A stretch of 64,000 nucleotides of DNA from Acetobacteraceae bacterium. Its GTDB lineage: Bacteria > Pseudomonadota > Alphaproteobacteria > Acetobacterales > Acetobacteraceae. A program made the position numbers and the translations under genes. The first letter of the stretch is position 1. Every line of letters begins with the position of its first letter. Of this stretch, positions 1-64,000 are shown one piece after another. Below the pieces are notes generated by a model. That model worked only from the letters and a program-made list of their open reading frames with translations. It searched no databases and was not told where the DNA came from. The stretch is taken from the NCBI GenBank assembly GCA_021732665.1, contig JAKFUL010000023.1, forward strand, positions 1 to 64,000. Reading direction: 5' to 3'.

Positions 1-1
1 T

Positions 2-1645
2 CCCGGCGCCTGGGATTTCCAGCGCGCCGCCTATTTTTCGGGGCTCGGCGGCAGCGGCTTCGCCCTCGGCCCCGCCCGCATCCTGGAGGGCGAGGCGCCG
101 GCGCCCCTGCTCTCCGGCCTGCGCGCGGCCATGGAGGCGCGGGTGCAGGCCGCCATTCCCGGGGCCGCCGGCGCGATCGCGGCCGCGCTGATCACCGGCG
201 GCCAATCCGCCATTCCCCGCCCCGAGATGGTGGCGATGCGCGATTCCGGCCTCGCCCATCTGCTCAGTGTCTCCGGTCTGCACATCGCCATCGTCATGGG
301 CCTCACCTTCATGCTGCTGCGCCGGCTGCTGGCGCTCTGGCCCTGGCTGGCGCTGCGGCTGAACGTGAAGCTCCCCGCCTCGGCCGCCGCGCTGGCGGTG
401 GGTGGCTTCTACATGGTGCTGACGGGGTCCGAGGTGCCGATGCAGCGCAGCTTCGCCATGGCGGCGCTGGTGACGCTGGCGCTGCTGGCCGGGCGCCGGG
501 CGCTGACCCTGCGCGGCATCGCCATCGCCGCGGCGCTGGTGCTGGCGATCCAGCCCGCCGCCATCCTCGGCCCCTCCTTTCAGATGAGCTTCGCCGCCGT
601 CCTGGCGCTGGTGGCGGGCTGGGAGGCAGCGCGGCCCTATGTGAAGCGCGCGGGCATCCAACCACGCTGGTGGCATGGGGTGGCGCTGATGCTGCTCGGC
701 GGTGTCGCCACCTCGGTGCTGGCGGGGGCGGCGACCACGCCCTTCGGGCTGCATCATTTCGGCCGGCTGCAGGCCTATGGCGTGGCGGCCAATGCGCTGG
801 CGGTGCCGCTGACCAGCTTCTTCATCATGCCCGCGGCCATGCTGGCGGCGCTGCTGATGCCCTTCGGGCTGGAGGCGTGGCCGTTGCTGGCCATGGAGTT
901 CGGCGTGCAGGGCGTGCTGGCCATCGCCCATGCCGTTGCTTCCTGGCCAGGGGCGGCGCTCTCGGCCGAGCCCTTGCCGGGCTGGGGCCTGGCACTCTGC
1001 GCCTTCGGCATGGTCTGGCTGGCGCTGTGGCGCGGTGGGCTGCGGCTGGCCGGGGTGGCCATGATCATCTTCGGGCTTTCGGCCGGGCAATTCTCCCGCC
1101 CGCCGGATGCGCTGATCTCGGCCGATGCCAGGCTCATCGCGCTGCGCAACGCGCAGGGCCAGGTGTTTCTCGCCCGCGCCCCCGGCGGCCAGCGCTTCAC
1201 CAGCGAGGCCTGGCTGCGCGGCTGGGGCGAGCATGAGGCCGCACCCATGCCGCCGGCCGGAGGCGGCGATGCCGGACTGGACTGCCAGGGCGCCACCTGC
1301 CGGCTGCGGCTGACCCCCGAAGGCCCGCTGCTGGCGGCGCTGCGCCACACGCCCCCGCCGCCGCGCGGCCGCAACGCCCGCGCCGAGACCGCGCCACCGG
1401 CTGAGCCGCCCTGTGGCCAGGCCGCCATCATCCTCTCGCCCGAGCCGGTGCGTAGCCGCTGCGACGGTTCGATCGTGATCGACCGCTTCTCGGTCTGGCG
1501 CGATGGCGCGCATGCGGTCTGGCTCGAGGCATCAGGCCCGCGCGTGGTGAGCGACCGCGCGACGCGCGGCGACCGCCCCTGGGTGCCGCCCCGGCCGCTG
1601 CCGCGCTGGACGCCCGACAGCCTGCCGCTGGCCTCTACCGAGTAG
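2..1645 (+). CDS. comEC: ComEC/Rec2-family DNA-uptake channel protein (5' truncated)
   Basis: The gene is open from the first bases of the window, so its N-terminus lies upstream. The first visible residues (PGAWDFQRAAYF) fit the end of the periplasmic OB-like domain of ComEC. They are followed by the competence-domain signature SVSGLHIAIV and about ten hydrophobic segments. ComEC is the inner-membrane channel that carries single-stranded DNA into the cytoplasm in transformable bacteria. After the membrane part there is a roughly 180-residue soluble tail with scattered Cys residues instead of a full metallo-beta-lactamase domain with HxHxDH, so nuclease activity is not expected. I recall this short tail as common in alphaproteobacteria. 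The 3' end overlaps the convergent lipoprotein gene by 11 bases. Family assignment is firm; actual competence is not shown. Confidence 0.9.
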   Translation, partial: PGAWDFQRAAYFSGLGGSGFALGPARILEGEAPAPLLSGLRAAMEARVQAAIPGAAGAIAAALITGGQSAIPRPEMVAMRDSGLAHLLSVSGLHIAIVMGLTFMLLRRLLALWPWLALRLNVKLPASAAALAVGGFYMVLTGSEVPMQRSFAMAALVTLALLAGRRALTLRGIAIAAALVLAIQPAAILGPSFQMSFAAVLALVAGWEAARPYVKRAGIQPRWWHGVALMLLGGVATSVLAGAATTPFGLHHFGRLQAYGVAANALAVPLTSFFIMPAAMLAALLMPFGLEAWPLLAMEFGVQGVLAIAHAVASWPGAALSAEPLPGWGLALCAFGMVWLALWRGGLRLAGVAMIIFGLSAGQFSRPPDALISADARLIALRNAQGQVFLARAPGGQRFTSEAWLRGWGEHEAAPMPPAGGGDAGLDCQGATCRLRLTPEGPLLAALRHTPPPPRGRNARAETAPPAEPPCGQAAIILSPEPVRSRCDGSIVIDRFSVWRDGAHAVWLEASGPRVVSDRATRGDRPWVPPRPLPRWTPDSLPLASTE

Positions 1646-1979
1646 CGCCGGGCTGGTCGGGCGCCGCGGGGGCGTTCTGCCGCTCGCAATCGCGCGCCAG
1701 CGTGTCGCGGCGGAACTGCCGTCCGAGTTGGTCGAACTGCGCGCGTAACCCCAATGAGCCGGTCTCGGAACCCAGCCGGGCATTGCGCTCATCCTCGCGG
1801 ATCAACTGCCCGCGATCCTGCCGGGCCAGGGTACGGTCGGCGGCCTCGCGGCAGGCGACCTGGACGCTGACGCGGTCGCCGCGCTCGATATCGCGTGCCT
1901 CCGGCCGGGACGCGGCGGGGGTGAAGCCGCTGCAGGCGGCCAGGGAGAAAAGGAGGACGACGGGAAGGGCGCGGTGCAT
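1635..1979 (-). CDS. small putative lipoprotein
   Basis: The 114-residue product begins with a lipoprotein signal peptide: MHR, a hydrophobic stretch, then the lipobox LAAC with Cys16 as the predicted lipidated residue. The mature part is charged and probably helical (many Arg, Asp, Glu, Gln) with two further Cys residues. A longer reading frame runs upstream, but the ATG at 1979 is the only start that gives a signal peptide. I do not recognise a family. It would be anchored in the cell envelope. The gene lies between comEC (convergent, overlapping 11 bases) and ispDF (same strand, 47 bases upstream), so it may be read from the ispDF transcript. Confidence 0.7.
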   Translation of the reverse strand: MHRALPVVLLFSLAACSGFTPAASRPEARDIERGDRVSVQVACREAADRTLARQDRGQLIREDERNARLGSETGSLGLRAQFDQLGRQFRRDTLARDCERQNAPAAPDQPGATR

Positions 1980-2026
1980 GGGCCGAGTATAGGCCGCCGC
2001 CAGCGCCGCTGTCGAATGTCCCGGCG

Positions 2027-3169
2027 TCAATCCGCGATGAGAATGGACACCGCCGCCTGGGCCGCGATGCCCTCCTCGCGCCCGGTGAAACCCAGCCGCT
2101 CGGTGGTGGTGGCCTTCACGCCGATGCGCGCCACCTCCACGCCCAGAAGTGCCGCCAGCCGCGCACGCATCGCCTCGACATGCGGCCGGATCTTCGGGCG
2201 TTCGCAGACCAGCGTGACATCGGCATTGACCAGCCGACCGCCCCTCGCGGCGATGCGCGCCGCCGCATGCTCCAGGAACTGCGCGCTGTCGGCATCCTTC
2301 CAGGTCATCTGGCTGGGCGGGAAATGCGCGCCGATATCGCCCTCGCCCAGCGCGCCATAAATCGCGTCGCACAGCGCATGAATGCCCACATCGGCGTCGG
2401 AATGGCCATCGAGGCCCATCTCATGCGGCACCGTCAGGCCGCAAAGGATGAGCGGCCGGCCGGCCACCAGGCGGTGCACATCGAAGCCGGTGCCGACGCG
2501 GCAGACCATTTGCGGGGTGGGGATTGTCACGCGAGAAAGATCCTCGGGGAAGGTGATTTTCACGTTGTGCTCGCTGCCCGGCACCAGGGCGACGGGGGCG
2601 CCCATGCGCTCCAGCAGCTCGGCATCGTCGGTCGCGTCATCCGCGGCGCCGGCATGGGCGGCAACGAGCGTGGCATAGCGGAAAGCCTGCGGCGTCTGGG
2701 CGCGGAACAGCCCGGCGCGGGCCACGGTGGCGGCGATCATGCCGCCTTCGCCGCGCTTGAGCGTGTCGCTGACCGGCTGGGCGGGGATGGCGCCGGGCGC
2801 CGTCTCCAGCGCCGCCAGCAGCGCGGCGACGGTGCCGCGCGGCACCACCGGCCGCGCGCTGTCATGCACCAGCACGATATCGGGGGCGCGGCCCCGAAGC
2901 GCCGCCAACCCGGCGCGCACCGAGGCCGGGCGGGTGGCGCCGCCTGCCACCGGGGGCAAGGCGGGCAGGCCCGCCAGCATGGCCGCCAGCGCCGCCTCGT
3001 CACCCGCCGGGCAGACCGGTTGCAGGGCCGCCACCAGCCCTTCGGCCAGCAGCGCCTCCGCCGCGTGGCGCAGCACCGGCTTGCCGCCCATGGCCAGATA
3101 TTGCTTCGGTCGGTCCGCGCCGAAGCGCGTGCCCTGGCCCGCCGCCAGAAGAATTGCCACCACATCCAT
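2027..3169 (-). CDS. ispDF: bifunctional IspD/IspF isoprenoid enzyme
   Basis: The 380-residue protein fuses two steps of the MEP (non-mevalonate) isoprenoid pathway. Residues 1 to about 220 are the CTP:2-C-methyl-D-erythritol-4-phosphate cytidylyltransferase, with the nucleotide-binding motif LLAAGQGTRF followed by RPKQY, and the HDSARP motif. Residues from about 221 to the end are 2-C-methyl-D-erythritol 2,4-cyclodiphosphate synthase, with metal ligands in GFDVHR and GHSDAD and the C-terminal TTTERLGF motif. Fused IspDF is typical of alphaproteobacteria. The ATG at 3169 places the glycine-rich loop at residues 7-16, as usual; the frame continues upstream without homology. It is divergent from dusB. 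Confidence 0.95.
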   Translation of the reverse strand: MDVVAILLAAGQGTRFGADRPKQYLAMGGKPVLRHAAEALLAEGLVAALQPVCPAGDEAALAAMLAGLPALPPVAGGATRPASVRAGLAALRGRAPDIVLVHDSARPVVPRGTVAALLAALETAPGAIPAQPVSDTLKRGEGGMIAATVARAGLFRAQTPQAFRYATLVAAHAGAADDATDDAELLERMGAPVALVPGSEHNVKITFPEDLSRVTIPTPQMVCRVGTGFDVHRLVAGRPLILCGLTVPHEMGLDGHSDADVGIHALCDAIYGALGEGDIGAHFPPSQMTWKDADSAQFLEHAAARIAARGGRLVNADVTLVCERPKIRPHVEAMRARLAALLGVEVARIGVKATTTERLGFTGREEGIAAQAAVSILIAD

Positions 3170-3220
3170 GGCCGCGCGGGTTACGCCAGAAATCGCGCCA
3201 CCGCAAACCGATGACGCATG

Positions 3221-3249
3221 TTGCCCACGCCTTGGGCTTTCTGTATGCC
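3221..3249 (+). promoter_or_regulatory. possible dusB-ntr operon promoter
   Basis: TTGCCC (3221-3226) and TATGCC (3244-3249) are separated by exactly 17 bases, resembling -35 and -10 boxes. Transcription would then begin close to the ATG at 3257, giving a leaderless or nearly leaderless mRNA. This is a weak match in GC-rich DNA and is only a suggestion. Confidence 0.25.
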
Positions 3250-3256
3250 TGCCCGA

Positions 3257-4279
3257 ATGTTGTGCAACCCACCCCTCAGGCCGATTGATCTTGCCGCCGG
3301 CGTGCGCATCGAAACGCCGGTCATCCTGGCCCCCATGTCGGGCGTGACGGACCTGCCCTTCCGTCGCCTGGCGCGCGCCGAGGGTACCGGGCTCGTCGTT
3401 TCCGAAATGATCGCCAGCCAGGCGATGATCCGGCAGAACCGGCAATCCCTGATGATGGCCGATGTTGATGCCGGCATCACCTCCACCCAGCTTGCCGGCT
3501 GCGACCCCGCGGTGATGGCCGAGGCCGCGAAGCTGGTGGTGTCCCTGGGTGCGGCCATCGTCGACATCAATTTCGGCTGCCCGGTGAAGAAGGTGGCGGT
3601 GGGCCAATCCGCCGGCTCCGCCCTGATGCGCGACGAGGTGGCGGCGGCGCGGATCCTGGAGGCCGTTGTCCGCGCCGTGGAGGTGCCGGTCACGCTGAAG
3701 ATGCGCATGGGCTGGGACCACAATTCGCTCAACGCCCCCAAGCTCGCGCGCATCGCGCAGGAATGCGGGATCAAGCTCGTCACCATCCATGGCCGGACCC
3801 GGCAGATGCTCTACACCGGCACGGCCGATTGGCATTTCATCGCCGGCGTAAAGGCGGCGGTCACCATCCCCGTCATCGCCAATGGCGATATCACGACAGT
3901 GCAGGACGCGGCCGCCGCCATGGCCGCCAGCGGCGCGGACGGGGTGATGATCGGCCGCGGCTGCTATGGCCGCCCCTGGTTCCCGCGCCAGGTCGCGCAT
4001 TACCTGCGCACCGGCGAGGCGCTGCCCGACCCTTCGCTGTCCGAGCAATACGCCATCCTGCTGGAACATTACCGCGCCATGCTCGGCCATTACGGCACCC
4101 AGGCCGGCGCGCGCATCGCCCGCAAGCATGTCGCGTGGTATTCCAAGGGCCTGCGCGGCGGCGCCGAATTCCGCATGGCCATCAACCGCACCGACGACCC
4201 CACCGAGGCGGAAGCGCTGATGGAAAGCTTCTACCGCCCTTTGATCGAGGCCCCCGCGCCCGAGAGGATGGCGGCGTGA
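3257..4279 (+). CDS. dusB: tRNA-dihydrouridine synthase, DusB/NifR3 type
   Basis: This flavoenzyme reduces uridine to dihydrouridine in the D-loop of tRNA using NADPH. The 340-residue product has the DusB/NifR3 hallmarks: [14 protein letters not shown] near the N-terminus, the catalytic cysteine in NFGCPVKK, the HGRTR motif, and the FMN-binding IANGDI and DGVMIGRG segments. An in-frame ATG at 3218 would add 13 residues with no family support, so I prefer 3257. Its stop overlaps the GTG start of ntrB. This position at the head of the ntr operon is the classic nifR3-ntrB-ntrC arrangement. Confidence 0.93.
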
Positions 4280-5427
4280 GCGGTGCCCGCCTCGCCGGCC
4301 TCGCCCGGCGCTTCGTCTCCGCCCGCAACGCGGTGCCCGATGCGGCCTCCGTGCTCTCGGCGCTGCCCATGCCCGCCGTGGTGCTCGACGCCGATGACCG
4401 CTTCCGCTTCGCCAACCAGGCGGCGGAGCTGTTTTTTCAGCAATCCATTGCCACGCTGATGGGGATGGCGCTGGGCGAATTCCTGCCGGTCGACAGCCGC
4501 GTCTTCGCCGTGCTCCGCCAGGTCAGGCTGCAGGATGCGCCGGTCTCCGACCATGACCTGCTGCTGCAAAGCCCGAAGCTGCACCGCTCCGGCGTCTCGG
4601 CGCATGGCGCGCCGCTGCCCGAGATGCCCGGGGCCGTGGTGCTGACGCTGACCGATGGCTCGACGGCGGCCATGCTCGACCGCCAGCTGAATTTCCTGGG
4701 TGCCGCGCGTGGCGCCACCGCCATGGCGGCGATGCTGGCGCATGAGATCAAGAACCCGCTCTCGGGCATCCGAGGTGCTGCGCAATTGCTCGAACAGAAC
4801 GCGTCCGAGGCCGATATCGAGCTGACCCAGCTGATCCAGGACGAGACGGATCGCATCCGCAACCTGATCGACCGGATGGAGATGTTCTCCGACCGGCCGG
4901 TGGACCGCGCGCCGGTGAACATCCACCGCGTGCTGGATCACGTGAGGCGCGTGGCGCAATCGGGCTTCGCCGCGCATCTGAAGATCATCGAGGAATACGA
5001 CCCCTCGCTGCCCCCGGTCTGGGGCAATCGCGACCAGCTCGTCCAGATCCTGCTCAACCTGGTGAAGAACGCGGCCGAGGCGGTGACCGAGCACGGCCGC
5101 GGCCTGGGCGAGATCCACCTCATCACCGCCTATCACCACGGCGTGCGCATCGCCGTGCCCGGCACCTCGGAGCGGGTGCATCTGCCCTTGCAGATCATCG
5201 TGCGCGACAATGGGCCGGGTATCCCCGAGGAGCTGCGCAGCACGCTGTTCGAGCCCTTCGTCACCACCAAGCGCGGCGGCCAGGGGCTGGGGCTGGCGCT
5301 GGTCGCCAAGCTGGTCTCCAATCACGGCGCGCTCATCGAATGCGACAGCCGCCCGGGGCGCACCTCCTTCCGCCTCTCCATGCCCGTTCCACCGCCGGGC
5401 GAACCTGTTCCGCTGGAGCTTGATTGA
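4276..5427 (+). CDS. ntrB: nitrogen regulation sensor histidine kinase NtrB
   Basis: The 383-residue protein has no transmembrane segment, as expected for cytoplasmic NtrB. A PAS domain (about residues 35-130) precedes a HisKA domain with the phosphoacceptor His at about 156 in [11 protein letters not shown]. The ATPase domain has an N box (NLVKNAAEA) and G boxes ([18 protein letters not shown]). NtrB phosphorylates NtrC under nitrogen limitation and is held in check by PII. The GTG at 4276 overlaps the dusB stop (GTGA), and no in-frame ATG lies close enough to give a full PAS domain, so translation is probably coupled to dusB. Its own 3' end abuts ntrC. Confidence 0.94.
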
Positions 5428-5429
5428 AC

Positions 5430-6871
<1,442 letters not shown>

Positions 6872-6872
<1 letters not shown>

Positions 6873-9196
6873 TGAAGATTCTGCCCGCCCCAGATCTGCG
6901 GGGTGCGGGGCAGGGTGAGGCCGCGCGCGTGTCGCGCCGCCCGGCGCCCCGGCCAGTGCGCGAGCCCAGAGGCCCGCTGCGCCGGGTTTCCGACCTGTTG
7001 CTGGGCCGCGTCGTCACGCTGGGGCTGGCCGTGGGCGCCCTGCTGATGGGCCTGCTCACCTTCACGGTGCTCAGCGATGGCAGCCCCTTCGGACCGACCC
7101 GGCCGGGGCAGGTGGTGGGGCTGGTGCTGGCGGCGGTGGCCTTCCTGCTGTTGCTCTTCGCCGCCCTCGCCGGGCGGCTGGTGCGGATGTGGGCGGAACG
7201 CAGGCGCGGCTATGCCGGCTCGCGCCTGCACACCAGGCTGGTGGTGCTGTTCTCGGTCGTGGCCATCGTGCCGTCGATGCTGGTGGCGGGCTTCGCCGCG
7301 CTGTTCTTCAACCTCGGCATCCAGGCCTGGTTCAGCGACCGCGTTCGCACCGCGCTCGATGCCTCGCTGCTGGCCAGCCGGGCCTATCTGGCCGAACACC
7401 AGCAGAACATCCGCGCCGATGCCTTCGCCATGGCCAATGACCTCAACCGCGCCGTGGTGCTGCTGCCCGAGCAGGGGCTGACCTTCGCCCGTGTGCTGGG
7501 CACCCAGGCCGGGGTGCGCGGGTTGACGGAGGCGATCGTCTTCGAGCCGGTGCTGGGCCGGGTCATCGCCCATGCCGGCATTTCGGCCGGTTTCCAGCTT
7601 GACCCGCCGCCGGCCTCGGCCGTTGAGATGGCGCGCTCGGGCGAGGTCGCCGTGCTGACGGGGGAGGAGAACAACCGGGCGCGTGCCGTGATCGCCCTGG
7701 CGCCTGCCACCGGGTTGCTGCTGATGATCGGCCGGCCGGTGGACAGCCAGGTGATCGAGCACATGCAGCGCACCGAGGCCGCGGTCGAGGCCTATGACAG
7801 TCTCGACCGCAACCGCTCGGGCCTGCAGATCACCTTCGTGATGATCTTTGCCATTGCCGCCCTTCTGGTGCTGTTGGCGGCCATCCTGATCGGTCTTGTG
7901 CTGGCCAACCAGCTGGCGCGGCCCATTGGCAAGCTGATCCAGGCCGCCGAGCGGGTGCGCTCGGGCGATCTCTCCGTGCGGGTGGATGAGGGGACATCCG
8001 ATGACGAGGTCACCACGCTCAGCCGCGCCTTCAATCGCATGACCAACCAGCTGGCCGGTCAGCGCAACGAGCTGATGGAGGCCTACCGCACCATCGACGA
8101 ACGCCGGCGCTTCACCGAGGGCGTGCTGGCCGGCGTCTCCGCCGGGGTCATCGGGCTCGACAGCGATGGCAGCATCAACCTGCCCAATCGCCGCGCGAGC
8201 GAATTGCTGGGGCAGGATCTGGACCCCGCCATCGGCCGTGACCTGGCCGAGATGGTGCCGGAATTCGAGCCGCTGCTCGGCCTGATGCGCCAGGGCGGGG
8301 GCGCCGCCACGGCCGAAATCCGCATCGGCCCGCCCTCGGCCCGGCGCAGCCTGCTGGCCCGCATCTCGGCCGAGACCACGGACGACAATATCTCAGGCTA
8401 TGTGCTGACCTTCGATGACATCACGGCCCTGCTGACGGCGCAGCGTCAGGCCGCCTGGGCCGATGTGGCGCGCCGCATCGCGCATGAGATCAAGAACCCG
8501 CTGACCCCCATCCAGCTCTCGGCCGAGCGCCTGAAGAAGCGCTACCTCAAGCAGATCCATGACGACCCCGAGACCTTCATCCAATGCACCGACACCATCG
8601 TGCGCCAGGTCGGCGATATCGGCCGCATGGTGGATGAGTTCTCGGCCTTCGCCCGCATGCCGCAGCCGGTCATCCGCCCGGAGAAGCTGAACCGGCTGCT
8701 GGAGGAGGCACTGGTGCTGCAACGCCACGCCCATGCCGAGATCCACTACACGCTGGAGATGCCCGGCCAGGCCCCGGTGGCCGCCTGTGACCGCCGGCTG
8801 CTGGGCCAGGCGCTGACCAATCTCCTGGCCAATGCGGCGGATGCCATCGCCATGCGGGCGGAGAAGGAGGGCCGCGCCGCCACCGGCCACATCATCGTGC
8901 GGCTGACCACCGAGGAGGAGCAGGCGGTGATCTCGGTCACCGATGACGGCATCGGCCTGCCGGCCGGCGAGGAGCGCGAGCGGCTGGCCGAGCCCTATGT
9001 GACGCACAAGCTGAAAGGCACCGGGCTCGGTCTCGCCATCGTCAAGAAGATCATGGAGGATCACGGCGGCAGCCTGGCGCTGGAGGACGCGCCCGACCCG
9101 CCCGGTGCGCGGGCCACGCTACGCCTGCCCTGGCGCAGCCTGGCCGAAGCTGCCATGGATAGGGGCCTGGCACATGCGCAGGCAGGGGAGCACTGA
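6872..9196 (+). CDS. ntrY: membrane sensor histidine kinase NtrY
   Basis: The 774-residue kinase has transmembrane segments at roughly residues 45-70, 78-105, 125-150 and 322-345, enclosing a periplasmic sensor region. These are followed by a HAMP domain, a PAS domain (about 410-525), HisKA with the acceptor His near 539 ([19 protein letters not shown]) and an ATPase domain (NLLANAADA, DDGIGLP, GTGLGLAI). NtrY pairs with NtrX and has been linked to nitrogen, redox and envelope control in other alphaproteobacteria. The ATG shares one base with the ntrC stop. The first 40 residues are Arg- and Pro-rich and cytoplasmic. Confidence 0.93.
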
Positions 9197-9220
9197 TGGA
9201 GTGCGGCAGGAGGATCAGGG

Positions 9221-10612
9221 ATGGCGCATGATATCCTGATCGTGGATGACGAGCCGGATATCCGCACGCTCATCGAGGGCATTCTCACCGATGAGGGGTA
9301 CGAGACGCGCCAGGCGCATAACAGCGACGCGGCGCTGGCGGCTTTCCGGGCGCGTCGGCCCTCGCTGATCATCCTGGACATCTGGCTGCAGGGCTCCAAG
9401 CTCGACGGTCTGGGCATTCTCCAGGCGATGAACCTGGAGGAGCCGCAGATCCCCTGCATCATGATCTCGGGCCACGGCACCATCGAGACGGCGGTGCAGG
9501 CGATCCAGATCGGCGCCTATGATTTCGTCGAAAAGCCTTTCAAGTCGGACCGTCTGCTGCTGATCGTCAACCGCGCGCTGGAATCGGCCAAGCTGCGCCG
9601 CGAAATCAGCGAATTGCGCATGCGTGCCGGGCCGGAGACCGAGCTTGTCGGCATCTCCACCGTGGTGAACCAGTTGCGGACATCGATCGAGCGGGTGGCG
9701 CCGACCGGCTCGCGCGTGCTCATCTCCGGCCCCGCCGGCGCGGGCAAGGAGGTGGTGGCGCGGATGATCCATGCCCGCTCCCGCCGCGTGGACGGGCCTT
9801 TCGTGGCCATCAACTGCGCCACGATGAACCCGGCCAGGATCGAGGAGGAGCTGTTCGGCGTCGAACCCTCGGCCGACGGCCCGCGCCGCGCGGGGGTGCT
9901 GGAACGCGCCCATGGCGGCACCCTGCTGCTCGACGAGGTCGCCGACATGCCGCTGGAAACCCAGGGCAAGATCGTGCGGGCGTTGCAGGATCAGGGCTTC
10001 GCGCGCATCGGCGGCTCGGCCCGGGTGAATGTGGATGTGCGGGTCATCGCCACCACCAACCGCGATCTGCAGGGCGAGATCATCGCCGGGCGGTTCCGCG
10101 AGGATCTGTTCTATCGCCTCTCCGTGGTGCCGCTGCGCATCCCCGCGCTGCGCGACCGGCGCGAGGATATTCCGGCCCTGGCGCGCCATTTCATGGCCCG
10201 CTCGGGCGAGACCTCCGGCATCGCGCCGCGCGAGATCAGCGAGGACACGCTGGCGGCACTTCAGACCTATGATTGGCCGGGCAACGTACGGCAGCTGCGC
10301 AACCTGATCGACTGGCTGCTGATCATGGCGCCGGGCGACAATGGCTCGGCCATCCGCGCCGACATGCTGCCGCCCGAGGTGGGTGCCGCGGCACCGGCCA
10401 TGCTCAAGCTCGACCGTTCCAGCGAGATCATGACGCTGCCCTTGCGTGAGGCGCGGGAGTTGTTCGAGCGGCAATATCTGGAAGCCCAGCTGCTGCGCTT
10501 CGGCGGCAATATATCCCGCACCGCGACCTTCGTGGGCATGGAGCGCAGCGCGCTGCACCGCAAGCTGAAATTCCTGGGCGTGCAGGCGGAGGATCGGGCT
10601 GCCAGCGCCTAG
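9221..10612 (+). CDS. ntrX: response regulator NtrX, GAFTGA motif absent
   Basis: The 463-residue protein has a receiver domain (ILIVDDEPDIR; phospho-acceptor Asp53), an AAA+ domain and a C-terminal Fis-type helix-turn-helix (ATFVGMERSALHRKL). Walker A (GPAGAGKE) and Walker B (LLLDEVADM) are present. The segment between ELFG and GVLERA, which in NtrC holds GAFTGA, here reads VEPSADGPRRA, so productive contact with sigma-54 is unlikely. The protein may work as a DNA-binding regulator with sigma-70. It is 24 bases after ntrY with GGAGG upstream. The stop codon overlaps that of the convergent SDR gene by 4 bases. The hfq gene often found after ntrX is not here. Confidence 0.92.
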   Translation: MAHDILIVDDEPDIRTLIEGILTDEGYETRQAHNSDAALAAFRARRPSLIILDIWLQGSKLDGLGILQAMNLEEPQIPCIMISGHGTIETAVQAIQIGAYDFVEKPFKSDRLLLIVNRALESAKLRREISELRMRAGPETELVGISTVVNQLRTSIERVAPTGSRVLISGPAGAGKEVVARMIHARSRRVDGPFVAINCATMNPARIEEELFGVEPSADGPRRAGVLERAHGGTLLLDEVADMPLETQGKIVRALQDQGFARIGGSARVNVDVRVIATTNRDLQGEIIAGRFREDLFYRLSVVPLRIPALRDRREDIPALARHFMARSGETSGIAPREISEDTLAALQTYDWPGNVRQLRNLIDWLLIMAPGDNGSAIRADMLPPEVGAAAPAMLKLDRSSEIMTLPLREARELFERQYLEAQLLRFGGNISRTATFVGMERSALHRKLKFLGVQAEDRAASA

Positions 10613-11487
10613 TCGCGCGCCGCCTTGTCCGCCGCCGTCCGGGCCTTGATGCGCGCCCGCGCCGCCTCCCATTCCGCATCGCCCCAGGCGAGATAGTCGC
10701 GAAAGCCGCCGCCCTGACTCAACCAATTGCCGCCATCCAGCGCAATGGTCTGGCCGGAAATCCAGCCCGCCCCGGGGGAGAGCAGGAAGGTGGCGAGGTT
10801 GCCGATATCCTCGGGCGTGCCCACGCGGCCCAGCGGGTTCAGCGCGGCCGCCTTTTCCGCCGGGTCGTTCTCGCCGGGGCGAAGGCGGGCCAGCATGCCC
10901 TCGGTCGGGATCAGACCGGGGGCGATGCAGTTCAGCCTTATGCCGTAACGCCCCCATTCCACCGCCAGCGACTTGGTCATGGCATCCAGTCCCGCCTTGG
11001 ACATGGCCGAGGGCAGCACGAAGGGCGCGCCGGTCCAGACCCAGGTCACCACGATGGAGACCACGGCACCGGGCATGTCCCTGGCGATCCATTGCCGCCC
11101 CAGCGCCTGCGTCACGCCGAAGGAGCCGTGGAAGACGATGTCGGAAATGGCGCGGAAGGCGCGCGGGCTCAGATCCTCCGTCCGGCTGACGAAATTGCCG
11201 GCGGCGTTGTTGATGAGGTGGGTGATCGGCCGGCCTTCGTCGAAAGCGCGGGCGATGGCGGCCTCCACCGCCTCGACATCCTTGATGTCCACCACGGCGT
11301 GAACAGCCCGCCCCGGATGCGCCGCGTTCATCGCGGCACAGGCCTCCTCCAGCACCGGGGCGCGCCGGCCCCAGATCTCCACCGCGGCGCCATGCGCCAG
11401 CAGCGTCTCGGCCATCATCCGGCCGAGGCCCGTGCCGCCGCCGGTGATCAGCACGCGGCTGCCCGCCATCAGGTCAGGCGCGAACAT
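10609..11487 (-). CDS. SDR-family oxidoreductase, 2,4-dienoyl-CoA reductase-like
   Basis: The 292-residue protein has the Rossmann motif TGGGTGLG (residues 16-23) and the NNAAGNF signature. The usual YxxxK is replaced by SAMSK (in VLPSAMSKAG), so the catalytic Tyr is absent while the Lys is kept. That pattern, and the following segment SLAVEWGRYGIRLN, resemble 2,4-dienoyl-CoA reductases, where the usual Tyr is also missing. The likely role is NADPH-dependent reduction of 2,4-dienoyl-CoA during oxidation of unsaturated fatty acids. Its ATG overlaps the stop of the preceding Bug receptor gene (TGATG), so the two are probably co-translated. The substrate is inferred. Confidence 0.8.
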   Translation of the reverse strand: MFAPDLMAGSRVLITGGGTGLGRMMAETLLAHGAAVEIWGRRAPVLEEACAAMNAAHPGRAVHAVVDIKDVEAVEAAIARAFDEGRPITHLINNAAGNFVSRTEDLSPRAFRAISDIVFHGSFGVTQALGRQWIARDMPGAVVSIVVTWVWTGAPFVLPSAMSKAGLDAMTKSLAVEWGRYGIRLNCIAPGLIPTEGMLARLRPGENDPAEKAAALNPLGRVGTPEDIGNLATFLLSPGAGWISGQTIALDGGNWLSQGGGFRDYLAWGDAEWEAARARIKARTAADKAARD

Positions 11488-12434
11488 CAGCCGGTGGCCA
11501 GGCCCAGGCGACGGACGCGCGCCTCCTCCTCATCGGCGGTGCGCAGGATGAAGGCGGCGTAGTCCTCGGAGTTCAGGTATTCCAGCGGCTGGTCCAGCCG
11601 CGCCAGGGTGGCGATATGCGCCGGGTCATGCGCGGCCACGCGAAAACCGTCATGCAGCGCGCGCACGATGGCCGGCTCCATCCCCAGCGGCCCGACCACG
11701 CCATAGGGCGAGGTGACGACCATGTCGCGATAGCCGAGTTCCCCCAGCGTCGGCACCTCGGGCAGCTTGGGCGAGCGGTTGCGCGACCAGACGTTGAGCG
11801 CGCGCAACCGCTCCTCGGCGATCAGTTGCAACGTGCCAGAACCGGTGCCCGAGGCCTCGATATGCCCGCCCAGCAGCGCCGGCACCGCATCGCCCTCGCC
11901 GCGGAAGGGGACGTGGGTGAGGTTGATGTTCTCGCGTTCCGCCAGATCGACCAGGGTGAGATGCGGCGTGCCATTGGCGCCGGTATTGCCCATGCGCACC
12001 TGGCCCGGCCTGGCGCGCGCATCGGCCACCAGATCGGCCCATGTGCGATAGGGTGATTCGGCCCGCACGCAGACCATGAACAGATAGCCGGTGAGGTGGA
12101 TGATGGGGGTGAAATCGGTGCGCGGATTGAAGCTCATGCGCTGCATGAAGGGCAGGCGGATGGCGGGGAGGGCGAATTGCGCCAGGGTGTAGCCATCCGG
12201 CCTGGCGTTGCGCATGTTGGCGGCCGGCAGGGTGCCGCCGCCGCCCGGGCGGTTCTCAACCTGCACGGTCTGGCCCATCACCCGGCTGGCGGCCTCACAG
12301 AAACTGCGCATCTGCACATCGGTGGCGCCTCCCGGTGGGAAGCTGATCTGGATGGTGATGGTGCGGCTGGGGAAGGGCGCCTGCGCCAGGGCGGGGGTTG
12401 CCAAGGCGGTGGCGAGGAGGGCGCGGCGGTTCAT
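11487..12434 (-). CDS. TctC/Bug-family periplasmic solute-binding protein
   Basis: The 315-residue precursor has a short signal peptide ending in ALAQA at about residue 18. The Bug-family N-terminal pattern follows: RTITIQISFPPGGATDVQMR, then ENRPGGGGTLPAAN. Such receptors bind carboxylates or amides in the periplasm; TctC delivers citrate to the TctAB transporter. No tctA or tctB gene is adjacent, so this is an orphan receptor with unknown ligand. It is translationally coupled to the downstream dienoyl-CoA-reductase-like SDR, which hints at an organic-acid or fatty-acid-derived ligand. It is one of four Bug proteins in the window. Confidence 0.88.
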   Translation of the reverse strand: MNRRALLATALATPALAQAPFPSRTITIQISFPPGGATDVQMRSFCEAASRVMGQTVQVENRPGGGGTLPAANMRNARPDGYTLAQFALPAIRLPFMQRMSFNPRTDFTPIIHLTGYLFMVCVRAESPYRTWADLVADARARPGQVRMGNTGANGTPHLTLVDLAERENINLTHVPFRGEGDAVPALLGGHIEASGTGSGTLQLIAEERLRALNVWSRNRSPKLPEVPTLGELGYRDMVVTSPYGVVGPLGMEPAIVRALHDGFRVAAHDPAHIATLARLDQPLEYLNSEDYAAFILRTADEEEARVRRLGLATG

Positions 12435-12505
12435 CGGTCGTTTCCTTGGGTGGTCTTGTCGTTGGGCGGTATGTTGGCATGGCCGGCGCGTTGGAGGAAC
12501 AGAAT

Positions 12506-12829
12506 ATGACCGAAGCCGCGGCGCCGATCGCCAGCCGCATCTTCGAGGTGGATGGCGAAGCGGCCTTCCACGTGCACGTCCATGTACCGGTGCTGGAGCC
12601 AGACGGCATCACCTGGCGTTGCAGCTATCGGCTCGATGGCCCGCTGACGAAGCGCTGGCGCTACGCGCTGGGCGATGATTCGATGCAGGCGCTGGTGTTG
12701 GCGTTGCAGATCATTTCCGTCGAGCTTGAGCTTTGCGAGGAGAACCGAGCCGGACGGCTGGGCTACTTCGCCGAGCCAGGCGATTTCGGCTTTCCCGCCA
12801 TGCCGCTGCCTAAAGCGTCCGCGCGATGA
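12506..12829 (+). CDS. small conserved hypothetical protein (DUF6968-like)
   Basis: This is a 107-residue soluble protein without a signal peptide or membrane segment. It has a run of His-Val alternation (FHVHVHVPV) and the sequence RWRYALGDDSMQALVLALQ, which resembles small proteins grouped as DUF6968; the match is from memory. The ATG at 12506 is chosen because GGAGGA (12493-12498) sits 7 bases upstream; an ATG at 12479 lacks such a site. It is divergent from the Bug gene (71 bases apart), and its 3' end overlaps the convergent acyl-CoA dehydrogenase by 20 bases. Function unknown. Confidence 0.7.
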   Translation: MTEAAAPIASRIFEVDGEAAFHVHVHVPVLEPDGITWRCSYRLDGPLTKRWRYALGDDSMQALVLALQIISVELELCEENRAGRLGYFAEPGDFGFPAMPLPKASAR

Positions 12830-13964
12830 TTTCCTTCATCACCTCGCTTGATCCGCCATAGATCCGCCCGACCCGCGCATCCGCCCAGGCCCGGCCGATC
12901 TCGTATTCCGCCATATAGCCATAGCCGCCATGAATCTGCAGGAACTGGTCCAGCAGCCGGTTCTGCATCTCCGTGCCCAGCAGCTTGGCCGCCGCCGCAT
13001 CCTCGGCCGAAAGCCCGCCCGCCATGTGCCGGGCGATGCAGTCATCCAGATAGACCCGGAACATTCCGATCTCCGCCTTGGCGCTGGCGAGCGTGAAGCG
13101 ATGGGTCTGGAAATCGAACACCGGCTGGCCGAACACTTTTCGCTCGCGCGCGTACTCGATGGTCTTCGCCAGCATCGCCTCCATCGAGATGCCGGCGCGT
13201 ATCGCGATGATCAGCCGCTCCTGCGGCAGCTGGTGCATGAGCTGGTAGAATCCGCGGTTTTCCTCGCCCAGAAGGTTGTCCATGGGTACGCGAACATCAT
13301 CGAAGAACAGCTCAGACGTATCCTGCGCGTGCAGGCCGATCTTCTCCAGGTTGCGGCCTTTGGTGAAGCCGGGCGTGCCTTCCTCGACCGCGATCAGCGA
13401 AATGCCGCGCCGCCCCGCCTCCGGATCGGTCTTGCAGCAGACCACGACGATGCCGGCATTCTGGCCCGAACTGATGAAGGTCTTCGAGCCGTTGATCACC
13501 CAATGCCCGCCCTCGCGCCGAGCGGTGGTGCGCATGGCCTTGAGGTCGCTGCCCATGCCCGGCTCGGTCATCGCGATCGCCGTGATCATCTCGCCCGAGG
13601 CCATCTTCGGCAGCCATTCGGCCTTCCTCGCCGGGCTGGCATAGGCGGCGAAATAGGGCACCACGATGTCGCTGTGCAGCTGGAAGGCGACGCCCGAGGC
13701 ATTCACCCGCGCCAGCTCCTCCAGCACCACCGCGGCATGACCGAAATCGCCCCCGCCGCCGCCAAATTCCGGGTCGAGCATGGTGCACAAAAAGCCCTGC
13801 TCGCCAGCCTTGCGCCAGAGTTCGCGGGGGACGATGCCGTCATGCTCCCATTGCCGGTGGAAGGGCACGATTTCGCTGTTCACGAAGCGCCTGACCTGGG
13901 TGCGGAACATCTCGTGTTCCGCGGTGAAGACCGTGCGGGCGCGGGAAGGCGGATGGGTGTCCAT
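12810..13964 (-). CDS. acyl-CoA dehydrogenase, long-chain type
   Basis: The 384-residue flavoenzyme introduces the alpha-beta double bond into acyl-CoA, passing electrons to ETF. Signatures include AMTEPGMGSDLKAM, WVINGSKTFISSG, and near the C-terminus QIHGGYGYMAEYEIGRAWAD and YGGSSEVMKEIIAR. The C-terminal site that carries the catalytic Glu in medium-chain enzymes is Gly here (YGG). A Glu occurs in LPQERLIIA, the position of the catalytic base in mammalian long-chain enzymes, so this is the LCAD-like subtype. It is the last gene of an operon, 3 bases after the CaiB/BaiF gene. The physiological substrate is not evident. Confidence 0.9.
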   Translation of the reverse strand: MDTHPPSRARTVFTAEHEMFRTQVRRFVNSEIVPFHRQWEHDGIVPRELWRKAGEQGFLCTMLDPEFGGGGGDFGHAAVVLEELARVNASGVAFQLHSDIVVPYFAAYASPARKAEWLPKMASGEMITAIAMTEPGMGSDLKAMRTTARREGGHWVINGSKTFISSGQNAGIVVVCCKTDPEAGRRGISLIAVEEGTPGFTKGRNLEKIGLHAQDTSELFFDDVRVPMDNLLGEENRGFYQLMHQLPQERLIIAIRAGISMEAMLAKTIEYARERKVFGQPVFDFQTHRFTLASAKAEIGMFRVYLDDCIARHMAGGLSAEDAAAAKLLGTEMQNRLLDQFLQIHGGYGYMAEYEIGRAWADARVGRIYGGSSEVMKEIIARTL

Positions 13965-13967
13965 GGC

Positions 13968-15080
13968 TCAGTCCTCGGTCAATGCGGCGATTTCGGCTTC
14001 GGAAAACCCGGCCTCGCGCAGGAAGGATTGCGTGTGTTCGCCGCGCAGCGCGGCCGGTGCGCCGGGCCCGGATGGGCTGGCCGAAAACCGCGGCGCCGGG
14101 GCGGGCTGGATCACCCCGTCGCGCTCGAAGAAGGTGCCGCGGGCGACATTGTGCGGATGCGCCGGCGCCTCGGCCATGCTCAGCACCGGCGCCACGCAGG
14201 CATCGCTGCCCTCGAAGATCGCGGCCCATTCGTCGCGCCCGCGGGTCAGCAGCGCGGCGGCGATGCGGGCGCGCAGGGCTGGCCATTGGGCGGCCTCGGC
14301 CCGGCCGGAAAAATCCGCCTCCGACAACCCCAGAAGCTGGATGAACCGCGCGAAAAACTGCGGCTCGATCGGCCCGACCGCGAGAAACCCGCCGCAGGCG
14401 CAGCGATAGGTGCCATAGAAGGGCGCGCCGCCATCGAGGAAATTGCCGCCGCGCGGCGCGCCCCAGCGGTCGGCCGCGCGCATGCCATAGATCGGCGCCA
14501 TCAATTGCGCCGCCCCATCGCTCATCGCGGCGTCCACGACCTGGCCGACCCCTGTGCGTTGGGCGTGCAGCAGGGCGGCCAACAGCCCCATGGCCAGCAG
14601 CATGCCGCCGCCGCCGTAATCGCCGACCAGGTTGAGCGGCGGCACCGGCGCGTCCTTCGTGCCGATCGCGTCCAGCGCGCCGGAGATGGCGATATAGTTG
14701 ATGTCATGCCCCGCCGTCGGCGCCAGCGGGCCGGTCTGCCCCCAGCCCGTCATCCGGCCGTAGACCAGGCGGGGGTTTTTCGCGTGGCAGATCTCCGGGC
14801 CCAGGCCCAGCCGCTCCATCACCCCCGGCCGGAAACCCTCGATCAGCGCGTCCGCACCCTCGACCATCCGCAGCACGGCTTCGATGCTGGCCGGGCGCTT
14901 GAGGTCGAGCGCGATGGAACGCCGCCCCCGCCCCGTCACATCGCGTGCCGAGCCCGGTGGGCCTTCCCTGCGGTCGATCCGCACCACATCGGCGCCCATA
15001 TCGGCCAGCAGCATGCCGCAGAACGGCCCGGGGCCGATGCCCGCCATTTCCAGCACCCGCAGGCCGGCCAGCGGTCCCAT
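13968..15080 (-). CDS. CaiB/BaiF-family CoA-transferase
   Basis: The 370-residue protein begins [35 protein letters not shown], the standard opening of class III CoA-transferases and alpha-methylacyl-CoA racemases. [14 protein letters not shown] and [14 protein letters not shown] follow. The opening and the length of about 370 fit alpha-methylacyl-CoA racemase slightly better than formyl- or succinyl-CoA transferases. The product would move CoA between acids or epimerise 2-methylacyl-CoA, feeding the acyl-CoA dehydrogenase encoded next. It sits 28 bases after the 3-hydroxyacyl-CoA dehydrogenase gene, giving a three-gene fatty or branched acyl-CoA operon. Precise reaction unresolved. Confidence 0.87.
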
Positions 15081-15108
15081 GGCGTTTTCCTCTTCCCCGG
15101 GGGTGAGC

Positions 15109-16032
15109 CTAGCGCTTCGCCTTATGCGCCACCAGCGCCATCAATTCGCGGTCGCGCCAGGCCGCGCGCTCGCCCAGCGCCCCCAGCGGCAGAAGGGCAC
15201 GACGTTCGCCGGAAACCCGGGCCACCGTCTCGGCATCGTAGTGATAGGGCGGCATTTCCTCCGTCAACTGGCCCAGCAACGGGCCGTAGCGCTGGGCATA
15301 GTCGAGAATACCGCCCGGCGCGTTCAGCTCGCAGGTCTCGAACGGCCCCATGAAGGCCCAGCGCAGGCCCAGGCCATGCTTCACGCAGGCATCGACATCC
15401 TCGACGCTCATCACGCCGTCGCGCACCATCCGGAACGCCTCGGCCACCAGCGCGGCCTGCAGGCGATTGAGCACGAAGCCCTTTGTTTCCTTGTGCGCGA
15501 CCACCGGCACCTGCTTCACGCTGTCCATCAGCGCGCGGGCGCGGGCGATCACCTCAGGGCTGGTCCAGGGCGCGCCGACCAGTTCCACGAGAGGCACCAG
15601 ATAGGGCGGGTTGACGGGGTGGGCGACCAGGCAACGGGCGCGTCCCGCCAGCTTCTCGGTGAAGGCGCTGGCCGGGATGCCGGAGGTGGAGGAGGCCAGG
15701 ATCACCTCGGGCGGGCAAAGCCGGTCCATCTCGGCGAAGAGGGCGAGCTTGGGGTCCAGCCGCTCCGGCCCGTTCTCCTGCACATAGGCGGCACCTTCCA
15801 GGCATTCGGCCATATCCGCCGCCGCGGTGATGCGCGCGGCGACCTCGGCCGGCGTCTCGGCCAGCAGCCCGGCGGCCTGCAGATCGCCCAGGCGTTCCTC
15901 GATGATGTCCAGCGCGGCCGCGGCCGCGCGCGGCTCGGCATCCCAGATGCGGACGGGGTGGCCGGCGCGGGCGAAGACCATCGCCCAGGAACGCCCGATC
16001 AGGCCGGTGCCGATGATGGCGATCTGTTGCAT
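15109..16032 (-). CDS. 3-hydroxyacyl-CoA dehydrogenase family protein
   Basis: The 307-residue protein opens with an NAD-binding Rossmann motif, [19 protein letters not shown], and has the family motifs [15 protein letters not shown] and [14 protein letters not shown]. The His in AHPVNPP and the Asn of RLQAAL-type segments match the catalytic region. The single catalytic and C-terminal domain layout resembles lambda-crystallin / L-gulonate 3-dehydrogenase and carnitine dehydrogenase rather than a multifunctional FadB. The ATG at 16032 puts the Rossmann loop at residue 6; the reading frame upstream is not homologous. It is first in an operon with CaiB/BaiF and acyl-CoA dehydrogenase genes. The substrate could be a 3-hydroxyacyl-CoA or a free 3-hydroxy acid. 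Confidence 0.85.
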
Positions 16033-16147
16033 GCCGCTTGCTCCCTGTTTTGCCGCCAGCTTCGCGCAGCGCCGCCGATCTGCAAAGCATCGCCGGGTTT
16101 TCGCCGCCGAGGCTTGATTGCGCCCGACAAAACGCGATCTATCGGCC

Positions 16148-16336
16148 ATGCCAACCCGACACGAATGGAAATCCGAGCGGCGCGAGGGCCGCCACGCCCG
16201 GCGCGAGGCGCGCGCCATGGCCCTGGCCCGCCCGCTGCTGCCGGACATGCCCCGGCCGGCGCGGTATTTCCTGGGCCTGGGTTTGCTGTTCCTGTGCCTG
16301 TGGCTGCCGGCCTTCGCCACCCTGTTCCGGCCATGA
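16148..16336 (+). CDS. small single-span membrane protein
   Basis: This 62-residue protein has a strongly basic N-terminal half (many Arg and Lys, residues 1-30) and one hydrophobic span at about residues 41-58 (FLGLGLLFLCLWLPAFA). The orientation rule suggests a cytoplasmic N-terminus. I do not recognise the family. Its stop overlaps the ATG of the XpaC-like gene (ATGA), which continues into telA, so it probably belongs to that operon. A TTG ten codons upstream (16118) is possible but has no better ribosome site. Confidence 0.6.
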   Translation: MPTRHEWKSERREGRHARREARAMALARPLLPDMPRPARYFLGLGLLFLCLWLPAFATLFRP

Positions 16337-17070
16337 GGTCGCGCTTCCACGGCTTTCGCGTCTGGCTGCTGGTGGCCTTTGCCTGGCCGCTGCTGCTGAA
16401 GCTGCCCATCGCCATCCTGTTGCTGCAAGGCCGGGGCCTGCTCGCGGCCTTGCTGGGGATCGGCCTGCTGGCGCTGGCGGGCATCCGCATGCAGCGCGGT
16501 CGCGCCGGCGACGCCCGGCGTGGCGCGGTGCTGTTCGGTGTCGCCGCCGGGCTGGTGGCGGGGCTTGGCGCCCAGCTCTGGCCGCCGGTGGCGGTGGCCA
16601 TGGGGATCGGCGCCTGGGCCGGCGCCCGCCTGCTGACCGACGACCTGCCGGAGACCGCGCCGCCGCCCGAACCGGTCGCCCCGGTCGCGATCCCGGCACC
16701 CTTGCAGGAGGTTGAGAACCGGCTGGAGGGCGTGCGCGCCAGGCTGGGCACAGGCTCGCCCCCGCTGCCGCTGAAGGCGGAGATCCGCGACACCACCGAG
16801 GCGCTGGAGAATCTGCTGCGCGAGATCGCGACCCGGCCCGACCGCATCCCCGAGGCCAGGCGCTTCCTCGCCATGCAACTCGACGGGCTCGATCGCATCG
16901 TGCAGCGGCTGCAAAACGGTGCCGAGCCGCCGGCGAGCCTCGCCCCCCTGCTGGACGGGATCGCCGATGCCGCCGATGACTGGCGTGCGCGACTGAAGGC
17001 CTCCGAGACCGAGGCGCTGGATATCCAGGTGAAGGTGATGGCCGACAGGCTGCGCCAGGAAGGACGTTGA
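16333..17070 (+). CDS. XpaC-like membrane protein
   Basis: The 245-residue protein has three or four hydrophobic segments in the first 100 residues, then a Pro/Ala linker. A soluble, probably helical C-terminal domain (about 115-245) contains EIRDTTEALENLLREIATRPDRIPEARRFL. The pairing with TelA immediately downstream, and the helical domain with a conserved pattern around the Pro-Asp, match the XpaC family (named for 5-bromo-4-chloroindolyl phosphate hydrolysis in Bacillus). The XpaC-TelA pair is a recurrent gene couple whose molecular role is poorly defined but linked to envelope stress and toxic-anion tolerance. The assignment rests mainly on context and is moderate. Confidence 0.65.
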   Translation: MRSRFHGFRVWLLVAFAWPLLLKLPIAILLLQGRGLLAALLGIGLLALAGIRMQRGRAGDARRGAVLFGVAAGLVAGLGAQLWPPVAVAMGIGAWAGARLLTDDLPETAPPPEPVAPVAIPAPLQEVENRLEGVRARLGTGSPPLPLKAEIRDTTEALENLLREIATRPDRIPEARRFLAMQLDGLDRIVQRLQNGAEPPASLAPLLDGIADAADDWRARLKASETEALDIQVKVMADRLRQEGR

Positions 17071-18164
17071 TGAGCGAGATAGCCCGCGCCACTGAGCCCG
17101 CCCCCCTGGCCCCCGGCATGACGGCGGAACGCCAGGCGGAAATCGAACGCCTGGCCGGCGCCATCGACCTGGCCGAGCCCGGTTCCATCCTGCGTTTCGG
17201 CGCCGCCACGCAGACGCGGGCGCAGGAAGCGGCCGACGCGATGCTGGAGGGTGCGAAGAGCCACGAGGCCGGCGAGGCCGGCGCCAGCCTGCAAACCATG
17301 CTGGGCCAGCTCAGAGGCTTCGACGTCACCAAACTCGCGGAAAAGCCGAATTTCATCGGCCGGCTGCTCGGCGGCGCGCGGGCGAAGGTCGGCACCATCG
17401 TGATGCGCTACGAGACGGTGCGCGACCAGATCCAGAGCATCGGCGACAAGCTCGACCGCCACCGCACCGTGCTGCTGGAGGATGTCGAGCGGCTCGACCG
17501 GCTCTATGACGCCACGCTGGAATGGTTCCACAATTTGGCCGACCACATCGCCGCCGGCGAGCTGGTGCTGGCCCGCACCGATGCCCAGACCATCCCCGCC
17601 CTGGTCGCGGCCGCCGAGAATGAGCACGACCCGCTGGCGCCGCAAAAGCTGCGCGACGCCCGGGCCACGCGCGACGATCTGGAGCGCCGGGTGCATGATC
17701 TGCGCCTGACGCGGCAGGTGGCGATGCAGGCGCTGCCGTCCATTCGCCTGATCCAGGAAAACGACAAGGCGCTGGCGGCCAAGATCCACTCCGTGATGGC
17801 CAACACCGTGCCGCTGTGGCGCCAGCAGCTGGCCCAGGCGCTGGCCATCCACCGCATGCGCGAGGCGGGGGCGGCGGTGAAGTCGGCCACCGACCTCACC
17901 AACCAACTGCTCACCGCCAATGCCGAGACGCTGCGCCGCGGCAACATGGAGGCGCGTCGCGAGCTGGAGCGCGGCGTCTTCGACATCGAGGCGGTGAAGC
18001 GCGCCAATGCCGCGCTGATCGGCACGATCGAGGACAGCCTGAAGATCGCCGATGAGGGCCGCGCCGGCCGCGCCTCGGCGGTGCAGGAGCTGGCCAAATG
18101 CGAGGCCGAAATCAGGCGCGCCTTGACATCTGCCAGGGCCAGGGGCCAAGCCGCCACGACTTGA
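17070..18164 (+). CDS. telA: TelA/KlaA-family toxic anion resistance protein
   Basis: The 364-residue, all-helical cytoplasmic protein matches the TelA family: an N-terminal Pro-rich tail, then FGAATQTRAQEAADAML, KPNFIGRLLGGARAKVGTIVMRYETVRDQI and long coiled-coil stretches rich in Glu, Arg and Ala to the C-terminus. Members are associated with tellurite and cell-envelope-drug tolerance, though the mechanism is unclear. The ATG at 17070 overlaps the last base of the upstream stop; a TTG one codon earlier (17067) is a less likely start. It is translationally coupled to the XpaC-like gene and followed 17 bases later by a Bug receptor. Confidence 0.87.
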   Translation: MSEIARATEPAPLAPGMTAERQAEIERLAGAIDLAEPGSILRFGAATQTRAQEAADAMLEGAKSHEAGEAGASLQTMLGQLRGFDVTKLAEKPNFIGRLLGGARAKVGTIVMRYETVRDQIQSIGDKLDRHRTVLLEDVERLDRLYDATLEWFHNLADHIAAGELVLARTDAQTIPALVAAAENEHDPLAPQKLRDARATRDDLERRVHDLRLTRQVAMQALPSIRLIQENDKALAAKIHSVMANTVPLWRQQLAQALAIHRMREAGAAVKSATDLTNQLLTANAETLRRGNMEARRELERGVFDIEAVKRANAALIGTIEDSLKIADEGRAGRASAVQELAKCEAEIRRALTSARARGQAATT

Positions 18165-18181
18165 AGCAATGGGGAAACGTC

Positions 18182-19132
18182 ATGAAGTTCCAACGCCGCG
18201 CCTTGCTGGCTGTGCCGCTGGCCGCACCTGCCCTGGCGCAGAGCGGGCCCATCCGCCTCGTGGTGGGTTTCCCCCCCGGTGGCTCGACGGACCTTGTCGC
18301 GCGGATGCTGCAGCCCGGGCTGAGCGCGATCCTCGGCCACCCCGTGGTGGTGGAAAACCGGCCGGGCGCCTCGGGCGCGCTGGGCGCGCAGCAGGTGGCG
18401 CGTGCCCCGGCCGACGGCAATACCTGGGCCGTGGTCTTCGACACCCATGCGGTCAACCCCTTCCTCATCCCCAATATGGGCTTCGACACGAAGCGCGACC
18501 TGACGCCGATCTGCCTGATCGGCATCGCGCCCAACCTGGTGATGAAGCATCGCAGCCGCCCCTGGGGGGATTTCGCGGCGCTGCTGGCGGCGACCCGGGC
18601 GCGGCCGGACACCATCACCTATGGCACCATCGGCAATGGCAGCCTGGCGCATCTCGCCATGTCGCTCGCCCAGGCAAATGGCAATTTCAAGGTGGTGCAC
18701 GTGCCCTATCGCGGCGGCGGGCCGCTGGTCACCGCCGCCGCCTCGGCCGAGTGCGACCTCTATGTCGCCACCCCCACCGTCTTCGCCGCCATGCTGCGGG
18801 AGGGCACGGTGGTGGCGCTGGCCGCGACCTCGGCGCAGCGCTTCGCGGGCCTGCCGCAGGTGCCCACCCTGGCGGAGCTGGGCGTGCCGGGGGTGGATGC
18901 GCGCGCCTTCTGGGGCGTGCTGGGGCCGGCCAACCTGCCGCCGGCGATCCGCGCCCGCATGGAGGCGGCGGTGCGCGATGTGCTGAACCAGCCGGAGGTG
19001 CGGATGCGACTGACCGAGCAATTGGGGGTGGAGGTGCTGGCCGGGGATGGCGCGGCCTTCGGCACGTTTCTGGATGCGCAGATGGAGGCCTGGGGGCGGG
19101 TGGTGCGGGAGAACAATATCCGGCCGGATTGA
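18182..19132 (+). CDS. TctC/Bug-family periplasmic solute-binding protein
   Basis: The 316-residue precursor starts MKFQRRALLAVPLAAPALAQ, a signal peptide with cleavage after ALAQ. It then shows the Bug pattern IRLVVGFPPGGSTDLVAR and VENRPGASGALGAQQVA, and the mid-protein HVPYRGGGPLVTAA. It would bind an organic acid or similar solute in the periplasm; no tctAB membrane genes are nearby. It lies 17 bases after telA on the same strand and could be carried on that transcript, but I see no functional link. The ATG at 18182 is preferred because upstream in-frame starts would bury the signal peptide. Confidence 0.88.
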   Translation: MKFQRRALLAVPLAAPALAQSGPIRLVVGFPPGGSTDLVARMLQPGLSAILGHPVVVENRPGASGALGAQQVARAPADGNTWAVVFDTHAVNPFLIPNMGFDTKRDLTPICLIGIAPNLVMKHRSRPWGDFAALLAATRARPDTITYGTIGNGSLAHLAMSLAQANGNFKVVHVPYRGGGPLVTAAASAECDLYVATPTVFAAMLREGTVVALAATSAQRFAGLPQVPTLAELGVPGVDARAFWGVLGPANLPPAIRARMEAAVRDVLNQPEVRMRLTEQLGVEVLAGDGAAFGTFLDAQMEAWGRVVRENNIRPD

Positions 19133-19291
19133 TGGCGCTGGATCGGGGCGCTGTTTGCGCCCTTCCTGGCCAAGGGTTATCGCGCCGACGATCTCCATCG
19201 CGGGATCTCCAGGGAGAGCCGCGCAACCCGGGCGATCGCCGCATGCCCGCGAGGCGCGAATTGCCTCGTCGTATCGCGGCCCGCGCGGCCG

Positions 19292-20887
19292 CTATCCGCG
19301 CAAAGCCTTGATCTGCCGGGGGTAGCTGCCCGGATCGACCCGCGCATCCACCAGGCTCGGCCCCGTTATTGCCAGGGCCTGGCCCATCGCCGCGCGGAAC
19401 CCGGCCTCGTCGTCGCAGCGGAAGGCCGCGCCGCCGCAGCCCCGCATGACCTGGGCAAAATCCACCATCGGCCAGTCCAGCCCGCCCGGCGGCAAGGCCC
19501 GCTCACCCTTCTTGATGTCGATCAACGACAGCGTCGCGTCATTGAACACCACCACGGTAAGGTTCACCCCCAACGCCGCCGCGGTGGCCAGCTCGCCCAC
19601 GCACATCAGCAGCCCGCCATCGCCGGTGAAGGCAATCGCGCCGCGCGCGGGGTCGAAGATCGCCGCGGCGATGCCGGCCGGCAGGGCAAAACCCATGCTG
19701 GCCAGGCCGTTGGAGATCAGCAGGTCGCCCGGCTCCTCGGCCTGCCAGAATGTCGTGGCCGGAAACATATGCGCCCCGGCATCGACGGTGACACGCGGGT
19801 GCCGCCCGGCCTCGCGGCAGGCGGCCTGCGCCAGCTCCACCACCGCCTGCGGCGACATGCCGCGATTGCCGCCCGTGCCATTCGCCAGCGCCGCCGCCCA
19901 TGCCGCGCGCGCGGTGGCGATCTCGGCCATGGCCCAATCCCCCGGCGCGCCGGCCAGCCCCGCCAGCGCCAGCCCCACATCGCCATGCAGCGCCGCTATC
20001 GGTGTGACGTAATGCGGCGCGCGCGGCACGCTCGCCACATCGATCACCGGTGCCTGGTAGCGCCAGGGCTGGCTGATGAACTCCACCGGATCGGCGCCGG
20101 CCAGGATGATCAGGTCTGCCTGGGCCAGCAGCGGCGCCTCGGCGGCACCACCGGTGAAGACGCCGCCGAATTGCGGATGGCGGTCCGGCAGCACGCCCTT
20201 GGCCTTGTAGGTGACGAGGACCGGGCAGCCCATCGCCGCGGCCAGGGCGCGCAGCGGCGCCGCGGCGGGCACCGCCTCCAGCCCGGCGATGATGATGGGC
20301 CGGCGCGCCGCCGCCAGCAGGGCCTGGGCAGCGGCCAGCGCCGCGGGCTCGGGCGGGCGTGGCGCCGGGCGGGTGAAGCGCGGTGTCGGCGCGCTTTCGG
20401 CCCGTGCCGCATCGCCCGTCACCTCGATCAGCACCGGGCCCAGCGGCGGCGTCAGCGCGGCATGCAGGGCGGCATGCACCGCCAGGCCGGCGGCGCTCTC
20501 GGCGCGCAGCTGCGCCTTGGTCACCGGCCGCATCAGCCCGGCATGGTCGAAAAACTGGTGGCAGGCGAAGGCGCGCTCACGGGGCGAAAAACCATCGGCC
20601 AGCAGCACCACCGGCGCGCGTTCCAGGCTGGCATTGGCCAGGCCATTGGCGGCGGCGGAAACGCCGGGGCCGCGGGTGGTCAGCACCGGGCAGGGCGCGC
20701 CGCTCAGCTCGGCCATGGCGCCGGCCATGATCGCCGCGCCGGTTTCGGTGCGGGCGAGGTGGAAGGTCATTCCCTCGGCGCGGGCGGCGGCCATCAGGTC
20801 CAGGCTGCTGCCGCCGCCCGGCACGCCGAACATGTGCCTGGCCCCCGCCTGGCGCAGCGCGCCCATCACCGCTTCCGCCCCGTTCAT
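19292..20887 (-). CDS. thiamine-diphosphate-dependent enzyme, acetolactate-synthase-like
   Basis: The 531-residue protein has the three-domain plan of ThDP decarboxylases and synthases. In the N-terminal PYR domain the activating Glu is in RTETGAAIMAGAMAE, followed by TRGPGVSAAANGLANA. A central Rossmann-like domain follows. The C-terminal PP domain has the ThDP/Mg motif GDGGLLMCVGELATA ending in NDATLS. It is shorter than typical IlvB (about 570) and has no small subunit gene nearby, so benzoylformate- or other 2-oxoacid-decarboxylase activity is as likely as acetolactate synthesis. The ATG at 20887 aligns the PYR domain normally. Confidence 0.82.
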   Translation of the reverse strand: MNGAEAVMGALRQAGARHMFGVPGGGSSLDLMAAARAEGMTFHLARTETGAAIMAGAMAELSGAPCPVLTTRGPGVSAAANGLANASLERAPVVLLADGFSPRERAFACHQFFDHAGLMRPVTKAQLRAESAAGLAVHAALHAALTPPLGPVLIEVTGDAARAESAPTPRFTRPAPRPPEPAALAAAQALLAAARRPIIIAGLEAVPAAAPLRALAAAMGCPVLVTYKAKGVLPDRHPQFGGVFTGGAAEAPLLAQADLIILAGADPVEFISQPWRYQAPVIDVASVPRAPHYVTPIAALHGDVGLALAGLAGAPGDWAMAEIATARAAWAAALANGTGGNRGMSPQAVVELAQAACREAGRHPRVTVDAGAHMFPATTFWQAEEPGDLLISNGLASMGFALPAGIAAAIFDPARGAIAFTGDGGLLMCVGELATAAALGVNLTVVVFNDATLSLIDIKKGERALPPGGLDWPMVDFAQVMRGCGGAAFRCDDEAGFRAAMGQALAITGPSLVDARVDPGSYPRQIKALRG

Positions 20888-21047
20888 CCCAGTTCCCCCC
20901 CACCTTACCGGGGCAGGATAGGGCCTTTGCCGCCGCTTTGGGCAGACCCCGCCCGGACGTGGCAGGACGGCCGATGCAACCCGCTTGCCTTGGCCGTGCT
21001 GCCATGCGCCATTGTGGATAAAGGGATGCGGAGTCTCGGGGTTGACG

Positions 21048-22514
21048 ATGGCTTTCGATGAAATGCGGGATGGCGAGGTGGCACAGGCCACCTATGCCGA
21101 GATCGCCGCCTGGGTGGAGCGCACGCCGCTCGACCAGCTGCGGCAGAAGAGCGCGGAGGCGGAGCTGCTGTTCCGCCGGCTGGGCATCACCTTCGCCGTC
21201 TATGGCGAGGGTGGCGATCCGGAGCGGCTGATCCCTTTCGACATCATCCCGCGCATCATCGCCGCCAGCGAATGGCGGGCGCTTTCGGCCGGGCTGGAGC
21301 AGCGGGTGCGGGCGCTCAACGCCTTCCTGGGCGATGTCTACAACGAGCAGCGCATCCTCAAGGCCGGCATCATCCCCACCGCCCTGATCCTGGAAAACGC
21401 GGCCTATGAGCCGAACATGGTGGGCTTCACGCCCCCCGGCGGCATCTACACCCACATCTCCGGCATCGACATGGTGCGCACCGGGCCCGACGACTTCTTC
21501 GTGCTGGAGGATAATTGCCGCACGCCCTCGGGCGTCTCCTACATGCTGGAGAATCGCGAGGCGATGCTGCGGCTCTTCCCCAAACTCTGCGCCCGCCATC
21601 GCCTGGCACCCGTCAACCGCTACCCGGAACACCTGCTGGCGACGCTGAAATCGGTGGCGCCCGAGCGCGCGGGGCCGGACCCGACGGTGGTGATCCTGAC
21701 CCCGGGCAGCTTCAACTCGGCCTATTACGAGCATTGTTTCCTGGCCGACGAGATGGGCGTGGAGGTGGTGGAGGGCGCCGATCTCTTCGTCGAAAACGAC
21801 GTGGTCTTCATGCGCACCACCGCCGGCCCGAAGCGGGTGGATGTGATCTACCGCCGCATCGACGACGACTTCCTGGACCCCGAATGTTTCCGCGAGGACA
21901 GCCTGGTGGGCGTGCCGGGCGTGATGCGCGCCTACAAGGCGGGCAATGTCACGCTGGCCAATGCGCCGGGTGCCGGCATCGCCGATGACAAGGCGATCTA
22001 CCCCTATGTGCCGGAGATGGTGCGCTTCTATCTCGACGAGGAACCCAGGCTTGCCAATGTGCCGACCTTGCTGTGCGAGCGCGAGGCGGACCGCGCCGAG
22101 GTGCTGGCGAACCTGGAAAAGCTGGTGGTCAAGCTGGCCCGTGGCTCGGGCGGCTATGGCATGATGATCGGGCCACACGCGGATGAGGCGATGCGCGAGG
22201 AATTCGCCCGCCGCATCCGGGAAAAGCCCGGCGACTACATCGCCCAGCCGACGCTGGCGCTCTCCACCGTCCCCACGCTGGCACCCGGCGGCATCGCGCC
22301 ACGGCATGTGGATCTCAGGCCCTTCATCCTGTTCGGGCGGCAGGAGATCACCATGGTGCCGGGCGGGCTGACGCGCGTGGCGCTGCGCGAGGGTTCGCTG
22401 GTGGTCAATTCCAGCCAGGGCGGGGGCACCAAGGACACCTGGGTACTGGAGGAGGCGGCCCCGCCAAGCCAGTCTCAATCGCAGTCGCAGAGCCAGGGCC
22501 AGGGAGACGCCTGA
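21048..22514 (+). CDS. circularly permuted ATP-grasp protein
   Basis: The 488-residue cytoplasmic protein matches the circularly permuted ATP-grasp type 2 family: YGEGGDPERLIPFDIIPRII near the N-terminus, NAFLGDVYNEQRIL, FVLEDNCRTPSGVSYMLENR, and the C-terminal KLARGSGGYGMMIGP. ATP-grasp enzymes join a carboxylate to an amine, so a peptide-ligase-like role is expected; the product is unknown. It is translationally coupled to the alpha-E gene (stop and ATG share one base) and followed by Anbu, a recognised operon theme. The last 15 residues are an unusual Gln-Ser/Gln-Gly repeat. Confidence 0.9.
   Translation: MAFDEMRDGEVAQATYAEIAAWVERTPLDQLRQKSAEAELLFRRLGITFAVYGEGGDPERLIPFDIIPRIIAASEWRALSAGLEQRVRALNAFLGDVYNEQRILKAGIIPTALILENAAYEPNMVGFTPPGGIYTHISGIDMVRTGPDDFFVLEDNCRTPSGVSYMLENREAMLRLFPKLCARHRLAPVNRYPEHLLATLKSVAPERAGPDPTVVILTPGSFNSAYYEHCFLADEMGVEVVEGADLFVENDVVFMRTTAGPKRVDVIYRRIDDDFLDPECFREDSLVGVPGVMRAYKAGNVTLANAPGAGIADDKAIYPYVPEMVRFYLDEEPRLANVPTLLCEREADRAEVLANLEKLVVKLARGSGGYGMMIGPHADEAMREEFARRIREKPGDYIAQPTLALSTVPTLAPGGIAPRHVDLRPFILFGRQEITMVPGGLTRVALREGSLVVNSSQGGGTKDTWVLEEAAPPSQSQSQSQSQGQGDA
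22468..22505 (+). repeat. low-complexity Ser-Gln coding repeat
   Basis: Imperfect 6-base units of the type CAGTCN/CAGAGC encode alternating Ser-Gln and Gly-Gln at the C-terminus of the ATP-grasp protein, immediately before its stop. Such repeats can vary in length by slippage. Confidence 0.6.
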
Positions 22515-23446
22515 TGCTCAGCAGCACCGCCGAATGCCTGTTCTGGCTGGGCCGCTACACGGAGCGCGCGGCGAACATCGCCCGTGGCCTGGGTGTTGCC
22601 AGCCGCATGGCCTCGCTCAGCGCCTCGCTGGGGGGCGAGAGTGCCGAATGGCGCGCGCTTCTCGTCGCCAGCGGCGGCGAGGAGGCCTTCTCCGAGAAAT
22701 ACGAGACCATCTCCCAGGACGCCGTGGTGGATTGGCTGGTGCGCGACCAGGACAACCCGAGCAGCATCTACACCTGCTTCGAGGCGGCACGCCGCAATGG
22801 CCGCGCCGTGCGCACGGCACTCACGGTCGATATGTGGAGCGCGCTGAACGACAGCTGGAATGATTTGCGCAAGCGCGATCTCGCGCGGATCGAGGGCGAG
22901 GAGCTGCCGGCATTCCTCGACTGGGTGCGTGAGCGCGCCCTGCTGTTCAACGGTGCTGCCACCGACACCATGCTGCGCGGCGAGGCCTGGAGGTTTGTCC
23001 AGCTCGGAACGGCGCTGGAGCGGGCGGACAACTCGGCGCGGCTGCTCGATGTGCGGCACGGCATGCTGGCGGTGGGCGAGACGGCGGAATACGCGCAGTG
23101 GCAGGCGGTGCTGGCCTCGGCCTCGGCGGCGCGGGCCTATCAATGGGTGTTCCGCGACCGGCTGGACCCGAAGAAGATCGCCGAATTGCTCATCCTGCGG
23201 CCGGAACTGCCGCGCAGCCTGGTCGCCTGCTTCGGCCGCGTGTCGGAGCTGCTGGAGGCCATCGCCACCGAGCAGGGCGGCCGCCAGGGCGAATGCCACC
23301 GGATGGCCGGCGAATTGCACGCCCGGCTGCGCTATGCCCGGATCGACGATATCTTCGAGGAGGGGCTGCACGTCTTCCTCACCCGCAAGATCGAGCGCGC
23401 CGCGGCCCTGGGCGCGGCGATCGACGGCTTCTACATTCGGGGCTGA
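22514..23446 (+). CDS. alpha-E domain-containing protein (DUF403)
   Basis: The 310-residue, mostly helical protein opens MLSSTAECLFWLGRYTERAANIAR, the characteristic start of the alpha-E family. It also has ALERADNSARLLDVRHGML and FRDRLDPKKIAELLILRPELPRSL. Alpha-E proteins are regularly encoded beside circularly permuted ATP-grasp enzymes, transglutaminase-like proteases and Anbu, in a system proposed to make or process a peptide tag. Biochemical function is not established. The ATG overlaps the ATP-grasp stop by one base. Confidence 0.9.
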   Translation: MLSSTAECLFWLGRYTERAANIARGLGVASRMASLSASLGGESAEWRALLVASGGEEAFSEKYETISQDAVVDWLVRDQDNPSSIYTCFEAARRNGRAVRTALTVDMWSALNDSWNDLRKRDLARIEGEELPAFLDWVRERALLFNGAATDTMLRGEAWRFVQLGTALERADNSARLLDVRHGMLAVGETAEYAQWQAVLASASAARAYQWVFRDRLDPKKIAELLILRPELPRSLVACFGRVSELLEAIATEQGGRQGECHRMAGELHARLRYARIDDIFEEGLHVFLTRKIERAAALGAAIDGFYIRG

Positions 23447-23467
23447 CCACCCGGAGGAAAGCGCCCG

Positions 23468-24199
23468 ATGACCTATTGTGTTGGCCTGTGCCTGGAGCAG
23501 GGCCTTGTGATGCTGGGCGACACCCGCACCAATGCCGGGGTGGACAACATCTCCACCTTCTCGAAGCTGCAGCGGGTGGAGGTGCCGGGCGAGCGGGTGA
23601 TCGGCCTGGCCACCGCCGGCAACCTGGCCATCACCCAGGCGGTCTGGGGCCATTTGCAGGAGGGGGTGTTCCTGGATGGCCAGCGGCTGCGGCTGCCCGA
23701 TGTGCTGAACATGTTCCAGGCGGCGCGGCTGGTGGGGGCGGCGGTGCGGGCGGTCTTCGCGGCCGACGGCCCCACGCTTTCGGCCCAGGGCATCGGCTTC
23801 GATTGCAGCCTGCTGGTGGGCGGGCAGATCGGCGAGGAGCCACCCCGGCTGTTCCTGATCTACGCCGCCGGCAATTTCATCGAGGCCACGGCCGACACAC
23901 CTTTCCTGCAGATCGGCGAGCATAAATACGGCAAGCCCATCCTGGACCGGGTGCTGACCTATGACACGCCCATCGCCGATGGGGTGAAGCTCGCGCTCGT
24001 CTCGATGGACAGCACGCTGCGCTCCAACCTCACCGTCGGCCTGCCGATCGACCTGCTGGAGGTCAAGCGCGACGAGCTGCGGGTGCACCAGTGGCGCCGG
24101 ATGGGCGAGGACGACCCGTATTTCGCCGCGGTGCGGCAGGGTTGGTCGGAGGCGCTGCGGCACGCCTACATGGTCATGCCCGCGCCGGACTGGGCCTGA
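23468..24199 (+). CDS. anbu: Anbu, proteasome-like peptidase
   Basis: The 243-residue protein is an Ntn-hydrolase of the bacterial ancestral-beta-subunit type. It starts MTYCVGL, so after loss of Met the N-terminal Thr2 would be the nucleophile. GDTRTNAGVDNISTFSKL is an Anbu hallmark, with the general-base Asp/Lys region included. Anbu assembles into open rings; its natural substrate is unknown. GGAGG lies upstream of the ATG. It follows the ATP-grasp and alpha-E genes by 21 bases. The transglutaminase-like protease gene often found in this operon is missing. The last 34 bases overlap the convergent glycosyltransferase gene. Confidence 0.92.
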   Translation: MTYCVGLCLEQGLVMLGDTRTNAGVDNISTFSKLQRVEVPGERVIGLATAGNLAITQAVWGHLQEGVFLDGQRLRLPDVLNMFQAARLVGAAVRAVFAADGPTLSAQGIGFDCSLLVGGQIGEEPPRLFLIYAAGNFIEATADTPFLQIGEHKYGKPILDRVLTYDTPIADGVKLALVSMDSTLRSNLTVGLPIDLLEVKRDELRVHQWRRMGEDDPYFAAVRQGWSEALRHAYMVMPAPDWA

Positions 24200-26403
24200 A
24201 GGCAACGCGCGCGCCAGGCATCGCGCAGCGCCGCGGCCAGATTGGCCCCGAAGCGCGGCGCGTCCATCAGCGGTGAGGCCGCCATGCGCGCCCGCATCCC
24301 GGCCCGCAACCCGGCCAGGGCCGGTATTTCATGGGCCGCCGCCACGGCGCGGGCGACATAGCCTGGCCCATCCTCGGCCACCCAATGGCCCAGGCCGAGA
24401 TTGTTGAGATGCGACACGGCGTGCCGGCCCGAGAAACTGCTGCCGGCCATGGCGACGAGCGGCACGCCCATCCACAACGCCTCGCAGGCGGTCAGCCCGC
24501 CGGCATAGGGGAAGGGGTCGAGCGCCACATCGATGTCGTTGTAGCCTTCCAGCAGCGCCTCATGCGGGCTGGGGCCATGCAGTTCCAGCCGTTCCACCGG
24601 CAACCCGGCTCCATGCGCACGGGCGATGAACCGCGCCCTGGTCGCGGCATCGCCCAGCCCATGGGTGCGCAGCACCAGCCGCGCGCGGGGCAGGGCGGCG
24701 AGGATGGCGCCCCAGGCGGAGAGCACGTCCGGCGTGATCTTGGCCAGGTTGTTGAAGCAGCCGAAGGTGACATGGCCGCGGGCCAGGGCGGGCAGGACTC
24801 CCACCGGCGGCGCCCAGGGCGGGGGCGTGTAGCAGACATAGCCATCGGGCATGCGCAGCAGGGATTCGGTGTAATGCGCCTCGCTGCCCGGCGGCGTCTG
24901 CCAGGCATCGGTCAGCATCCAGTCCAGCCCCGGCACGCCGGTGGTGGCGGATTGCGCGCCGACCCATTTGACCTGCACCGGCGCGGGACGATGGGCCAGG
25001 GCGGTGACGCGCCCGCCCTCGCCATGCCCGCCCAGATCGACCAGGATATCTGGCTGATCGGCGCGGATGGTCTCGGCCAGGGCGCCATCCTCCAGCCGCG
25101 GCAATTCCCGCCACAGATCGGCCCGCGCTTGGAAGCGCCGGGCCAAGGCGTCGGGCATCGGCTTGAGGGAGTAGCAGACCACCTCGATCGCCTCCCGCGG
25201 CAGGGCCTCGATCCCCGCCAGGGTGAGCCAGCCCACCGGGTGTCGGCCGAAGGAGGCGCTGAGGAAACCCACCCGCAGCCGCCGGTCGGGCGCGAAGCCG
25301 GGCGCATGCGGGGGGGCCGCGACCTGCGGCAGCCGTGCGCCCAGCAGACTGGCCGTGGCATGCAGCGCCTGGCCAGAGCCGAGCCTGGGGTGATAGGGCT
25401 GGATGCCGAGCCGGCAGCCCAGCGCCAGCACCGTGTTGCCGGCCTGTTCGGAGACGGCCAGCGCCTCCTCCTGCAACCCCTGGCCGCAGAGGGTGAGGGC
25501 GAGGTTGCAGAGCAGCGAGGGCAGGGCGCCGAAATCCGCCACCGCCGCTTCCAGCACCAGCCGCGCTTCGGCCAGCCGATGCAGGCGCAGCAGGGTGATG
25601 CCGTGCTGGCTGCGCAGTTGCACATCGCCGGGCTGCGCCTGGATGGCCTCGGCAAGCAAGGGCTCGGCCTCGCCGTGGCGGCGCTGGTCGGCCAGGTGCA
25701 GGCCCAGCAGGGCGAGGAGGGCCGGGGATTCATCGGACAGGATGGTGGCCAGGCGCAGCGTGGCGATGCCCGCCTCGGTGGCGCCGGCGGCGAGTTCGGC
25801 GAGGCCGATGGCGGCCTGCCAGTGCCATTCCAGCGGCGCCTGGGCGGCCTCCTCGCGCAGATCGGCGGCTTCGACCAGCCGTGCGGCGAGGCGCACCGCC
25901 TCCATCCCGCCCAGCCCGGCGCGGAGCAGGGCGACAACCTCGGCGGCCGAGCCGCGCAGCCGGGCCCGCATCAGCGTCAGGCCATGATCATCCGGTGCCA
26001 GCAGCAGCGCCTGCGCCACCAGCAGCATGGCCTCCTCCACGTCGCCCCGCGCCTCGGCCAGGGTGGCCAGGCCGGCCAGGCTCATGACATGGTCGGGCTC
26101 CACGGCCAGCGCGCCCTCGAAACCGGCGCGCGCCTCCTCCCAGCGCTGCTGCTGGACGGCGATCTGGCCGAGGCGAAAGCGTGGCTCGGCCATGTACGGC
26201 ATGGCCTGGCGGGCGGCGCGCAGATGCGGGCCGGCCTCCGCCAGCCGGCCCAGATCGCCCAGCGCCATGCCCAGGTTGAGCTGCGCCAGCGCCGCCTCCT
26301 CGCCGCTGTCCAGGCAGGCCCGCAGCAGCGGAAGCGCGGCCTCCGTCCGCCCCGCCGCCAACGCGTCCATCGCCATGCGGAAGGGGGCGGCGACGAGGTT
26401 CAA
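24166..26403 (-). CDS. TPR protein with O-GlcNAc-transferase-like (SPINDLY) domain
   Basis: The 745-residue protein has TPR-type helical repeats over about residues 1-340. A glycosyltransferase family 41-like domain follows to the end: RLRVGFLSASFGRHPVG, ILVDLGGHGEGGRVTALAHRPAPVQV, then WVGAQSATTGVPGLDWML, TFGCFNNLAKITPDVLSAWGAIL and the GGLTACEALWMGVP nucleotide-sugar region. Enzymes of this type put a single sugar on Ser/Thr of cytoplasmic proteins. It is the last gene of a run flagellin, flaF, TPR-methyltransferase, this gene, and overlaps the methyltransferase by 4 bases. Flagellin is therefore the likely target. The sugar donor is unknown. There is no signal peptide. Confidence 0.87.
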   Translation of the reverse strand: MNLVAAPFRMAMDALAAGRTEAALPLLRACLDSGEEAALAQLNLGMALGDLGRLAEAGPHLRAARQAMPYMAEPRFRLGQIAVQQQRWEEARAGFEGALAVEPDHVMSLAGLATLAEARGDVEEAMLLVAQALLLAPDDHGLTLMRARLRGSAAEVVALLRAGLGGMEAVRLAARLVEAADLREEAAQAPLEWHWQAAIGLAELAAGATEAGIATLRLATILSDESPALLALLGLHLADQRRHGEAEPLLAEAIQAQPGDVQLRSQHGITLLRLHRLAEARLVLEAAVADFGALPSLLCNLALTLCGQGLQEEALAVSEQAGNTVLALGCRLGIQPYHPRLGSGQALHATASLLGARLPQVAAPPHAPGFAPDRRLRVGFLSASFGRHPVGWLTLAGIEALPREAIEVVCYSLKPMPDALARRFQARADLWRELPRLEDGALAETIRADQPDILVDLGGHGEGGRVTALAHRPAPVQVKWVGAQSATTGVPGLDWMLTDAWQTPPGSEAHYTESLLRMPDGYVCYTPPPWAPPVGVLPALARGHVTFGCFNNLAKITPDVLSAWGAILAALPRARLVLRTHGLGDAATRARFIARAHGAGLPVERLELHGPSPHEALLEGYNDIDVALDPFPYAGGLTACEALWMGVPLVAMAGSSFSGRHAVSHLNNLGLGHWVAEDGPGYVARAVAAAHEIPALAGLRAGMRARMAASPLMDAPRFGANLAAALRDAWRARCLQAQSGAGMTM

Positions 26404-27896
26404 GGCGGGGCTCCGGCCGCCTGCGCCGCCACCAGGAAGCCGGCCAATGCCGCATCGGCCTCCAGCCGCAGCGCCTCACGCCGCAGCAGCAGCGGCACGA
26501 GGCCGGCCGCGGCCAGCGCGCGGCGCAGCCCGGCCTCGCTGTGGCGATAGCGGCCGCTATCGGTCAGCGTCCATTCCGCCGCGTCATCCGAGGCCTCGAC
26601 GGTGAAGAGCAGCAATCCGCCCGGCGCCAGCCGCGCCGTGATGGCGGCCAGCGTGCCATCCAGCGCGCCGAGGTAGCAGAACACGTCCGCGGCAATCACC
26701 GCCTCGTATTGCGTGCCGTCGCGGGCCAGCGCCACGTCGATCTCGGCATGCTCCAGGCTGGTGTAGACGCCCTTCAGCCGCGCCTCCTCCAGCATGGCGG
26801 GGGAAAGATCGACGCCCTTCAGCCGCCCCGCCACCAGATCATGCAGCACCACGCCGATCAGCCCGGTGCCGCAGCCCAGATCCAGCACGTCGCCCAGCTT
26901 GCGCCCCGGCGGCAGGCCGGCGCCCAGCCCCGGGAGCAATGCCTCCAGCGCGCGCAGGATCAGCCCCGGGGCGCGATAGCCCAGGCCCAGAAGCGAGGCC
27001 TCGAAGCCCGCGGCATAGCCGTCGAAAAGATGGGTGACATAGGCGGCGGCGGCCCGCTCGGGCGCCTGCGCGGGATCGTCGAAACTGGCGGCGAGATGGC
27101 CGATATAGGCATCATCCGGCGCCAGCCTGTGAGCCTGCATGAGATGTCCGCGTGCCTGGGGCCGCTGGCCCAGCTTGATCAGCGCATGGGCCGCGATGCT
27201 GTGCAGCGTGGCGTCGTGGCCCAGCGCGGCAAGCCCGGCATTCGCCGCCTCCAGCGCCGCCTGAGGCTGGCCGCGCAGCAGCGCGTTCTGCGCCCGCAGG
27301 CCGAGTGCCAGGCGGCGAGAGGCTTCGGGCAGCAGCAGGCCATCGAGCAGGAAGGCGAGCAGTTCGGCCGTCGCGTCATGCCGGCCCGCGCGCATCATGG
27401 CGTCGGCCAGGCGAAGCGCGCCGCCCGCCTCCTCCGGCGCCTCGCGCCAGACCTCGCCCAGCACGCTGATCGCCTCGTCATGCCGGTCGCTGGCCAGCAG
27501 CGCCTGGCCCAGCAGGATGCGCGCGGCCTCGTCGCGCGGGGCTAGCAGCACGGCGCTGGCGGCATCGCCCAGCGCCTCCCGCGCACGGCCCAGCCGCCCC
27601 AGGGCGCGGGCGCGCGCCAGCAGCAGCGGCAGGCTGCCCTCGTCTGCTTCGGACGCGCCCGCGCAGGCCTCCAGCGCCGCCTGCGGTTCGCCCAGAGCGA
27701 GCAGCGCCTCGGCCAGCGCAATCCAGGCCGCCGGCTCACCCATGGCGGTGGCCGCGGTGCGCAGCAGCGGCAGCGCCTCGGCCGGCTTGCCGGCGGCGAG
27801 CAGGCGCCGGCCCTCCGCCAGCAGGCGCTGGCCCAGGCCGGCCCGGGGCCGGGCGGGAAGACTGGCGGGGCCGGCCGGCGCTGCGGCTTGGCTCAT
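26400..27896 (-). CDS. TPR-repeat methyltransferase
   Basis: The 498-residue protein combines Ala/Leu-rich TPR repeats (about residues 25-280) with a class I SAM methyltransferase domain. Motif I is VLDLGCGTGLIGVVL near residue 340; GVDLSPAMLEEAR and YEAVIAADVFCYLG follow. TPR-fused methyltransferases of this layout are found in alphaproteobacteria near flagellar or glycan genes. The gene begins 4 bases after flaF and overlaps the O-GlcNAc-transferase-like gene by 4 bases (ATGA), so the three are surely co-transcribed. It may methylate flagellin or the sugar attached to it; this is inference from position. No membrane segment or signal peptide is seen. Confidence 0.85.
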   Translation of the reverse strand: MSQAAAPAGPASLPARPRAGLGQRLLAEGRRLLAAGKPAEALPLLRTAATAMGEPAAWIALAEALLALGEPQAALEACAGASEADEGSLPLLLARARALGRLGRAREALGDAASAVLLAPRDEAARILLGQALLASDRHDEAISVLGEVWREAPEEAGGALRLADAMMRAGRHDATAELLAFLLDGLLLPEASRRLALGLRAQNALLRGQPQAALEAANAGLAALGHDATLHSIAAHALIKLGQRPQARGHLMQAHRLAPDDAYIGHLAASFDDPAQAPERAAAAYVTHLFDGYAAGFEASLLGLGYRAPGLILRALEALLPGLGAGLPPGRKLGDVLDLGCGTGLIGVVLHDLVAGRLKGVDLSPAMLEEARLKGVYTSLEHAEIDVALARDGTQYEAVIAADVFCYLGALDGTLAAITARLAPGGLLLFTVEASDDAAEWTLTDSGRYRHSEAGLRRALAAAGLVPLLLRREALRLEADAALAGFLVAAQAAGAPP

Positions 27897-27900
27897 GCGA

Positions 27901-28299
27901 TCAGGCCCACAGGCCGGCGGCGATCTGTTCGTTCATTTCCGCCACGAAAGGCAGGTCGGGCCGCTCCGCCTCGCATTCGCGCAGCACCGCGCGGGCCAGG
28001 CTGGCCAGTTGCGCGCGCAAACCCTTGGGCAGGGCATTGGCCGGGTCGAGCACCGAGACCAGCACGGCGTCCCACAGCCGGCGATTATCGGCCACCGCGC
28101 GGGCGAGGGCGAGCGGCGAGGACTGCGCCTCGGCCTCGCGGATGCTGCGCGTGGCGCGGGCGAAGACCTCCGCTTCCATCTGCTTGGCGCTGATGCGCCG
28201 ACGATAGGCCGCGGCTCCGAGATTGGCGCCAGACAGGGGCGCGGGTCCGGGAAGGGCCGGGCTGGCCTCGATGATGGATGTGCCAAGGGTTTCGGACAT
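27901..28299 (-). CDS. flaF: flagellar biosynthesis regulator FlaF
   Basis: The 132-residue helical protein matches FlaF: AYRRRISAKQMEAEVFARATRSIREA, ALARAVADNRRLWDAVLVSVLDP and LASLARAVLRECEA. FlaF is needed for flagellin production or secretion in alphaproteobacteria such as Caulobacter, where it works with FlbT. No flbT lies beside it here. The gene is 104 bases downstream of flagellin in the same direction, with a terminator-like hairpin between them that could reduce read-through, and 4 bases upstream of the TPR-methyltransferase gene. Confidence 0.88.
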   Translation of the reverse strand: MSETLGTSIIEASPALPGPAPLSGANLGAAAYRRRISAKQMEAEVFARATRSIREAEAQSSPLALARAVADNRRLWDAVLVSVLDPANALPKGLRAQLASLARAVLRECEAERPDLPFVAEMNEQIAAGLWA

Positions 28300-28348
28300 G
28301 GGAATCTGCTATCCTTCTCGACGGCTGCGCGCCGTTTCGACAAAGCGG

Positions 28349-28379
28349 AAAAGCCGGGGCGGCATCCTGCCAAGGCCCC
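28349..28379 (-). terminator. terminator-like hairpin after flagellin gene
   Basis: Read on the minus strand, the outer arms GGGGC/GCCCC (28375-28379 and 28356-28360) and inner arms GGCA/TGCC form a stem of nine pairs with a small bulge. CTTTTCC follows (TTTT at 28349-28352). It lies 25 bases past the flagellin stop and upstream of flaF, so it may give strong flagellin mRNA ends with partial read-through into the modification genes. Confidence 0.55.
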
Positions 28380-28403
28380 GTGAGGTGTTCTTTGCCGCCG
28401 CGA

Positions 28404-29234
28404 TCAGCGGAACAGGCTCAGCAGCGACTGCGGCGCCTGGTTGGCGATGCCCAGCGCCTGGGTGCCCAGCTGCTGGCGGATCTGCAACGACTGCAGCTTC
28501 GCCGATTCCTTCGCCAGATCAGCGTCCACCAACGCGCCCACGCCCGATTCCAGCGCATCGATCTTCTTCTTGTTGAAGTCGACCTGGGTATCGACATAGT
28601 TGGTGCAGCTGCCGAAGCTGTTCAGCGTCGTCAGGGTATTGGTGATGGCGGTGCCGAGCTTGCCCGTCGCCGTCAACGCCGCCGCCGCATCGCCCTGCGT
28701 ATAGGCATTCGCGCCGGAAATGTTGTTGAAGATATTGGCGATGGCATCATACGCCGCCACCGAGTAGTTGTCGCCACTCGAGTTGGTGACGACCTTCACC
28801 GTGGCCCCGCCGGTGTCGATCAGGTTGCGGCCATTATAGTCGGCGTCGGTGATGAACGCCTTGATGTTGTTCGAGAGCTCCTTCACCTGGGTCTGGTACT
28901 GGGTACGCTGCTCGGTGGTGATGGCGCCGTCGGCCAGTTTGACCGTCAGCTCCTTCAGCTTGTTCAGGCTGGTCGAGACGTTCTCCAGGCTGGCCCGGGT
29001 CACGTCCAGCAGGCCCTTGGCGGCGCCCAGCTGTTCATTGGCCGAGGTGGTTGCGGCCACCTCGCCCCGCACGCGCTCGGCCACCGCGAAGGCCGCGCCG
29101 TCGTCACGCGAATCGGCCACGCGCAGGCCGGTCGAGATACGCTTCGATGTCACCGCCAGGGCGTCGTTCGTCTTGTTGAGCGACTGCAACGCCACCTGGG
29201 CGCCGATATTGGTCACGATACTGTTCAAGGCCAT
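28404..29234 (-). CDS. flagellin
   Basis: This 276-residue flagellin has the conserved N-terminal D0/D1 region (MALNSIVTNIGAQVALQSLN, RISTGLRVADSRDDGAAFAVAERV) and the C-terminal D0 helix ending in SAKLQSLQIRQQLGTQALGIANQAPQSLLSLFR. The central variable domain is short (about residues 140-190), typical of alphaproteobacterial flagellins. It contains Ser/Thr residues that could be modified. Flagellin is exported through the flagellar type III system and polymerises into the filament. GAGG lies 9-10 bases before the ATG. It heads a run with flaF, a TPR-methyltransferase and an O-GlcNAc-transferase-like gene. One Cys (SCTNY) is unusual for a flagellin. Confidence 0.95.
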   Translation of the reverse strand: MALNSIVTNIGAQVALQSLNKTNDALAVTSKRISTGLRVADSRDDGAAFAVAERVRGEVAATTSANEQLGAAKGLLDVTRASLENVSTSLNKLKELTVKLADGAITTEQRTQYQTQVKELSNNIKAFITDADYNGRNLIDTGGATVKVVTNSSGDNYSVAAYDAIANIFNNISGANAYTQGDAAAALTATGKLGTAITNTLTTLNSFGSCTNYVDTQVDFNKKKIDALESGVGALVDADLAKESAKLQSLQIRQQLGTQALGIANQAPQSLLSLFR

Positions 29235-29542
29235 CGGTTTTTTCCTCAGACTTGCGGGCGCAGGGTATCCGCGCCCTTCCTGCAGATTGCCGATGGCGCC
29301 TCAACGGAGGGTTAACATGGGCGCGGTTTGAGACAGCCCCGGCCCGGGCAGGGCCGGGCGGCGGCGGCGCACTGCCGCAGGGGCCGCGGCGGGCGGCCCT
29401 CCGCGCCCGGAGATCGGGTCGGTCTGGCCCGCTTTGGCCAGGACTGGCCGGCCTGTCAGCTTTGCGGCTTGCGCGCTTGCCCACCCAAGGGCATGAACGC
29501 GTCCATCGGGGAATCTGGTGGCCCCTTGCGCGGAGGAAATGC
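29235..29542. other. intergenic region between flagellin and pntAA
   Basis: This 308-base divergent spacer must hold promoters for flagellin (minus) and pntAA (plus). Within the flagellin leader a 6-pair hairpin is possible (GGGCGC 29256-29261 with GCGCCC 29271-29276, loop of 9), about 20 bases before the start codon. A GC-rich 8-pair hairpin (29338-29358, CCCGGCCC/GGGCCGGG) has no T-run. No convincing sigma-28 or sigma-54 promoter, tRNA or small gene is visible. Confidence 0.6.
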
Positions 29543-30703
29543 ATGCGCCTGGCAGTCTTGAAGGAACGTCGCGCGGGTGAGACCCGGGTGGCCGCCACGC
29601 CGGAGACGGCAAAGAAATTGGCAGCACTCGGCTGCAAGGTGGCGGTGGAAGCCGGCGCCGGGCTGGCTTCGGGCTTCACCGACGCAGCCTATGCCGAGGT
29701 CGGCGCCGAGCTTTGCCCCGACGCGGCCTCGACCCTGTTCGGCGCCGGCGTGGTGCTCAAGGTCCGGGCACCCCTGGGCGCGGGCGAGGGCGCGGTGGAT
29801 GAACTGTCGCTGATGCATCGCGGCGCCCTGCTGATCGGTACGCTGGAAGCCGGCGCCAATCCTGGCCGGGCTCAGGCCTATGCCGATCTCGGCATCGAGG
29901 CCTGCGCCATGGAATTGCTGCCGCGCACGACGCGCGCGCAGAGCATGGACATCCTCTCCTCCCAGGCCAACCTCGCCGGCTACCGCGCGGTGATCGAAGG
30001 GGCAGCGGCCTATGACCGCGGCTTCCCCATGCTGATGACGGCGGCCGGCACCATCCCCGCCGCCAATGTCTTCATCATGGGCGCGGGCGTGGCCGGGCTT
30101 CAGGCCATCGCCACCGCGCGCCGCCTGGGCGGGCGCGTCTCGGCCACCGACGTGCGACCGGCCGCGAAGGAAGAGATCAAGTCGCTGGGTGCCAGCTTCG
30201 TCGGCTACGAGGATGAGGAGAGCAAGAACGCCCAGACCGCGGGCGGCTATGCCAAGCAGCTTTCGGCCGATTTCTATGCGAAGCAGGCGGAAGTCGTGGC
30301 CGCGCATATCGCCAAGCAGGACCTCGTGGTCACCACCGCGCTGGTGCAGGGCCGGAAGGCGCCGACCCTGGTGACGCAAGCCATGGTCGACAGCATGAAG
30401 CCGGGCAGCGTGATCGTGGACATCGCGTCGGATGCCGGCGGCAATTGCGCCGCCACCCGGCCGGGCGAGATGTATGTCACCGGCAATGGCGTCAAGATCC
30501 TGGGCTACACCAATTGGCCCGGCCGCATCTGCGCCGCGGCGTCCGCCCTCTATGCCCGCAACCTGCTGACCTTCCTGACGACCTTCTGGGACAAGGAGGC
30601 GCAGGCCCCCAAGCTCCCCGAGACCGATGACATCGTGCAGGGCGTGACACTGACCCGCGGCGGCGCCGTGGTGCACCCCAGCCTGACCACGCCGAAAGCC
30701 TGA
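29543..30703 (+). CDS. pntAA: NAD(P) transhydrogenase subunit alpha, part 1
   Basis: The 386-residue soluble NAD(H)-binding domain I of the proton-translocating transhydrogenase shows [20 protein letters not shown], the family loop [12 protein letters not shown], the Rossmann motif [17 protein letters not shown] followed by [10 protein letters not shown], and the mobile-loop region. It passes hydride from NADH to NADP bound on PntB while protons re-enter the cell, supplying NADPH. The ATG at 29543 has a strong GGAGG (29532-29536). The operon pntAA-pntAB-pntB has spacings of 11 and 5 bases. The split alpha subunit is the alphaproteobacterial arrangement. Confidence 0.95.
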
Positions 30704-30714
30704 GGAGAGCCATC

Positions 30715-31107
30715 ATGAACCCCACGGAACTGGCCAACCAGGCCCAGATCGTCGCCAACCAGGCGGTGATGCTCGCCGAGCAGGCGCGCCGCTATGCCGA
30801 GGCGATCTCGCCCGCCGCCCAGGCGGTCGAGCCCTTCATGCTCATGCTCACCATTTTCCTGATGGCCTGCTTCGTGGGCTATTACGTGGTGTGGAACGTG
30901 ACGCCCGCGCTGCATTCACCGCTGATGGGCGTCACCAACGCCATCTCCTCGGTCATCATCGTGGGCGCCATGCTGGCCGCGGGGCTGGCTGAATCGGGTG
31001 CGGCGAAATTCTTCGGCTTCGTGGGCGTGACGCTGGCGGCGGTGAACATCTTCGGCGGCTTCCTGGTGACGCGCCGCATGCTCGCCATGTTCAAGAAGAA
31101 GGGCTGA
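30715..31107 (+). CDS. pntAB: NAD(P) transhydrogenase subunit alpha, part 2
   Basis: The 130-residue membrane part of the split alpha subunit has a polar N-terminal helix followed by three or four transmembrane segments (about residues 40-62, 70-90, 95-118), with [32 protein letters not shown] as the conserved core. It forms part of the proton channel with PntB. GAGGAG lies just before the ATG. It sits between pntAA and pntB. Confidence 0.94.
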
Positions 31108-31112
31108 ACGCC

Positions 31113-32525
31113 ATGGGGCATATTTTTTCCACCCTTTGCTACCTCGTCGCCTCCGTCCTGTTCATCATGGCGCTGCGCGGCCTCTCCCACCCCGAGACCA
31201 GCCAGAAGGGCAATCTCTACGGCATGATCGGCATGGGTGTGGCGATCTTCGCCACCATGGCGACGCCGGGCATGTCCTGGTCGGGCATCGGCATCATCAT
31301 CGCGGGCCTGGCCATCGGTGGTTCCATCGGCGCCGTCCTGGCGCAGAGGATCGCCATGACGTCGCTGCCCCAGCTGGTCGCGGCCTTCCACTCGCTGGTC
31401 GGCATGGCCGCCGTGGCCGTGGCGGCCGCCGCCTTCTACGCGCCTGAGAGCTTCGGCATCGCCAAGGCGGGGGGTGGGATCAAGACCGCCTCGCTGCTGG
31501 AGATGTCGCTGGGTCTCGCGATCGGCGCCATCACCTTCTCGGGCTCGGTCATCGCCTTTCTGAAGCTGGATGGCCGGATGTCCGGCGCCCCCATCACCTT
31601 CCAGGGCCAGCACAAGATCAACGCGGCCCTGGGCGCGCTGCTGGTGCTGTTCGTGATCCTGTTCGTGGCCACCGGCAGCTGGTTCTTCTTCTGGCTGATT
31701 GCGCTGCTCTCCTTCGCGCTGGGCTATCTGCTGATCATCCCGATCGGCGGTGCCGACATGCCTGTCGTGGTCTCGATGCTGAACAGCTATTCCGGCTGGG
31801 CGGCGGCGGGCATCGGTTTCACCATCGGCAATCTGCTGCTGATCGTGACCGGCGCGCTGGTCGGTGCCTCGGGCGCCATTCTCTCCTACATCATGTGCAA
31901 GGGGATGAACCGCTCGATCATCAACGTGCTGCTGGGCGGCTTCGGCACCGAGAGCGGCGCGGCGGGTGCCGCGGGCGCGGTCGATCCGGACCGCCCGCCG
32001 GTGAAGGCGGGTTCGCCGGAAGACGCGGCCTATATGATGAAGAACGCCCAGAAGATCATCGTGGTGCCGGGCTACGGCATGGCGGTGGCGCAGGCCCAGC
32101 AGGTGCTGCGCGAAATGGGCGACCTGCTGAAGAAGGAAGGCGTGGATGTGAAATACGCCATCCACCCCGTCGCCGGCCGCATGCCCGGGCACATGAACGT
32201 GCTGCTGGCCGAGGCCAATGTGCCCTATGACGAGGTTTTCGAGCTCGAGGAAATCAACCCCGAATTCGCGGATGCCGATGTGGCCTTCGTCATCGGCGCC
32301 AATGACGTGACCAACCCTGCGGCGAAGACGAACAAATCCTCGGCGATCTACGGCATGCCCATCCTGGATGTGGAACGCGCGAAGACCGTGTTCTTCATCA
32401 AGCGCGGCATGGCCTCGGGCTATGCCGGCGTGGACAATGAGCTGTTCTTCAGGCCGAACACGATGATGCTGTTCGGCGATGCGAAGAAGGTGACGCAGGA
32501 AATCGTGCAGGCGTTGCAGCGGTAG
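31113..32525 (+). CDS. pntB: NAD(P) transhydrogenase subunit beta
   Basis: The 470-residue subunit has about nine transmembrane segments in residues 1-285, with VAAFHSLVGMAAV carrying the conserved channel His. The C-terminal soluble NADP(H)-binding domain III starts near residue 300 and has VVPGYGMAVAQAQ, YAIHPVAGRMPGHMNVLLAEA and VIGANDVTNPAA. It completes the transhydrogenase complex in the inner membrane. A strong hairpin follows the stop. Confidence 0.95.
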   Translation: MGHIFSTLCYLVASVLFIMALRGLSHPETSQKGNLYGMIGMGVAIFATMATPGMSWSGIGIIIAGLAIGGSIGAVLAQRIAMTSLPQLVAAFHSLVGMAAVAVAAAAFYAPESFGIAKAGGGIKTASLLEMSLGLAIGAITFSGSVIAFLKLDGRMSGAPITFQGQHKINAALGALLVLFVILFVATGSWFFFWLIALLSFALGYLLIIPIGGADMPVVVSMLNSYSGWAAAGIGFTIGNLLLIVTGALVGASGAILSYIMCKGMNRSIINVLLGGFGTESGAAGAAGAVDPDRPPVKAGSPEDAAYMMKNAQKIIVVPGYGMAVAQAQQVLREMGDLLKKEGVDVKYAIHPVAGRMPGHMNVLLAEANVPYDEVFELEEINPEFADADVAFVIGANDVTNPAAKTNKSSAIYGMPILDVERAKTVFFIKRGMASGYAGVDNELFFRPNTMMLFGDAKKVTQEIVQALQR

Positions 32526-32533
32526 CAGGCGTG

Positions 32534-32564
32534 ACCCGGAGAGGGGGCTATGCTCTCTCCGGGT
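32534..32564 (+). terminator. hairpin terminator after pntB
   Basis: ACCCGGAGAG (32534-32543) and CTCTCCGGGT (32555-32564) form a perfect 10-pair stem with an 11-base loop, 9 bases after the pntB stop. The downstream sequence has only scattered T, so this is a strong hairpin with a weak T-tract. Confidence 0.65.
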
Positions 32565-32796
32565 CGCTTCATCCGACATCACGCCCGTCTCGGCCGCTAT
32601 CTCGGCATCACGACATGACGGAACATGCCGACGGGCGATCAGGGTTGCCGGATGCCCGGCTTCTGTGAAACCTGCCCGGTCGACCAACTGCCTGGCGGTT
32701 GCCAGGACTTCAAGCCCTTCGCCACCATCCAGCGCCGCCTCCGGTTCCAGAACCGAGGGTAGGTAAGCGCATATCTGAGCCGTGCCTGAAATGGCC

Positions 32797-33780
32797 CTAA
32801 CGCGGTTGCCTCGTGAGCAGAATCCCCGCCGCGTAATCCAGCCCCAGCAGGGCATCGCGGCTGAGCACCGGCCGACCCGGCTCCAGCCCGTAAAACCCGA
32901 GCCCCATCGCCGCCAGGGCATCGAGGAAATCGCCGATCCCGAAGCCCGCATGGGCGATCTGCCCGGGCGACCACTCCATCACGATCTGCAATTGCGGATT
33001 GGCCGCGATGGCGGTCGCCGCCCCCTGGAAGACCAGCGGCTCGGCGCCCTCGACATCGACCTTCATCACATCGAGCCGGCCCTCCCACCGGGTGACCGCG
33101 CCATCCACCGTCACCCCCGATACCGAGAAAGCCTCGCTCGGCGGCTCGCCCAGCAGGTCGGTGAAGGAATCGGGCACCCGCGCGATCGAGGTGTTGCCTG
33201 AACGGCCGACGCGCCGATGCAACTGCACCATTCTCTCGCTCTCGCAGGCCGCGTTCTGCCAGGGCGTGGCGTGGCCGCCAAAACCGTTGATGTGGATGTT
33301 GTCGCGCAGGATGGTGAAAAGCCGCGCGTCGGCCTCGATGCCGATGACCCGGCCCTGCGGACAGAAGCGCGCGAAGAGGCAGGTGAAATAGCCGAAATTG
33401 GCGCCGACATCGAGGCAGCGATCATCCGGCCGCAGGGTGGCGGCGAAGAAGTCCGTCAGCTCCGTCTCGTAATGGCCGGAGGCGATGAACCAAGGCGCGA
33501 TCAGCCGGTCATCGGCCTCGACCAGATAGGCGATGGTGTGGCCATGGACCACCGCCTTCAGCAGCACCAGCCCATGGCCCATATAGGTGGCGCGGCTGCC
33601 ATGGCTGAAATCCTCCAGCCGGGCAAGCCGTGCCTCCATGGCGCCAAGCCGCGCCTCGATGCTGCGCGCCAGGTCGAGCAGGCCGGTCACCTCCGGCGGC
33701 GCCTCGCCCCGCAGCCCCAGCCATCGCCCGAGTTGGCGGCCGAGCCTGAGGCCCGGGCCGGTCGAGGGGTCAGAGGGCAT
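32797..33780 (-). CDS. FkbM-family methyltransferase
   Basis: The 327-residue protein has a helical, probably coiled-coil N-terminal region (about residues 32-60), then an FkbM-type SAM methyltransferase domain: RCLDVGANFGYFTCLFARFC (SAM loop), GRVIGIEADARLF, NAACESE and the family signature DVMKVDVEGAEPLVFQG. FkbM enzymes O-methylate sugars or polyketide-like compounds. The target here is unknown; an extracellular or flagellar glycan is possible but not adjacent. The region between it and pntB holds no clear gene. It has no signal peptide. Confidence 0.86.
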   Translation of the reverse strand: MPSDPSTGPGLRLGRQLGRWLGLRGEAPPEVTGLLDLARSIEARLGAMEARLARLEDFSHGSRATYMGHGLVLLKAVVHGHTIAYLVEADDRLIAPWFIASGHYETELTDFFAATLRPDDRCLDVGANFGYFTCLFARFCPQGRVIGIEADARLFTILRDNIHINGFGGHATPWQNAACESERMVQLHRRVGRSGNTSIARVPDSFTDLLGEPPSEAFSVSGVTVDGAVTRWEGRLDVMKVDVEGAEPLVFQGAATAIAANPQLQIVMEWSPGQIAHAGFGIGDFLDALAAMGLGFYGLEPGRPVLSRDALLGLDYAAGILLTRQPR

Positions 33781-33826
33781 GCGGCAAGCTCCTGGTCATC
33801 GCGCCATGGTAATCCCGGGCGGGTGA

Positions 33827-35398
33827 TCAGGCCACCGGGGGCTCCCGCCGCTCGCGCTTCACCAGCAGCTTGTTCAGCGCATGCACATAGGCCCGCGCGC
33901 TGGCCACGATGGTGTCGGTATCGGCGCCCTGGCCATCGACCAGCTTGCCGGCTTCCTCCATCCGCACCGTCACCCGGGCCTGGGCGTCGGTGCCGCCGGT
34001 CACGCTCTGCACCGCATAGAGCTTCAGCGTCACATCATGCGGCCAGGCGTTGCGGATGGCGGCGAAGGTCGCGTCCACCGCGCCATCGCCGGTGGCCATG
34101 CCGTCGCGCTTCTCGCCATCCACTTCCAGCGCCAGCGTCGCCATGGGCTTGGCGCCCATGCCGGTGGCCACCGTCAGCGCGGTCAGCTTCAGGCGGTTCT
34201 GCTGGTTGGAGATCTCGTCATCCACCAGCGCCGCGATATCCTCGTCATAGACGATCTTCTTGCGGTCGGCCAAATCCTTGAAGCGCTTGAAGGCGTCGTT
34301 CAGCTGGTTGTCGCCGACCACATAGCCCAGGGTCGCCAGGCGATCCTTGAACGCCGCACGGCCCGAATGCTTGCCCAGCACGAGGGAGGATTTGGTCCAG
34401 CCCACGCTCTCCGGCGTCATGATCTCGTAGGTCGAGGCATCCTTCAGCACGCCATCCTGATGGATGCCGCTTTCATGCGCGAAGGCGTTGCGGCCGACGA
34501 TCGCCTTGTTGGGCTGCACGTCGAAGCCGGTGATCGCCGCCAGCAGGCGCGAGATGCCCAGCAGCCGCTGCGTCTTGATGGAATGGCGGCTGGCGATGCG
34601 GTCATGGCGGGTGCGCAGCGCCATGGCGATCTCCTCCAGCGCCGCATTGCCGGCACGTTCGCCGATGCCGTTGATGGTGCATTCGATCTGCCGCACGCCG
34701 GCCTGCACGGCCGCCAGGGTATTGGCCACCGCCAGGCCGAGGTCATTGTGGTTGTGGGTGGAGAAGATGATTTTTTCCGCCCCCGGCACCCGCTCGCGCA
34801 GCATGCGGAACTGCCGTCCGGTTTCCTCCGGCAAGGCATAGCCGACCGTGTCCGGGATGTTGATGGTGGTGGCACCCGCCTTGATCGCCGCCTCCACGCA
34901 GCGGCACAGGAACTCGTCCTCCGAACGGCTGCCATCCTCGGCCGACCATTCCACATCAGCGGCGTGGTTGCGGGCGAGCGTGACACTCTCGGTGATGCGC
35001 TCCAGCACCTGGTCCGGCGTCATGCGCAGCTTGACGCGCATGTGCAGCTCGGACGTCGCCAGCACGATGTGGATGCGCGGCCGCGCGGCGGGCTTCACCG
35101 CATTGGCACTGGCCATGATGTCGGCGGGGTTGGCGCGCGACAGGCTGGCCACCACCGGGCCTTCCCGGCCGAAAAGCCGGGCGATGGATTGCACGCTCTC
35201 GAAATCGCCGGGGCTGGCGATCGCGAAGCCGGCCTCGATGACATCCACGCCGAGATCATCCAGCGCCGCCGCCATGCGCAGCTTTTCCTCAAGGTTCATC
35301 GAGAAGCCGGGCGACTGCTCGCCATCGCGCAAAGTGGTGTCGAAGAAGATGATGCGGTCGTCGTCCAGCGTGCCGAAGCTGGGATGGGTGATGGCCAT
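33827..35398 (-). CDS. leuA: 2-isopropylmalate synthase
   Basis: The 523-residue enzyme condenses acetyl-CoA and 2-oxoisovalerate, the first committed step to leucine. It has [17 protein letters not shown] (metal-binding Asp, catalytic Arg), [18 protein letters not shown] (HxH metal ligands), [18 protein letters not shown] and HQDGVLKD. The C-terminal LeuA dimer domain, about residues 390-515, is where leucine feedback acts. Length is standard for the bacterial 520-residue group. Upstream lies a leucine-rich leader peptide with alternative hairpins, indicating attenuation by charged leucyl-tRNA. Confidence 0.96.
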
Positions 35399-35432
35399 GT
35401 TCTGCGTTTCCGTGTGCGTGTTGCTTCGACAG

Positions 35433-35448
35433 GCGGCGTCCTCGCCGC
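35433..35448 (-). promoter_or_regulatory. GC hairpin in the leuA leader
   Basis: GCGGCG and CGCCGC pair perfectly around a 4-base loop, about 35 bases before the leuA ATG and after the leader peptide stop. It has no T-run. It may be the terminal element of the leader RNA or act on leuA translation. Confidence 0.45.
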
Positions 35449-35465
35449 GGGGCTAACCCGTTTTT

Positions 35466-35515
35466 GCGTCCCCTGGGCGACCCAGCCAACGGCCAGGCAT
35501 CACGCTCAGGGGCGC
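35466..35515 (-). promoter_or_regulatory. alternative pairings in the leuA leader RNA
   Basis: Read on the minus strand, GCGCCCCTG (35507-35515), which overlaps the end of the leader peptide, can pair with CAGGGGACGC (35466-35475). The distal arm overlaps a separate small hairpin, CTGGG-TCG-CCCAG (35473-35485), so the two structures are mutually exclusive. That is the expected logic of ribosome-position-dependent attenuation. A canonical U-tract is not visible. Confidence 0.5.
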
Positions 35516-35598
35516 TTAAGTCGAAGAAGAAGGGCGAGCGGAAGCAGCCGGGCATTCACCCGCGCAGCCGGCACGAAAAGGGCCAAAGGCGTCGCCAT
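35506..35598 (-). CDS. leuA leader peptide
   Basis: This 30-codon open frame ends 107 bases before leuA and encodes MATPLALFVPAARVNARLLP followed by LALLLRLKRP. Nine residues are Leu, seven of them within ten codons (LLPLALLLRL). A clustered run of the end-product amino acid just upstream of its biosynthetic gene is the signature of a transcription-attenuation leader. Scarce Leu-tRNA would stall the ribosome on the cluster and favour one of two competing RNA pairings. No strong Shine-Dalgarno is seen before the ATG. It is too short for routine gene calling. Confidence 0.75.
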   Translation of the reverse strand: MATPLALFVPAARVNARLLPLALLLRLKRP

Positions 35599-35630
35599 GA
35601 GAGGAACCCTAGCCGCGCCCGGCGCGCGGA

Positions 35631-35939
35631 TCAAGCGCCGCGCAGGCACAGGGCGGCGCGCACCTCCTCGGCCTCGTAGGGCGTGCCGCGCAGGCTGCCC
35701 AGCTCCACCTGCCGCCTCTCCCCCGCTGCCAGAACAAGCAGGCGCCGGCCGCAGACCTCGGCGCTGGGGCGGAAGGGCAGGGGCAGCGCCACCTGCAACA
35801 CCAGCACCGCGGCCGGCCCGGGATTGCGAAGCACCGCGCGGTACAACCAGAGCGAGACGCCCTCTCCGCGCTGGCGGAAGACCCGCTCCACCATCACCCA
35901 GGAAGCACTGGTCTTCGCTTCGCTTTCAGCCCTCAACAT
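35631..35939 (-). CDS. hypothetical protein
   Basis: The 102-residue product has no recognised family. It is Arg- and Val-rich with beta-strand-like segments (PAAVLVLQVALPLPF and RRLLVLAAGERRQVELGSL), and has no signal peptide or clear membrane span. The ATG at 35939 is chosen over one 20 codons upstream because the extra residues look non-coding. It ends 32 bases before the leuA leader peptide on the same strand, so the leu promoter may lie inside or upstream of it. It could be a conserved small protein or a spurious frame. Confidence 0.45.
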   Translation of the reverse strand: MLRAESEAKTSASWVMVERVFRQRGEGVSLWLYRAVLRNPGPAAVLVLQVALPLPFRPSAEVCGRRLLVLAAGERRQVELGSLRGTPYEAEEVRAALCLRGA

Positions 35940-36037
35940 CACCCGCACCCTTCTGTCCCAATGGCGGGACCCTAGGGTTGTGGGCCGGCATGCGGCCAAT
36001 CGATGCTGACGCTGGGGATGATAGGAGTTGGCGATGA

Positions 36038-36103
36038 GGGGGTGGGGAGCGGGCGCCGGGGAGGAGCGGAGCCCATCCCCGGCGCCGCGCCCGCTACCCC
36101 CCC
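36038..36103 (-). terminator. extended GC hairpin at the end of the ABC operon
   Basis: GGCGCCGGGGA (36052-36062) and TCCCCGGCGCC (36076-36086) are perfect inverted repeats of 11 bases. Flanking GGGGG-GAGCGG and CCGCT-CCCCC extend the stem around the permease stop codon. There is no T-run, so it may act as a barrier or mRNA 3'-end stabiliser rather than an intrinsic terminator. Confidence 0.45.
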
Positions 36104-36933
36104 GTCGCCAAGTTCTGATCCGTCCCCCGCGTCGCCCATCCGGTCGTGCGCTTCTCGATCACCTCGGCGATCCAGTAAAGCACGATGCCCATCAGACCAG
36201 TTGTGATGAGCCCCGCGAAAACCAACGGAACGTCGAAGCGCGACGAGGCCACCATCATCAGCCGCCCGATGCCGGCATTGGGCGCCACGCTCTCGGCGAT
36301 GATGGCGCCGACGAAGGCCACCGTCACCGCGATCTTCAGCGAGGCGAAGAAATACGGCATCGCCCGCGGCAGCCCCACCTTGATGATGATGTCGCGCGGC
36401 CGGGCGCCGAGTGCCCGCAGCACGTCCTTCAATTCCGGCTCCACCGTCGCGATCCCGGTCGCCACATTCACCACGATCGGGAAGAAGGAGATCAGGAAGG
36501 CGGTGATGATGGCCGGCAGGGTTCCGATGCCGAACCAGATGATCAGCACCGGCACCACCGCCACCTTGGGGATGGAGTTGAACGCGATCAGCAGCGGATA
36601 CAGCCCCTTATAGACCAGGGTGGAGGAGCCAATGGCCACCCCCAGCAGCACCCCGGCCACGATCGCCAGGCCGAAGCCGGCCATGGTGGCATAGAGCGTC
36701 ACCAGGCTGTCCTGCAGCAGCGGGTACCACCAGCGCACCGCGGCGCGGTAGATGTCGCTGGGCGCGGGCAGGATGAATTCGGGCACCTTGAAGACGGTGC
36801 AGCCGATCTCCCACACCCCGAACATGCCGAAGATCACCAGCCAGGGCAGCATGGTCTGCAACCGGCGCTGGCGCCGGGCGGCGGCGGCCATGGCGTTGTA
36901 GCGGGCCTGCGCCCGTGCCGACATTTGGGCCAT
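36094..36933 (-). CDS. NitT/TauT-type ABC transporter permease
   Basis: The 279-residue inner-membrane protein has six predicted spans. The permease coupling motif region GLGIAT-like is represented by ALGARPRDIIIKVGLPRAMPYFFASLKIAVTVAF, matching the SsuC/TauC family. It forms the channel of an importer for sulfonates, nitrate, thiamine precursors or similar small organics. Its ATG shares one base with the stop of the ATPase gene (both at 36933), so the two are coupled. It is the last gene of the substrate-binding protein, ATPase, permease operon. Confidence 0.9.
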   Translation of the reverse strand: MAQMSARAQARYNAMAAAARRQRRLQTMLPWLVIFGMFGVWEIGCTVFKVPEFILPAPSDIYRAAVRWWYPLLQDSLVTLYATMAGFGLAIVAGVLLGVAIGSSTLVYKGLYPLLIAFNSIPKVAVVPVLIIWFGIGTLPAIITAFLISFFPIVVNVATGIATVEPELKDVLRALGARPRDIIIKVGLPRAMPYFFASLKIAVTVAFVGAIIAESVAPNAGIGRLMMVASSRFDVPLVFAGLITTGLMGIVLYWIAEVIEKRTTGWATRGTDQNLATGG

Positions 36934-37736
36934 CAGACGACCACCTCCTCACCGCTTCGGGCAGCGGCGATATAGCCGCGCAGATCATGCACCAAATCCT
37001 GGAATTCGGCGGTGTAGGTGGTCTCCAGCGTGCGCGGGCGCGGCAAATCCACGCGTCGCTCGGCAATGATCCGGCCGGGCCGCGACGACATCACCAGCAC
37101 CCGGTCGGCTAGGTAGGTCGCCTCGCGCAGGTCATGCGTCACCAGGATGACGGTGGGCTTCTTGGTCATCCAGACATTCTGCAAAACGGCCCAGAGATCC
37201 TCGCGGGTGAAGACATCGAGCGCCGAGAAGGGCTCGTCGAGCATCAGCAGCGCCGGGTCATGGATCAACGCGCGGCACAGCGAGGTCCGCTGCTGCATGC
37301 CGCCCGAAAGCTGGTAGGGGAATTTCTTGTCGAAGCCCTCCAACCCCACCAGGCGGAGCAATTCCCGCGCCTTCGCCTCATACATCGCGCGTTCGCGGCT
37401 GAGCTTGTCGCGGTGCTGCGGCGTGACTTCCAGCGGCAGCATCACGTTGGCGAGGATGCGCCGCCAGGGCAGCAAAGTGGGCGCCTGGAAGGCCATCCCC
37501 GCGATGGTCAGCGGCCCGTCCACCTCGGACCCCGCCACCACGACATTGCCTTCGGTGGCGGGCCAGAGGCCCGTCACCAGCCGCATCAGGGTGGATTTTC
37601 CGCAGCCCGAGGGGCCGACGACGGCGACGAACTCGCCCAGGCCGACATTCATCGAGCAGCCCTCAAGGGCCAGCGTGCCGTCCACACCGCCATAGCGCAT
37701 GGCGACCTGGTCAATTTCCACAAAGGGACGTGTCAT
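36933..37736 (-). CDS. NitT/TauT-type ABC transporter ATP-binding protein
   Basis: The 267-residue ATPase has Walker A GPSGCGKST, Q-loop AFQAPTLLPWR, signature LSGGMQQR, Walker B LLMLDEPFSALD and H-loop LVTHDLREA. It belongs to the SsuB/TauB subgroup and drives import with the permease encoded next. It lies 13 bases after the substrate-binding protein gene. Confidence 0.93.
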   Translation of the reverse strand: MTRPFVEIDQVAMRYGGVDGTLALEGCSMNVGLGEFVAVVGPSGCGKSTLMRLVTGLWPATEGNVVVAGSEVDGPLTIAGMAFQAPTLLPWRRILANVMLPLEVTPQHRDKLSRERAMYEAKARELLRLVGLEGFDKKFPYQLSGGMQQRTSLCRALIHDPALLMLDEPFSALDVFTREDLWAVLQNVWMTKKPTVILVTHDLREATYLADRVLVMSSRPGRIIAERRVDLPRPRTLETTYTAEFQDLVHDLRGYIAAARSGEEVVV

Positions 37737-37749
37737 GGCGGTTCCGGTG

Positions 37750-38775
37750 TCAGGTGGCGGAGGTGGGCAGGCGAAGCTGCTCGGCCGGCGGCAGGAATTC
37801 GGGGGTGTATATCTGCGCCGCGGTCAGCGTGGAGGTCAGATTGAACGCGGTCTTGACCACGTCGATGCTCTTCTCGAGGCGCGCGGGCACCACAGAGGAC
37901 AGCCCGTTGCGGCGGACATGGTCGGACAGCACCATGCGGCTCATCATCACGTTGTGGCGTTGCAGTTCCAGCCCGGTGTCGGTCAGCGGCTCGGCCCGCC
38001 TGAGGGTTTCCATCGCCGCCGCGGGATCGGCGATCTGCGCCACGAAGCCACGCATCAGCGCCGCCACCATGCGCTTCACCACATCGGGGTTGCGCTGCAT
38101 GTAGCCGCGCGTGGTCAGCAGCGCGCCGCCATAGAGGTCGAGCCCCACATCATTGTACATGAACAGTTTTTGCTCGGGCATCTGCATGCCCAGGCCGACG
38201 AGGGCCATGGTCGAGGTCTGCACGCTGGCGGTGATGCCATCGACCTCGCGCCGGACGAACAGCGGCTCGCGCAGCGCGGGCGTCACCGAGACGAAGGTGA
38301 CCTTTGAGGCATCGAAGCCGGCGGCCGAGGCGAAGGCCGGGAAAAGCTGGCGCGCGGCATCGAATTCCGGCGCGGCCAGCCGCTTGCCCTCCAGGTCGCG
38401 GGGGTTGCGGATCGGCCCGCCCTCGCGGGTGATGACGCAAAGCGGGCTGAGGTCATGCAGCATGGCGATCGCCACCACGTCGCGTGACGGGTTTTCCGCC
38501 ACAAAGCGCAGCGTGGGCGAGAGATCGCCATAGCCCATGTCATGCGTGCCGCCGGCCAGGCTGACCGGAACGCCACCCGAGCCCTGGCCGCGGTCGATCG
38601 TCACATCCAGCCCGGCCTCGCGGAAAAAACCACGCTCGCGCGCAATCAGCCCGAAGGTCTGCGGTGCCTGGAAGGCCCAGTCCATGGTGAAGCGCACGCG
38701 GGCGGTGCCCTGGCCCAGCGCCAGGGAGGGCAGGGCGAGGCCGGCTGCGATGACGCTTCGGCGGGAGGCGGTCAT
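37750..38775 (-). CDS. ABC transporter substrate-binding protein, NMT1/THI5-like
   Basis: The 341-residue precursor has a signal peptide (MTASRRSVIAAGLALPSLALG, with an Arg pair resembling a weak Tat motif). The NMT1/SsuA-like fold follows: RVRFTMDWAFQAPQTFGLIARERGFFREAGLDVTID and the GSGGVPVSLAGGTHDMGYGD ligand-loop region. The opening (MDWAFQAPQ) resembles pyrimidine- or aromatic-compound-binding ThiY-like proteins, but the ligand cannot be named. It is the first gene of the three-gene importer operon. Confidence 0.88.
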   Translation of the reverse strand: MTASRRSVIAAGLALPSLALGQGTARVRFTMDWAFQAPQTFGLIARERGFFREAGLDVTIDRGQGSGGVPVSLAGGTHDMGYGDLSPTLRFVAENPSRDVVAIAMLHDLSPLCVITREGGPIRNPRDLEGKRLAAPEFDAARQLFPAFASAAGFDASKVTFVSVTPALREPLFVRREVDGITASVQTSTMALVGLGMQMPEQKLFMYNDVGLDLYGGALLTTRGYMQRNPDVVKRMVAALMRGFVAQIADPAAAMETLRRAEPLTDTGLELQRHNVMMSRMVLSDHVRRNGLSSVVPARLEKSIDVVKTAFNLTSTLTAAQIYTPEFLPPAEQLRLPTSAT

Positions 38776-39072
38776 GAGCGGTTCTCCAGGATGGTTGAAT
38801 TGGAAGAAGCATTACCAAGGCTTGAACCGGCACCATACCGCGGCGCCGGGCCGGGCGGAGAGGATGGCGCCCGGTTCTGCCCAAGCCTTGTGCAGCCGGT
38901 GGCGAACTGCGCCCGACCGGGGCTGGCAGTGCCGCCTGGGCGGATGCCGGCCAGGCGGCAGCGCCGGTTGATGAATTTCCACAATCCGGCCTTGCGGGGT
39001 GCCGCCGGCCGGACCAGCTTTCATCCCAGACGCAGCCTCGCCGCCGCCCGTCCACAGAGAAGGATCAGCCCG
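38776..39072. other. divergent intergenic region, no gene seen
   Basis: These 297 bases separate the ABC operon (minus) from a beta-propeller gene (plus). Apart from AAGGA just before the ATG at 39073, I see no gene, RNA, or clear promoter. Several GC-rich short inverted repeats are present, as expected by chance. Confidence 0.5.
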
Positions 39073-39981
39073 ATGATGCCGCGCCGCAGCCTGGCCGCCC
39101 TTGCCGCCGCCACAGCGCTTTCGGCGCCGCGCGCCCAGGCGGCCGTCGACTTGCTGGTGCGCTTTCCCAACGGAACCTTCCTGGAAAACCTGGTGGTCGG
39201 CGCCAACGGCACGGTGCTGTTCACCAACTACTTCGCCCGCCAGGTCGAGAGGTGGTCGCCCGCGGCTGGCCATGGCAGCGCCCTTCCTGTTTCGGCGCAC
39301 CCGGTGAGCCTGACAGCGCTGGGTGGCGGGCGCCACGCGCTGGTGGCGCATGGCGTGCCCTTCAATCGCGGGCCGGAGGCGATGCGTGGCCAGGCCGCCG
39401 TGCTGCTGCTCAACGCCGAGGGGAACCCGGTCAACAGCATCGCCCTGCCCGAGGCGATCTTCCCCAATGGCTCGCTCCTGCTGGCGCCGGGCCTGCTGCT
39501 GGTGGTCGACAGCGTGGTGGGCTGCATCTGGGCGGTCGATCTCGGCACCGCCCGGGCCTATCTCTGGTATCAGCATGCCGCGCTGCGGCCTGATGCGGCC
39601 CGGCCGGTGCCGGGGGTGAACGGCATCAAGCGCCAGGGCGAGAGCCTGCTGCTGTCGCATTCCGCCAGCCGGCGGATGTTCCGCCTGGCGCTGGAAGGGC
39701 TGACGCCGCGCGGCGAGATCACCCTGCTGGCCGAGATGCCTCACGGCGTGGATGATTTCTGCCTGGCGCCGGACGGCACCATCTATGCCGCCACCCACAG
39801 CCATGGCCTTGCCCGCCTGGCGCCCGGCGCGGCCGCACCAACCCAGCTGGCCGCGCCCGGGCTGGAGGGCAACACCGCCGTCGCATTGACGCCCGATGAC
39901 CGCGGGATTTACGTGCTCGGCACAGGCGGAATGCTGGAGGGCGGGCAGGGTGAGGCAGCGCTGGGGCGCGTTACTCTCTAG
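39073..39981 (+). CDS. exported beta-propeller protein (SMP-30/NHL-like)
   Basis: The 302-residue precursor has a signal peptide (MMPRRSLAALAAATALSAPRAQA). About six repeats with the pattern of beta-propeller blades follow: FLENLVVGANGTVLFTNY, FCLAPDGTIYAATHSHGLARL and ALTPDDRGIYVLGTGG. Such proteins include SMP-30/gluconolactonase-like lactonases and NHL-type scaffold proteins; catalytic metal ligands are not obvious. It is probably periplasmic. AAGGA precedes the start. It is flanked by the ABC operon and a convergent TetR gene. Confidence 0.72.
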   Translation: MMPRRSLAALAAATALSAPRAQAAVDLLVRFPNGTFLENLVVGANGTVLFTNYFARQVERWSPAAGHGSALPVSAHPVSLTALGGGRHALVAHGVPFNRGPEAMRGQAAVLLLNAEGNPVNSIALPEAIFPNGSLLLAPGLLLVVDSVVGCIWAVDLGTARAYLWYQHAALRPDAARPVPGVNGIKRQGESLLLSHSASRRMFRLALEGLTPRGEITLLAEMPHGVDDFCLAPDGTIYAATHSHGLARLAPGAAAPTQLAAPGLEGNTAVALTPDDRGIYVLGTGGMLEGGQGEAALGRVTL

Positions 39982-40044
39982 GACCATGGTCGGCCGATCA
40001 GCCCTATGCTTGGGTAGCAAGCGTCGGTACGGACCACCAGGGTT

Positions 40045-40629
40045 TCAACCCAGCCGCGCCAGCGCCTCGGCCAGGGCCGCGCGCAGCCGATGCGGCGCCA
40101 CGCCGGCCTTGGCCATCACCCGCAGGCCCATGTAGCTCGCCGCCAGCAACTCGCCGGCGGCCGCGGCATCCGTCGGGCCAGGCGCCGCCTTGGCCGCTCC
40201 GGTCGGTGCCGCCGCCAATGCCGCCGTGAAGGCCGCGGCGATCCGGCCCATCCCGCCCTCGGCCAGGCTGGCCACATCCGCATCCGACGGCGCCATCTCG
40301 ACGGCCGCGTTGCACAGCAGGCAGCCCCGGCGCTCGCCGCCATCGAGCGGGGTGATGGCACCGGCCAGGGCCGCCTCGATCCGCGCCGGGAGCGGGCCGG
40401 GCGCGTGCAGCCCTCGCTCCATGGCCGTGATCTCGCCATCGAGGTAACGCTGCAGCGCCGCCAGATAGACCGCCCGCTTGTCGGCGAAAGCCTTGTAGAG
40501 GCTGCCGCGCGCAATCCCCATGGCGGCCAGCAGCTGCTCGATCGAGGTCGCCTCGTAGCCCCGTGTCCAGAACAGCTGCATCGCGGCCTCAAGTGCCAAA
40601 TCCATGTCGAATTCCCTAGGCCTGGCCAT
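40045..40629 (-). CDS. TetR/AcrR-family transcriptional regulator
   Basis: The 194-residue repressor has an N-terminal helix-turn-helix: RPREFDMDLALEAAMQLFW, then GYEATSIEQLLAAMGIARGSLYKAFADK. The C-terminal ligand-binding domain carries two nearby Cys (GCLLCNAA), which could sense oxidants or electrophiles as in NemR-like regulators. The ATG at 40629 is preferred because the extra upstream codons run through the operators. It is divergent from an RclC/YkgB-like membrane protein, its probable target. Confidence 0.88.
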   Translation of the reverse strand: MARPREFDMDLALEAAMQLFWTRGYEATSIEQLLAAMGIARGSLYKAFADKRAVYLAALQRYLDGEITAMERGLHAPGPLPARIEAALAGAITPLDGGERRGCLLCNAAVEMAPSDADVASLAEGGMGRIAAAFTAALAAAPTGAAKAAPGPTDAAAAGELLAASYMGLRVMAKAGVAPHRLRAALAEALARLG

Positions 40630-40667
40630 TGCGCTCTCCCGTGCGAAACCGCTGGATTGGCGCATTA

Positions 40668-40681
40668 GGAACCGTTCGGTC
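40668..40681. promoter_or_regulatory. TetR operator 1
   Basis: GGAACCGTTCGGTC contains the near-palindrome ACCGTTCGGT (40671-40680). It lies 39 bases before the tetR start and matches operator 2 in inverted orientation, suggesting autoregulation. Confidence 0.6.
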
Positions 40682-40721
40682 AACATCCAGTTTCGCATGG
40701 CCGCCATCGCGGATTGATTAT

Positions 40722-40736
40722 GGACCGATCGGTTCC
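40722..40736. promoter_or_regulatory. TetR operator 2
   Basis: GGACCGATCGGTTCC contains the perfect palindrome ACCGATCGGT (40724-40733). It lies about 60 bases upstream of the RclC-like gene, so binding could block its promoter. It differs from operator 1 by one base in the core. Confidence 0.65.
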
Positions 40737-40796
40737 CAATCCATAAAGGAGAGGCAAGGGCGGCCAACCCGGCCGCTCACCGAAAGAACCCCACCC

Positions 40797-41288
40797 ATGT
40801 CCGACACCACCCCGGCCACCAGCCTTGCCCCTTTGGGCGCCCGCATCGAGCATGCCGGCGCCGCCGCCATCTTCATCGCGCTCGCGGTGATCTATTTCTG
40901 GTTCGGCGGCATGAAGTTCACCGCCTATGAGGCCGACGGCATCGCCGCCCTGGTCGGCCCCAGCCCGCTGCTGGGCTGGAATTATTCGCTGTTTTCCGTC
41001 CGCACCTTCTCCAGCCTGTTGGGCGTGCTGGAGATCAGCATCGGCGCCCTGCTGCTGGGCCGCTTTGTCAACCCGGCACTCTCCGCCCTGGGCGCGCTGC
41101 TCTCCATCGGGCTGTTCGTCACCACGCTCAGCTTCATGGCCACCACCCCCGGCGTCTTCGAGCCCCTGGCCGGTGGCTTTCCCGCCATCTCGGTGGCGCC
41201 GGGGCAGTTCCTGCTGAAGGATCTGGGCCTGCTTGCGGCCTCGGTCTTCGCGCTCGGGCATTCCCTGCGCTTGCTCGGCCGGCGCTGA
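40797..41288 (+). CDS. YkgB/RclC-like membrane protein (DUF417)
   Basis: The 163-residue inner-membrane protein has four spans (about residues 22-42, 65-85, 92-112, 135-155). It shows the DUF417 features IYFWFGGMKFTAYEADGIAALVGPSPLL and TLSFMATTPGVFEP. E. coli RclC, of this family, protects against reactive chlorine. The divergent TetR with paired operators and Cys residues supports a stress-inducible role, but the inducer is unknown. The upstream in-frame extension crosses the operators and is not coding. Confidence 0.85.
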   Translation: MSDTTPATSLAPLGARIEHAGAAAIFIALAVIYFWFGGMKFTAYEADGIAALVGPSPLLGWNYSLFSVRTFSSLLGVLEISIGALLLGRFVNPALSALGALLSIGLFVTTLSFMATTPGVFEPLAGGFPAISVAPGQFLLKDLGLLAASVFALGHSLRLLGRR

Positions 41289-41321
41289 AGGCCCAGCCCC
41301 CCGGCCCGGTGCCGGGGCGGC

Positions 41322-42194
41322 TCAGCCGCGCCTCCAGGTCATCATCGCCACGCCCCCCATCACCAGCACCAGCCCGCCCACGGCCGCCATCGGGAAGCTT
41401 TCATCCAGGAAGATCACCCCGATGGCGGCACCGAGCGGCAGCCGCAGATAGGCCTGGCTGGTGGTGGCCACCACGCCCAGCGTGCGCAACAGGCGGAACC
41501 AGATCACCGAGGCCAGCGCGGTGCAGAGCAGGGACAGCGCCAGCAGCGCCAGCAGCGATTCCCGGCTGGGCTGCATCGACCATGGCCGCTCCAGGATCAC
41601 CGCCGCCGGCAGCAGGAAGAGCAGCCCGCAAAGCTGCGCCCCCAGCGCCGGCAACATCGGGTCCACCGCATCGAAACTGTTCTTGCCGGTGTAGCTGGAC
41701 AGCGCGAAGAGCGCGCCGGAGGCGATCAGCGCCGCCATATGCGGCCATGAGCCACCCTCCAGCCCCTGATGCCAGACGATCAGCACCACGCCGGCGATCC
41801 CCAGCCCGGTGCCCAGCCCCTTCAGCAGGCTCGGGCGCTCCGCGCGGCTGAAGGCGAAACCCAGCAGGAAGGCGAAGATCGGCGAGGTGGAGGCGAGGAT
41901 GATGGCCAGCCCCGAGCTCACCTCCTGGCTGCCCCAGGCGATCAGCACGAAGGGTGTCACTGTCGCGAGCATCGCCTGCACCATGAAGGCGCGCCAGCTC
42001 TCCAGGTTCATCGGCATGCGCCGGCCGCGAAGTCTCAGGACCGCGTAGAGCGCCAGCCCCGCCAGGACGCAGCGCAGCGCGATGAGCGTGATCGGCGGGA
42101 TCGTCTCGATGCCCAGACGGATCAGGGCGAAGGAGCCGCCCCACAGCAGGGCCAGCAGCCCCAGCAGAAGCAGCTCCGGTGTTTGCCTGCGCAT
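41322..42194 (-). CDS. DMT-superfamily (EamA) transporter
   Basis: The 290-residue protein has ten predicted membrane spans in two EamA repeats (about residues 8-135 and 150-285). It shows LLALLWGGSFALIRLGIETIPP at the first span and GVVATTSQAYLRLPLGAAIGVIFLDE in the second repeat. EamA proteins export metabolites such as amino acids or their derivatives; the substrate is unknown. The ATG at 42194 starts just before the first span. It is convergent with the RclC-like gene, 33 bases apart. Confidence 0.88.
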   Translation of the reverse strand: MRRQTPELLLLGLLALLWGGSFALIRLGIETIPPITLIALRCVLAGLALYAVLRLRGRRMPMNLESWRAFMVQAMLATVTPFVLIAWGSQEVSSGLAIILASTSPIFAFLLGFAFSRAERPSLLKGLGTGLGIAGVVLIVWHQGLEGGSWPHMAALIASGALFALSSYTGKNSFDAVDPMLPALGAQLCGLLFLLPAAVILERPWSMQPSRESLLALLALSLLCTALASVIWFRLLRTLGVVATTSQAYLRLPLGAAIGVIFLDESFPMAAVGGLVLVMGGVAMMTWRRG

Positions 42195-42232
42195 GCCGCC
42201 ATCACTCCCTTCGGCGCCCACCCGCGGAGCTG

Positions 42233-42270
42233 CCCCGTTGCGGCCCCCCGTTGCGGCCCCCCGTTGCGGC
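42233..42270. repeat. 13-base tandem repeat, three copies
   Basis: CCCCGTTGCGGCC occurs three times head to tail (42233-42245, 42246-42258, 42259-42270 with the last base changed). It lies in the spacer between the divergent DMT-transporter and rhodanese genes. It may reflect slippage or hold repeated protein sites. Confidence 0.8.
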
Positions 42271-42323
42271 ATTGCCGCGCCCGCCCCATACCTGTGCGCA
42301 GAACAGCGTTTGAGGAGCGGGCC

Positions 42324-42740
42324 ATGGCCGCCATACCCGATATCGCGCCCGCCGACACCTGGGCCGCGATCCAAGAGGACCCGCAGGCGGTGCTGGTGGA
42401 TGTGCGCACGGATGCCGAATGGAATTTTGTCGGCCTCCCCGATCTCTCCGCCGCCGGCAAGCGCGTGGTGCTCATCCCCTGGCAGCTCTACCCCTCGATG
42501 TCGGTGAACGGCCATTTCGCCGAGGCGCTTCACAAGGCGGGCGTCGGCCCCGAGAACAAGGTGTATTTCATCTGCCGATCCGGCGCCCGCAGCCTCGCCG
42601 CGGCGCAGGCGGCCCAGGCCGAGGGCTATGCCAGCGTCTTCAACGTGGCCGATGGCTTCGAAGGCCCGGTGGACCGCGAGGGCCATCGCGGCATCGCCGC
42701 CGGCTGGAAGGCCGCGGGGCTGCCCTGGGTGCAGCGCTGA
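42324..42740 (+). CDS. rhodanese-like sulfurtransferase
   Basis: The 138-residue single-domain protein has the rhodanese CH2A-like LVDVRTDAEWNFVGLPDL and the active-site loop CRSGARS with catalytic Cys in YFICRSGARSLAAA. It moves sulfane sulfur, or senses it, in the cytoplasm. GAGGAG lies 6 bases before the ATG. It is 2 bases upstream of the polyprenyl synthase gene and probably co-transcribed with it. Confidence 0.9.
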   Translation: MAAIPDIAPADTWAAIQEDPQAVLVDVRTDAEWNFVGLPDLSAAGKRVVLIPWQLYPSMSVNGHFAEALHKAGVGPENKVYFICRSGARSLAAAQAAQAEGYASVFNVADGFEGPVDREGHRGIAAGWKAAGLPWVQR

Positions 42741-42742
42741 GC

Positions 42743-43747
42743 ATGGATGGCACGCCCAGGAACGAGGACGCGCTGACCGCGCTGATGACCATGCTGCGGC
42801 CCGATATCGAGGCCTGCAACGCCGTCATCATGGGGAAGATGGCGAGCCCGGTCGCGCTGATCCCGCGGCTCGCCGCGCATATCATCGCCGCCGGCGGCAA
42901 GCGGTTGCGCCCGCTGCTGACCATGGCGGCCGCGCGCATGTGTGGCTATGACCCTGCCGGCCAGCGCCATGTCGTGCTCGCCGCCTGCGTGGAATTCATC
43001 CACACCGCGACCCTGCTGCATGACGACGTGGTCGATGAAAGCGCGCTGCGCCGGGGCCAGGCCAGCGCAAATGCGCTGTTCGGCAACCAGGCCTCGGTGC
43101 TGGTCGGCGATTTCCTTTTCGCGCGCTCCTTTCAGCTGATGATCCAGGATGGCTCGCTGCCCGTCATGGCCATCCTCGCCGGCGCCTCGGCCACCATCGC
43201 CGAGGGCGAGGTGCTGCAACTAATGACGCAGAACGACACCGGCACCACCGAGGAACAGTATCTGGAAGTGATCCACGGCAAGACCGCGGCACTTTTCGCC
43301 GCCGCGGCCCGCCTGGGGGCGGTGGTGGCCGGCCGGCCGATGGCCGAGGAGGAGGCGCTGGACGCCTATGGCCGCAACCTGGGCGTGGCGTTCCAGCTCG
43401 TCGATGACGCGCTGGACTATGCCGCCGACCAGGCGGTGCTGGGCAAGACCGTGGGCGATGATTTCCGCGAGGGGAAAATCTCGCTGCCCGTGATCGTGGC
43501 CTTCGCCCGCGGCGATGAGGCGCAGCGCCTCTTCTGGCGCCGCACGCTGGAGGAGGGCGAGCAGGGCGAGGATGATCTGGCCGAGGCGCAACGCCTGATC
43601 ACCCGCCACGGCGCGTTGGCGGAGACCTTCGCCCGCGCCCGGGATTATGGCGCCGCGGCGTTGACGGCCCTCGCCATCTTTCCCGACAGCGCCGAGAAGC
43701 GCGCGCTGGCCGCGGTGGTCGATTACTGCATCGAGCGCGCGCGGTAA
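42743..43747 (+). CDS. polyprenyl diphosphate synthase
   Basis: The 334-residue trans-prenyltransferase extends farnesyl- or geranyl-diphosphate with isopentenyl-diphosphate to make the ubiquinone side chain. It has GGKRLRPLLTMAAARM, the first Asp-rich motif LLHDDVVDES with RRGQ, GDFLFARSF, the HGKTAALF segment and the second Asp-rich motif QLVDDALDYA. The length and the position of small residues upstream of the first motif fit octa- or decaprenyl synthases; decaprenyl (Q10) is usual in alphaproteobacteria. It follows the rhodanese gene by 2 bases. Confidence 0.92.
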   Translation: MDGTPRNEDALTALMTMLRPDIEACNAVIMGKMASPVALIPRLAAHIIAAGGKRLRPLLTMAAARMCGYDPAGQRHVVLAACVEFIHTATLLHDDVVDESALRRGQASANALFGNQASVLVGDFLFARSFQLMIQDGSLPVMAILAGASATIAEGEVLQLMTQNDTGTTEEQYLEVIHGKTAALFAAAARLGAVVAGRPMAEEEALDAYGRNLGVAFQLVDDALDYAADQAVLGKTVGDDFREGKISLPVIVAFARGDEAQRLFWRRTLEEGEQGEDDLAEAQRLITRHGALAETFARARDYGAAALTALAIFPDSAEKRALAAVVDYCIERAR

Positions 43748-43870
43748 GGAATTTACGGATTTACAGGCGGGCTTGTCTGCGCGCCTACAGCTTCCGCGGC
43801 CGATCAACGACTTGGCAATGTCATCCCGGCCCAGCATCGGGCAGATGATCTCCATCAAATGGAGGTCACC

Positions 43871-44833
43871 ATGTCGCTCATCACCCGCCGCGCCGGCCTT
43901 GCAGCAGTTTTCGCCAGCCCGCTGGCCGCCCCTGCCTTCGCCCAGCCCTGGCGGCCGGAACGGCCGGTGGAGCTGGTGGTGGGCTTCGCCCCCGGCGGCG
44001 GCACGGATGTGGTGGCCCGCCTCTTCGCCCGGCATCTGGAAACGCGCCTGGGCCAGCCCATCACCGTGGTGAACCGGCCCGGCGCCTCCTCCGAGGTGGC
44101 GCTGACCTATGTCTCGCGCTCCCGCCCCGATGGCCACACCCTGGGCCTGACCAATATGCCGAGCTTCGTGACCGTGCCGGTGGAGCGCCCGGCGCAGTAC
44201 AACCTCGACAGCTTCGCCTTCATCGGCAACATCATGCACGACGCGACCGGGCTGATCGTGAAGGCCGACAGCCCGATCCGCGACATCCCCGACCTGATCG
44301 CCCGCGCCAAGGCGGACCCGGAGGGGATCATCATCTCCACCTCCGGCATCGGCACCGATGATCATCTTCTGCTGGCGATGCTGTCGCAGGCCACAGGCGC
44401 GCGCTTCACCATCGTCCATTACAACGGCGCGCCGCTGCAGCGGAACGCGCTGCTCGGCCGCCAGGTCCACGCCAACACCGTCAGCGTGGGCGAAGTGATG
44501 CCCGCCCCCGATGGCGTGCGCTTCATCGGCCATGCCGGGCGCGAGACCAGCCGCTTCGCCCCCCAGACGCCGACGCTGCGCAGCCTGGGCCTGGACATCA
44601 CCATGTATTCCGAGCGCGGCCTGGTCATCCCCCGCCGCACGCCCGACGCCATCCTGGCCCGGCTGCGCGAGGCGGTGGCCGAGACGGCCGCCGACCCGGC
44701 AACCCGCGCCACTTTCGAGGCCCAGTTCATCGAGCCCAACTACGAACCCGGCCCGGCCTGGGAGGCTCGGATGCGTTCGACCCAGGACCAATACGCGGCG
44801 ATGTGGCGCCGCGCACCCTGGATCAACAGCTGA
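43871..44833 (+). CDS. TctC/Bug-family periplasmic solute-binding protein
   Basis: The 320-residue precursor has a signal peptide (MSLITRRAGLAAVFASPLAA, cleavage near AFAQ) and Bug signatures VELVVGFAPGGGTDVVAR and VNRPGASSEVALTYVSR. The start is the ATG at 43871, because GGAGG (43861-43865) is 5 bases upstream; an ATG at 43859 overlaps that site. The ligand is unknown. It is a stand-alone gene 123 bases after the polyprenyl synthase and convergent with xthA. Confidence 0.88.
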   Translation: MSLITRRAGLAAVFASPLAAPAFAQPWRPERPVELVVGFAPGGGTDVVARLFARHLETRLGQPITVVNRPGASSEVALTYVSRSRPDGHTLGLTNMPSFVTVPVERPAQYNLDSFAFIGNIMHDATGLIVKADSPIRDIPDLIARAKADPEGIIISTSGIGTDDHLLLAMLSQATGARFTIVHYNGAPLQRNALLGRQVHANTVSVGEVMPAPDGVRFIGHAGRETSRFAPQTPTLRSLGLDITMYSERGLVIPRRTPDAILARLREAVAETAADPATRATFEAQFIEPNYEPGPAWEARMRSTQDQYAAMWRRAPWINS

Positions 44834-44837
44834 AGGC

Positions 44838-45602
44838 TCAACCCCTCAGTTCGACCCAGACCGGGGCGTGGTCGCTCGGCTGTTCCTCCGCCCGCGCCTC
44901 GGTATCGACATGGAAGCCCTCCAGCCGCTCCGCCAGTTCGGGCGAGAGCATGGCGTGGTCGATCCGCAGGCCGCGATTGGCCTCGAAGGCCGCGCCATAA
45001 TCCCAGTAGGTATAGCTGTGCAGGCCCAGCGCCGCGGCGCTGTCGGTCATGCCGAGATTGCCCAGCGCGCGGAAATGCGCCCGGCTATTGGGGTGAACCA
45101 GCGCATCGGTGGCGGGCAGAGCGCCGGGCGCCATATCGGCGGCCATGGGCACCACGTTGAAATCGCCGAGAATCGCGAAGGGGGTGAAGGCATCCAGATG
45201 CGCCGCCGCCCGGGCGTTCAGCCGCTGCTGCCAGCGCCATTTATAGGCCATGCCCTCATCGCCGCCGGAATTGCCGTTGGGCAGGTAGATGCCGGCGATG
45301 TGCAGGCCCTCGGCGCGGATTTCCAGATAGCGGGCCTGGGCGTCCTCCTCCTCGCCGGGCAGGGCTTCCAGCACCACCTCGAAGGGGATGCGCCCCAGCA
45401 CGGCCACGCCATTGCGCCCGCCATGCTGGCCGAGCGCATGGATGCGATAGCCTGAGGCCGCGAGTTCCACGGCCGGGAACTCCTCGGTCTTGCACTTGGT
45501 TTCCTGCAGGAAGACCAGGTCAGGCGCATGGCGCGCCAGGAAGCGCTGGAGATGCGGCGCGCGGCGGCGGATCGAGTTCACGTTGAAGCTGGCGAGGCGC
45601 AT
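44838..45602 (-). CDS. xthA: exodeoxyribonuclease III / AP endonuclease
   Basis: The 254-residue enzyme of the exonuclease III (EEP) family cuts at abasic sites and degrades 3' ends in base-excision repair. It has MRLASFNVNSIRRR, the metal-binding Glu in LQETKCK, catalytic GDFNVVP, and the C-terminal RIDHAMLSP and SDHAPVWVEL with the active-site Asp-His. It starts the xthA-erpA-dgt block but reads in the opposite direction to dgt. Confidence 0.94.
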   Translation of the reverse strand: MRLASFNVNSIRRRAPHLQRFLARHAPDLVFLQETKCKTEEFPAVELAASGYRIHALGQHGGRNGVAVLGRIPFEVVLEALPGEEEDAQARYLEIRAEGLHIAGIYLPNGNSGGDEGMAYKWRWQQRLNARAAAHLDAFTPFAILGDFNVVPMAADMAPGALPATDALVHPNSRAHFRALGNLGMTDSAAALGLHSYTYWDYGAAFEANRGLRIDHAMLSPELAERLEGFHVDTEARAEEQPSDHAPVWVELRG

Positions 45603-45644
45603 GCGAGAGTTGTGGCCGGCCGCGCCCGCGCCGTCCAGCCATGA

Positions 45645-45998
45645 TCAGACGGCGAAGGACACGCCGCAGCCGCAGCCGCTGGTCGCCAGCGGGTTTTCCA
45701 CCTTGAAATGGCTGCCCATCAGCGCCTCGTGCCATTCCAGCCGCGAGCCCGAGAGGAATTCCAGGCTGACATTGTCCACCAGCACGCGCACCCCGTCCTG
45801 CTCCACCACCAGGTCGTCAGCCTCGGGCGCATCAGCCAGATCGAAGCCATACTGCATCCCCGAACAGCCGCCGGCCGAGACCGAGACGCGCAAGCCCGCG
45901 CCCGGCCGCCCCTGGCGTTCGGCAATGGCGGCGATCTCGGCCGCGGCGCGGGGCGTCACGCTGAAGGCACCAGGGGAAGCAATATGGCCATCGGGCAT
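45645..45998 (-). CDS. erpA: iron-sulfur cluster insertion protein, ErpA/IscA type
   Basis: The 117-residue A-type carrier has the three conserved cysteines: one in SVSAGGCSGMQYGF and two in the C-terminal SGCGCGVSF. It delivers Fe-S clusters to apoproteins. A good AAGGAG lies before the ATG at 45998; a longer frame upstream is not supported. It is divergent from dgt (65 bases) and 42 bases upstream of xthA on the same strand. ErpA and IscA cannot be told apart for certain from sequence alone. Confidence 0.9.
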   Translation of the reverse strand: MPDGHIASPGAFSVTPRAAAEIAAIAERQGRPGAGLRVSVSAGGCSGMQYGFDLADAPEADDLVVEQDGVRVLVDNVSLEFLSGSRLEWHEALMGSHFKVENPLATSGCGCGVSFAV

Positions 45999-46063
45999 GG
46001 TGGAATCTCCTTGGGAGGGAACATAGTGCGCGCCAGCCAGTTTATCCACATCCGGGAGGCCGC

Positions 46064-47236
46064 ATGGCCGACAGCTTTACACCCCATCGCACGCTTGCCC
46101 CCTATGCGGTGCAGGCCGATGCCTCACGCGGGCGGCTGCATGCCGAGACGCCCGACCGCAGCCGCAGCCCGTTCCAGCGCGACCGCGACCGGATCGTCCA
46201 CTCCCGCGCCTTCCGCCGGCTGCAATACAAGACCCAGGTCTTCATCTTCCACGAGGGCGACCATTACCGGACGCGGCTGACCCATTCGATCGAGGTGGCG
46301 CAGATCGCCCGCTCCATCGCCCGGCGGCTGCGGCTGGACGAGGATCTCGCCGAGGCGCTGGCGTTGGCGCATGACCTCGGCCACCCGCCCTTCGGCCATG
46401 CCGGGGAGGATGCGCTGGACAGCGCCATGCGCACCCATGGTGGCTTCGACCACAATGCCCAGAGCCTGAAGCACGTGACACAGCTGGAGCGCCGCTACGC
46501 CGCCTTCGACGGCCTCAACCTGACCTGGGAGACGCTGGAGGGGTTGGCCAAGCACAATGGCCCGGTGCGCGCGCCGACCCAGTACATCGCCGAGTACGAC
46601 TTCCGCCACAGCCTGGACCTGGCCAGCCACGCCTCCGCCGAGGCGCAGGTGGCGGCCATCGCCGACGACATCGCCTACAACAACCACGATCTGGAGGATG
46701 GGCTGCGGGCGCATCTCTTCAGCATCGAGGAGGTGGCGGAGCTGCCGCTGCCAGGTGCGGCGCTGGAGGCGGTGAAGCTGGAGCACCCCGGCGTGGCGGT
46801 GGGCCGCCTCGCGCCCGAGATGGTGCGCCGGGTGATCAGCCGGATGATCCAGGATGTGGTGGCCGAAAGCCAGGCGCGCATCGAGGCGCTGAACCCCGCC
46901 GATGCCGACGCCATCCGCGCCGCCGGGCGCCCGGTGGTGGGTTTCTCGCCGGCCATGGCCGAGGCGAACAAGGCGGTGCGCGCCTTCCTGTTCGAGCGGA
47001 TGTACCGGCATTGGCGGGTGAACCGCACGGTGGGCAAGTGCAAGCGAGTGGTGCAGATGCTGTTCCAGCTGCTGCATGGCAGCACCCAGATGCTGCCCGA
47101 CGAATGGCGGGCGCGGGCGGGCGACCCGGGCACGCCCAGGGCCGCGCGGGTGGTGTGCGACTATATCGCCGGGATGACCGACCGCTTCGCGCTGGAGGAG
47201 TATAAGCGCCTGACCGACCCGAGCGTGCCGGGGTGA
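46064..47236 (+). CDS. dgt: deoxyguanosinetriphosphate triphosphohydrolase-like protein
   Basis: The 390-residue HD-domain hydrolase shows the dGTPase type-2 pattern: SPFQRDRDRIVHSRAFRRLQYKTQVF, metal ligands in TRLTHSIEV and AHDLGHPPFGHAGED, and IADDIAYNNHDLEDGL. It cleaves dNTPs to nucleoside and triphosphate, helping balance nucleotide pools. In many alphaproteobacteria dgt is followed by argS; here argS is about 6.8 kb away, after an accessory insertion. Confidence 0.92.
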   Translation: MADSFTPHRTLAPYAVQADASRGRLHAETPDRSRSPFQRDRDRIVHSRAFRRLQYKTQVFIFHEGDHYRTRLTHSIEVAQIARSIARRLRLDEDLAEALALAHDLGHPPFGHAGEDALDSAMRTHGGFDHNAQSLKHVTQLERRYAAFDGLNLTWETLEGLAKHNGPVRAPTQYIAEYDFRHSLDLASHASAEAQVAAIADDIAYNNHDLEDGLRAHLFSIEEVAELPLPGAALEAVKLEHPGVAVGRLAPEMVRRVISRMIQDVVAESQARIEALNPADADAIRAAGRPVVGFSPAMAEANKAVRAFLFERMYRHWRVNRTVGKCKRVVQMLFQLLHGSTQMLPDEWRARAGDPGTPRAARVVCDYIAGMTDRFALEEYKRLTDPSVPG

Positions 47237-47243
47237 GAGGCGC

Positions 47244-48098
47244 CTACCCCGCCCGGGTGCGCGCCACCACCACCGCCTGCTTGATCGGGTAGGCGGTGCG
47301 GTCGAAGCGCAGCACTTCGAGGAAGTCGGACCAGTTCTTCTCCATCCAGGCGCGCGAGATGATCGCGTCGCCATAGACATCGCTGGTCAGCGCGCCTGAA
47401 TCATTTGTGACGAGATAGAGATATTCGCCGGCGGCGTATTTCGCCCGCAGCGCCGGCAATTCCGTCTGGTACTTCTTCAACGTGGCCCAGCGCGTGCCGT
47501 GGTTTTCCAGGCCCGGCTGGTCGAGATAATCCAGGAAGGCGTCGTCCTCGACGGTGAAGACGAACAGCGTTCCGGGTTGCAGCAGGCGGGTGACGTCGCG
47601 CGCCAGGCTGGTGGCGACATTCTCCGGCAGGTGGGTGAAGACCGAGTTGCAGATGACCACGTTGAAGGAATTGTCGGGATAGGGCAGGGGCTCGCCCGGG
47701 CGGCTCTGTTCCAGCTGCGCCGGTACGCCGAGGATATGGGTCATCAGCACCGCATTGGGGTCGATATCCACGCCATAGAGGCGCTCCGACGGCACATCGC
47801 GCATGAAGGTGCGGGTGATGCGACCCCAGCCACAGCCGATATCCAGCACATTGCCGCCATCCTTCAGCGGAAAGCCGAGCGCGCGGGCATATTCCTCGGC
47901 GTAGAGCCACAGCGCATGGGCGCTGATCATGGCTTCCTCGTCGGACGAGCCGTTGAAGTCGAGTTGGATCGATGCGTGCGGAAAACGCGGGAAGGCGACG
48001 CCATCGATATACGGCTCGCGCACGCTGCGTTTCAGCAACTCCAGCCATTCCGCATTGCTGACATTGGCGAAGGTCTCGGTCATCTCAGACATCGGCAA
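47244..48098 (-). CDS. class I SAM-dependent methyltransferase (paralogue A)
   Basis: The 284-residue protein has an N-terminal segment EWLELLKRSVREPYIDGVAF followed by PRFPH, then a class I methyltransferase domain with motif I NVLDIGCGWGRITRTF (about residue 83), YGVDIDPNAV and VICNSVFTHLPENV. It is strikingly similar across its whole length to the divergent gene at 48261. Its substrate is unknown; the closest general class contains methyltransferases of secreted glycans and natural products. A second ATG four codons in (MSE) is equally possible as start. Convergent with dgt, 7 bases apart. Confidence 0.85.
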   Translation of the reverse strand: MPMSEMTETFANVSNAEWLELLKRSVREPYIDGVAFPRFPHASIQLDFNGSSDEEAMISAHALWLYAEEYARALGFPLKDGGNVLDIGCGWGRITRTFMRDVPSERLYGVDIDPNAVLMTHILGVPAQLEQSRPGEPLPYPDNSFNVVICNSVFTHLPENVATSLARDVTRLLQPGTLFVFTVEDDAFLDYLDQPGLENHGTRWATLKKYQTELPALRAKYAAGEYLYLVTNDSGALTSDVYGDAIISRAWMEKNWSDFLEVLRFDRTAYPIKQAVVVARTRAG

Positions 48099-48260
48099 AT
48101 CCCATCTTGCTCGGCGCAGGCCCTACTGCATGAGGCGATAGGACACAATCGTGAAGCCCGAGAAAACGCCGTCATCGCGCGCCGCAATTCTGAGGCGGCG
48201 CGCGTTGCCTTTCAGTCTCGCTTCCGTATAAGCAAATCATCGCATTTGGAGAGGCCTGGC

Positions 48261-49100
48261 ATGGTCGAGTTCATGAAATTTGCATCGGCGACCAGCGAGG
48301 AGTGGTTGAACCTGTTGCAGCGCAGTGTGCGCGAGCCGGTCATCGACGGCGTGCAGTTTCCCCGCTTTCCCCATCCCAGCGTGCAGATCGAGTTCAATGG
48401 CGCCGCCGATGAAGAGGCGATCCGGCGCGCGCATGGCTTCTGGAAGGTGCTCGATGCCTATGCCCGCGCGCTGGGCCGGCCGCTGACGGGCAATTCCCAG
48501 GTGCTGGACATCGGCTGCGGCTGGGGCCGCATCGCGCGGTTCTTCGCCAAGGATGTCCACCCCGCCGGCATCCAGGGCATCGATGTGATGCAAAGCGCCA
48601 TCCATATCTGCCGCGCGCTGGGGGTGCCCGGCACCTTCACCCTGACCGAGCCGGGCCAGCCGCTGCCTTTCCCCGATGGCCAGTTCACCGCCATCACCGC
48701 GAGCTCCGTGCTCACCCACCTGCCGGAGAAGGTCGCCACCAAGCTGGTGGCCGAGATGTCGCGCGTCGCCGCCCCGGGCTGCGTCATGGCCTTCACCGTC
48801 GAGGATCGCGCCTTCCTGGAGAAGATCGGCTGGGACAATCTGGAGTATCACGGCGATCGCTGGGTCCGCCTGTCCCGCTACAAGGCCGAATTGCCGGCGT
48901 TACTCAAGCGCTACGACAAGGGCGAATACCTTTATCTCCCGACCAATGATGATCCCGACTTCACCTCGGATTTCTATGGCGATGCGGTGGTGCCGCGCGC
49001 CTGGATGAAGAAGCACTGGGGCAAGTATATCCAGCTGGTCGAGATGATCGCGGCGCAGGAGCCGGTGTACCAGGCCATCGTGATCGCGCGGAAGAAGTAG
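48261..49100 (+). CDS. class I SAM-dependent methyltransferase (paralogue B)
   Basis: The 279-residue protein is about half identical by eye to the divergent gene at 47244-48098. It shares the N-terminal REPxIDGVxFPRFPH segment, motif I QVLDIGCGWGRIARFF, SSVLTHLPEKVATKL and the C-terminal GEYLYLxTND and YGDAxxxRAWM segments. The shared regions outside the methyltransferase core suggest the same kind of substrate. The ATG at 48261 follows GGAGAGG. Two hairpins, one with a T-rich tail, follow the stop. Function unknown beyond SAM-dependent methylation. Confidence 0.85.
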   Translation: MVEFMKFASATSEEWLNLLQRSVREPVIDGVQFPRFPHPSVQIEFNGAADEEAIRRAHGFWKVLDAYARALGRPLTGNSQVLDIGCGWGRIARFFAKDVHPAGIQGIDVMQSAIHICRALGVPGTFTLTEPGQPLPFPDGQFTAITASSVLTHLPEKVATKLVAEMSRVAAPGCVMAFTVEDRAFLEKIGWDNLEYHGDRWVRLSRYKAELPALLKRYDKGEYLYLPTNDDPDFTSDFYGDAVVPRAWMKKHWGKYIQLVEMIAAQEPVYQAIVIARKK

Positions 49101-49122
49101 CGCAGGGGGCCGGACGCCACCG

Positions 49123-49147
49123 CGTCGCCGCCTGGAAAGCGGCGACG
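49123..49147 (+). terminator. hairpin after methyltransferase B
   Basis: CGTCGCCGC (49123-49131) and GCGGCGACG (49139-49147) form a perfect 9-pair stem with a 7-base loop, 22 bases after the stop codon. It stands directly before a second hairpin. Confidence 0.5.
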
Positions 49148-49148
49148 G

Positions 49149-49171
49149 GCCTGCCGGAGGCAGGCTTCTTT
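49149..49171 (+). terminator. rho-independent terminator
   Basis: GCCTGCC (49149-49155) and GGCAGGC (49159-49165) form a perfect 7-pair stem with a 3-base loop, followed by TTCTTT. It closes the methyltransferase B transcript. Confidence 0.7.
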
Positions 49172-49304
49172 CCGGAAATGCGGATCTGCGCACGTGCTGC
49201 ACAGCTTTGGTGCGCGGCCGGCCCGGCTCAATCATGCGTGGTACGACGCGCTTCGGCCCGCGCGTCCCGCTATCAGGCCGGGGATGCCCCGGACTGACCG
49301 GTTC

Positions 49305-50234
49305 TCAGACCCCGAATTCCTCGAAAGCCACGGGGTCCTTGTGGGCGAATTCCACGAAGCGGTGGAGATGGAACATCCGGCCGTCATGTTCGATATAGGG
49401 ATAGTCGCCGAAGGCCGGCGCCGGCCGGCGCCCGAAGAACACCGCCAGGCCCGAGACCGGGACATGGCTGGGGGTGACGTGGTTCACGATACTGAGCCGT
49501 GAGCGATGCGGCTCCTGGATCACCGCGCCGCCATGGGGCAGCTGCGGGTGCCAGATCAGGGTATCGCCGGGCTCCATCGCCACGGTCACGAGCGGGATAT
49601 TGCGCGCCTTGCACATCGCGACCGTTTCCGCCTGGTAGGTGTCCCAGAGGTTGGCATCGAAATGGTTGATATCCTCGTCTTCCTTGTAGAACCGGTCGAC
49701 GATCGCCCCGCGGTCGGGATCATGCAGCAGGTGCCCGCCAGCATAGACCTGGAGCGCGCCATTGCGTTCATCGACATACTCCAGCGCCGTCCACACCCCG
49801 AAGTAATAGTATTCCGGGTTGGTCGCGAAGTATGGTGAATCGCGATGAATGTCCTGCTCGGATCCGGATTCGAATGTCAGGCTGGTGTAGCAGCTGCTTT
49901 TGCTGCCAAAAAGGTAATCTTGCAGTTCCAGCGCGATGGTGTTTTTGGAAAAGATGTTGCGGAAGGATGGAAGCGCCATGTGCAGGTTGACGAGCCGGCG
50001 TTGAAACCCATTGGAATCGGCATGCACCGCGTAGCGCTCGGCATATTTGGCTTTGTGTGCGGCGAATTCCTGCTGCGCTTGCGCGACATATTCGGCCGGG
50101 AGTGACTTCCTCAGAACGACATAGCCGTTGTCAAGGAAGAAAGCCAGGTGCTCCTTGAGATGTTCCGGGCATGATTTCCAGAATGACTTACCTTTAGCGC
50201 CCATGTCCATGTAAGGCGGAATCTCGTTAAGCAT
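49305..50234 (-). CDS. phytanoyl-CoA dioxygenase (PhyH)-family protein
   Basis: The 309-residue protein resembles Fe(II)/2-oxoglutarate dioxygenases of the PhyH family. The iron ligands are likely His-x-Asp in DIHRDSPYF and the distal His in LPHGGAVI, with the 2-oxoglutarate-binding Arg in RSRLSIVNH. Such enzymes hydroxylate lipids or small molecules. AAGGAGAG precedes the ATG. Base composition is somewhat lower in GC than its neighbours, and it lies in the accessory insertion between dgt and argS. It may act with the neighbouring methyltransferases on a common product; this is only inferred. Confidence 0.8.
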   Translation of the reverse strand: MLNEIPPYMDMGAKGKSFWKSCPEHLKEHLAFFLDNGYVVLRKSLPAEYVAQAQQEFAAHKAKYAERYAVHADSNGFQRRLVNLHMALPSFRNIFSKNTIALELQDYLFGSKSSCYTSLTFESGSEQDIHRDSPYFATNPEYYYFGVWTALEYVDERNGALQVYAGGHLLHDPDRGAIVDRFYKEDEDINHFDANLWDTYQAETVAMCKARNIPLVTVAMEPGDTLIWHPQLPHGGAVIQEPHRSRLSIVNHVTPSHVPVSGLAVFFGRRPAPAFGDYPYIEHDGRMFHLHRFVEFAHKDPVAFEEFGV

Positions 50235-50496
50235 AAGGCTCTCCTTGACCTATTAACCTCAGAAATGCGCAGCAGGCCGGTTCGGTTCGAAAGGCCGCCA
50301 GGCAAACAGGCAATGACGTCTGGTAATCATATGGCAGGCAGGGCCAAAGGATTGCGCCTCAGGCATAAACAGACGCTTTCCGGGAAGCAGGCCAAAGACC
50401 AGCCTGCGGCGCGGCTTCCCCAATAGCGACGGCGATGGTTTAACCTCGCGATCGGGCGATGGCAACACTCGTCGCAACGGCGCAGGCCGCGCCCGC

Positions 50497-51453
50497 TCAG
50501 TCGCTGCGCATCCCCGTCGCCCGCACCAGATCCGCCCATTGCTGGCGGTCCCGCGCGATATAGGCGGCATAGTCCGGCGTGCTCATCGGCAGGGGCGACA
50601 TTCCCTGGCTTGCCAGCCGCTCCTGAAACGCGGGCCGCGCCAGCAGCGCCGCCATCGCCGCATGCACCGTCGCCGCCACCGGCGCCGGAAGGCCTGCCGG
50701 GCCGCTCAGCCCATACCAGTTCAGCACCTCATAGCCCTCGATGCGTTCCGCCACCGCCGGCACCTCCGGCAGCACCGCCAGCCGCTCACGCGTCGTCACC
50801 GCCAGCGCCCGCACCCGCCCGTCGCGGATGAAGGGCAGGGCGGTGTTGATCGTGTCCATCATCCCCAGCACCCGCCCGGCCATGACATCGGGCAGCGCAA
50901 GCGCGGTGCCGCGATAGGGCACATGGGTCATCTCCAGCCCGGCGCGATGGGCCATCAGCGCGAAGGTCATGTGGGTGGAACTGCCGATGCCGGCCGAGCC
51001 ATAGGAAAGCTGCCCCGGCCGCGCCCGGACATGCTCCACGAATTCGGCGAAACTCGCGACCGGCGCTGATGGACCCACGACCAGCACCGCCGGCACGCCC
51101 GCCAGCGCCGCGATGGGCGTCGTGTCCGTGCCGGGGTCGAAGCCCAGGCGGTTGACCACCGGGTTCACCCCATGCGTGGCCTGGCTGGCCATCAGCAGGG
51201 TCAGGCCATCGGGCCGCGCGCGCGCCACGAATTCCGTGCCCACCGCGCCGCCGGCGCCCACCCGATTCTCCACGATGATCTGCTGGCCGAGCAGCGGCGA
51301 GAGTTCCTCGGCCAGGATGCGCGAGATCACATCGGAGGCGCCGCCGGGGGCGAAGGGGGCGATGATGCGGATGGTGCGCTCCGGCACCCAGGGCTGTGCC
51401 AGGGCGGGGGTGGCGAGGGGGGCGAAGAGGAGGTGGCGGCGCTGCATCATCAT
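50497..51453 (-). CDS. TctC/Bug-family periplasmic solute-binding protein
   Basis: The 318-residue precursor has a short signal peptide (MMMQRRHLLFAPLATPALAQ), then IRIIAPFAPGGASDVISR and VENRVGAGGAVGTEFVAR, with HVPYRGTALALPDVMAG in the centre. Three successive ATG codons (51453, 51450, 51447) make the exact start uncertain. It is an orphan Bug receptor with unknown ligand and the fourth in the window. It is divergent from the DUF262 gene. Confidence 0.87.
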   Translation of the reverse strand: MMMQRRHLLFAPLATPALAQPWVPERTIRIIAPFAPGGASDVISRILAEELSPLLGQQIIVENRVGAGGAVGTEFVARARPDGLTLLMASQATHGVNPVVNRLGFDPGTDTTPIAALAGVPAVLVVGPSAPVASFAEFVEHVRARPGQLSYGSAGIGSSTHMTFALMAHRAGLEMTHVPYRGTALALPDVMAGRVLGMMDTINTALPFIRDGRVRALAVTTRERLAVLPEVPAVAERIEGYEVLNWYGLSGPAGLPAPVAATVHAAMAALLARPAFQERLASQGMSPLPMSTPDYAAYIARDRQQWADLVRATGMRSD

Positions 51454-51608
51454 GGCATGGTGAAGCGATATCCAAGCAGCGTCATGTCCCTTATCGAAGG
51501 GAGCCCAGCCGGGTTGGAGCCCGGTGCCTAGGGATTGGTCAGGCTGCCAGCGTCGTCGCCTGCATGCGCATCCGTGACGCGTATGAGCGCTTAAGGTACC
51601 CTGCTGCC

Positions 51609-53315
51609 ATGGCAACGACCACATCCCTCCAGACGCAAACGGTTACCCTCCTTGACATGCTGGGTAATGGAAGAAGGTTCAGCGTTCCACGCTACCAGCG
51701 CGATTACTCCTGGAAAGAGGAACAATGGGAGGACCTCTGGACCGATTTGATGGAGATGGAGGTAAGTCGTTCAGCGCATTACATGGGCGCTGTGGTTCTC
51801 GAGGAGGTCGATGACCGGCACCTGCGTGTCATCGATGGTCAGCAACGCCTGGCGACACTCAGCCTGCTCGCGCTGGCGATTATTGCGGGTCTACAGGGAA
51901 TGGCGGCCGCCGGCATCGAATCAGCGGACAACAACGCCAGGGCTGACGAACTTCGCAAGCGCTTTATCAGCGAGCGGAATCCTGCCACGCTTCTCCAACG
52001 CAGCAAGCTTGAGCTCAATGCGACCGACGATGGGTTCTATCAGGACTATCTTGTCCCGCTTCGGGATCCGCCGGTTCCGCGGGCTCTGCGTGGATCGAAT
52101 CAATTTCTCTGGCAGTGCTTCAATTTCTTTCGGTCTAAAGTCACCGAGCTTGTAGATCGGGGATACGACGGGCGTCGCTTGGCAGAACTGCTCTCCGAGA
52201 TTGCCGCCCGCTCTCTCTTGTTTATCCAGGTTACGGTAAAGGATGACGTGAGTGCGTTTACCGTTTTCGAGACATTGAATGCGCGGAGGCTCGAACTTTC
52301 AAGTACTGACCTGTTAAAGAATTTTCTCTTCTCGAAGCTGCGTGTCGATTCCGATGCGGATGCCATGCAGCGGCGTTGGACGGGCATCGTCAACCTTGTG
52401 CCGGCCCCTCGGCTGCCGAACTTCCTTCGCTACCACCTGATGACCGGTCCAGGCCGCATCAGGAAGGGGAACCTATTCAAGATCATGCGCGAGCGCGTTC
52501 GTGAGCCGATGGACGTCTTTCCCCTTATGGACGAGCTGTCCGCACGTGCCCATCTCGACGCGGCGCTGCGGGATGACCAAAGTGAGTTCTGGGCCGATAC
52601 GCCCGAATGCCGGCCGTTGGTCCGTGATCTGAGGCTTTTCGCCAGCGAACAGGCTACCCCCTTGCTGTTCGCCGTTCTGGAGAAGCTGCCGTCTTCGTCA
52701 TGGACTCAGGTCTTGCGCATCGTTGCCAATTGCATGTTTCGCTTCGTTGTTGTCGGTCGGCGGAACACCAATCGGCTTGAGCCGGTCTTTCAGGCCGCCG
52801 CGGTCGCAGTCATGGACGGTTCATGCGCCAGTCCGCAGCAGGTCTTTTATGCGTTGCGGGAACTCTATCCTGCAGATGCCGAGTTTAAGGCTGATTTTTC
52901 AAAGCTACGGATCGAGACGGATGGGCCACGCAAGCGCTTGGCAAAGTATGTCCTTGGTATGCTGGAGCGGGACCGTGAGGCGCAGAGGATCGAATTAGAT
53001 ACTGCCTCAGTTGAGCACGTATTGCCTGAAAACCCCGCGCAGGAATGGCATGACGCAGTGCCAGAGCGAAATTGGCCTGACCTGGTTTTCCGCCTGGGAA
53101 ACCTGGCACTATTGGAGGCAAATTTGAACAGGGCGGCTGGGAATGCCGCTTACGTTAGTAAGCGAGAGCATTACGAGAAAAGCGCTTACGGGCTTACCCG
53201 ATCCATTGCTACCGAATTTCCGGGCGGTTGGTCTGCTGAGACAATTGAGCAGCGTCAGGCAGCCTTGGCGAGACGTGCAGTGCATATCTGGCGCGAGGAT
53301 TTCCCCCTAAGATAA
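51609..53315 (+). CDS. DUF262/DUF1524 protein (GmrSD-like)
   Basis: The 568-residue protein has an N-terminal DUF262 domain: RRFSVPRYQRDYSWKEEQWEDLW, then HYMGAVVL and the nucleotide-binding VIDGQQRLATLSLL. The C-terminal DUF1524 domain has the His motif SVEHVLPENPAQEW and RLGNLALLEANLN. The same pairing is found in GmrSD, a type IV restriction enzyme that attacks DNA with modified bases, so phage defence is the best guess. The gene is visibly lower in GC than its neighbours and sits alone between a Bug gene and housekeeping genes, suggesting horizontal acquisition. The ATG at 51609 gives a normal N-terminus. Confidence 0.85.
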   Translation: MATTTSLQTQTVTLLDMLGNGRRFSVPRYQRDYSWKEEQWEDLWTDLMEMEVSRSAHYMGAVVLEEVDDRHLRVIDGQQRLATLSLLALAIIAGLQGMAAAGIESADNNARADELRKRFISERNPATLLQRSKLELNATDDGFYQDYLVPLRDPPVPRALRGSNQFLWQCFNFFRSKVTELVDRGYDGRRLAELLSEIAARSLLFIQVTVKDDVSAFTVFETLNARRLELSSTDLLKNFLFSKLRVDSDADAMQRRWTGIVNLVPAPRLPNFLRYHLMTGPGRIRKGNLFKIMRERVREPMDVFPLMDELSARAHLDAALRDDQSEFWADTPECRPLVRDLRLFASEQATPLLFAVLEKLPSSSWTQVLRIVANCMFRFVVVGRRNTNRLEPVFQAAAVAVMDGSCASPQQVFYALRELYPADAEFKADFSKLRIETDGPRKRLAKYVLGMLERDREAQRIELDTASVEHVLPENPAQEWHDAVPERNWPDLVFRLGNLALLEANLNRAAGNAAYVSKREHYEKSAYGLTRSIATEFPGGWSAETIEQRQAALARRAVHIWREDFPLR

Positions 53316-53360
53316 GGCCCGCATATTCCCGCGCCCTGCCGCCAATGGCATACCGGGTTC

Positions 53361-54029
53361 ATGCGAATCCTCTACCACCTGCCGCTTTCGCCCTATTCGC
53401 GCAAAACCCGCCTCGCGCTGGCCGAAAAGCGGATCCCCTTCGAGCTGCGGCTGGAGAAGGTGTGGGACCGGCGCGAGGAGTTTCTCGAGATGAACCCGGC
53501 CGGCACGGTGCCCGTGCTGGTCGAGGAAAACGGCCTGACGATCTGCGACAGCTCGGCCATCTGCGAATATCTGGACGAGGCCTATCCGGATATCTCGCTC
53601 TATGGCCGGACGCTCGCCGAACGCGCCGAGGTGCGCCGCCTCGTCGCCTGGTTCGACCTGAAATTCGGCCATGAGGTGACCCAGAACCTGATCTATGAGC
53701 GCCACCTCAAGCGCGCCATGGGCCGCGGCAACCCTGATGCCGCCAACATTCGCGCCGGCTATGCCGCCATCAAGCCGCATCTGGAGCATATCGGCTGGCT
53801 GGCCGAGACCCGGACCTGGCTGGCGGGGCCACATATCTCTCTCGCCGATTTCGCGGCCGCGGCGCATCTCTCGGTGCTCGACTATGCCAATGATGTCGAT
53901 TGGAAGCACAATCTCGCTGCCCGCGAGTGGTATGCGCGCATCAAGTCCCGCCCTGCCTTTCGCCCGCTGCTGACCGAGCGTGTCAGCGGCCTGACACCAC
54001 CCTCGCATTACGACGATCTGGATTTCTGA
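53361..54029 (+). CDS. fzlA: glutathione-S-transferase-fold protein, probably FzlA
   Basis: The 222-residue protein has the GST thioredoxin-like N-domain (MRILYHLPLSPYSRKTRLAL, NPAGTVPVLVE, CDSSAICEYLDE) and an all-helical C-domain. Its C-terminus, SGLTPPSHYDDLDF, resembles the conserved tail of FzlA, an alphaproteobacterial GST-like protein that binds and curves FtsZ filaments during division. If so it is a division protein rather than a detoxifying enzyme. It ends 2 bases before argS. A generic GST remains possible. Confidence 0.72.
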   Translation: MRILYHLPLSPYSRKTRLALAEKRIPFELRLEKVWDRREEFLEMNPAGTVPVLVEENGLTICDSSAICEYLDEAYPDISLYGRTLAERAEVRRLVAWFDLKFGHEVTQNLIYERHLKRAMGRGNPDAANIRAGYAAIKPHLEHIGWLAETRTWLAGPHISLADFAAAAHLSVLDYANDVDWKHNLAAREWYARIKSRPAFRPLLTERVSGLTPPSHYDDLDF

Positions 54030-54031
54030 CC

Positions 54032-55849
54032 ATGCAGGATATGTTTGCCGCGATGCGCGCCCGGGTGCTGGCCGCGCTGGCCGGAATGTTGCCCGAACTG
54101 CCGGCCGAGGCGTTTTCCCGCACTGTGGTCGAGCCGCCCAAGGACCCGTCGCATGGCGACATGTCCACCAATGCGGCGATGGTGGTGGCCAAGCTGGCGA
54201 AACAGCCGCCACCCAGGCTTGCCGCCGCATTGGCCGGGAGGCTGGCCACACTGCCGGAGGTGGCCGAGGCCACCCCCGCCGGCCCGGGTTTTTTGAACAT
54301 CCGCCTCTCGCCCGAATACCTTCGGGCACAGCTTCCCATCGCGCTGGCGGCGGCCGAGCATTATGGCGATGGCGCGCCGAATGGCCGGCGGGTGAATGTG
54401 GAATATGTTTCGGCCAACCCCACCGGCCCCATGCATGTCGGCCATTGCCGGGGTGCCGTGGTGGGCGATGCACTGGCGCGCCTGCTGGACAAGGCGGGCT
54501 ACGACGTCACGCGCGAATACTACATCAACGACGCCGGCGCGCAGGTGCAGGCTTTGGCCTGGGCGGCGTATTGGCGCTACCTCGAGGCCGCGGCGCGCGC
54601 CGGCGCCCCCGGCGAGGTGCTGGACAGCATGCGCGAAAACCCCGCCGAGGGCCGCGCCATCGTGGAAGCCGCCTTCGGGACCACCCTGCAATATGGCGGC
54701 GAATACCTGGTGCCGGTGGGCGAGGCGCTGCTGGCGAAGCACGGCGCCGCGCTGATTCCGCCGCGTGAAAACATCCTGGCCATGGTCCGAAAATTCACCG
54801 TGGACGCCATGATGGTCTCCATCCGCGAGGACCTCGCGGCGCTGGGCGTGGAAGGCCAGGTCTTCGTCAGTGAGGCCGCCCTCATCGAAGCCGGCATGCT
54901 GGAAAAAGCCGAGGAGCGCCTGCGCTCCCAGGGCCTGATCTACCAGGGCATCCTCGAAGCTCCCAAGGGCAAGACGCCCGATGACTGGGAGCCGCGCGAG
55001 CAGACCCTGTTCCGCTCCAGCCAATTCGGCGACGACACCGATCGCGCTTTGCGCAAATCCGACGGCACCGGCACCTATTTCGCCAATGACATAGCCAACC
55101 ACCTCAACAAGGTAGAGCGCGGCTTCGACGAACTCGTCCATGTCTGGGGCGCCGACCACGGCGGCTACGTCAAGCGCATGAAGGCGGCCGTCGCGGCACT
55201 GACCAACAACCGCGTCAGCCTGGACGTGGTGCTGGCGCAGATCGTCCATGTGCTGAAGGATGGCCAGCCCGTGCGCATGTCCAAGCGCGCCGGCAGCTAC
55301 ATCACCCTGGCCGATCTGATCGACGAAGTGGGGCGTGACGCGGTGCGCTTCACCATGCTGACGCGCCGCGCCGATGCGCAGATGGAATTCGACCTCGACC
55401 GCGTCATCGAGCAGTCGCGCGACAACCCGGTCTTCTATGTGCAGTACGCCCATGCGCGAATCCGCTCGGTGCTGCGCGCCGGCGGCGACCCATCGCTGGA
55501 GTCGCTCGTCGACACCCCATTGGATTCTCTGGTGGACCCTGCCGAAACCGGTCTGATCCGCCGCATCGCCACCTGGCCGCGGGTGGTCGAAGCCGCGGCA
55601 CAGGCCCGCGAACCGCACCGTGTGGCGTTTTTTCTGAATGACTTGGCGGGCGACTTTCATCTACTATGGAACCGTGGGCGTGAGGATTCGACCCTACGCT
55701 TCATCCGGGCGGACGAACCGGTGGCAACACAGGCGCGGCTCGCGCTGGTGGCGGCCACGGGGGCGGTTCTCCGTTCCGGCCTCAGGGTCATGGGGGTGAC
55801 ACCTGTCGAGGAGCTGCGGGATGACAACAAGGATGTTGCAACAGGCTGA
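54032..55849 (+). CDS. argS: arginyl-tRNA synthetase
   Basis: The 605-residue class I synthetase has an N-terminal Arg-tRNA-synthetase additional domain, the HIGH-type motif in ANPTGPMHVGHCRGAVVG, EYYINDAGAQ, the KMSKS-like MSKRAGSYITLADL and a C-terminal DALR anticodon-binding domain (about 480-605). It charges tRNA-Arg. The ATG at 54032 follows directly after the FzlA-like gene. It starts the conserved series argS, SPOR, nagZ, scpA, scpB. Confidence 0.96.
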   Translation: MQDMFAAMRARVLAALAGMLPELPAEAFSRTVVEPPKDPSHGDMSTNAAMVVAKLAKQPPPRLAAALAGRLATLPEVAEATPAGPGFLNIRLSPEYLRAQLPIALAAAEHYGDGAPNGRRVNVEYVSANPTGPMHVGHCRGAVVGDALARLLDKAGYDVTREYYINDAGAQVQALAWAAYWRYLEAAARAGAPGEVLDSMRENPAEGRAIVEAAFGTTLQYGGEYLVPVGEALLAKHGAALIPPRENILAMVRKFTVDAMMVSIREDLAALGVEGQVFVSEAALIEAGMLEKAEERLRSQGLIYQGILEAPKGKTPDDWEPREQTLFRSSQFGDDTDRALRKSDGTGTYFANDIANHLNKVERGFDELVHVWGADHGGYVKRMKAAVAALTNNRVSLDVVLAQIVHVLKDGQPVRMSKRAGSYITLADLIDEVGRDAVRFTMLTRRADAQMEFDLDRVIEQSRDNPVFYVQYAHARIRSVLRAGGDPSLESLVDTPLDSLVDPAETGLIRRIATWPRVVEAAAQAREPHRVAFFLNDLAGDFHLLWNRGREDSTLRFIRADEPVATQARLALVAATGAVLRSGLRVMGVTPVEELRDDNKDVATG

Positions 55850-55867
55850 TCGCATCGGGGGGCGCGC

Positions 55868-56650
55868 ATGAGCGACGCCCAACGCCCCTGGCCGGGGAAT
55901 GATCCGTTCAGCCAGCGCCGGCCGATGCGCTCGTCCAGCGCCCGCACCGGCGGCGGCGCGCGTTTTCCCAGCATGCGCGGCATGCCGGATACCGCCCGCA
56001 GGGCCTTGCTGATCGGCATCGGCCTTACCGGCTCGGTGCTGCTGGCGGCCACCATCATCTGGGGCATTTCCCGCATGGGGCCGCGTAGCGTGCCGCTGAT
56101 CGAGGCCGATGGCCGGCCCTTCCGGGTGCGGCCGGACACGCAGGTGGCGCCACCGCCTGCCGCCACGCTGCCGGAACGCGGCCCCGCACGGCAGGAACAG
56201 GCCCGCCTGGCGCCTGCGCCGGAGGCCCCGCGCACCGAGGCGCTGCGCCAGCAGATGCAGCCGGCCGCGCCAGCGCCCGGGGCCGCCAGCCCGGCCACGC
56301 CCAGCCCGCAAGCCGCGGCCCCGGTCCAGGCCGCCCCGGTGCCCGCGCGCCCGGCGCCCGCCGCTCGCGCCGCCACCCCGCCCACCACGGCCGCGCCGCC
56401 AGCCAATGCCGGCCGGGTGCAGGTCCAGCTCACCGCCGCCACCTCCGAGGAGGCCGCGCGGGGCGAGTGGGAACGCCTGCGCCGCCGCGTGCCCGAATTG
56501 GCCGGCCGCGAACCCCGCATCACCCGCTTCGAGCGCGAGGGCCGCTCGCCGCTGTTCCGCCTGCGCGTGGGCGGCCTGGCCGACCCCGCCGCCGCCCGGG
56601 CGCTGTGCGAGCAGGTGCGCGCCCGCGGCGGCGCCTGCATGCCGGTGTGA
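55868..56650 (+). CDS. SPOR domain-containing membrane protein
   Basis: The 260-residue protein has a basic cytoplasmic N-terminus (1-40) and one transmembrane segment at about 40-62 (ALLIGIGLTGSVLLAATIIWG). A Pro/Ala-rich periplasmic linker (about 85-180) leads to a C-terminal SPOR domain (about 182-260: GRVQVQLTAATSEEAARGEWERL, then LFRLRVGGLADPAAARALCEQV). SPOR domains bind denuded peptidoglycan at the septum. It sits between argS and nagZ, a conserved alphaproteobacterial location. Confidence 0.9.
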   Translation: MSDAQRPWPGNDPFSQRRPMRSSSARTGGGARFPSMRGMPDTARRALLIGIGLTGSVLLAATIIWGISRMGPRSVPLIEADGRPFRVRPDTQVAPPPAATLPERGPARQEQARLAPAPEAPRTEALRQQMQPAAPAPGAASPATPSPQAAAPVQAAPVPARPAPAARAATPPTTAAPPANAGRVQVQLTAATSEEAARGEWERLRRRVPELAGREPRITRFEREGRSPLFRLRVGGLADPAAARALCEQVRARGGACMPV

Positions 56651-56701
56651 TCGGCCGCCGGCCGTGCTAGTCATGGCGGCGCAACAGCGGGGCGATTCGC
56701 G

Positions 56702-57709
56702 ATGGTAGCCGCAATGGGCCGCAAGGCCGCCATCATCGGCCTGGCCGGCACCCATCTGGGTGCCGCCGAGGCCGCGATGCTGCGCGAAACCCCGCCGATC
56801 GGCATCATTCTCTTCGCCCGCAATATCGGCCGCCCGGCGCAGCTTCGCACCCTCACCGCCGCCATCCGCGATATCCTGGGCGAGGACACGCCGATCCTGG
56901 TCGACCAGGAGGGCGGCCGCGTCGCCCGGCTGCGCGCGCCGGACTGGCCAAGCTTCCCCGCCGCCGCCAGCTTCGAAAACGGCCCCGCCGAGGCCGCCCA
57001 CGCCAATGCCGCGCTGATCGGGCTGGAATGCCGCGCCATGGGCCTGGATGTGGTCTGCGCCCCGGTGCTCGACCTGCGGCTGCCCGAGGCGCATGGCGTG
57101 ATCGGCGACCGCGCCTTCTCGGCCGACCCCGCCGAGGTGACGCGGCTGGGCCGCGAATACCTGCGCGGGCTGCAGGCAGCGGGCTGCGTGCCGGTGATCA
57201 AGCATATCCCCGGCCATGGCCGCGCCCTGGCCGACAGTCACCTGGAATTGCCGCGCGTCAGCGCCTCGCGCGAGGAGTTGGCGCGCGACTGCCTGCCCTT
57301 CGCCGCCCTGGCCGGGCTGGGCGCCTGGGCGATGACCGCGCATATCCTCTACGACGCCATGGATGCCGAGCTGCCGGCCACGCTTTCGGCCAAGGTGATC
57401 GCCCGCGTCATCCGCGGCGCCATCGGCTTCGATGGCTTCCTGATCTCCGACGACCTGGCGATGAAGGCGCTGACCGGCCGCCCCGCGGCATTGGCCCAGG
57501 CCTCCATCGCCGCGGGCTGCGACGCGGTGCTGCATTGCACCGGCGAGATCGACGAGACCGCGGCCCTGCTCGCCACCTGCCCCTGGCTGGCGGAGAGCGG
57601 GCTGCGCCGCCTGGCCGTGGCGCGCGAGGCAAGCCGGACCCATCGCGCCGATCTCGACCCCGCCGCGCTGATGGCGCTGCGCGACACCGGCCTCGTCAGG
57701 GCCGCGTGA
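56702..57709 (+). CDS. nagZ: beta-N-acetylhexosaminidase
   Basis: The 335-residue family 3 glycosidase removes N-acetylglucosamine from anhydromuropeptides during cell-wall recycling. It has VDQEGGRVARLR, the catalytic-loop KHIPGHGRALADSHLELP with the NagZ Asp-His pair, and the nucleophile Asp in ISDDLAMKAL. It is cytoplasmic, with no signal peptide. Its stop overlaps the ATG of the site-2 protease by one base. Confidence 0.95.
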   Translation: MVAAMGRKAAIIGLAGTHLGAAEAAMLRETPPIGIILFARNIGRPAQLRTLTAAIRDILGEDTPILVDQEGGRVARLRAPDWPSFPAAASFENGPAEAAHANAALIGLECRAMGLDVVCAPVLDLRLPEAHGVIGDRAFSADPAEVTRLGREYLRGLQAAGCVPVIKHIPGHGRALADSHLELPRVSASREELARDCLPFAALAGLGAWAMTAHILYDAMDAELPATLSAKVIARVIRGAIGFDGFLISDDLAMKALTGRPAALAQASIAAGCDAVLHCTGEIDETAALLATCPWLAESGLRRLAVAREASRTHRADLDPAALMALRDTGLVRAA

Positions 57710-58398
57710 TGCCCGCCTGGCTGCCGGAGCTTCTCGCCGCCATTCTCGCGACCGTCATCGCCATTACGCTGCACGAGGCCGCGCATGCCTATGCGGCGGA
57801 CGCGCTGGGCGACCCCACGGCGCGCGAGCGCGGGCGCGTCTCGCTCAACCCGCTGCGGCATGTCGACATGGTCGGCACGCTGCTCATTCCCGGCATCTTG
57901 CTTGTCACCCAGTTGCTGACGATCGGCCGGGTGGAGGCGATGTTCGGCTGGGCCAAGCCCGTGCCGGTCGATATCCGCCGGCTGCACAACCCCCGCTGGG
58001 GCATGATGTGGGTGGCGCTGGCGGGGCCCGGGATGAACGTGCTGCTGGCCTTCGTCGCGGCATTGGCGGCCCATTTCGCCGGGCTGCTGGGGCCGGATGA
58101 GGCGGCGCTGATGTATCGTTCCGTGGCGCTTTTCATGGTGGTGAACCTGGTGCTGGCGGTGTTCAACATGCTGCCCATTCCGCCGCTGGATGGCGGCCGG
58201 GTGGTCACCGCCCTGCTGCCCTGGCCCCTGGCGCGGCGTTTTGCCGAGATCGAGCGCTACGGTCTTCTGGTCGTGATGGGCCTGCTGTTCATTCTGCCGC
58301 GCATCTCGTCCGAGCTCGATGTCATGGCCTGGGCGCTTCGGAGCCTGGTGGCGCCGGTGTTTTCGCTGTTGCTGCGCGCCGCGGGCCACCCGGCATGA
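57709..58398 (+). CDS. site-2 protease family metalloprotease (M50)
   Basis: The 229-residue polytopic membrane protein has the zinc motif HExxH in ITLHEAAHAYAADALGD near residue 23 and the second-motif region NMLPIPPLDGGRVV near residue 155. It has about six spans and lacks the PDZ domain of RseP, so it belongs to the short YwhC-like group. It would cut proteins within the membrane; the target is unknown. It lies between nagZ and scpA with 1- and 4-base overlaps, so it is co-translated. Confidence 0.92.
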   Translation: MPAWLPELLAAILATVIAITLHEAAHAYAADALGDPTARERGRVSLNPLRHVDMVGTLLIPGILLVTQLLTIGRVEAMFGWAKPVPVDIRRLHNPRWGMMWVALAGPGMNVLLAFVAALAAHFAGLLGPDEAALMYRSVALFMVVNLVLAVFNMLPIPPLDGGRVVTALLPWPLARRFAEIERYGLLVVMGLLFILPRISSELDVMAWALRSLVAPVFSLLLRAAGHPA

Positions 58399-59147
58399 GT
58401 GAGGCGCTGGCACTCAACCTCGAAGGTTTCGAAGGCCCGCTCGACCTGCTGCTGGATCTCGCCCGCGCGCAGAAGGTCGATATCCGCCGCATCAGCATCG
58501 TGGCGCTGGTCGACCAGTATGTGGCGGTGCTGGAGGGCGCGCGGGCGGTGCGGCTGGAGATTGCCGCCGATTGGCTGGTGATGGCGGCCTGGTTGACCTG
58601 GCTGAAGTCGCGCCTGCTGCTGCCCGACGAGGCCGAGCCCGAGGAAGATGCCGAGCTTCTGGCCGAACGGCTCACCGAACGCCTGGCCGAGCTGGACCGG
58701 ATGCGCCACGCCGCCTTCTGGCTGGGCGGCCAGGTGCAGCTGGGCCGCGACAGCTTCGGCCGCGGCGAGCCGGAAATCCTGCGCCTGGAGGATCGCTCGG
58801 GCATTGTGGCCGATCTGCCGGCCTTGCTGCGCGCCTATGCCGCCGCGCGCCGCCGCGCCACCGCGGCCCAGCCCTATGCGCCAAAGCCGCGAAGGCTTTT
58901 CTCGGTGGCCGAGGCGATGGCGCGGCTGCGCGCGCTGCTCGGCAGCGCGCCGGGCTGGACGGTGTTGCAGGGGTTTCTGCCGCCCGGGCTGGCCACGCCG
59001 CTGGAACGCCGCGCGGCATTGGCCAGCGGCCTGATCGCCGCCCTGGAGGAGGCCCGCGGCGGCGGGCTGGAGCTGCGCCAGGACGAGGCCTTCGGGCCGC
59101 TGATGATCCGTCTCGCCCAGGGAGGGGCCATTGGACACGCTGCCTGA
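58395..59147 (+). CDS. scpA: segregation and condensation protein A
   Basis: The 250-residue kleisin subunit of SMC-ScpAB shows LNLEGFEGPLDLLLDLARAQKVDIRRISI at the N-terminus, AADWLVMAAWLTWLKSRLLLP, and a winged-helix C-terminus. It bridges SMC heads in chromosome compaction. The ATG overlaps the protease stop by 4 bases and the 3' end overlaps scpB by 17 bases. Confidence 0.94.
   Translation: MSEALALNLEGFEGPLDLLLDLARAQKVDIRRISIVALVDQYVAVLEGARAVRLEIAADWLVMAAWLTWLKSRLLLPDEAEPEEDAELLAERLTERLAELDRMRHAAFWLGGQVQLGRDSFGRGEPEILRLEDRSGIVADLPALLRAYAAARRRATAAQPYAPKPRRLFSVAEAMARLRALLGSAPGWTVLQGFLPPGLATPLERRAALASGLIAALEEARGGGLELRQDEAFGPLMIRLAQGGAIGHAA
59121..59127 (+). promoter_or_regulatory. Shine-Dalgarno that fixes the scpB TTG start
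   Basis: GGAGGGG lies inside the end of scpA, 3-5 bases before the TTG at 59131. No ATG or GTG in the scpB frame has a comparable site, so this supports the rare start codon. Confidence 0.7.
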
Positions 59148-59700
59148 GCCCGACCCCGCCGTTTTCGAACACGCGCTGCGCGTGGCCGAGGCGCTGATCT
59201 TCGCCAGTGACCGCCCGGTGAAGCCCGAGCGGCTGCAAATGGCGCTGCCCATGGGCACGCATGCGCCCGCCGTGCTGACAGCGCTTCAGGCGCGCTGCGC
59301 CGGCCGGCCGGTGGAGCTGGTGGAGATCGCCGGCGGCTTCGTCTTCCGCACCGCACTCGACCTCGCACCCGCCATCACGCGCGTGGTCGAGGTGCCGCGT
59401 CGCCTGCCGCGCGTGGCGATGGAGACGCTGGCCATCATCGCCTACCACCAGCCCGTCACCCGGCCGGAGATCGAGGAAATCCGCGGCGCCACGCTCAGCC
59501 AGTCCACGCTGGATCAGCTGCTGGACATGAGCCTGGTGACCGGCCGGGGCAAGAAGGAGGTGCCGGGGCGGCCCACGCTCTGGGGCACCACGCCGCGCTT
59601 CCTGGAGCAATTCGGACTGAAGTCGCTCGGCGACCTGCCGCGGCGGGAGGAGCTGGTTTCCGTCGAGGCAGCCCTGCCGCTCAGCCCACCGCCGGCCTGA
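59131..59700 (+). CDS. scpB: segregation and condensation protein B
   Basis: The 189-residue ScpB has two winged-helix domains: FEHALRVAEALIFASDRPVKPERL in the first, and RLPRVAMETLAIIAYHQPVTRPEIEEIRGA in the second, with GRPTLWGTTPRFLEQFGL at the end. It binds ScpA in the SMC complex. The start is TTG with a strong GGAGGGG, overlapping scpA by 17 bases. The tatABC genes that often follow are not present. Confidence 0.94.
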   Translation: MDTLPEPDPAVFEHALRVAEALIFASDRPVKPERLQMALPMGTHAPAVLTALQARCAGRPVELVEIAGGFVFRTALDLAPAITRVVEVPRRLPRVAMETLAIIAYHQPVTRPEIEEIRGATLSQSTLDQLLDMSLVTGRGKKEVPGRPTLWGTTPRFLEQFGLKSLGDLPRREELVSVEAALPLSPPPA

Positions 59701-59709
59701 CCAGGGCTT

Positions 59710-61038
59710 TCAGTTGATCGCGCCGCCGAACAGCGTGCGGTGCATGATCCGGTAGACGTCGACATTGTCCATCGTGCCGGCCCGGCTGATCTGCTCGGCA
59801 TTGCGGCCCACGCCGCGCACCAGAATGCCACCGGACACATCGGTCAGGGTCGACCAGACGATGGCGAAGGGGTGGCGCACGCCGTTCCTGTCCGGCGCCG
59901 AGAGCCAGGCGGTGGTGCCGGTGCCGGTCTGGCCATCGGCCGGGGCGCCGTTGCGGTCACGCTCAGGCAGCGGCTGGCCTTCGCGGATAAGCTGCTGGCC
60001 GCGATTGGGTCCGATCACCTGCATGCCGCCGGCATCGCTGTCGGCCGTGGTCAGCATGAGCGTGTTGGGGTTGGCGCTGACGAACTCGGCGAAAAGGCCG
60101 ATCGCCTCATCGGCCCGCTGGCCGGCCAGGATGCTGCCGGGGGCATTGTTGTTGTTGCCGAAATTGTCGGTGCCCTCTTCCTCGGCCACCAGCAGGAAGC
60201 CGCCGGGTGCGGCCGACAGGATGGCCAGCGCGGCGCGGCTCATCTCCGCCACGCTGGGTGCCGTGGCCACGAAATGCGGCAGGTTGCGCTCGCGCTGGGC
60301 CTCCTCTGTCATGTCGTGGAAGGTGTGCTCATGGGCGAAGATGCCCCACAGGCGCTGGGTGCCGGCCGGCACCGCGGCCAGCTCCTCGCGGGTGAAGACC
60401 ATGGTGTAGCCGCGGCCGCGCAGCTCCTCGACCAGGTTGCGGCCATCGGTCCGCGCGCCGGGGCCGAAGCGGCCGGCCACGCCCTGCGGCAGGTACCAGC
60501 GCTCGCCGCCCGCGAGCTGCACCGCCACACCGCTCTCGGCGACGAGGCGGGTGATCTCCTCCAGGCTATTGCGCCGCGCGGTGGAGGCGACGAAGGCCGC
60601 TGTGCCCGGCTCGTAGGTGGCGCCGGAATTGACCAGGCCAACCGCCTTCCCGCGCGCCATCGCCTCCTGCGCGATGGAGCCCTGGAAGCCGGAGAGCGCC
60701 GCGATGGGGGTCGCGCCATCCTGGCCGAAGCTGTCGGCCTGCACCCGCACGCCATAGGCATGGGTGGTGGCGCCGCCATGCGAGGTGCCGGTCAGCGCGT
60801 CACGCATATGGCCGAGATAGACCGCGGTGTGCGGCAGGCGGTCCCAGTTCAGCCGGCCATCGGGCCCGACCGTGACCATGCGCGTCGCACCCCAATGGTT
60901 CACCCCGAAGCCGTCGGGGTGGAAGAAGATCACGTTGCCGCCGCCCGGCGCGCTGCCCTGCGGTTGGGCCTGGGCGCCGGCGGTGGCGAGAAGCGTGGCC
61001 AGACCAGTGCCGGCCGCGAGCAACATGCGACGATCCAT
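59710..61038 (-). CDS. alkaline phosphatase family protein
   Basis: The 442-residue precursor has a signal peptide (MDRRMLLAAGTGLATLLATAGAQAQ). A divergent PhoA-like domain follows: metal-binding Asp in VIFFHPDGFGVNHW, a candidate nucleophile Ser/Thr in GTSHGGATTHAYG, and metal ligands in FAHEHTFHDM. The canonical TADHxxGG reads TADSDAGG, so the conserved His is Ser. It would hydrolyse phosphate esters in the periplasm, possibly with altered metal use. An ATG eleven codons upstream (61071) is less likely. It is convergent with scpB. Confidence 0.85.
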   Translation of the reverse strand: MDRRMLLAAGTGLATLLATAGAQAQPQGSAPGGGNVIFFHPDGFGVNHWGATRMVTVGPDGRLNWDRLPHTAVYLGHMRDALTGTSHGGATTHAYGVRVQADSFGQDGATPIAALSGFQGSIAQEAMARGKAVGLVNSGATYEPGTAAFVASTARRNSLEEITRLVAESGVAVQLAGGERWYLPQGVAGRFGPGARTDGRNLVEELRGRGYTMVFTREELAAVPAGTQRLWGIFAHEHTFHDMTEEAQRERNLPHFVATAPSVAEMSRAALAILSAAPGGFLLVAEEEGTDNFGNNNNAPGSILAGQRADEAIGLFAEFVSANPNTLMLTTADSDAGGMQVIGPNRGQQLIREGQPLPERDRNGAPADGQTGTGTTAWLSAPDRNGVRHPFAIVWSTLTDVSGGILVRGVGRNAEQISRAGTMDNVDVYRIMHRTLFGGAIN

Positions 61039-61172
61039 GAGATCCCATCCCGAATATAACGTCGAGTTCATCTCCGACGCCTCCGGCAGAGATAGTCGGG
61101 CCGCGCGCCATTTCCATGACAGCCTGGTGAATTGCGCATCCGGCCGAGGCGCTCAGCGGAATCCTGGCCGCG

Positions 61173-62300
61173 CTACCGCCAGGCGCCGATCAGCATCGCA
61201 CGCTCCGCCGCCGAGACCGGCTGGCCAAGGGCGCGCTCCAGCACCTCCCAGACGATCAGGCGCGGCGGTGTCTGGCGCCAGGCCTCGCTGGCGAAGTAGC
61301 TGATGGCGCTGCCCGCGAAACCGCCGCCGGCCAGGGCGAAATTGACCACCGGCGCGCCCAGCGCCTGTTGCAGCGCGCCGTGGAAATTGCCGTTCAGTGA
61401 ATAGCTGGAACCCAGCAGCACCACCTCCGGCGCCGCCGCCTCATCCAGCAGCCCGCCCCCGGCCTCGGGTGCCGTGGTGCGGGCCAGGCCGATGATGTCG
61501 GGCGCCGGGCGCCAGGGATCGGGGACCATCTCCAGGTTCATGATGCGCAGCAGGTCGCCGGCCACCGGGGCCGCGGGGGCGCGGCGGGTGGTGAAATTGT
61601 TCGGCCGTTCCAGCGGCAGGGGGCGGGCGGCCTGGGCGATCAAGTCGGCCATCAGCGCCGCGCCGCGCTGGTTCCAATGCGTGTCGGTGCGCAGCCAGAG
61701 GTCATTCTCCCGCCGCGCCGCCAGCAGCGGGGCCAGGGTCTCCACCCGGCTGGCGCCGGCCTGGGCGAGCAGGGCGGTGAAGGCCTCGTGCCGCCCCCGC
61801 GCCTGGGCCGAGAGCGGCGCGCCGCAGAGATGCTCGGGATGGACCCGCGCCTTGTCGGGGGCGACGGCGATGAGGAGCGTGATGCCGCGCCCCGCCAGCT
61901 CGCGCTGCATGCGGGCCAGGCCCTGGGCGCGTTCGGCCATGGCGGCCTCGGCACCCGGCCAGGGGCGCAGCTCCTCGGTCAGGTACAGCCAGCCCTCGCA
62001 GCCCACCCGCGCCTGGGGACCGCCGGAACCGAAGACGCCCCAGCGCAGCAGCCCGCCGGCGCCGCGCAGCAGGGGGTCGACCGGCAGCTCATGCGCCATG
62101 ACGTGGTTGATGGCGGCGGCGGTGCGGCCGGCCCAGAAGGCCTCGGTGTTCAGTGTGGGGGTCAGGCGCGCCTCGGCCGCCGGGCTGCGCAGCGCCGCCA
62201 CCGCCTGCCAGGCGCCGAAAGCCAGCCAGGCGAGGGCGAATAGCCCCTGCGCCACCGAAGCCCGCCTGCCACCCGCCCTGGCGATATCGAGGAATGCCAT
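61173..62300 (-). CDS. AlgX/AlgJ-like SGNH O-acetyltransferase
   Basis: The 375-residue protein has an N-terminal membrane anchor (about residues 17-35) and a periplasmic SGNH-hydrolase-like domain. It shows GCEGWLYLTEEL near residue 100, the catalytic Asp-x-His in LRTDTHWNQRG and the Ser motif VVLLGSSYSLNGNF, as in AlgX/AlgJ, which acetylate alginate. It works with the MBOAT protein encoded 10 bases upstream. No alginate polymerase genes are in view, so the polymer may be another exopolysaccharide or cellulose-like glycan. Confidence 0.85.
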   Translation of the reverse strand: MAFLDIARAGGRRASVAQGLFALAWLAFGAWQAVAALRSPAAEARLTPTLNTEAFWAGRTAAAINHVMAHELPVDPLLRGAGGLLRWGVFGSGGPQARVGCEGWLYLTEELRPWPGAEAAMAERAQGLARMQRELAGRGITLLIAVAPDKARVHPEHLCGAPLSAQARGRHEAFTALLAQAGASRVETLAPLLAARRENDLWLRTDTHWNQRGAALMADLIAQAARPLPLERPNNFTTRRAPAAPVAGDLLRIMNLEMVPDPWRPAPDIIGLARTTAPEAGGGLLDEAAAPEVVLLGSSYSLNGNFHGALQQALGAPVVNFALAGGGFAGSAISYFASEAWRQTPPRLIVWEVLERALGQPVSAAERAMLIGAWR

Positions 62301-62310
62301 GGCCGCCCCC

Positions 62311-63726
62311 TCAGAACTGGAAATACAGGAAAGGCACGGCGGCGCGGCTGTAGAGCAGCACCACCGCGAGCAGGAAGGCCAATGACGGCCCGATCTGCCA
62401 GCCGAACCGCCAGATGCCACGAATTGCCGCGGGCTCGCGCTGCCAGGGAAGCCAGGAGCCGAGGCCGGGCAGGGCGCAGAGCACCAGGCCCAGCAGCATG
62501 ACCCAGGATTGCTCGGGCAGGATCTGCCAGGACAGGGCGTCGGTCATTGCCCAGCCATTCTGCCCGGCCATGGCGGCGTAGATGCGGATGGCCTCGTGGA
62601 TGTCATGCGCGCGGAAGACGACCCAGCCCAGCACGACGCAGAGGAAGGTGATGGGCAGGCCGATGGCATAGGGCAGCGGCCCGCCGCCCGAGGCACGCCA
62701 GAAGCGATGCAAGGCCAAGAGCCCGCCATGCCAGAAGCCCCACACGATGAAAGTCCAGTTCGCGCCATGCCAGAAGCCGCCGATCACCATGGTGGCCAGC
62801 AGGTTCACATAGGTTCGGAAGGCGCCGCGCCGGTTGCCGCCGAGCGAGATGTAGAGGTAGTCGCGCAGGAAGCGACTCAAGGTCATGTGCCAGCGCTGCC
62901 AGAATTCCTGGATTGACCCGGCCAGGTAGGGGTTGGCGAAATTTTCCGGGAAGTGGAAGCCGATCATCATGGCCAGGCCGATCGCCATGGCCGAATAGCC
63001 GGCGAAATCGAAGAACAGCTGCAAGGTATAGGCCAGCGCCCCCGCCCAGGCCTCGGCCGCGCTGGGCGAGGGCAGGGCATAGACGGCATCGACCAGCGGC
63101 GAGAGCGTGTCGGCGATCACCACCTTCATGGCGAAGCCGGTCATGAAACGCCGGGCGCCGGCGCCGAACAGGGCCAGCGAATGCTCGCGGCTTTTCAGCT
63201 CCCGCTCGATCTCGGCATAGCGCACGATGGGGCCGGCGATGAGCTGCGAGAAGATCGCCTTGTAGGCGGCATAGTTCACAAAACTCATGCTGACCGGCAC
63301 GTCGCGGCGGTAGACGTCGATCAGATACGACACGGATTGCAGCACGTAGAAGGACAGGCCGATGGGCAGGACGATGTCTGTCCAGTTCACGGTCGAAAAG
63401 CCCGCGGCGGCCATCACCTGGTTGAAGCTGTCCACGCCGAAATTGGCGTATTTGAAATAGGCCAGCACGCCGAGATTCCCGAGCAGGCCGATGGTCAACC
63501 ATCGCCCGCGCGCCGCCTCCTCCGCCGCATGCAGCCTGAGCGCCACGAAGAAGGTGAACAGCGTGACCCCGCCCAGCAAGGCCAGGAAATCCACCCGCCA
63601 CCAGGCATAGAAGGCCCAGGAGAGGATCAGGATCGGCCAGTTCCTCAGGGCGAAGGGCGTGAGGAAATACACCGCGAAGAAAACGGGCAGGAACAGGAAC
63701 AGGAATTCGAAGCTGGCGAAAATCAC
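62311..63726 (-). CDS. AlgI-like MBOAT O-acyltransferase
   Basis: The 471-residue protein has about eleven membrane spans and the MBOAT features PIGLSFYVLQSVSYLIDVYRRD, IQEFWQRWHMTLSRFLRDYLYISLGG and the catalytic-His region IGGFWHGANWTFIVWG. AlgI-type proteins bring acetyl groups across the inner membrane for transfer by AlgJ/AlgX. The start is likely GTG at 63726 (VIFASFEFLFLFLPVFF); an ATG 35 codons upstream adds residues that look non-coding. The pair with the AlgX-like gene is an operon. Confidence 0.9.
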   Translation of the reverse strand: MIFASFEFLFLFLPVFFAVYFLTPFALRNWPILILSWAFYAWWRVDFLALLGGVTLFTFFVALRLHAAEEAARGRWLTIGLLGNLGVLAYFKYANFGVDSFNQVMAAAGFSTVNWTDIVLPIGLSFYVLQSVSYLIDVYRRDVPVSMSFVNYAAYKAIFSQLIAGPIVRYAEIERELKSREHSLALFGAGARRFMTGFAMKVVIADTLSPLVDAVYALPSPSAAEAWAGALAYTLQLFFDFAGYSAMAIGLAMMIGFHFPENFANPYLAGSIQEFWQRWHMTLSRFLRDYLYISLGGNRRGAFRTYVNLLATMVIGGFWHGANWTFIVWGFWHGGLLALHRFWRASGGGPLPYAIGLPITFLCVVLGWVVFRAHDIHEAIRIYAAMAGQNGWAMTDALSWQILPEQSWVMLLGLVLCALPGLGSWLPWQREPAAIRGIWRFGWQIGPSLAFLLAVVLLYSRAAVPFLYFQF

Positions 63727-63824
63727 GCGCGGGTCCCCCGTCTCACCTTTGCGGGAGGTGCTGCGTCCGGGCAAGCCCCGCATGGCTTGCGGCGCATGGC
63801 ACGGCCCCTCTACGCTGCACCGCA

Positions 63825-64000
63825 ATGGCATCCTTCCTTCTTCGCCGCCTGATCCTAGCGGCCTGCGTGGCGCTGACGGTGCTGACGCTGGCCTTCACGC
63901 TCACCAGGCTGTCCGGCGACCTCGCGATCTCCATCGCCGGGCCCTCCGCCACGCTGGAGGATGTGGCGGTCATTCGCCGCGCCTATGGGCTGGACCGGCC
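63825..64000 (+). CDS. oligopeptide/dipeptide ABC transporter permease (3' truncated)
   Basis: The first 58 codons are present and the frame continues past the window. The N-terminus MASFLLRRLILAACVALTVLTLAFTLTRLSGD followed by VIRRAYGLDR matches DppB/OppB-type permeases, where a first span is followed by a conserved GLDRP segment. It would be the first membrane subunit of a peptide or nickel importer; neighbours beyond the window are unknown. It is divergent from the AlgI-like gene, 98 bases apart. Confidence 0.78.
   Translation, partial: MASFLLRRLILAACVALTVLTLAFTLTRLSGDLAISIAGPSATLEDVAVIRRAYGLDR

Follow-up and report, generated by a model that had tools for sequence, protein, structure and literature searches.

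A flagellin-flaF operon of Acetobacteraceae carrying a TPR-methyltransferase and a GT41 glycosyltransferase predicted to modify flagellin

Introduction

In Caulobacter crescentus, the cytoplasmic TPR-glycosyltransferase FlmG binds flagellins through its TPR part, is the one enzyme for all six flagellins, and is both required and sufficient for their modification once pseudaminic acid is supplied, according to excerpts of PMC7591256; the abstract of that paper calls protein choice by cytoplasmic O-glycosyltransferases poorly understood, and the word "methyltransferase" is absent from its main text. The question of substrate choice matters for OGT and SPINDLY too. In eukaryotes, these two enzymes modify many proteins. 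In Caulobacter, flmG is presumably adjacent to flaF.

A GT41 enzyme together with a methyltransferase has already been reported at flagellin loci of Enterobacteriaceae, where, in the parts of PMC4875605 used here, the GT41 proteins of the flagellin islands also hold a methyltransferase domain, with one stated exception.

Here we describe a locus in a 64,000-nucleotide stretch of DNA (the window) from a member of the Acetobacteraceae, in which genes for a flagellin, FlaF, a TPR-SAM methyltransferase (MT) and a TPR-GT41 glycosyltransferase (GT) follow one another. It is like FlmG in architecture, a cytoplasmic TPR-glycosyltransferase in a flagellin setting, but FlmG needs pseudaminic acid (PMC7591256, in part), whereas genomes with the window-type GT lack NeuB; moreover, GT is a canonical GT41 enzyme, whereas the proteins that we call FlmG-like, by gene position only, are without the GT41 lysine. 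With the enterobacterial islands (PMC4875605, same parts) it shares a SPINDLY-type GT41 and a methyltransferase domain at a flagellin locus; there, however, a single protein mostly carries both, and the islands are variable and lie between fliC and fliA, whereas the window encodes them in separate genes, both products having a TPR half of their own, within a flaF operon that recurs. As in FliB-type methylation, a methyltransferase gene stands beside flagellin; FliB, which we compared with MT by description only, is an N-lysine methylase (PMC4875605, in part). The window system is a variation on known filament-glycosylation systems and not a new kind. No title describing a flagellin-flaF-MT-GT operon was found in the literature searched, which excluded most subscription journals.

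Results

The four genes of the window all lie on the minus strand (Table 1). The single direction, the 4-base gap and the 4-base overlap, all read from the sequence in the initial annotation, were confirmed by the ORF calls, and 104 bases separate flagellin from flaF. The start codon assigned to GT is TTG, and two in-frame ATGs follow 23 and 29 bases past the MT stop; TTG is supported because the 4-base overlap is common to the genus. Among 52 loci, an in-frame ATG, GTG or TTG occurred at an MT-GT spacing of -26 to +39 in 52/52, and the spacing was exactly -4 in 19; with three start codons admitted, chance would account for part of these near starts. A promoter scan returned one sigma-70-like match, within the flagellin gene (0.2 expected), and a terminator scan three matches (2.1 expected); neither kind of match fell in the gaps of the operon.

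Table 1. Features of the flagellin-flaF-MT-GT locus in the window.
Feature	Coordinates	Strand	Remarks
Flagellin	28404..29234	-	276 aa; Flagellin_N 2.6e-21, Flagellin_C 2.3e-14; presumed acceptor; gene order recurs in relatives
flaF, flagellin secretion chaperone / biosynthesis regulator	27901..28299	-	PF07309 1.2e-16
flaF-MT gap, 4 bases	27897..27900	-	from ORF coordinates
TPR-SAM methyltransferase (MT)	26400..27896	-	498 aa; TPR_19 1.8e-17, Methyltransf_23 2e-12, also Methyltransf_25
TPR half of MT, about residues 20-275	27072..27839	-	helical part of the model; alone in three relatives
SAM methyltransferase domain of MT, about residues 284-495	26412..27047	-	motif DLGCGTG
MT stop / GT start overlap, 4 bases	26400..26403	-	same overlap possible in 9/9 genus members including the window
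TPR-GT41 glycosyltransferase (GT)	24166..26403	-	745 aa, TTG start; Glyco_transf_41 2.3e-39
GT41 catalytic core, GT residues 360-740	24184..25326	-	His388, Lys555, Tyr633; aligned to SPINDLY

The survey of gene order in Acetobacteraceae that had been proposed with the initial annotation bore out the unit. The MT-GT pair was present at 8/8 same-genus loci, and the order fla-(flbT)-flaF-(DUF1217)-MT-GT recurs across the family; together with the 4-base overlap in the genus, this makes the arrangement more than chance. In 150 family genomes, GT was counted as clear at E < 1e-100, which retained 57 of the 79 genomes matching at 1e-30. The 51 clear MT genomes (of 66) comprise hand-picked matches of broad extent (E no worse than about 1e-38) and one broken copy (G384); the other 15 match mostly in the methyltransferase domain and were counted as paralogues, and no flagellin profile match was found near the five of these loci looked at (L259-L263) or near L266. 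In associations not corrected for descent, FlaF was present somewhere in 56/57 genomes with clear GT, GT and FlaF shared a contig at a distance of up to 9 kb in 48/57, MT lay no more than 6 kb from FlaF in 49/51, and MT adjoined GT in 45 of the 51. Nine genomes have GT without a clear MT: four were inspected (G325, G332, G375, G390), the copy of G321 is diverged, three lie on broken contigs (G368, G431, G438), and one was not fetched (G317). Three have MT without a clear GT, one real (G393), one in another arrangement (G336) and one at a contig end (G414). MT-GT with flagellin and flaF is thus a conserved unit. In the cultured relative Indioceanicola profundi (L175), MT, a DUF1217-like gene, flaF and flagellin are consecutive, and GT is divergent. 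Outside the family, among 60 flaF loci hand-picked for spread over families, 22 had a match to the GT core, and the catalytic lysine is kept in 17 of these.

GT scored 135.5 bits against PF13844 (cut-off 25), with TPR_2 (3.3e-13) and other TPR models covering an N-terminal superhelix, and it matched the structures 7y4i (SPINDLY, 7.4e-87) and 5djs (4.7e-83). His388 and Lys555 correspond to the catalytic-site histidine (SPY H495, OGT H558) and lysine (SPY K665), the roles of which are given in the portions of PMC9715652 consulted. We aligned 57 of the 58 collected family GTs (one was too short) with 33 of 34 class ones: the histidine and the lysine were found in 57/57 family members each and the tyrosine at position 633 in 55/57. 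The core His, Asn and Lys are shared with SPINDLY/OGT (7y4i, 5djs, 2jlb, 3pe3), whereas Thr748 of SPINDLY is replaced by Leu in 56/57 aligned family GTs. At the donor gate, Tyr633 aligns with Cys917 of human OGT, in place of a small residue, and is as in SPINDLY, where a tyrosine has been argued, in section 12 of PMC9715652, to leave no room for GlcNAc. The earlier description of GT as O-GlcNAc-transferase-like is therefore upheld as to the GT41 profile, His and Lys, but the O-GlcNAc label appears doubtful in view of Tyr633. A structure model of GT (five sequences, mean pLDDT 68.6) was set aside.

NeuB was absent from all 57 genomes with clear GT in a profile search that matched the Caulobacter control. 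The sugar of GT is thus not pseudaminic acid, and that route was rejected. A general use of GDP-fucose is argued against by gmd, found in only 33/57 of these genomes (missing in 24). In the window organism the donor may nevertheless be GDP-fucose, because its genome has gmd and no rmlC match, at 69% completeness. rmlC occurs in 56/57 genomes with GT, but also in 142/150 family genomes overall. The most likely donor would be dTDP-rhamnose or a UDP-hexose. The profile PF20157 of Maf, a potential competing enzyme, matched 0/150 family genomes but no control either, so that this absence carries no weight.

In MT, the SAM-binding motif DLGCGTG is invariant in a 36-sequence alignment, as are L338-G345, D363 and D404. 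Its AlphaFold model (mean pLDDT 91.3) aligns over residues about 275-495 with class I SAM enzymes of Rossmann fold at Z about 20. MT is the dispensable partner of the pair: the tree shows five changes, in which MT was repeatedly lost in scattered lineages and GT was retained, as expected for a decorating step. Loci labelled as lacking MT included L061, which has a weak match (3e-17), and excluded L062 and L173; the five changes do not depend on L061, since L061 and L059 are sisters. Furthermore, the TPR half of MT occurs alone, without the methyltransferase domain, at L267, L057 and L059, scoring 282, 200 and 132 bits against the MT-TPR profile, where 90 bits was the highest score of any TPR protein other than MTs and contig-cut MTs. 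This suggests a separate role of the TPR half.

The central region of the flagellin (residues 141-191, 51 residues) contains 10 Ser/Thr, which does not agree with the few targets expected initially. The pathway of MT and GT had also been proposed as dedicated to this flagellin. Its tie to flagellin stands, with the conserved unit, the intact GT41 catalytic residues and an MT that belongs with GT; "dedicated" is too strong, because another flagellin, unlinked and with 75% identity, is encoded in the genome without any of the modifying genes beside it. Comparing flagellins of at least 240 aa (50 of the 53 MT-positive loci yielded one), we found Ser/Thr at position 188 in 23/23 and 21/27 of two groups with GT and MT, in 7/7 with GT and no clear MT, and in 0/5 close flagellins without GT; at position 202 the counts were 22/23, 25/27, 5/7 and 1/5. 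The seven include L061, with its diverged MT, and L063, whose contig ends before MT and GT. These columns may serve as leads only, descent not being controlled.

Discussion

Taken from sequence, the best reading of GT is a predicted cytoplasmic flagellin O-glycosyltransferase whose product is methylated by MT. The operon would co-produce flagellin and the cytoplasmic enzymes that modify it. GT would bind flagellin by its TPR superhelix ahead of export, and its GT41 domain would transfer a sugar onto Ser/Thr. The nucleotide donor would be no nonulosonic acid and, in the family as a whole, not as a rule GDP-fucose. MT, with its own TPR superhelix, would then methylate the attached sugar before the modified flagellin passes to FlaF and the export gate. 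We hold this scheme to be somewhat better than an even chance. Flagellin is the presumed acceptor from linkage and by analogy with FlmG; the O-linkage, the order of steps and the methylation of sugar instead of protein we infer.

A rather unlikely variant is that GT glycosylates flagellin and MT methylates the polypeptide itself, at a lysine or the N-terminus, independently of the sugar. MT can occur without GT: it stands beside flaF with no adjoining GT41 at L055 (genome G393, NeuB-positive), and relatives lie by flaF without a GT41 match at L084 (flanks L264 and L265 searched too) and on the short contig of L128. Still, 45/51 MTs adjoin GT. Glycosylated flagellins with lysine methylation are known (PMC9290775, in part). 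The nearest folds of MT include that of NTMT1, an N-terminal protein methyltransferase (Z 21.1, rmsd 2.6, 201 aligned), but the sugar methyltransferases NodS and TylM1 match equally well, and with both kinds tied at Z about 19-21 the fold search gives no verdict between sugar and protein. Position 31 is Lys in 49/50 flagellins from MT-positive loci versus 2/7 from loci with GT and no clear MT; however, it is also Lys in 5/5 close flagellins without GT or MT, so it does not track MT, and lysine enrichment failed as an MT signal against such flagellins.

That the pair modifies another protein (FlaF, FlgL or general targets), its linkage to flagellin reflecting mere co-expression, we regard as improbable: the many targets of the OGT/SPINDLY relatives and the unlinked second flagellin would fit, but the linkage with flagellin and flaF recurs in this and other families, and FlmG offers a precedent (PMC7591256, in part). 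The locus could also be an FlmG system using pseudaminic or another nonulosonic acid, given the shared TPR and GT-B domain architecture and the flagellar link (PMC7591256, same excerpts); the finding of NeuB in 0/57 genomes with GT argues against this, as do the TPR-glycosyltransferases by flaF or flagellin at L114, L125 and L131, FlmG-like by position and without the GT41 Lys, and we give it hardly any credence.

Beyond the glycosylate-then-methylate scheme, the locus might represent a second class of flagellin glycosylation in the cytoplasm, one that does without nonulosonic acids and combines a canonical GT41 with a clamp of two TPR parts; the TPR half of MT would then be an adaptor holding flagellin for GT regardless of methylation. 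This idea is speculative and we would not expect it to hold; under it, three lineages dropped the methyltransferase domain and kept the TPR half in the operon because that half acts as adaptor. Since the four-gene unit supplies a GT41 enzyme, its presumed substrate and a further TPR protein together, co-expression could show how acceptor and donor are chosen and what each TPR half does. If the proposed scheme is true, TPR-type flagellin glycosylation needs no nonulosonic acids. The scheme is also in keeping with a further locus (L050), at which an NAD epimerase gene and the gene of an FkbM methyltransferase follow those of a flagellin and a GT41 in a row.

Conservation of the flagellin operon

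The gene order flagellin, flaF, TPR-SAM methyltransferase (MT) and TPR-GT41 glycosyltransferase (GT), for which the initial annotation had proposed a survey in Acetobacteraceae, recurs across the genus and in other genera of the family. In the window, the four genes had been claimed to run in one direction, and all of them indeed lie on the minus strand where they had been placed. Among the same-genus genomes, close GT orthologues were found in 8/8 and MT adjoins GT in all eight loci; flagellin and flaF are also present in seven, and the eighth contig begins inside MT. Elsewhere in the family, the order is kept in six loci outside the genus, five of which carry flbT between flagellin and flaF, and four of these five have a DUF1217-like gene (like that of locus L044) between flaF and MT. 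An exact 4-base overlap of the MT stop with the GT start is possible in 9/9 genus members and 19/52 family loci.

Across 150 family genomes, FlaF was found in 117, a clear GT (E below 1e-100) in 57 and a clear MT (picked broad matches with E of about 1e-38 or better, plus a broken copy in genome G384) in 51. FlaF is present in 56/57 genomes with GT versus 61/93 without (Fisher p 3.8e-7, uncorrected for kinship). GT lies at most 9 kb from FlaF on one contig in 48/57 genomes, and MT lies at most 6 kb from FlaF in 49/51 and beside GT in 45/51.

Features of the flagellin operon, its surroundings and comparison loci (G000, the window's own genome; L, fetched loci; C, contigs)
Feature	Position	Strand	Length	Remarks
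Flagellin	28404-29234	minus	276 aa	
flaF	27901-28299	minus	132 aa	
MT	26400-27896	minus	498 aa	TPR repeats, then class I SAM methyltransferase
GT	24166-26403	minus	745 aa	TPR repeats, then GT41 core
Circularly permuted ATP-grasp, Alpha-E, 243-aa ORF	21063-24199			Convergent with GT, overlapping its end by 34 bases; no Pfam match at 1e-4 for the 243-aa ORF
FkbM-type methyltransferase	32797-33780	minus		Outside the flagellin operon
Second flagellin	L277:10202-11038 (G000:C1)		278 aa	75% identical to the operon flagellin
Second GT41 gene	G000:C17:69006-70145			36% identical to the operon GT over the core
Flagellin, TPR-GT41, NAD epimerase, FkbM methyltransferase	L050:5147-10647			In a row; another family
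TPR protein without GT match, two TPR-GT41 genes	L127:3530-10644			Between flaF and flbT
Second flagellin, flaF, DUF1217-like gene, 638-aa TPR protein	L258:5982-10545			G393, a NeuB-positive relative with two flaF loci; weak GT9-like match near the end of the TPR protein

Outside the family, FlaF was found in 108/289 genomes of the class, and 60 flaF loci from this list, chosen to spread over families and some of them cut by contig ends, were inspected. A GT-core match was present in 22/60, with the GT41 lysine in 17 of these 22, and an MT match below 1e-40 in three (L084, L108, L128). A plasmid record of the isolate Indioceanicola profundi (Azospirillaceae) carries consecutive MT, DUF1217-like, flaF and flagellin genes and a divergent GT.

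Presumed acceptor and functional model

FlmG, the Caulobacter TPR-glycosyltransferase acting on flagellins, serves by analogy as the functional model for GT. Its TPR part binds flagellin, flagellin modification requires pseudaminic acid, and FlmG appears in the cell earlier than FlaF (PMC7591256). The TPR-GT proteins of L114, L125 and L131, beside flaF or flagellin, are remotely related to the GT core and lack its lysine, and we tentatively take them as FlmG-like; the one in L125 also adjoins a Maf gene and a NeuB-like ORF, the latter recognised by eye. Enterobacterial flagellin islands already combine SPINDLY-type GT41 and methyltransferase domains (PMC4875605). Distinctive here are a separate methyltransferase with its own TPR, an operon that recurs with flaF, the lack of the nonulosonic acid route and an MT that has repeatedly been cut down to the TPR half in relatives.

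The operon flagellin, whose central region (141-191) contains 10 Ser/Thr, is probably not the sole acceptor. The second flagellin of the genome has no flaF, MT or GT beside it, and the eight relatives also carry two strong Flagellin_N matches each, their weaker third matches being provisionally taken as FlgL. Since FlmG modifies all six Caulobacter flagellins (PMC7591256), one enzyme is expected to serve both.

Active site and donor sugar

When compared with solved structures, GT resembles human OGT (7.8e-48) less than it does SPINDLY (7.4e-87) or 5djs from T. terrenum (4.7e-83). With the SPINDLY residues H495, N661, K665, Y744 and T748 as reference (PMC9715652), His388, Asn551, Lys555 and Tyr633 of GT align to the first four. 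Across 57 aligned family GTs, His, Asn and Lys are invariant and Tyr is found in 55, the remaining two having a Ser and a gap at a frame break (L141); the T748 position is Leu in 56/57. A Tyr at the Y744 position is argued to leave no room for GlcNAc (PMC9715652), and we infer from this that GT more probably uses a smaller or deoxy sugar.

NeuB, a marker of nonulosonic acid synthesis, was found in 5/150 family genomes and in none of the 57 with GT, while a Caulobacter control gave a match. The GDP-fucose marker gmd (E at most 1e-60) is present in 33/57 GT-positive genomes, including the window's own; it was missing from several near-complete genomes, among them G319, G329 and G359. This distribution speaks against a general use of GDP-fucose as donor across the family. 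The dTDP-rhamnose marker rmlC occurs in 56/57, the single miss being the window's own genome (69% complete), yet it is present in 142/150 family genomes overall and is therefore compatible with this donor but no evidence for it. The epimerase and FkbM row of L050, where the NAD epimerase overlaps GT by 4 bases, may hint at which sugar is the donor.

Loss and relatives of the methyltransferase

When MT-less loci are mapped on a quick-method tree of 63 GT core sequences, five changes are required, at least two of them forced by well-supported branches; 95/500 shuffles reach as few, so the losses are scattered. Presence differs even within a genus (G348 without and G422 with MT; G325 without and G408 with). 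Three loci retain the TPR half alone, in a separate open frame immediately preceding GT: L267 (288 codons, sharing 64% identity over 264 residues with the MT of its sister, L164), L057 (268 aa) and L059 (256 codons). L060 has a 159-aa ORF at this position, and L058 only a 54-residue match.

The predicted MT model is of good quality (mean pLDDT 91.3) and has as nearest solved folds NTMT1 (Z 21.1, rmsd 2.6, 201 aligned), ChlM (Z 20.9, 2.2, 182), NodS (Z 20.3, 2.4, 187) and TylM1 (Z 19.4, 2.5, 182). Since these tie, the modelled fold does not tell a sugar from a protein substrate. Among the best 80 of 200 confirmed loci with MT relatives elsewhere, most showed no flagellin gene within the fetched DNA. 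Four of the 80 (L177, L178, L179, L182) carry flagellin, flaF and GT, L189 (Pseudoroseomonas deserti) carries flbT and flaF, and L221 has a flagellin match about 8 kb away.
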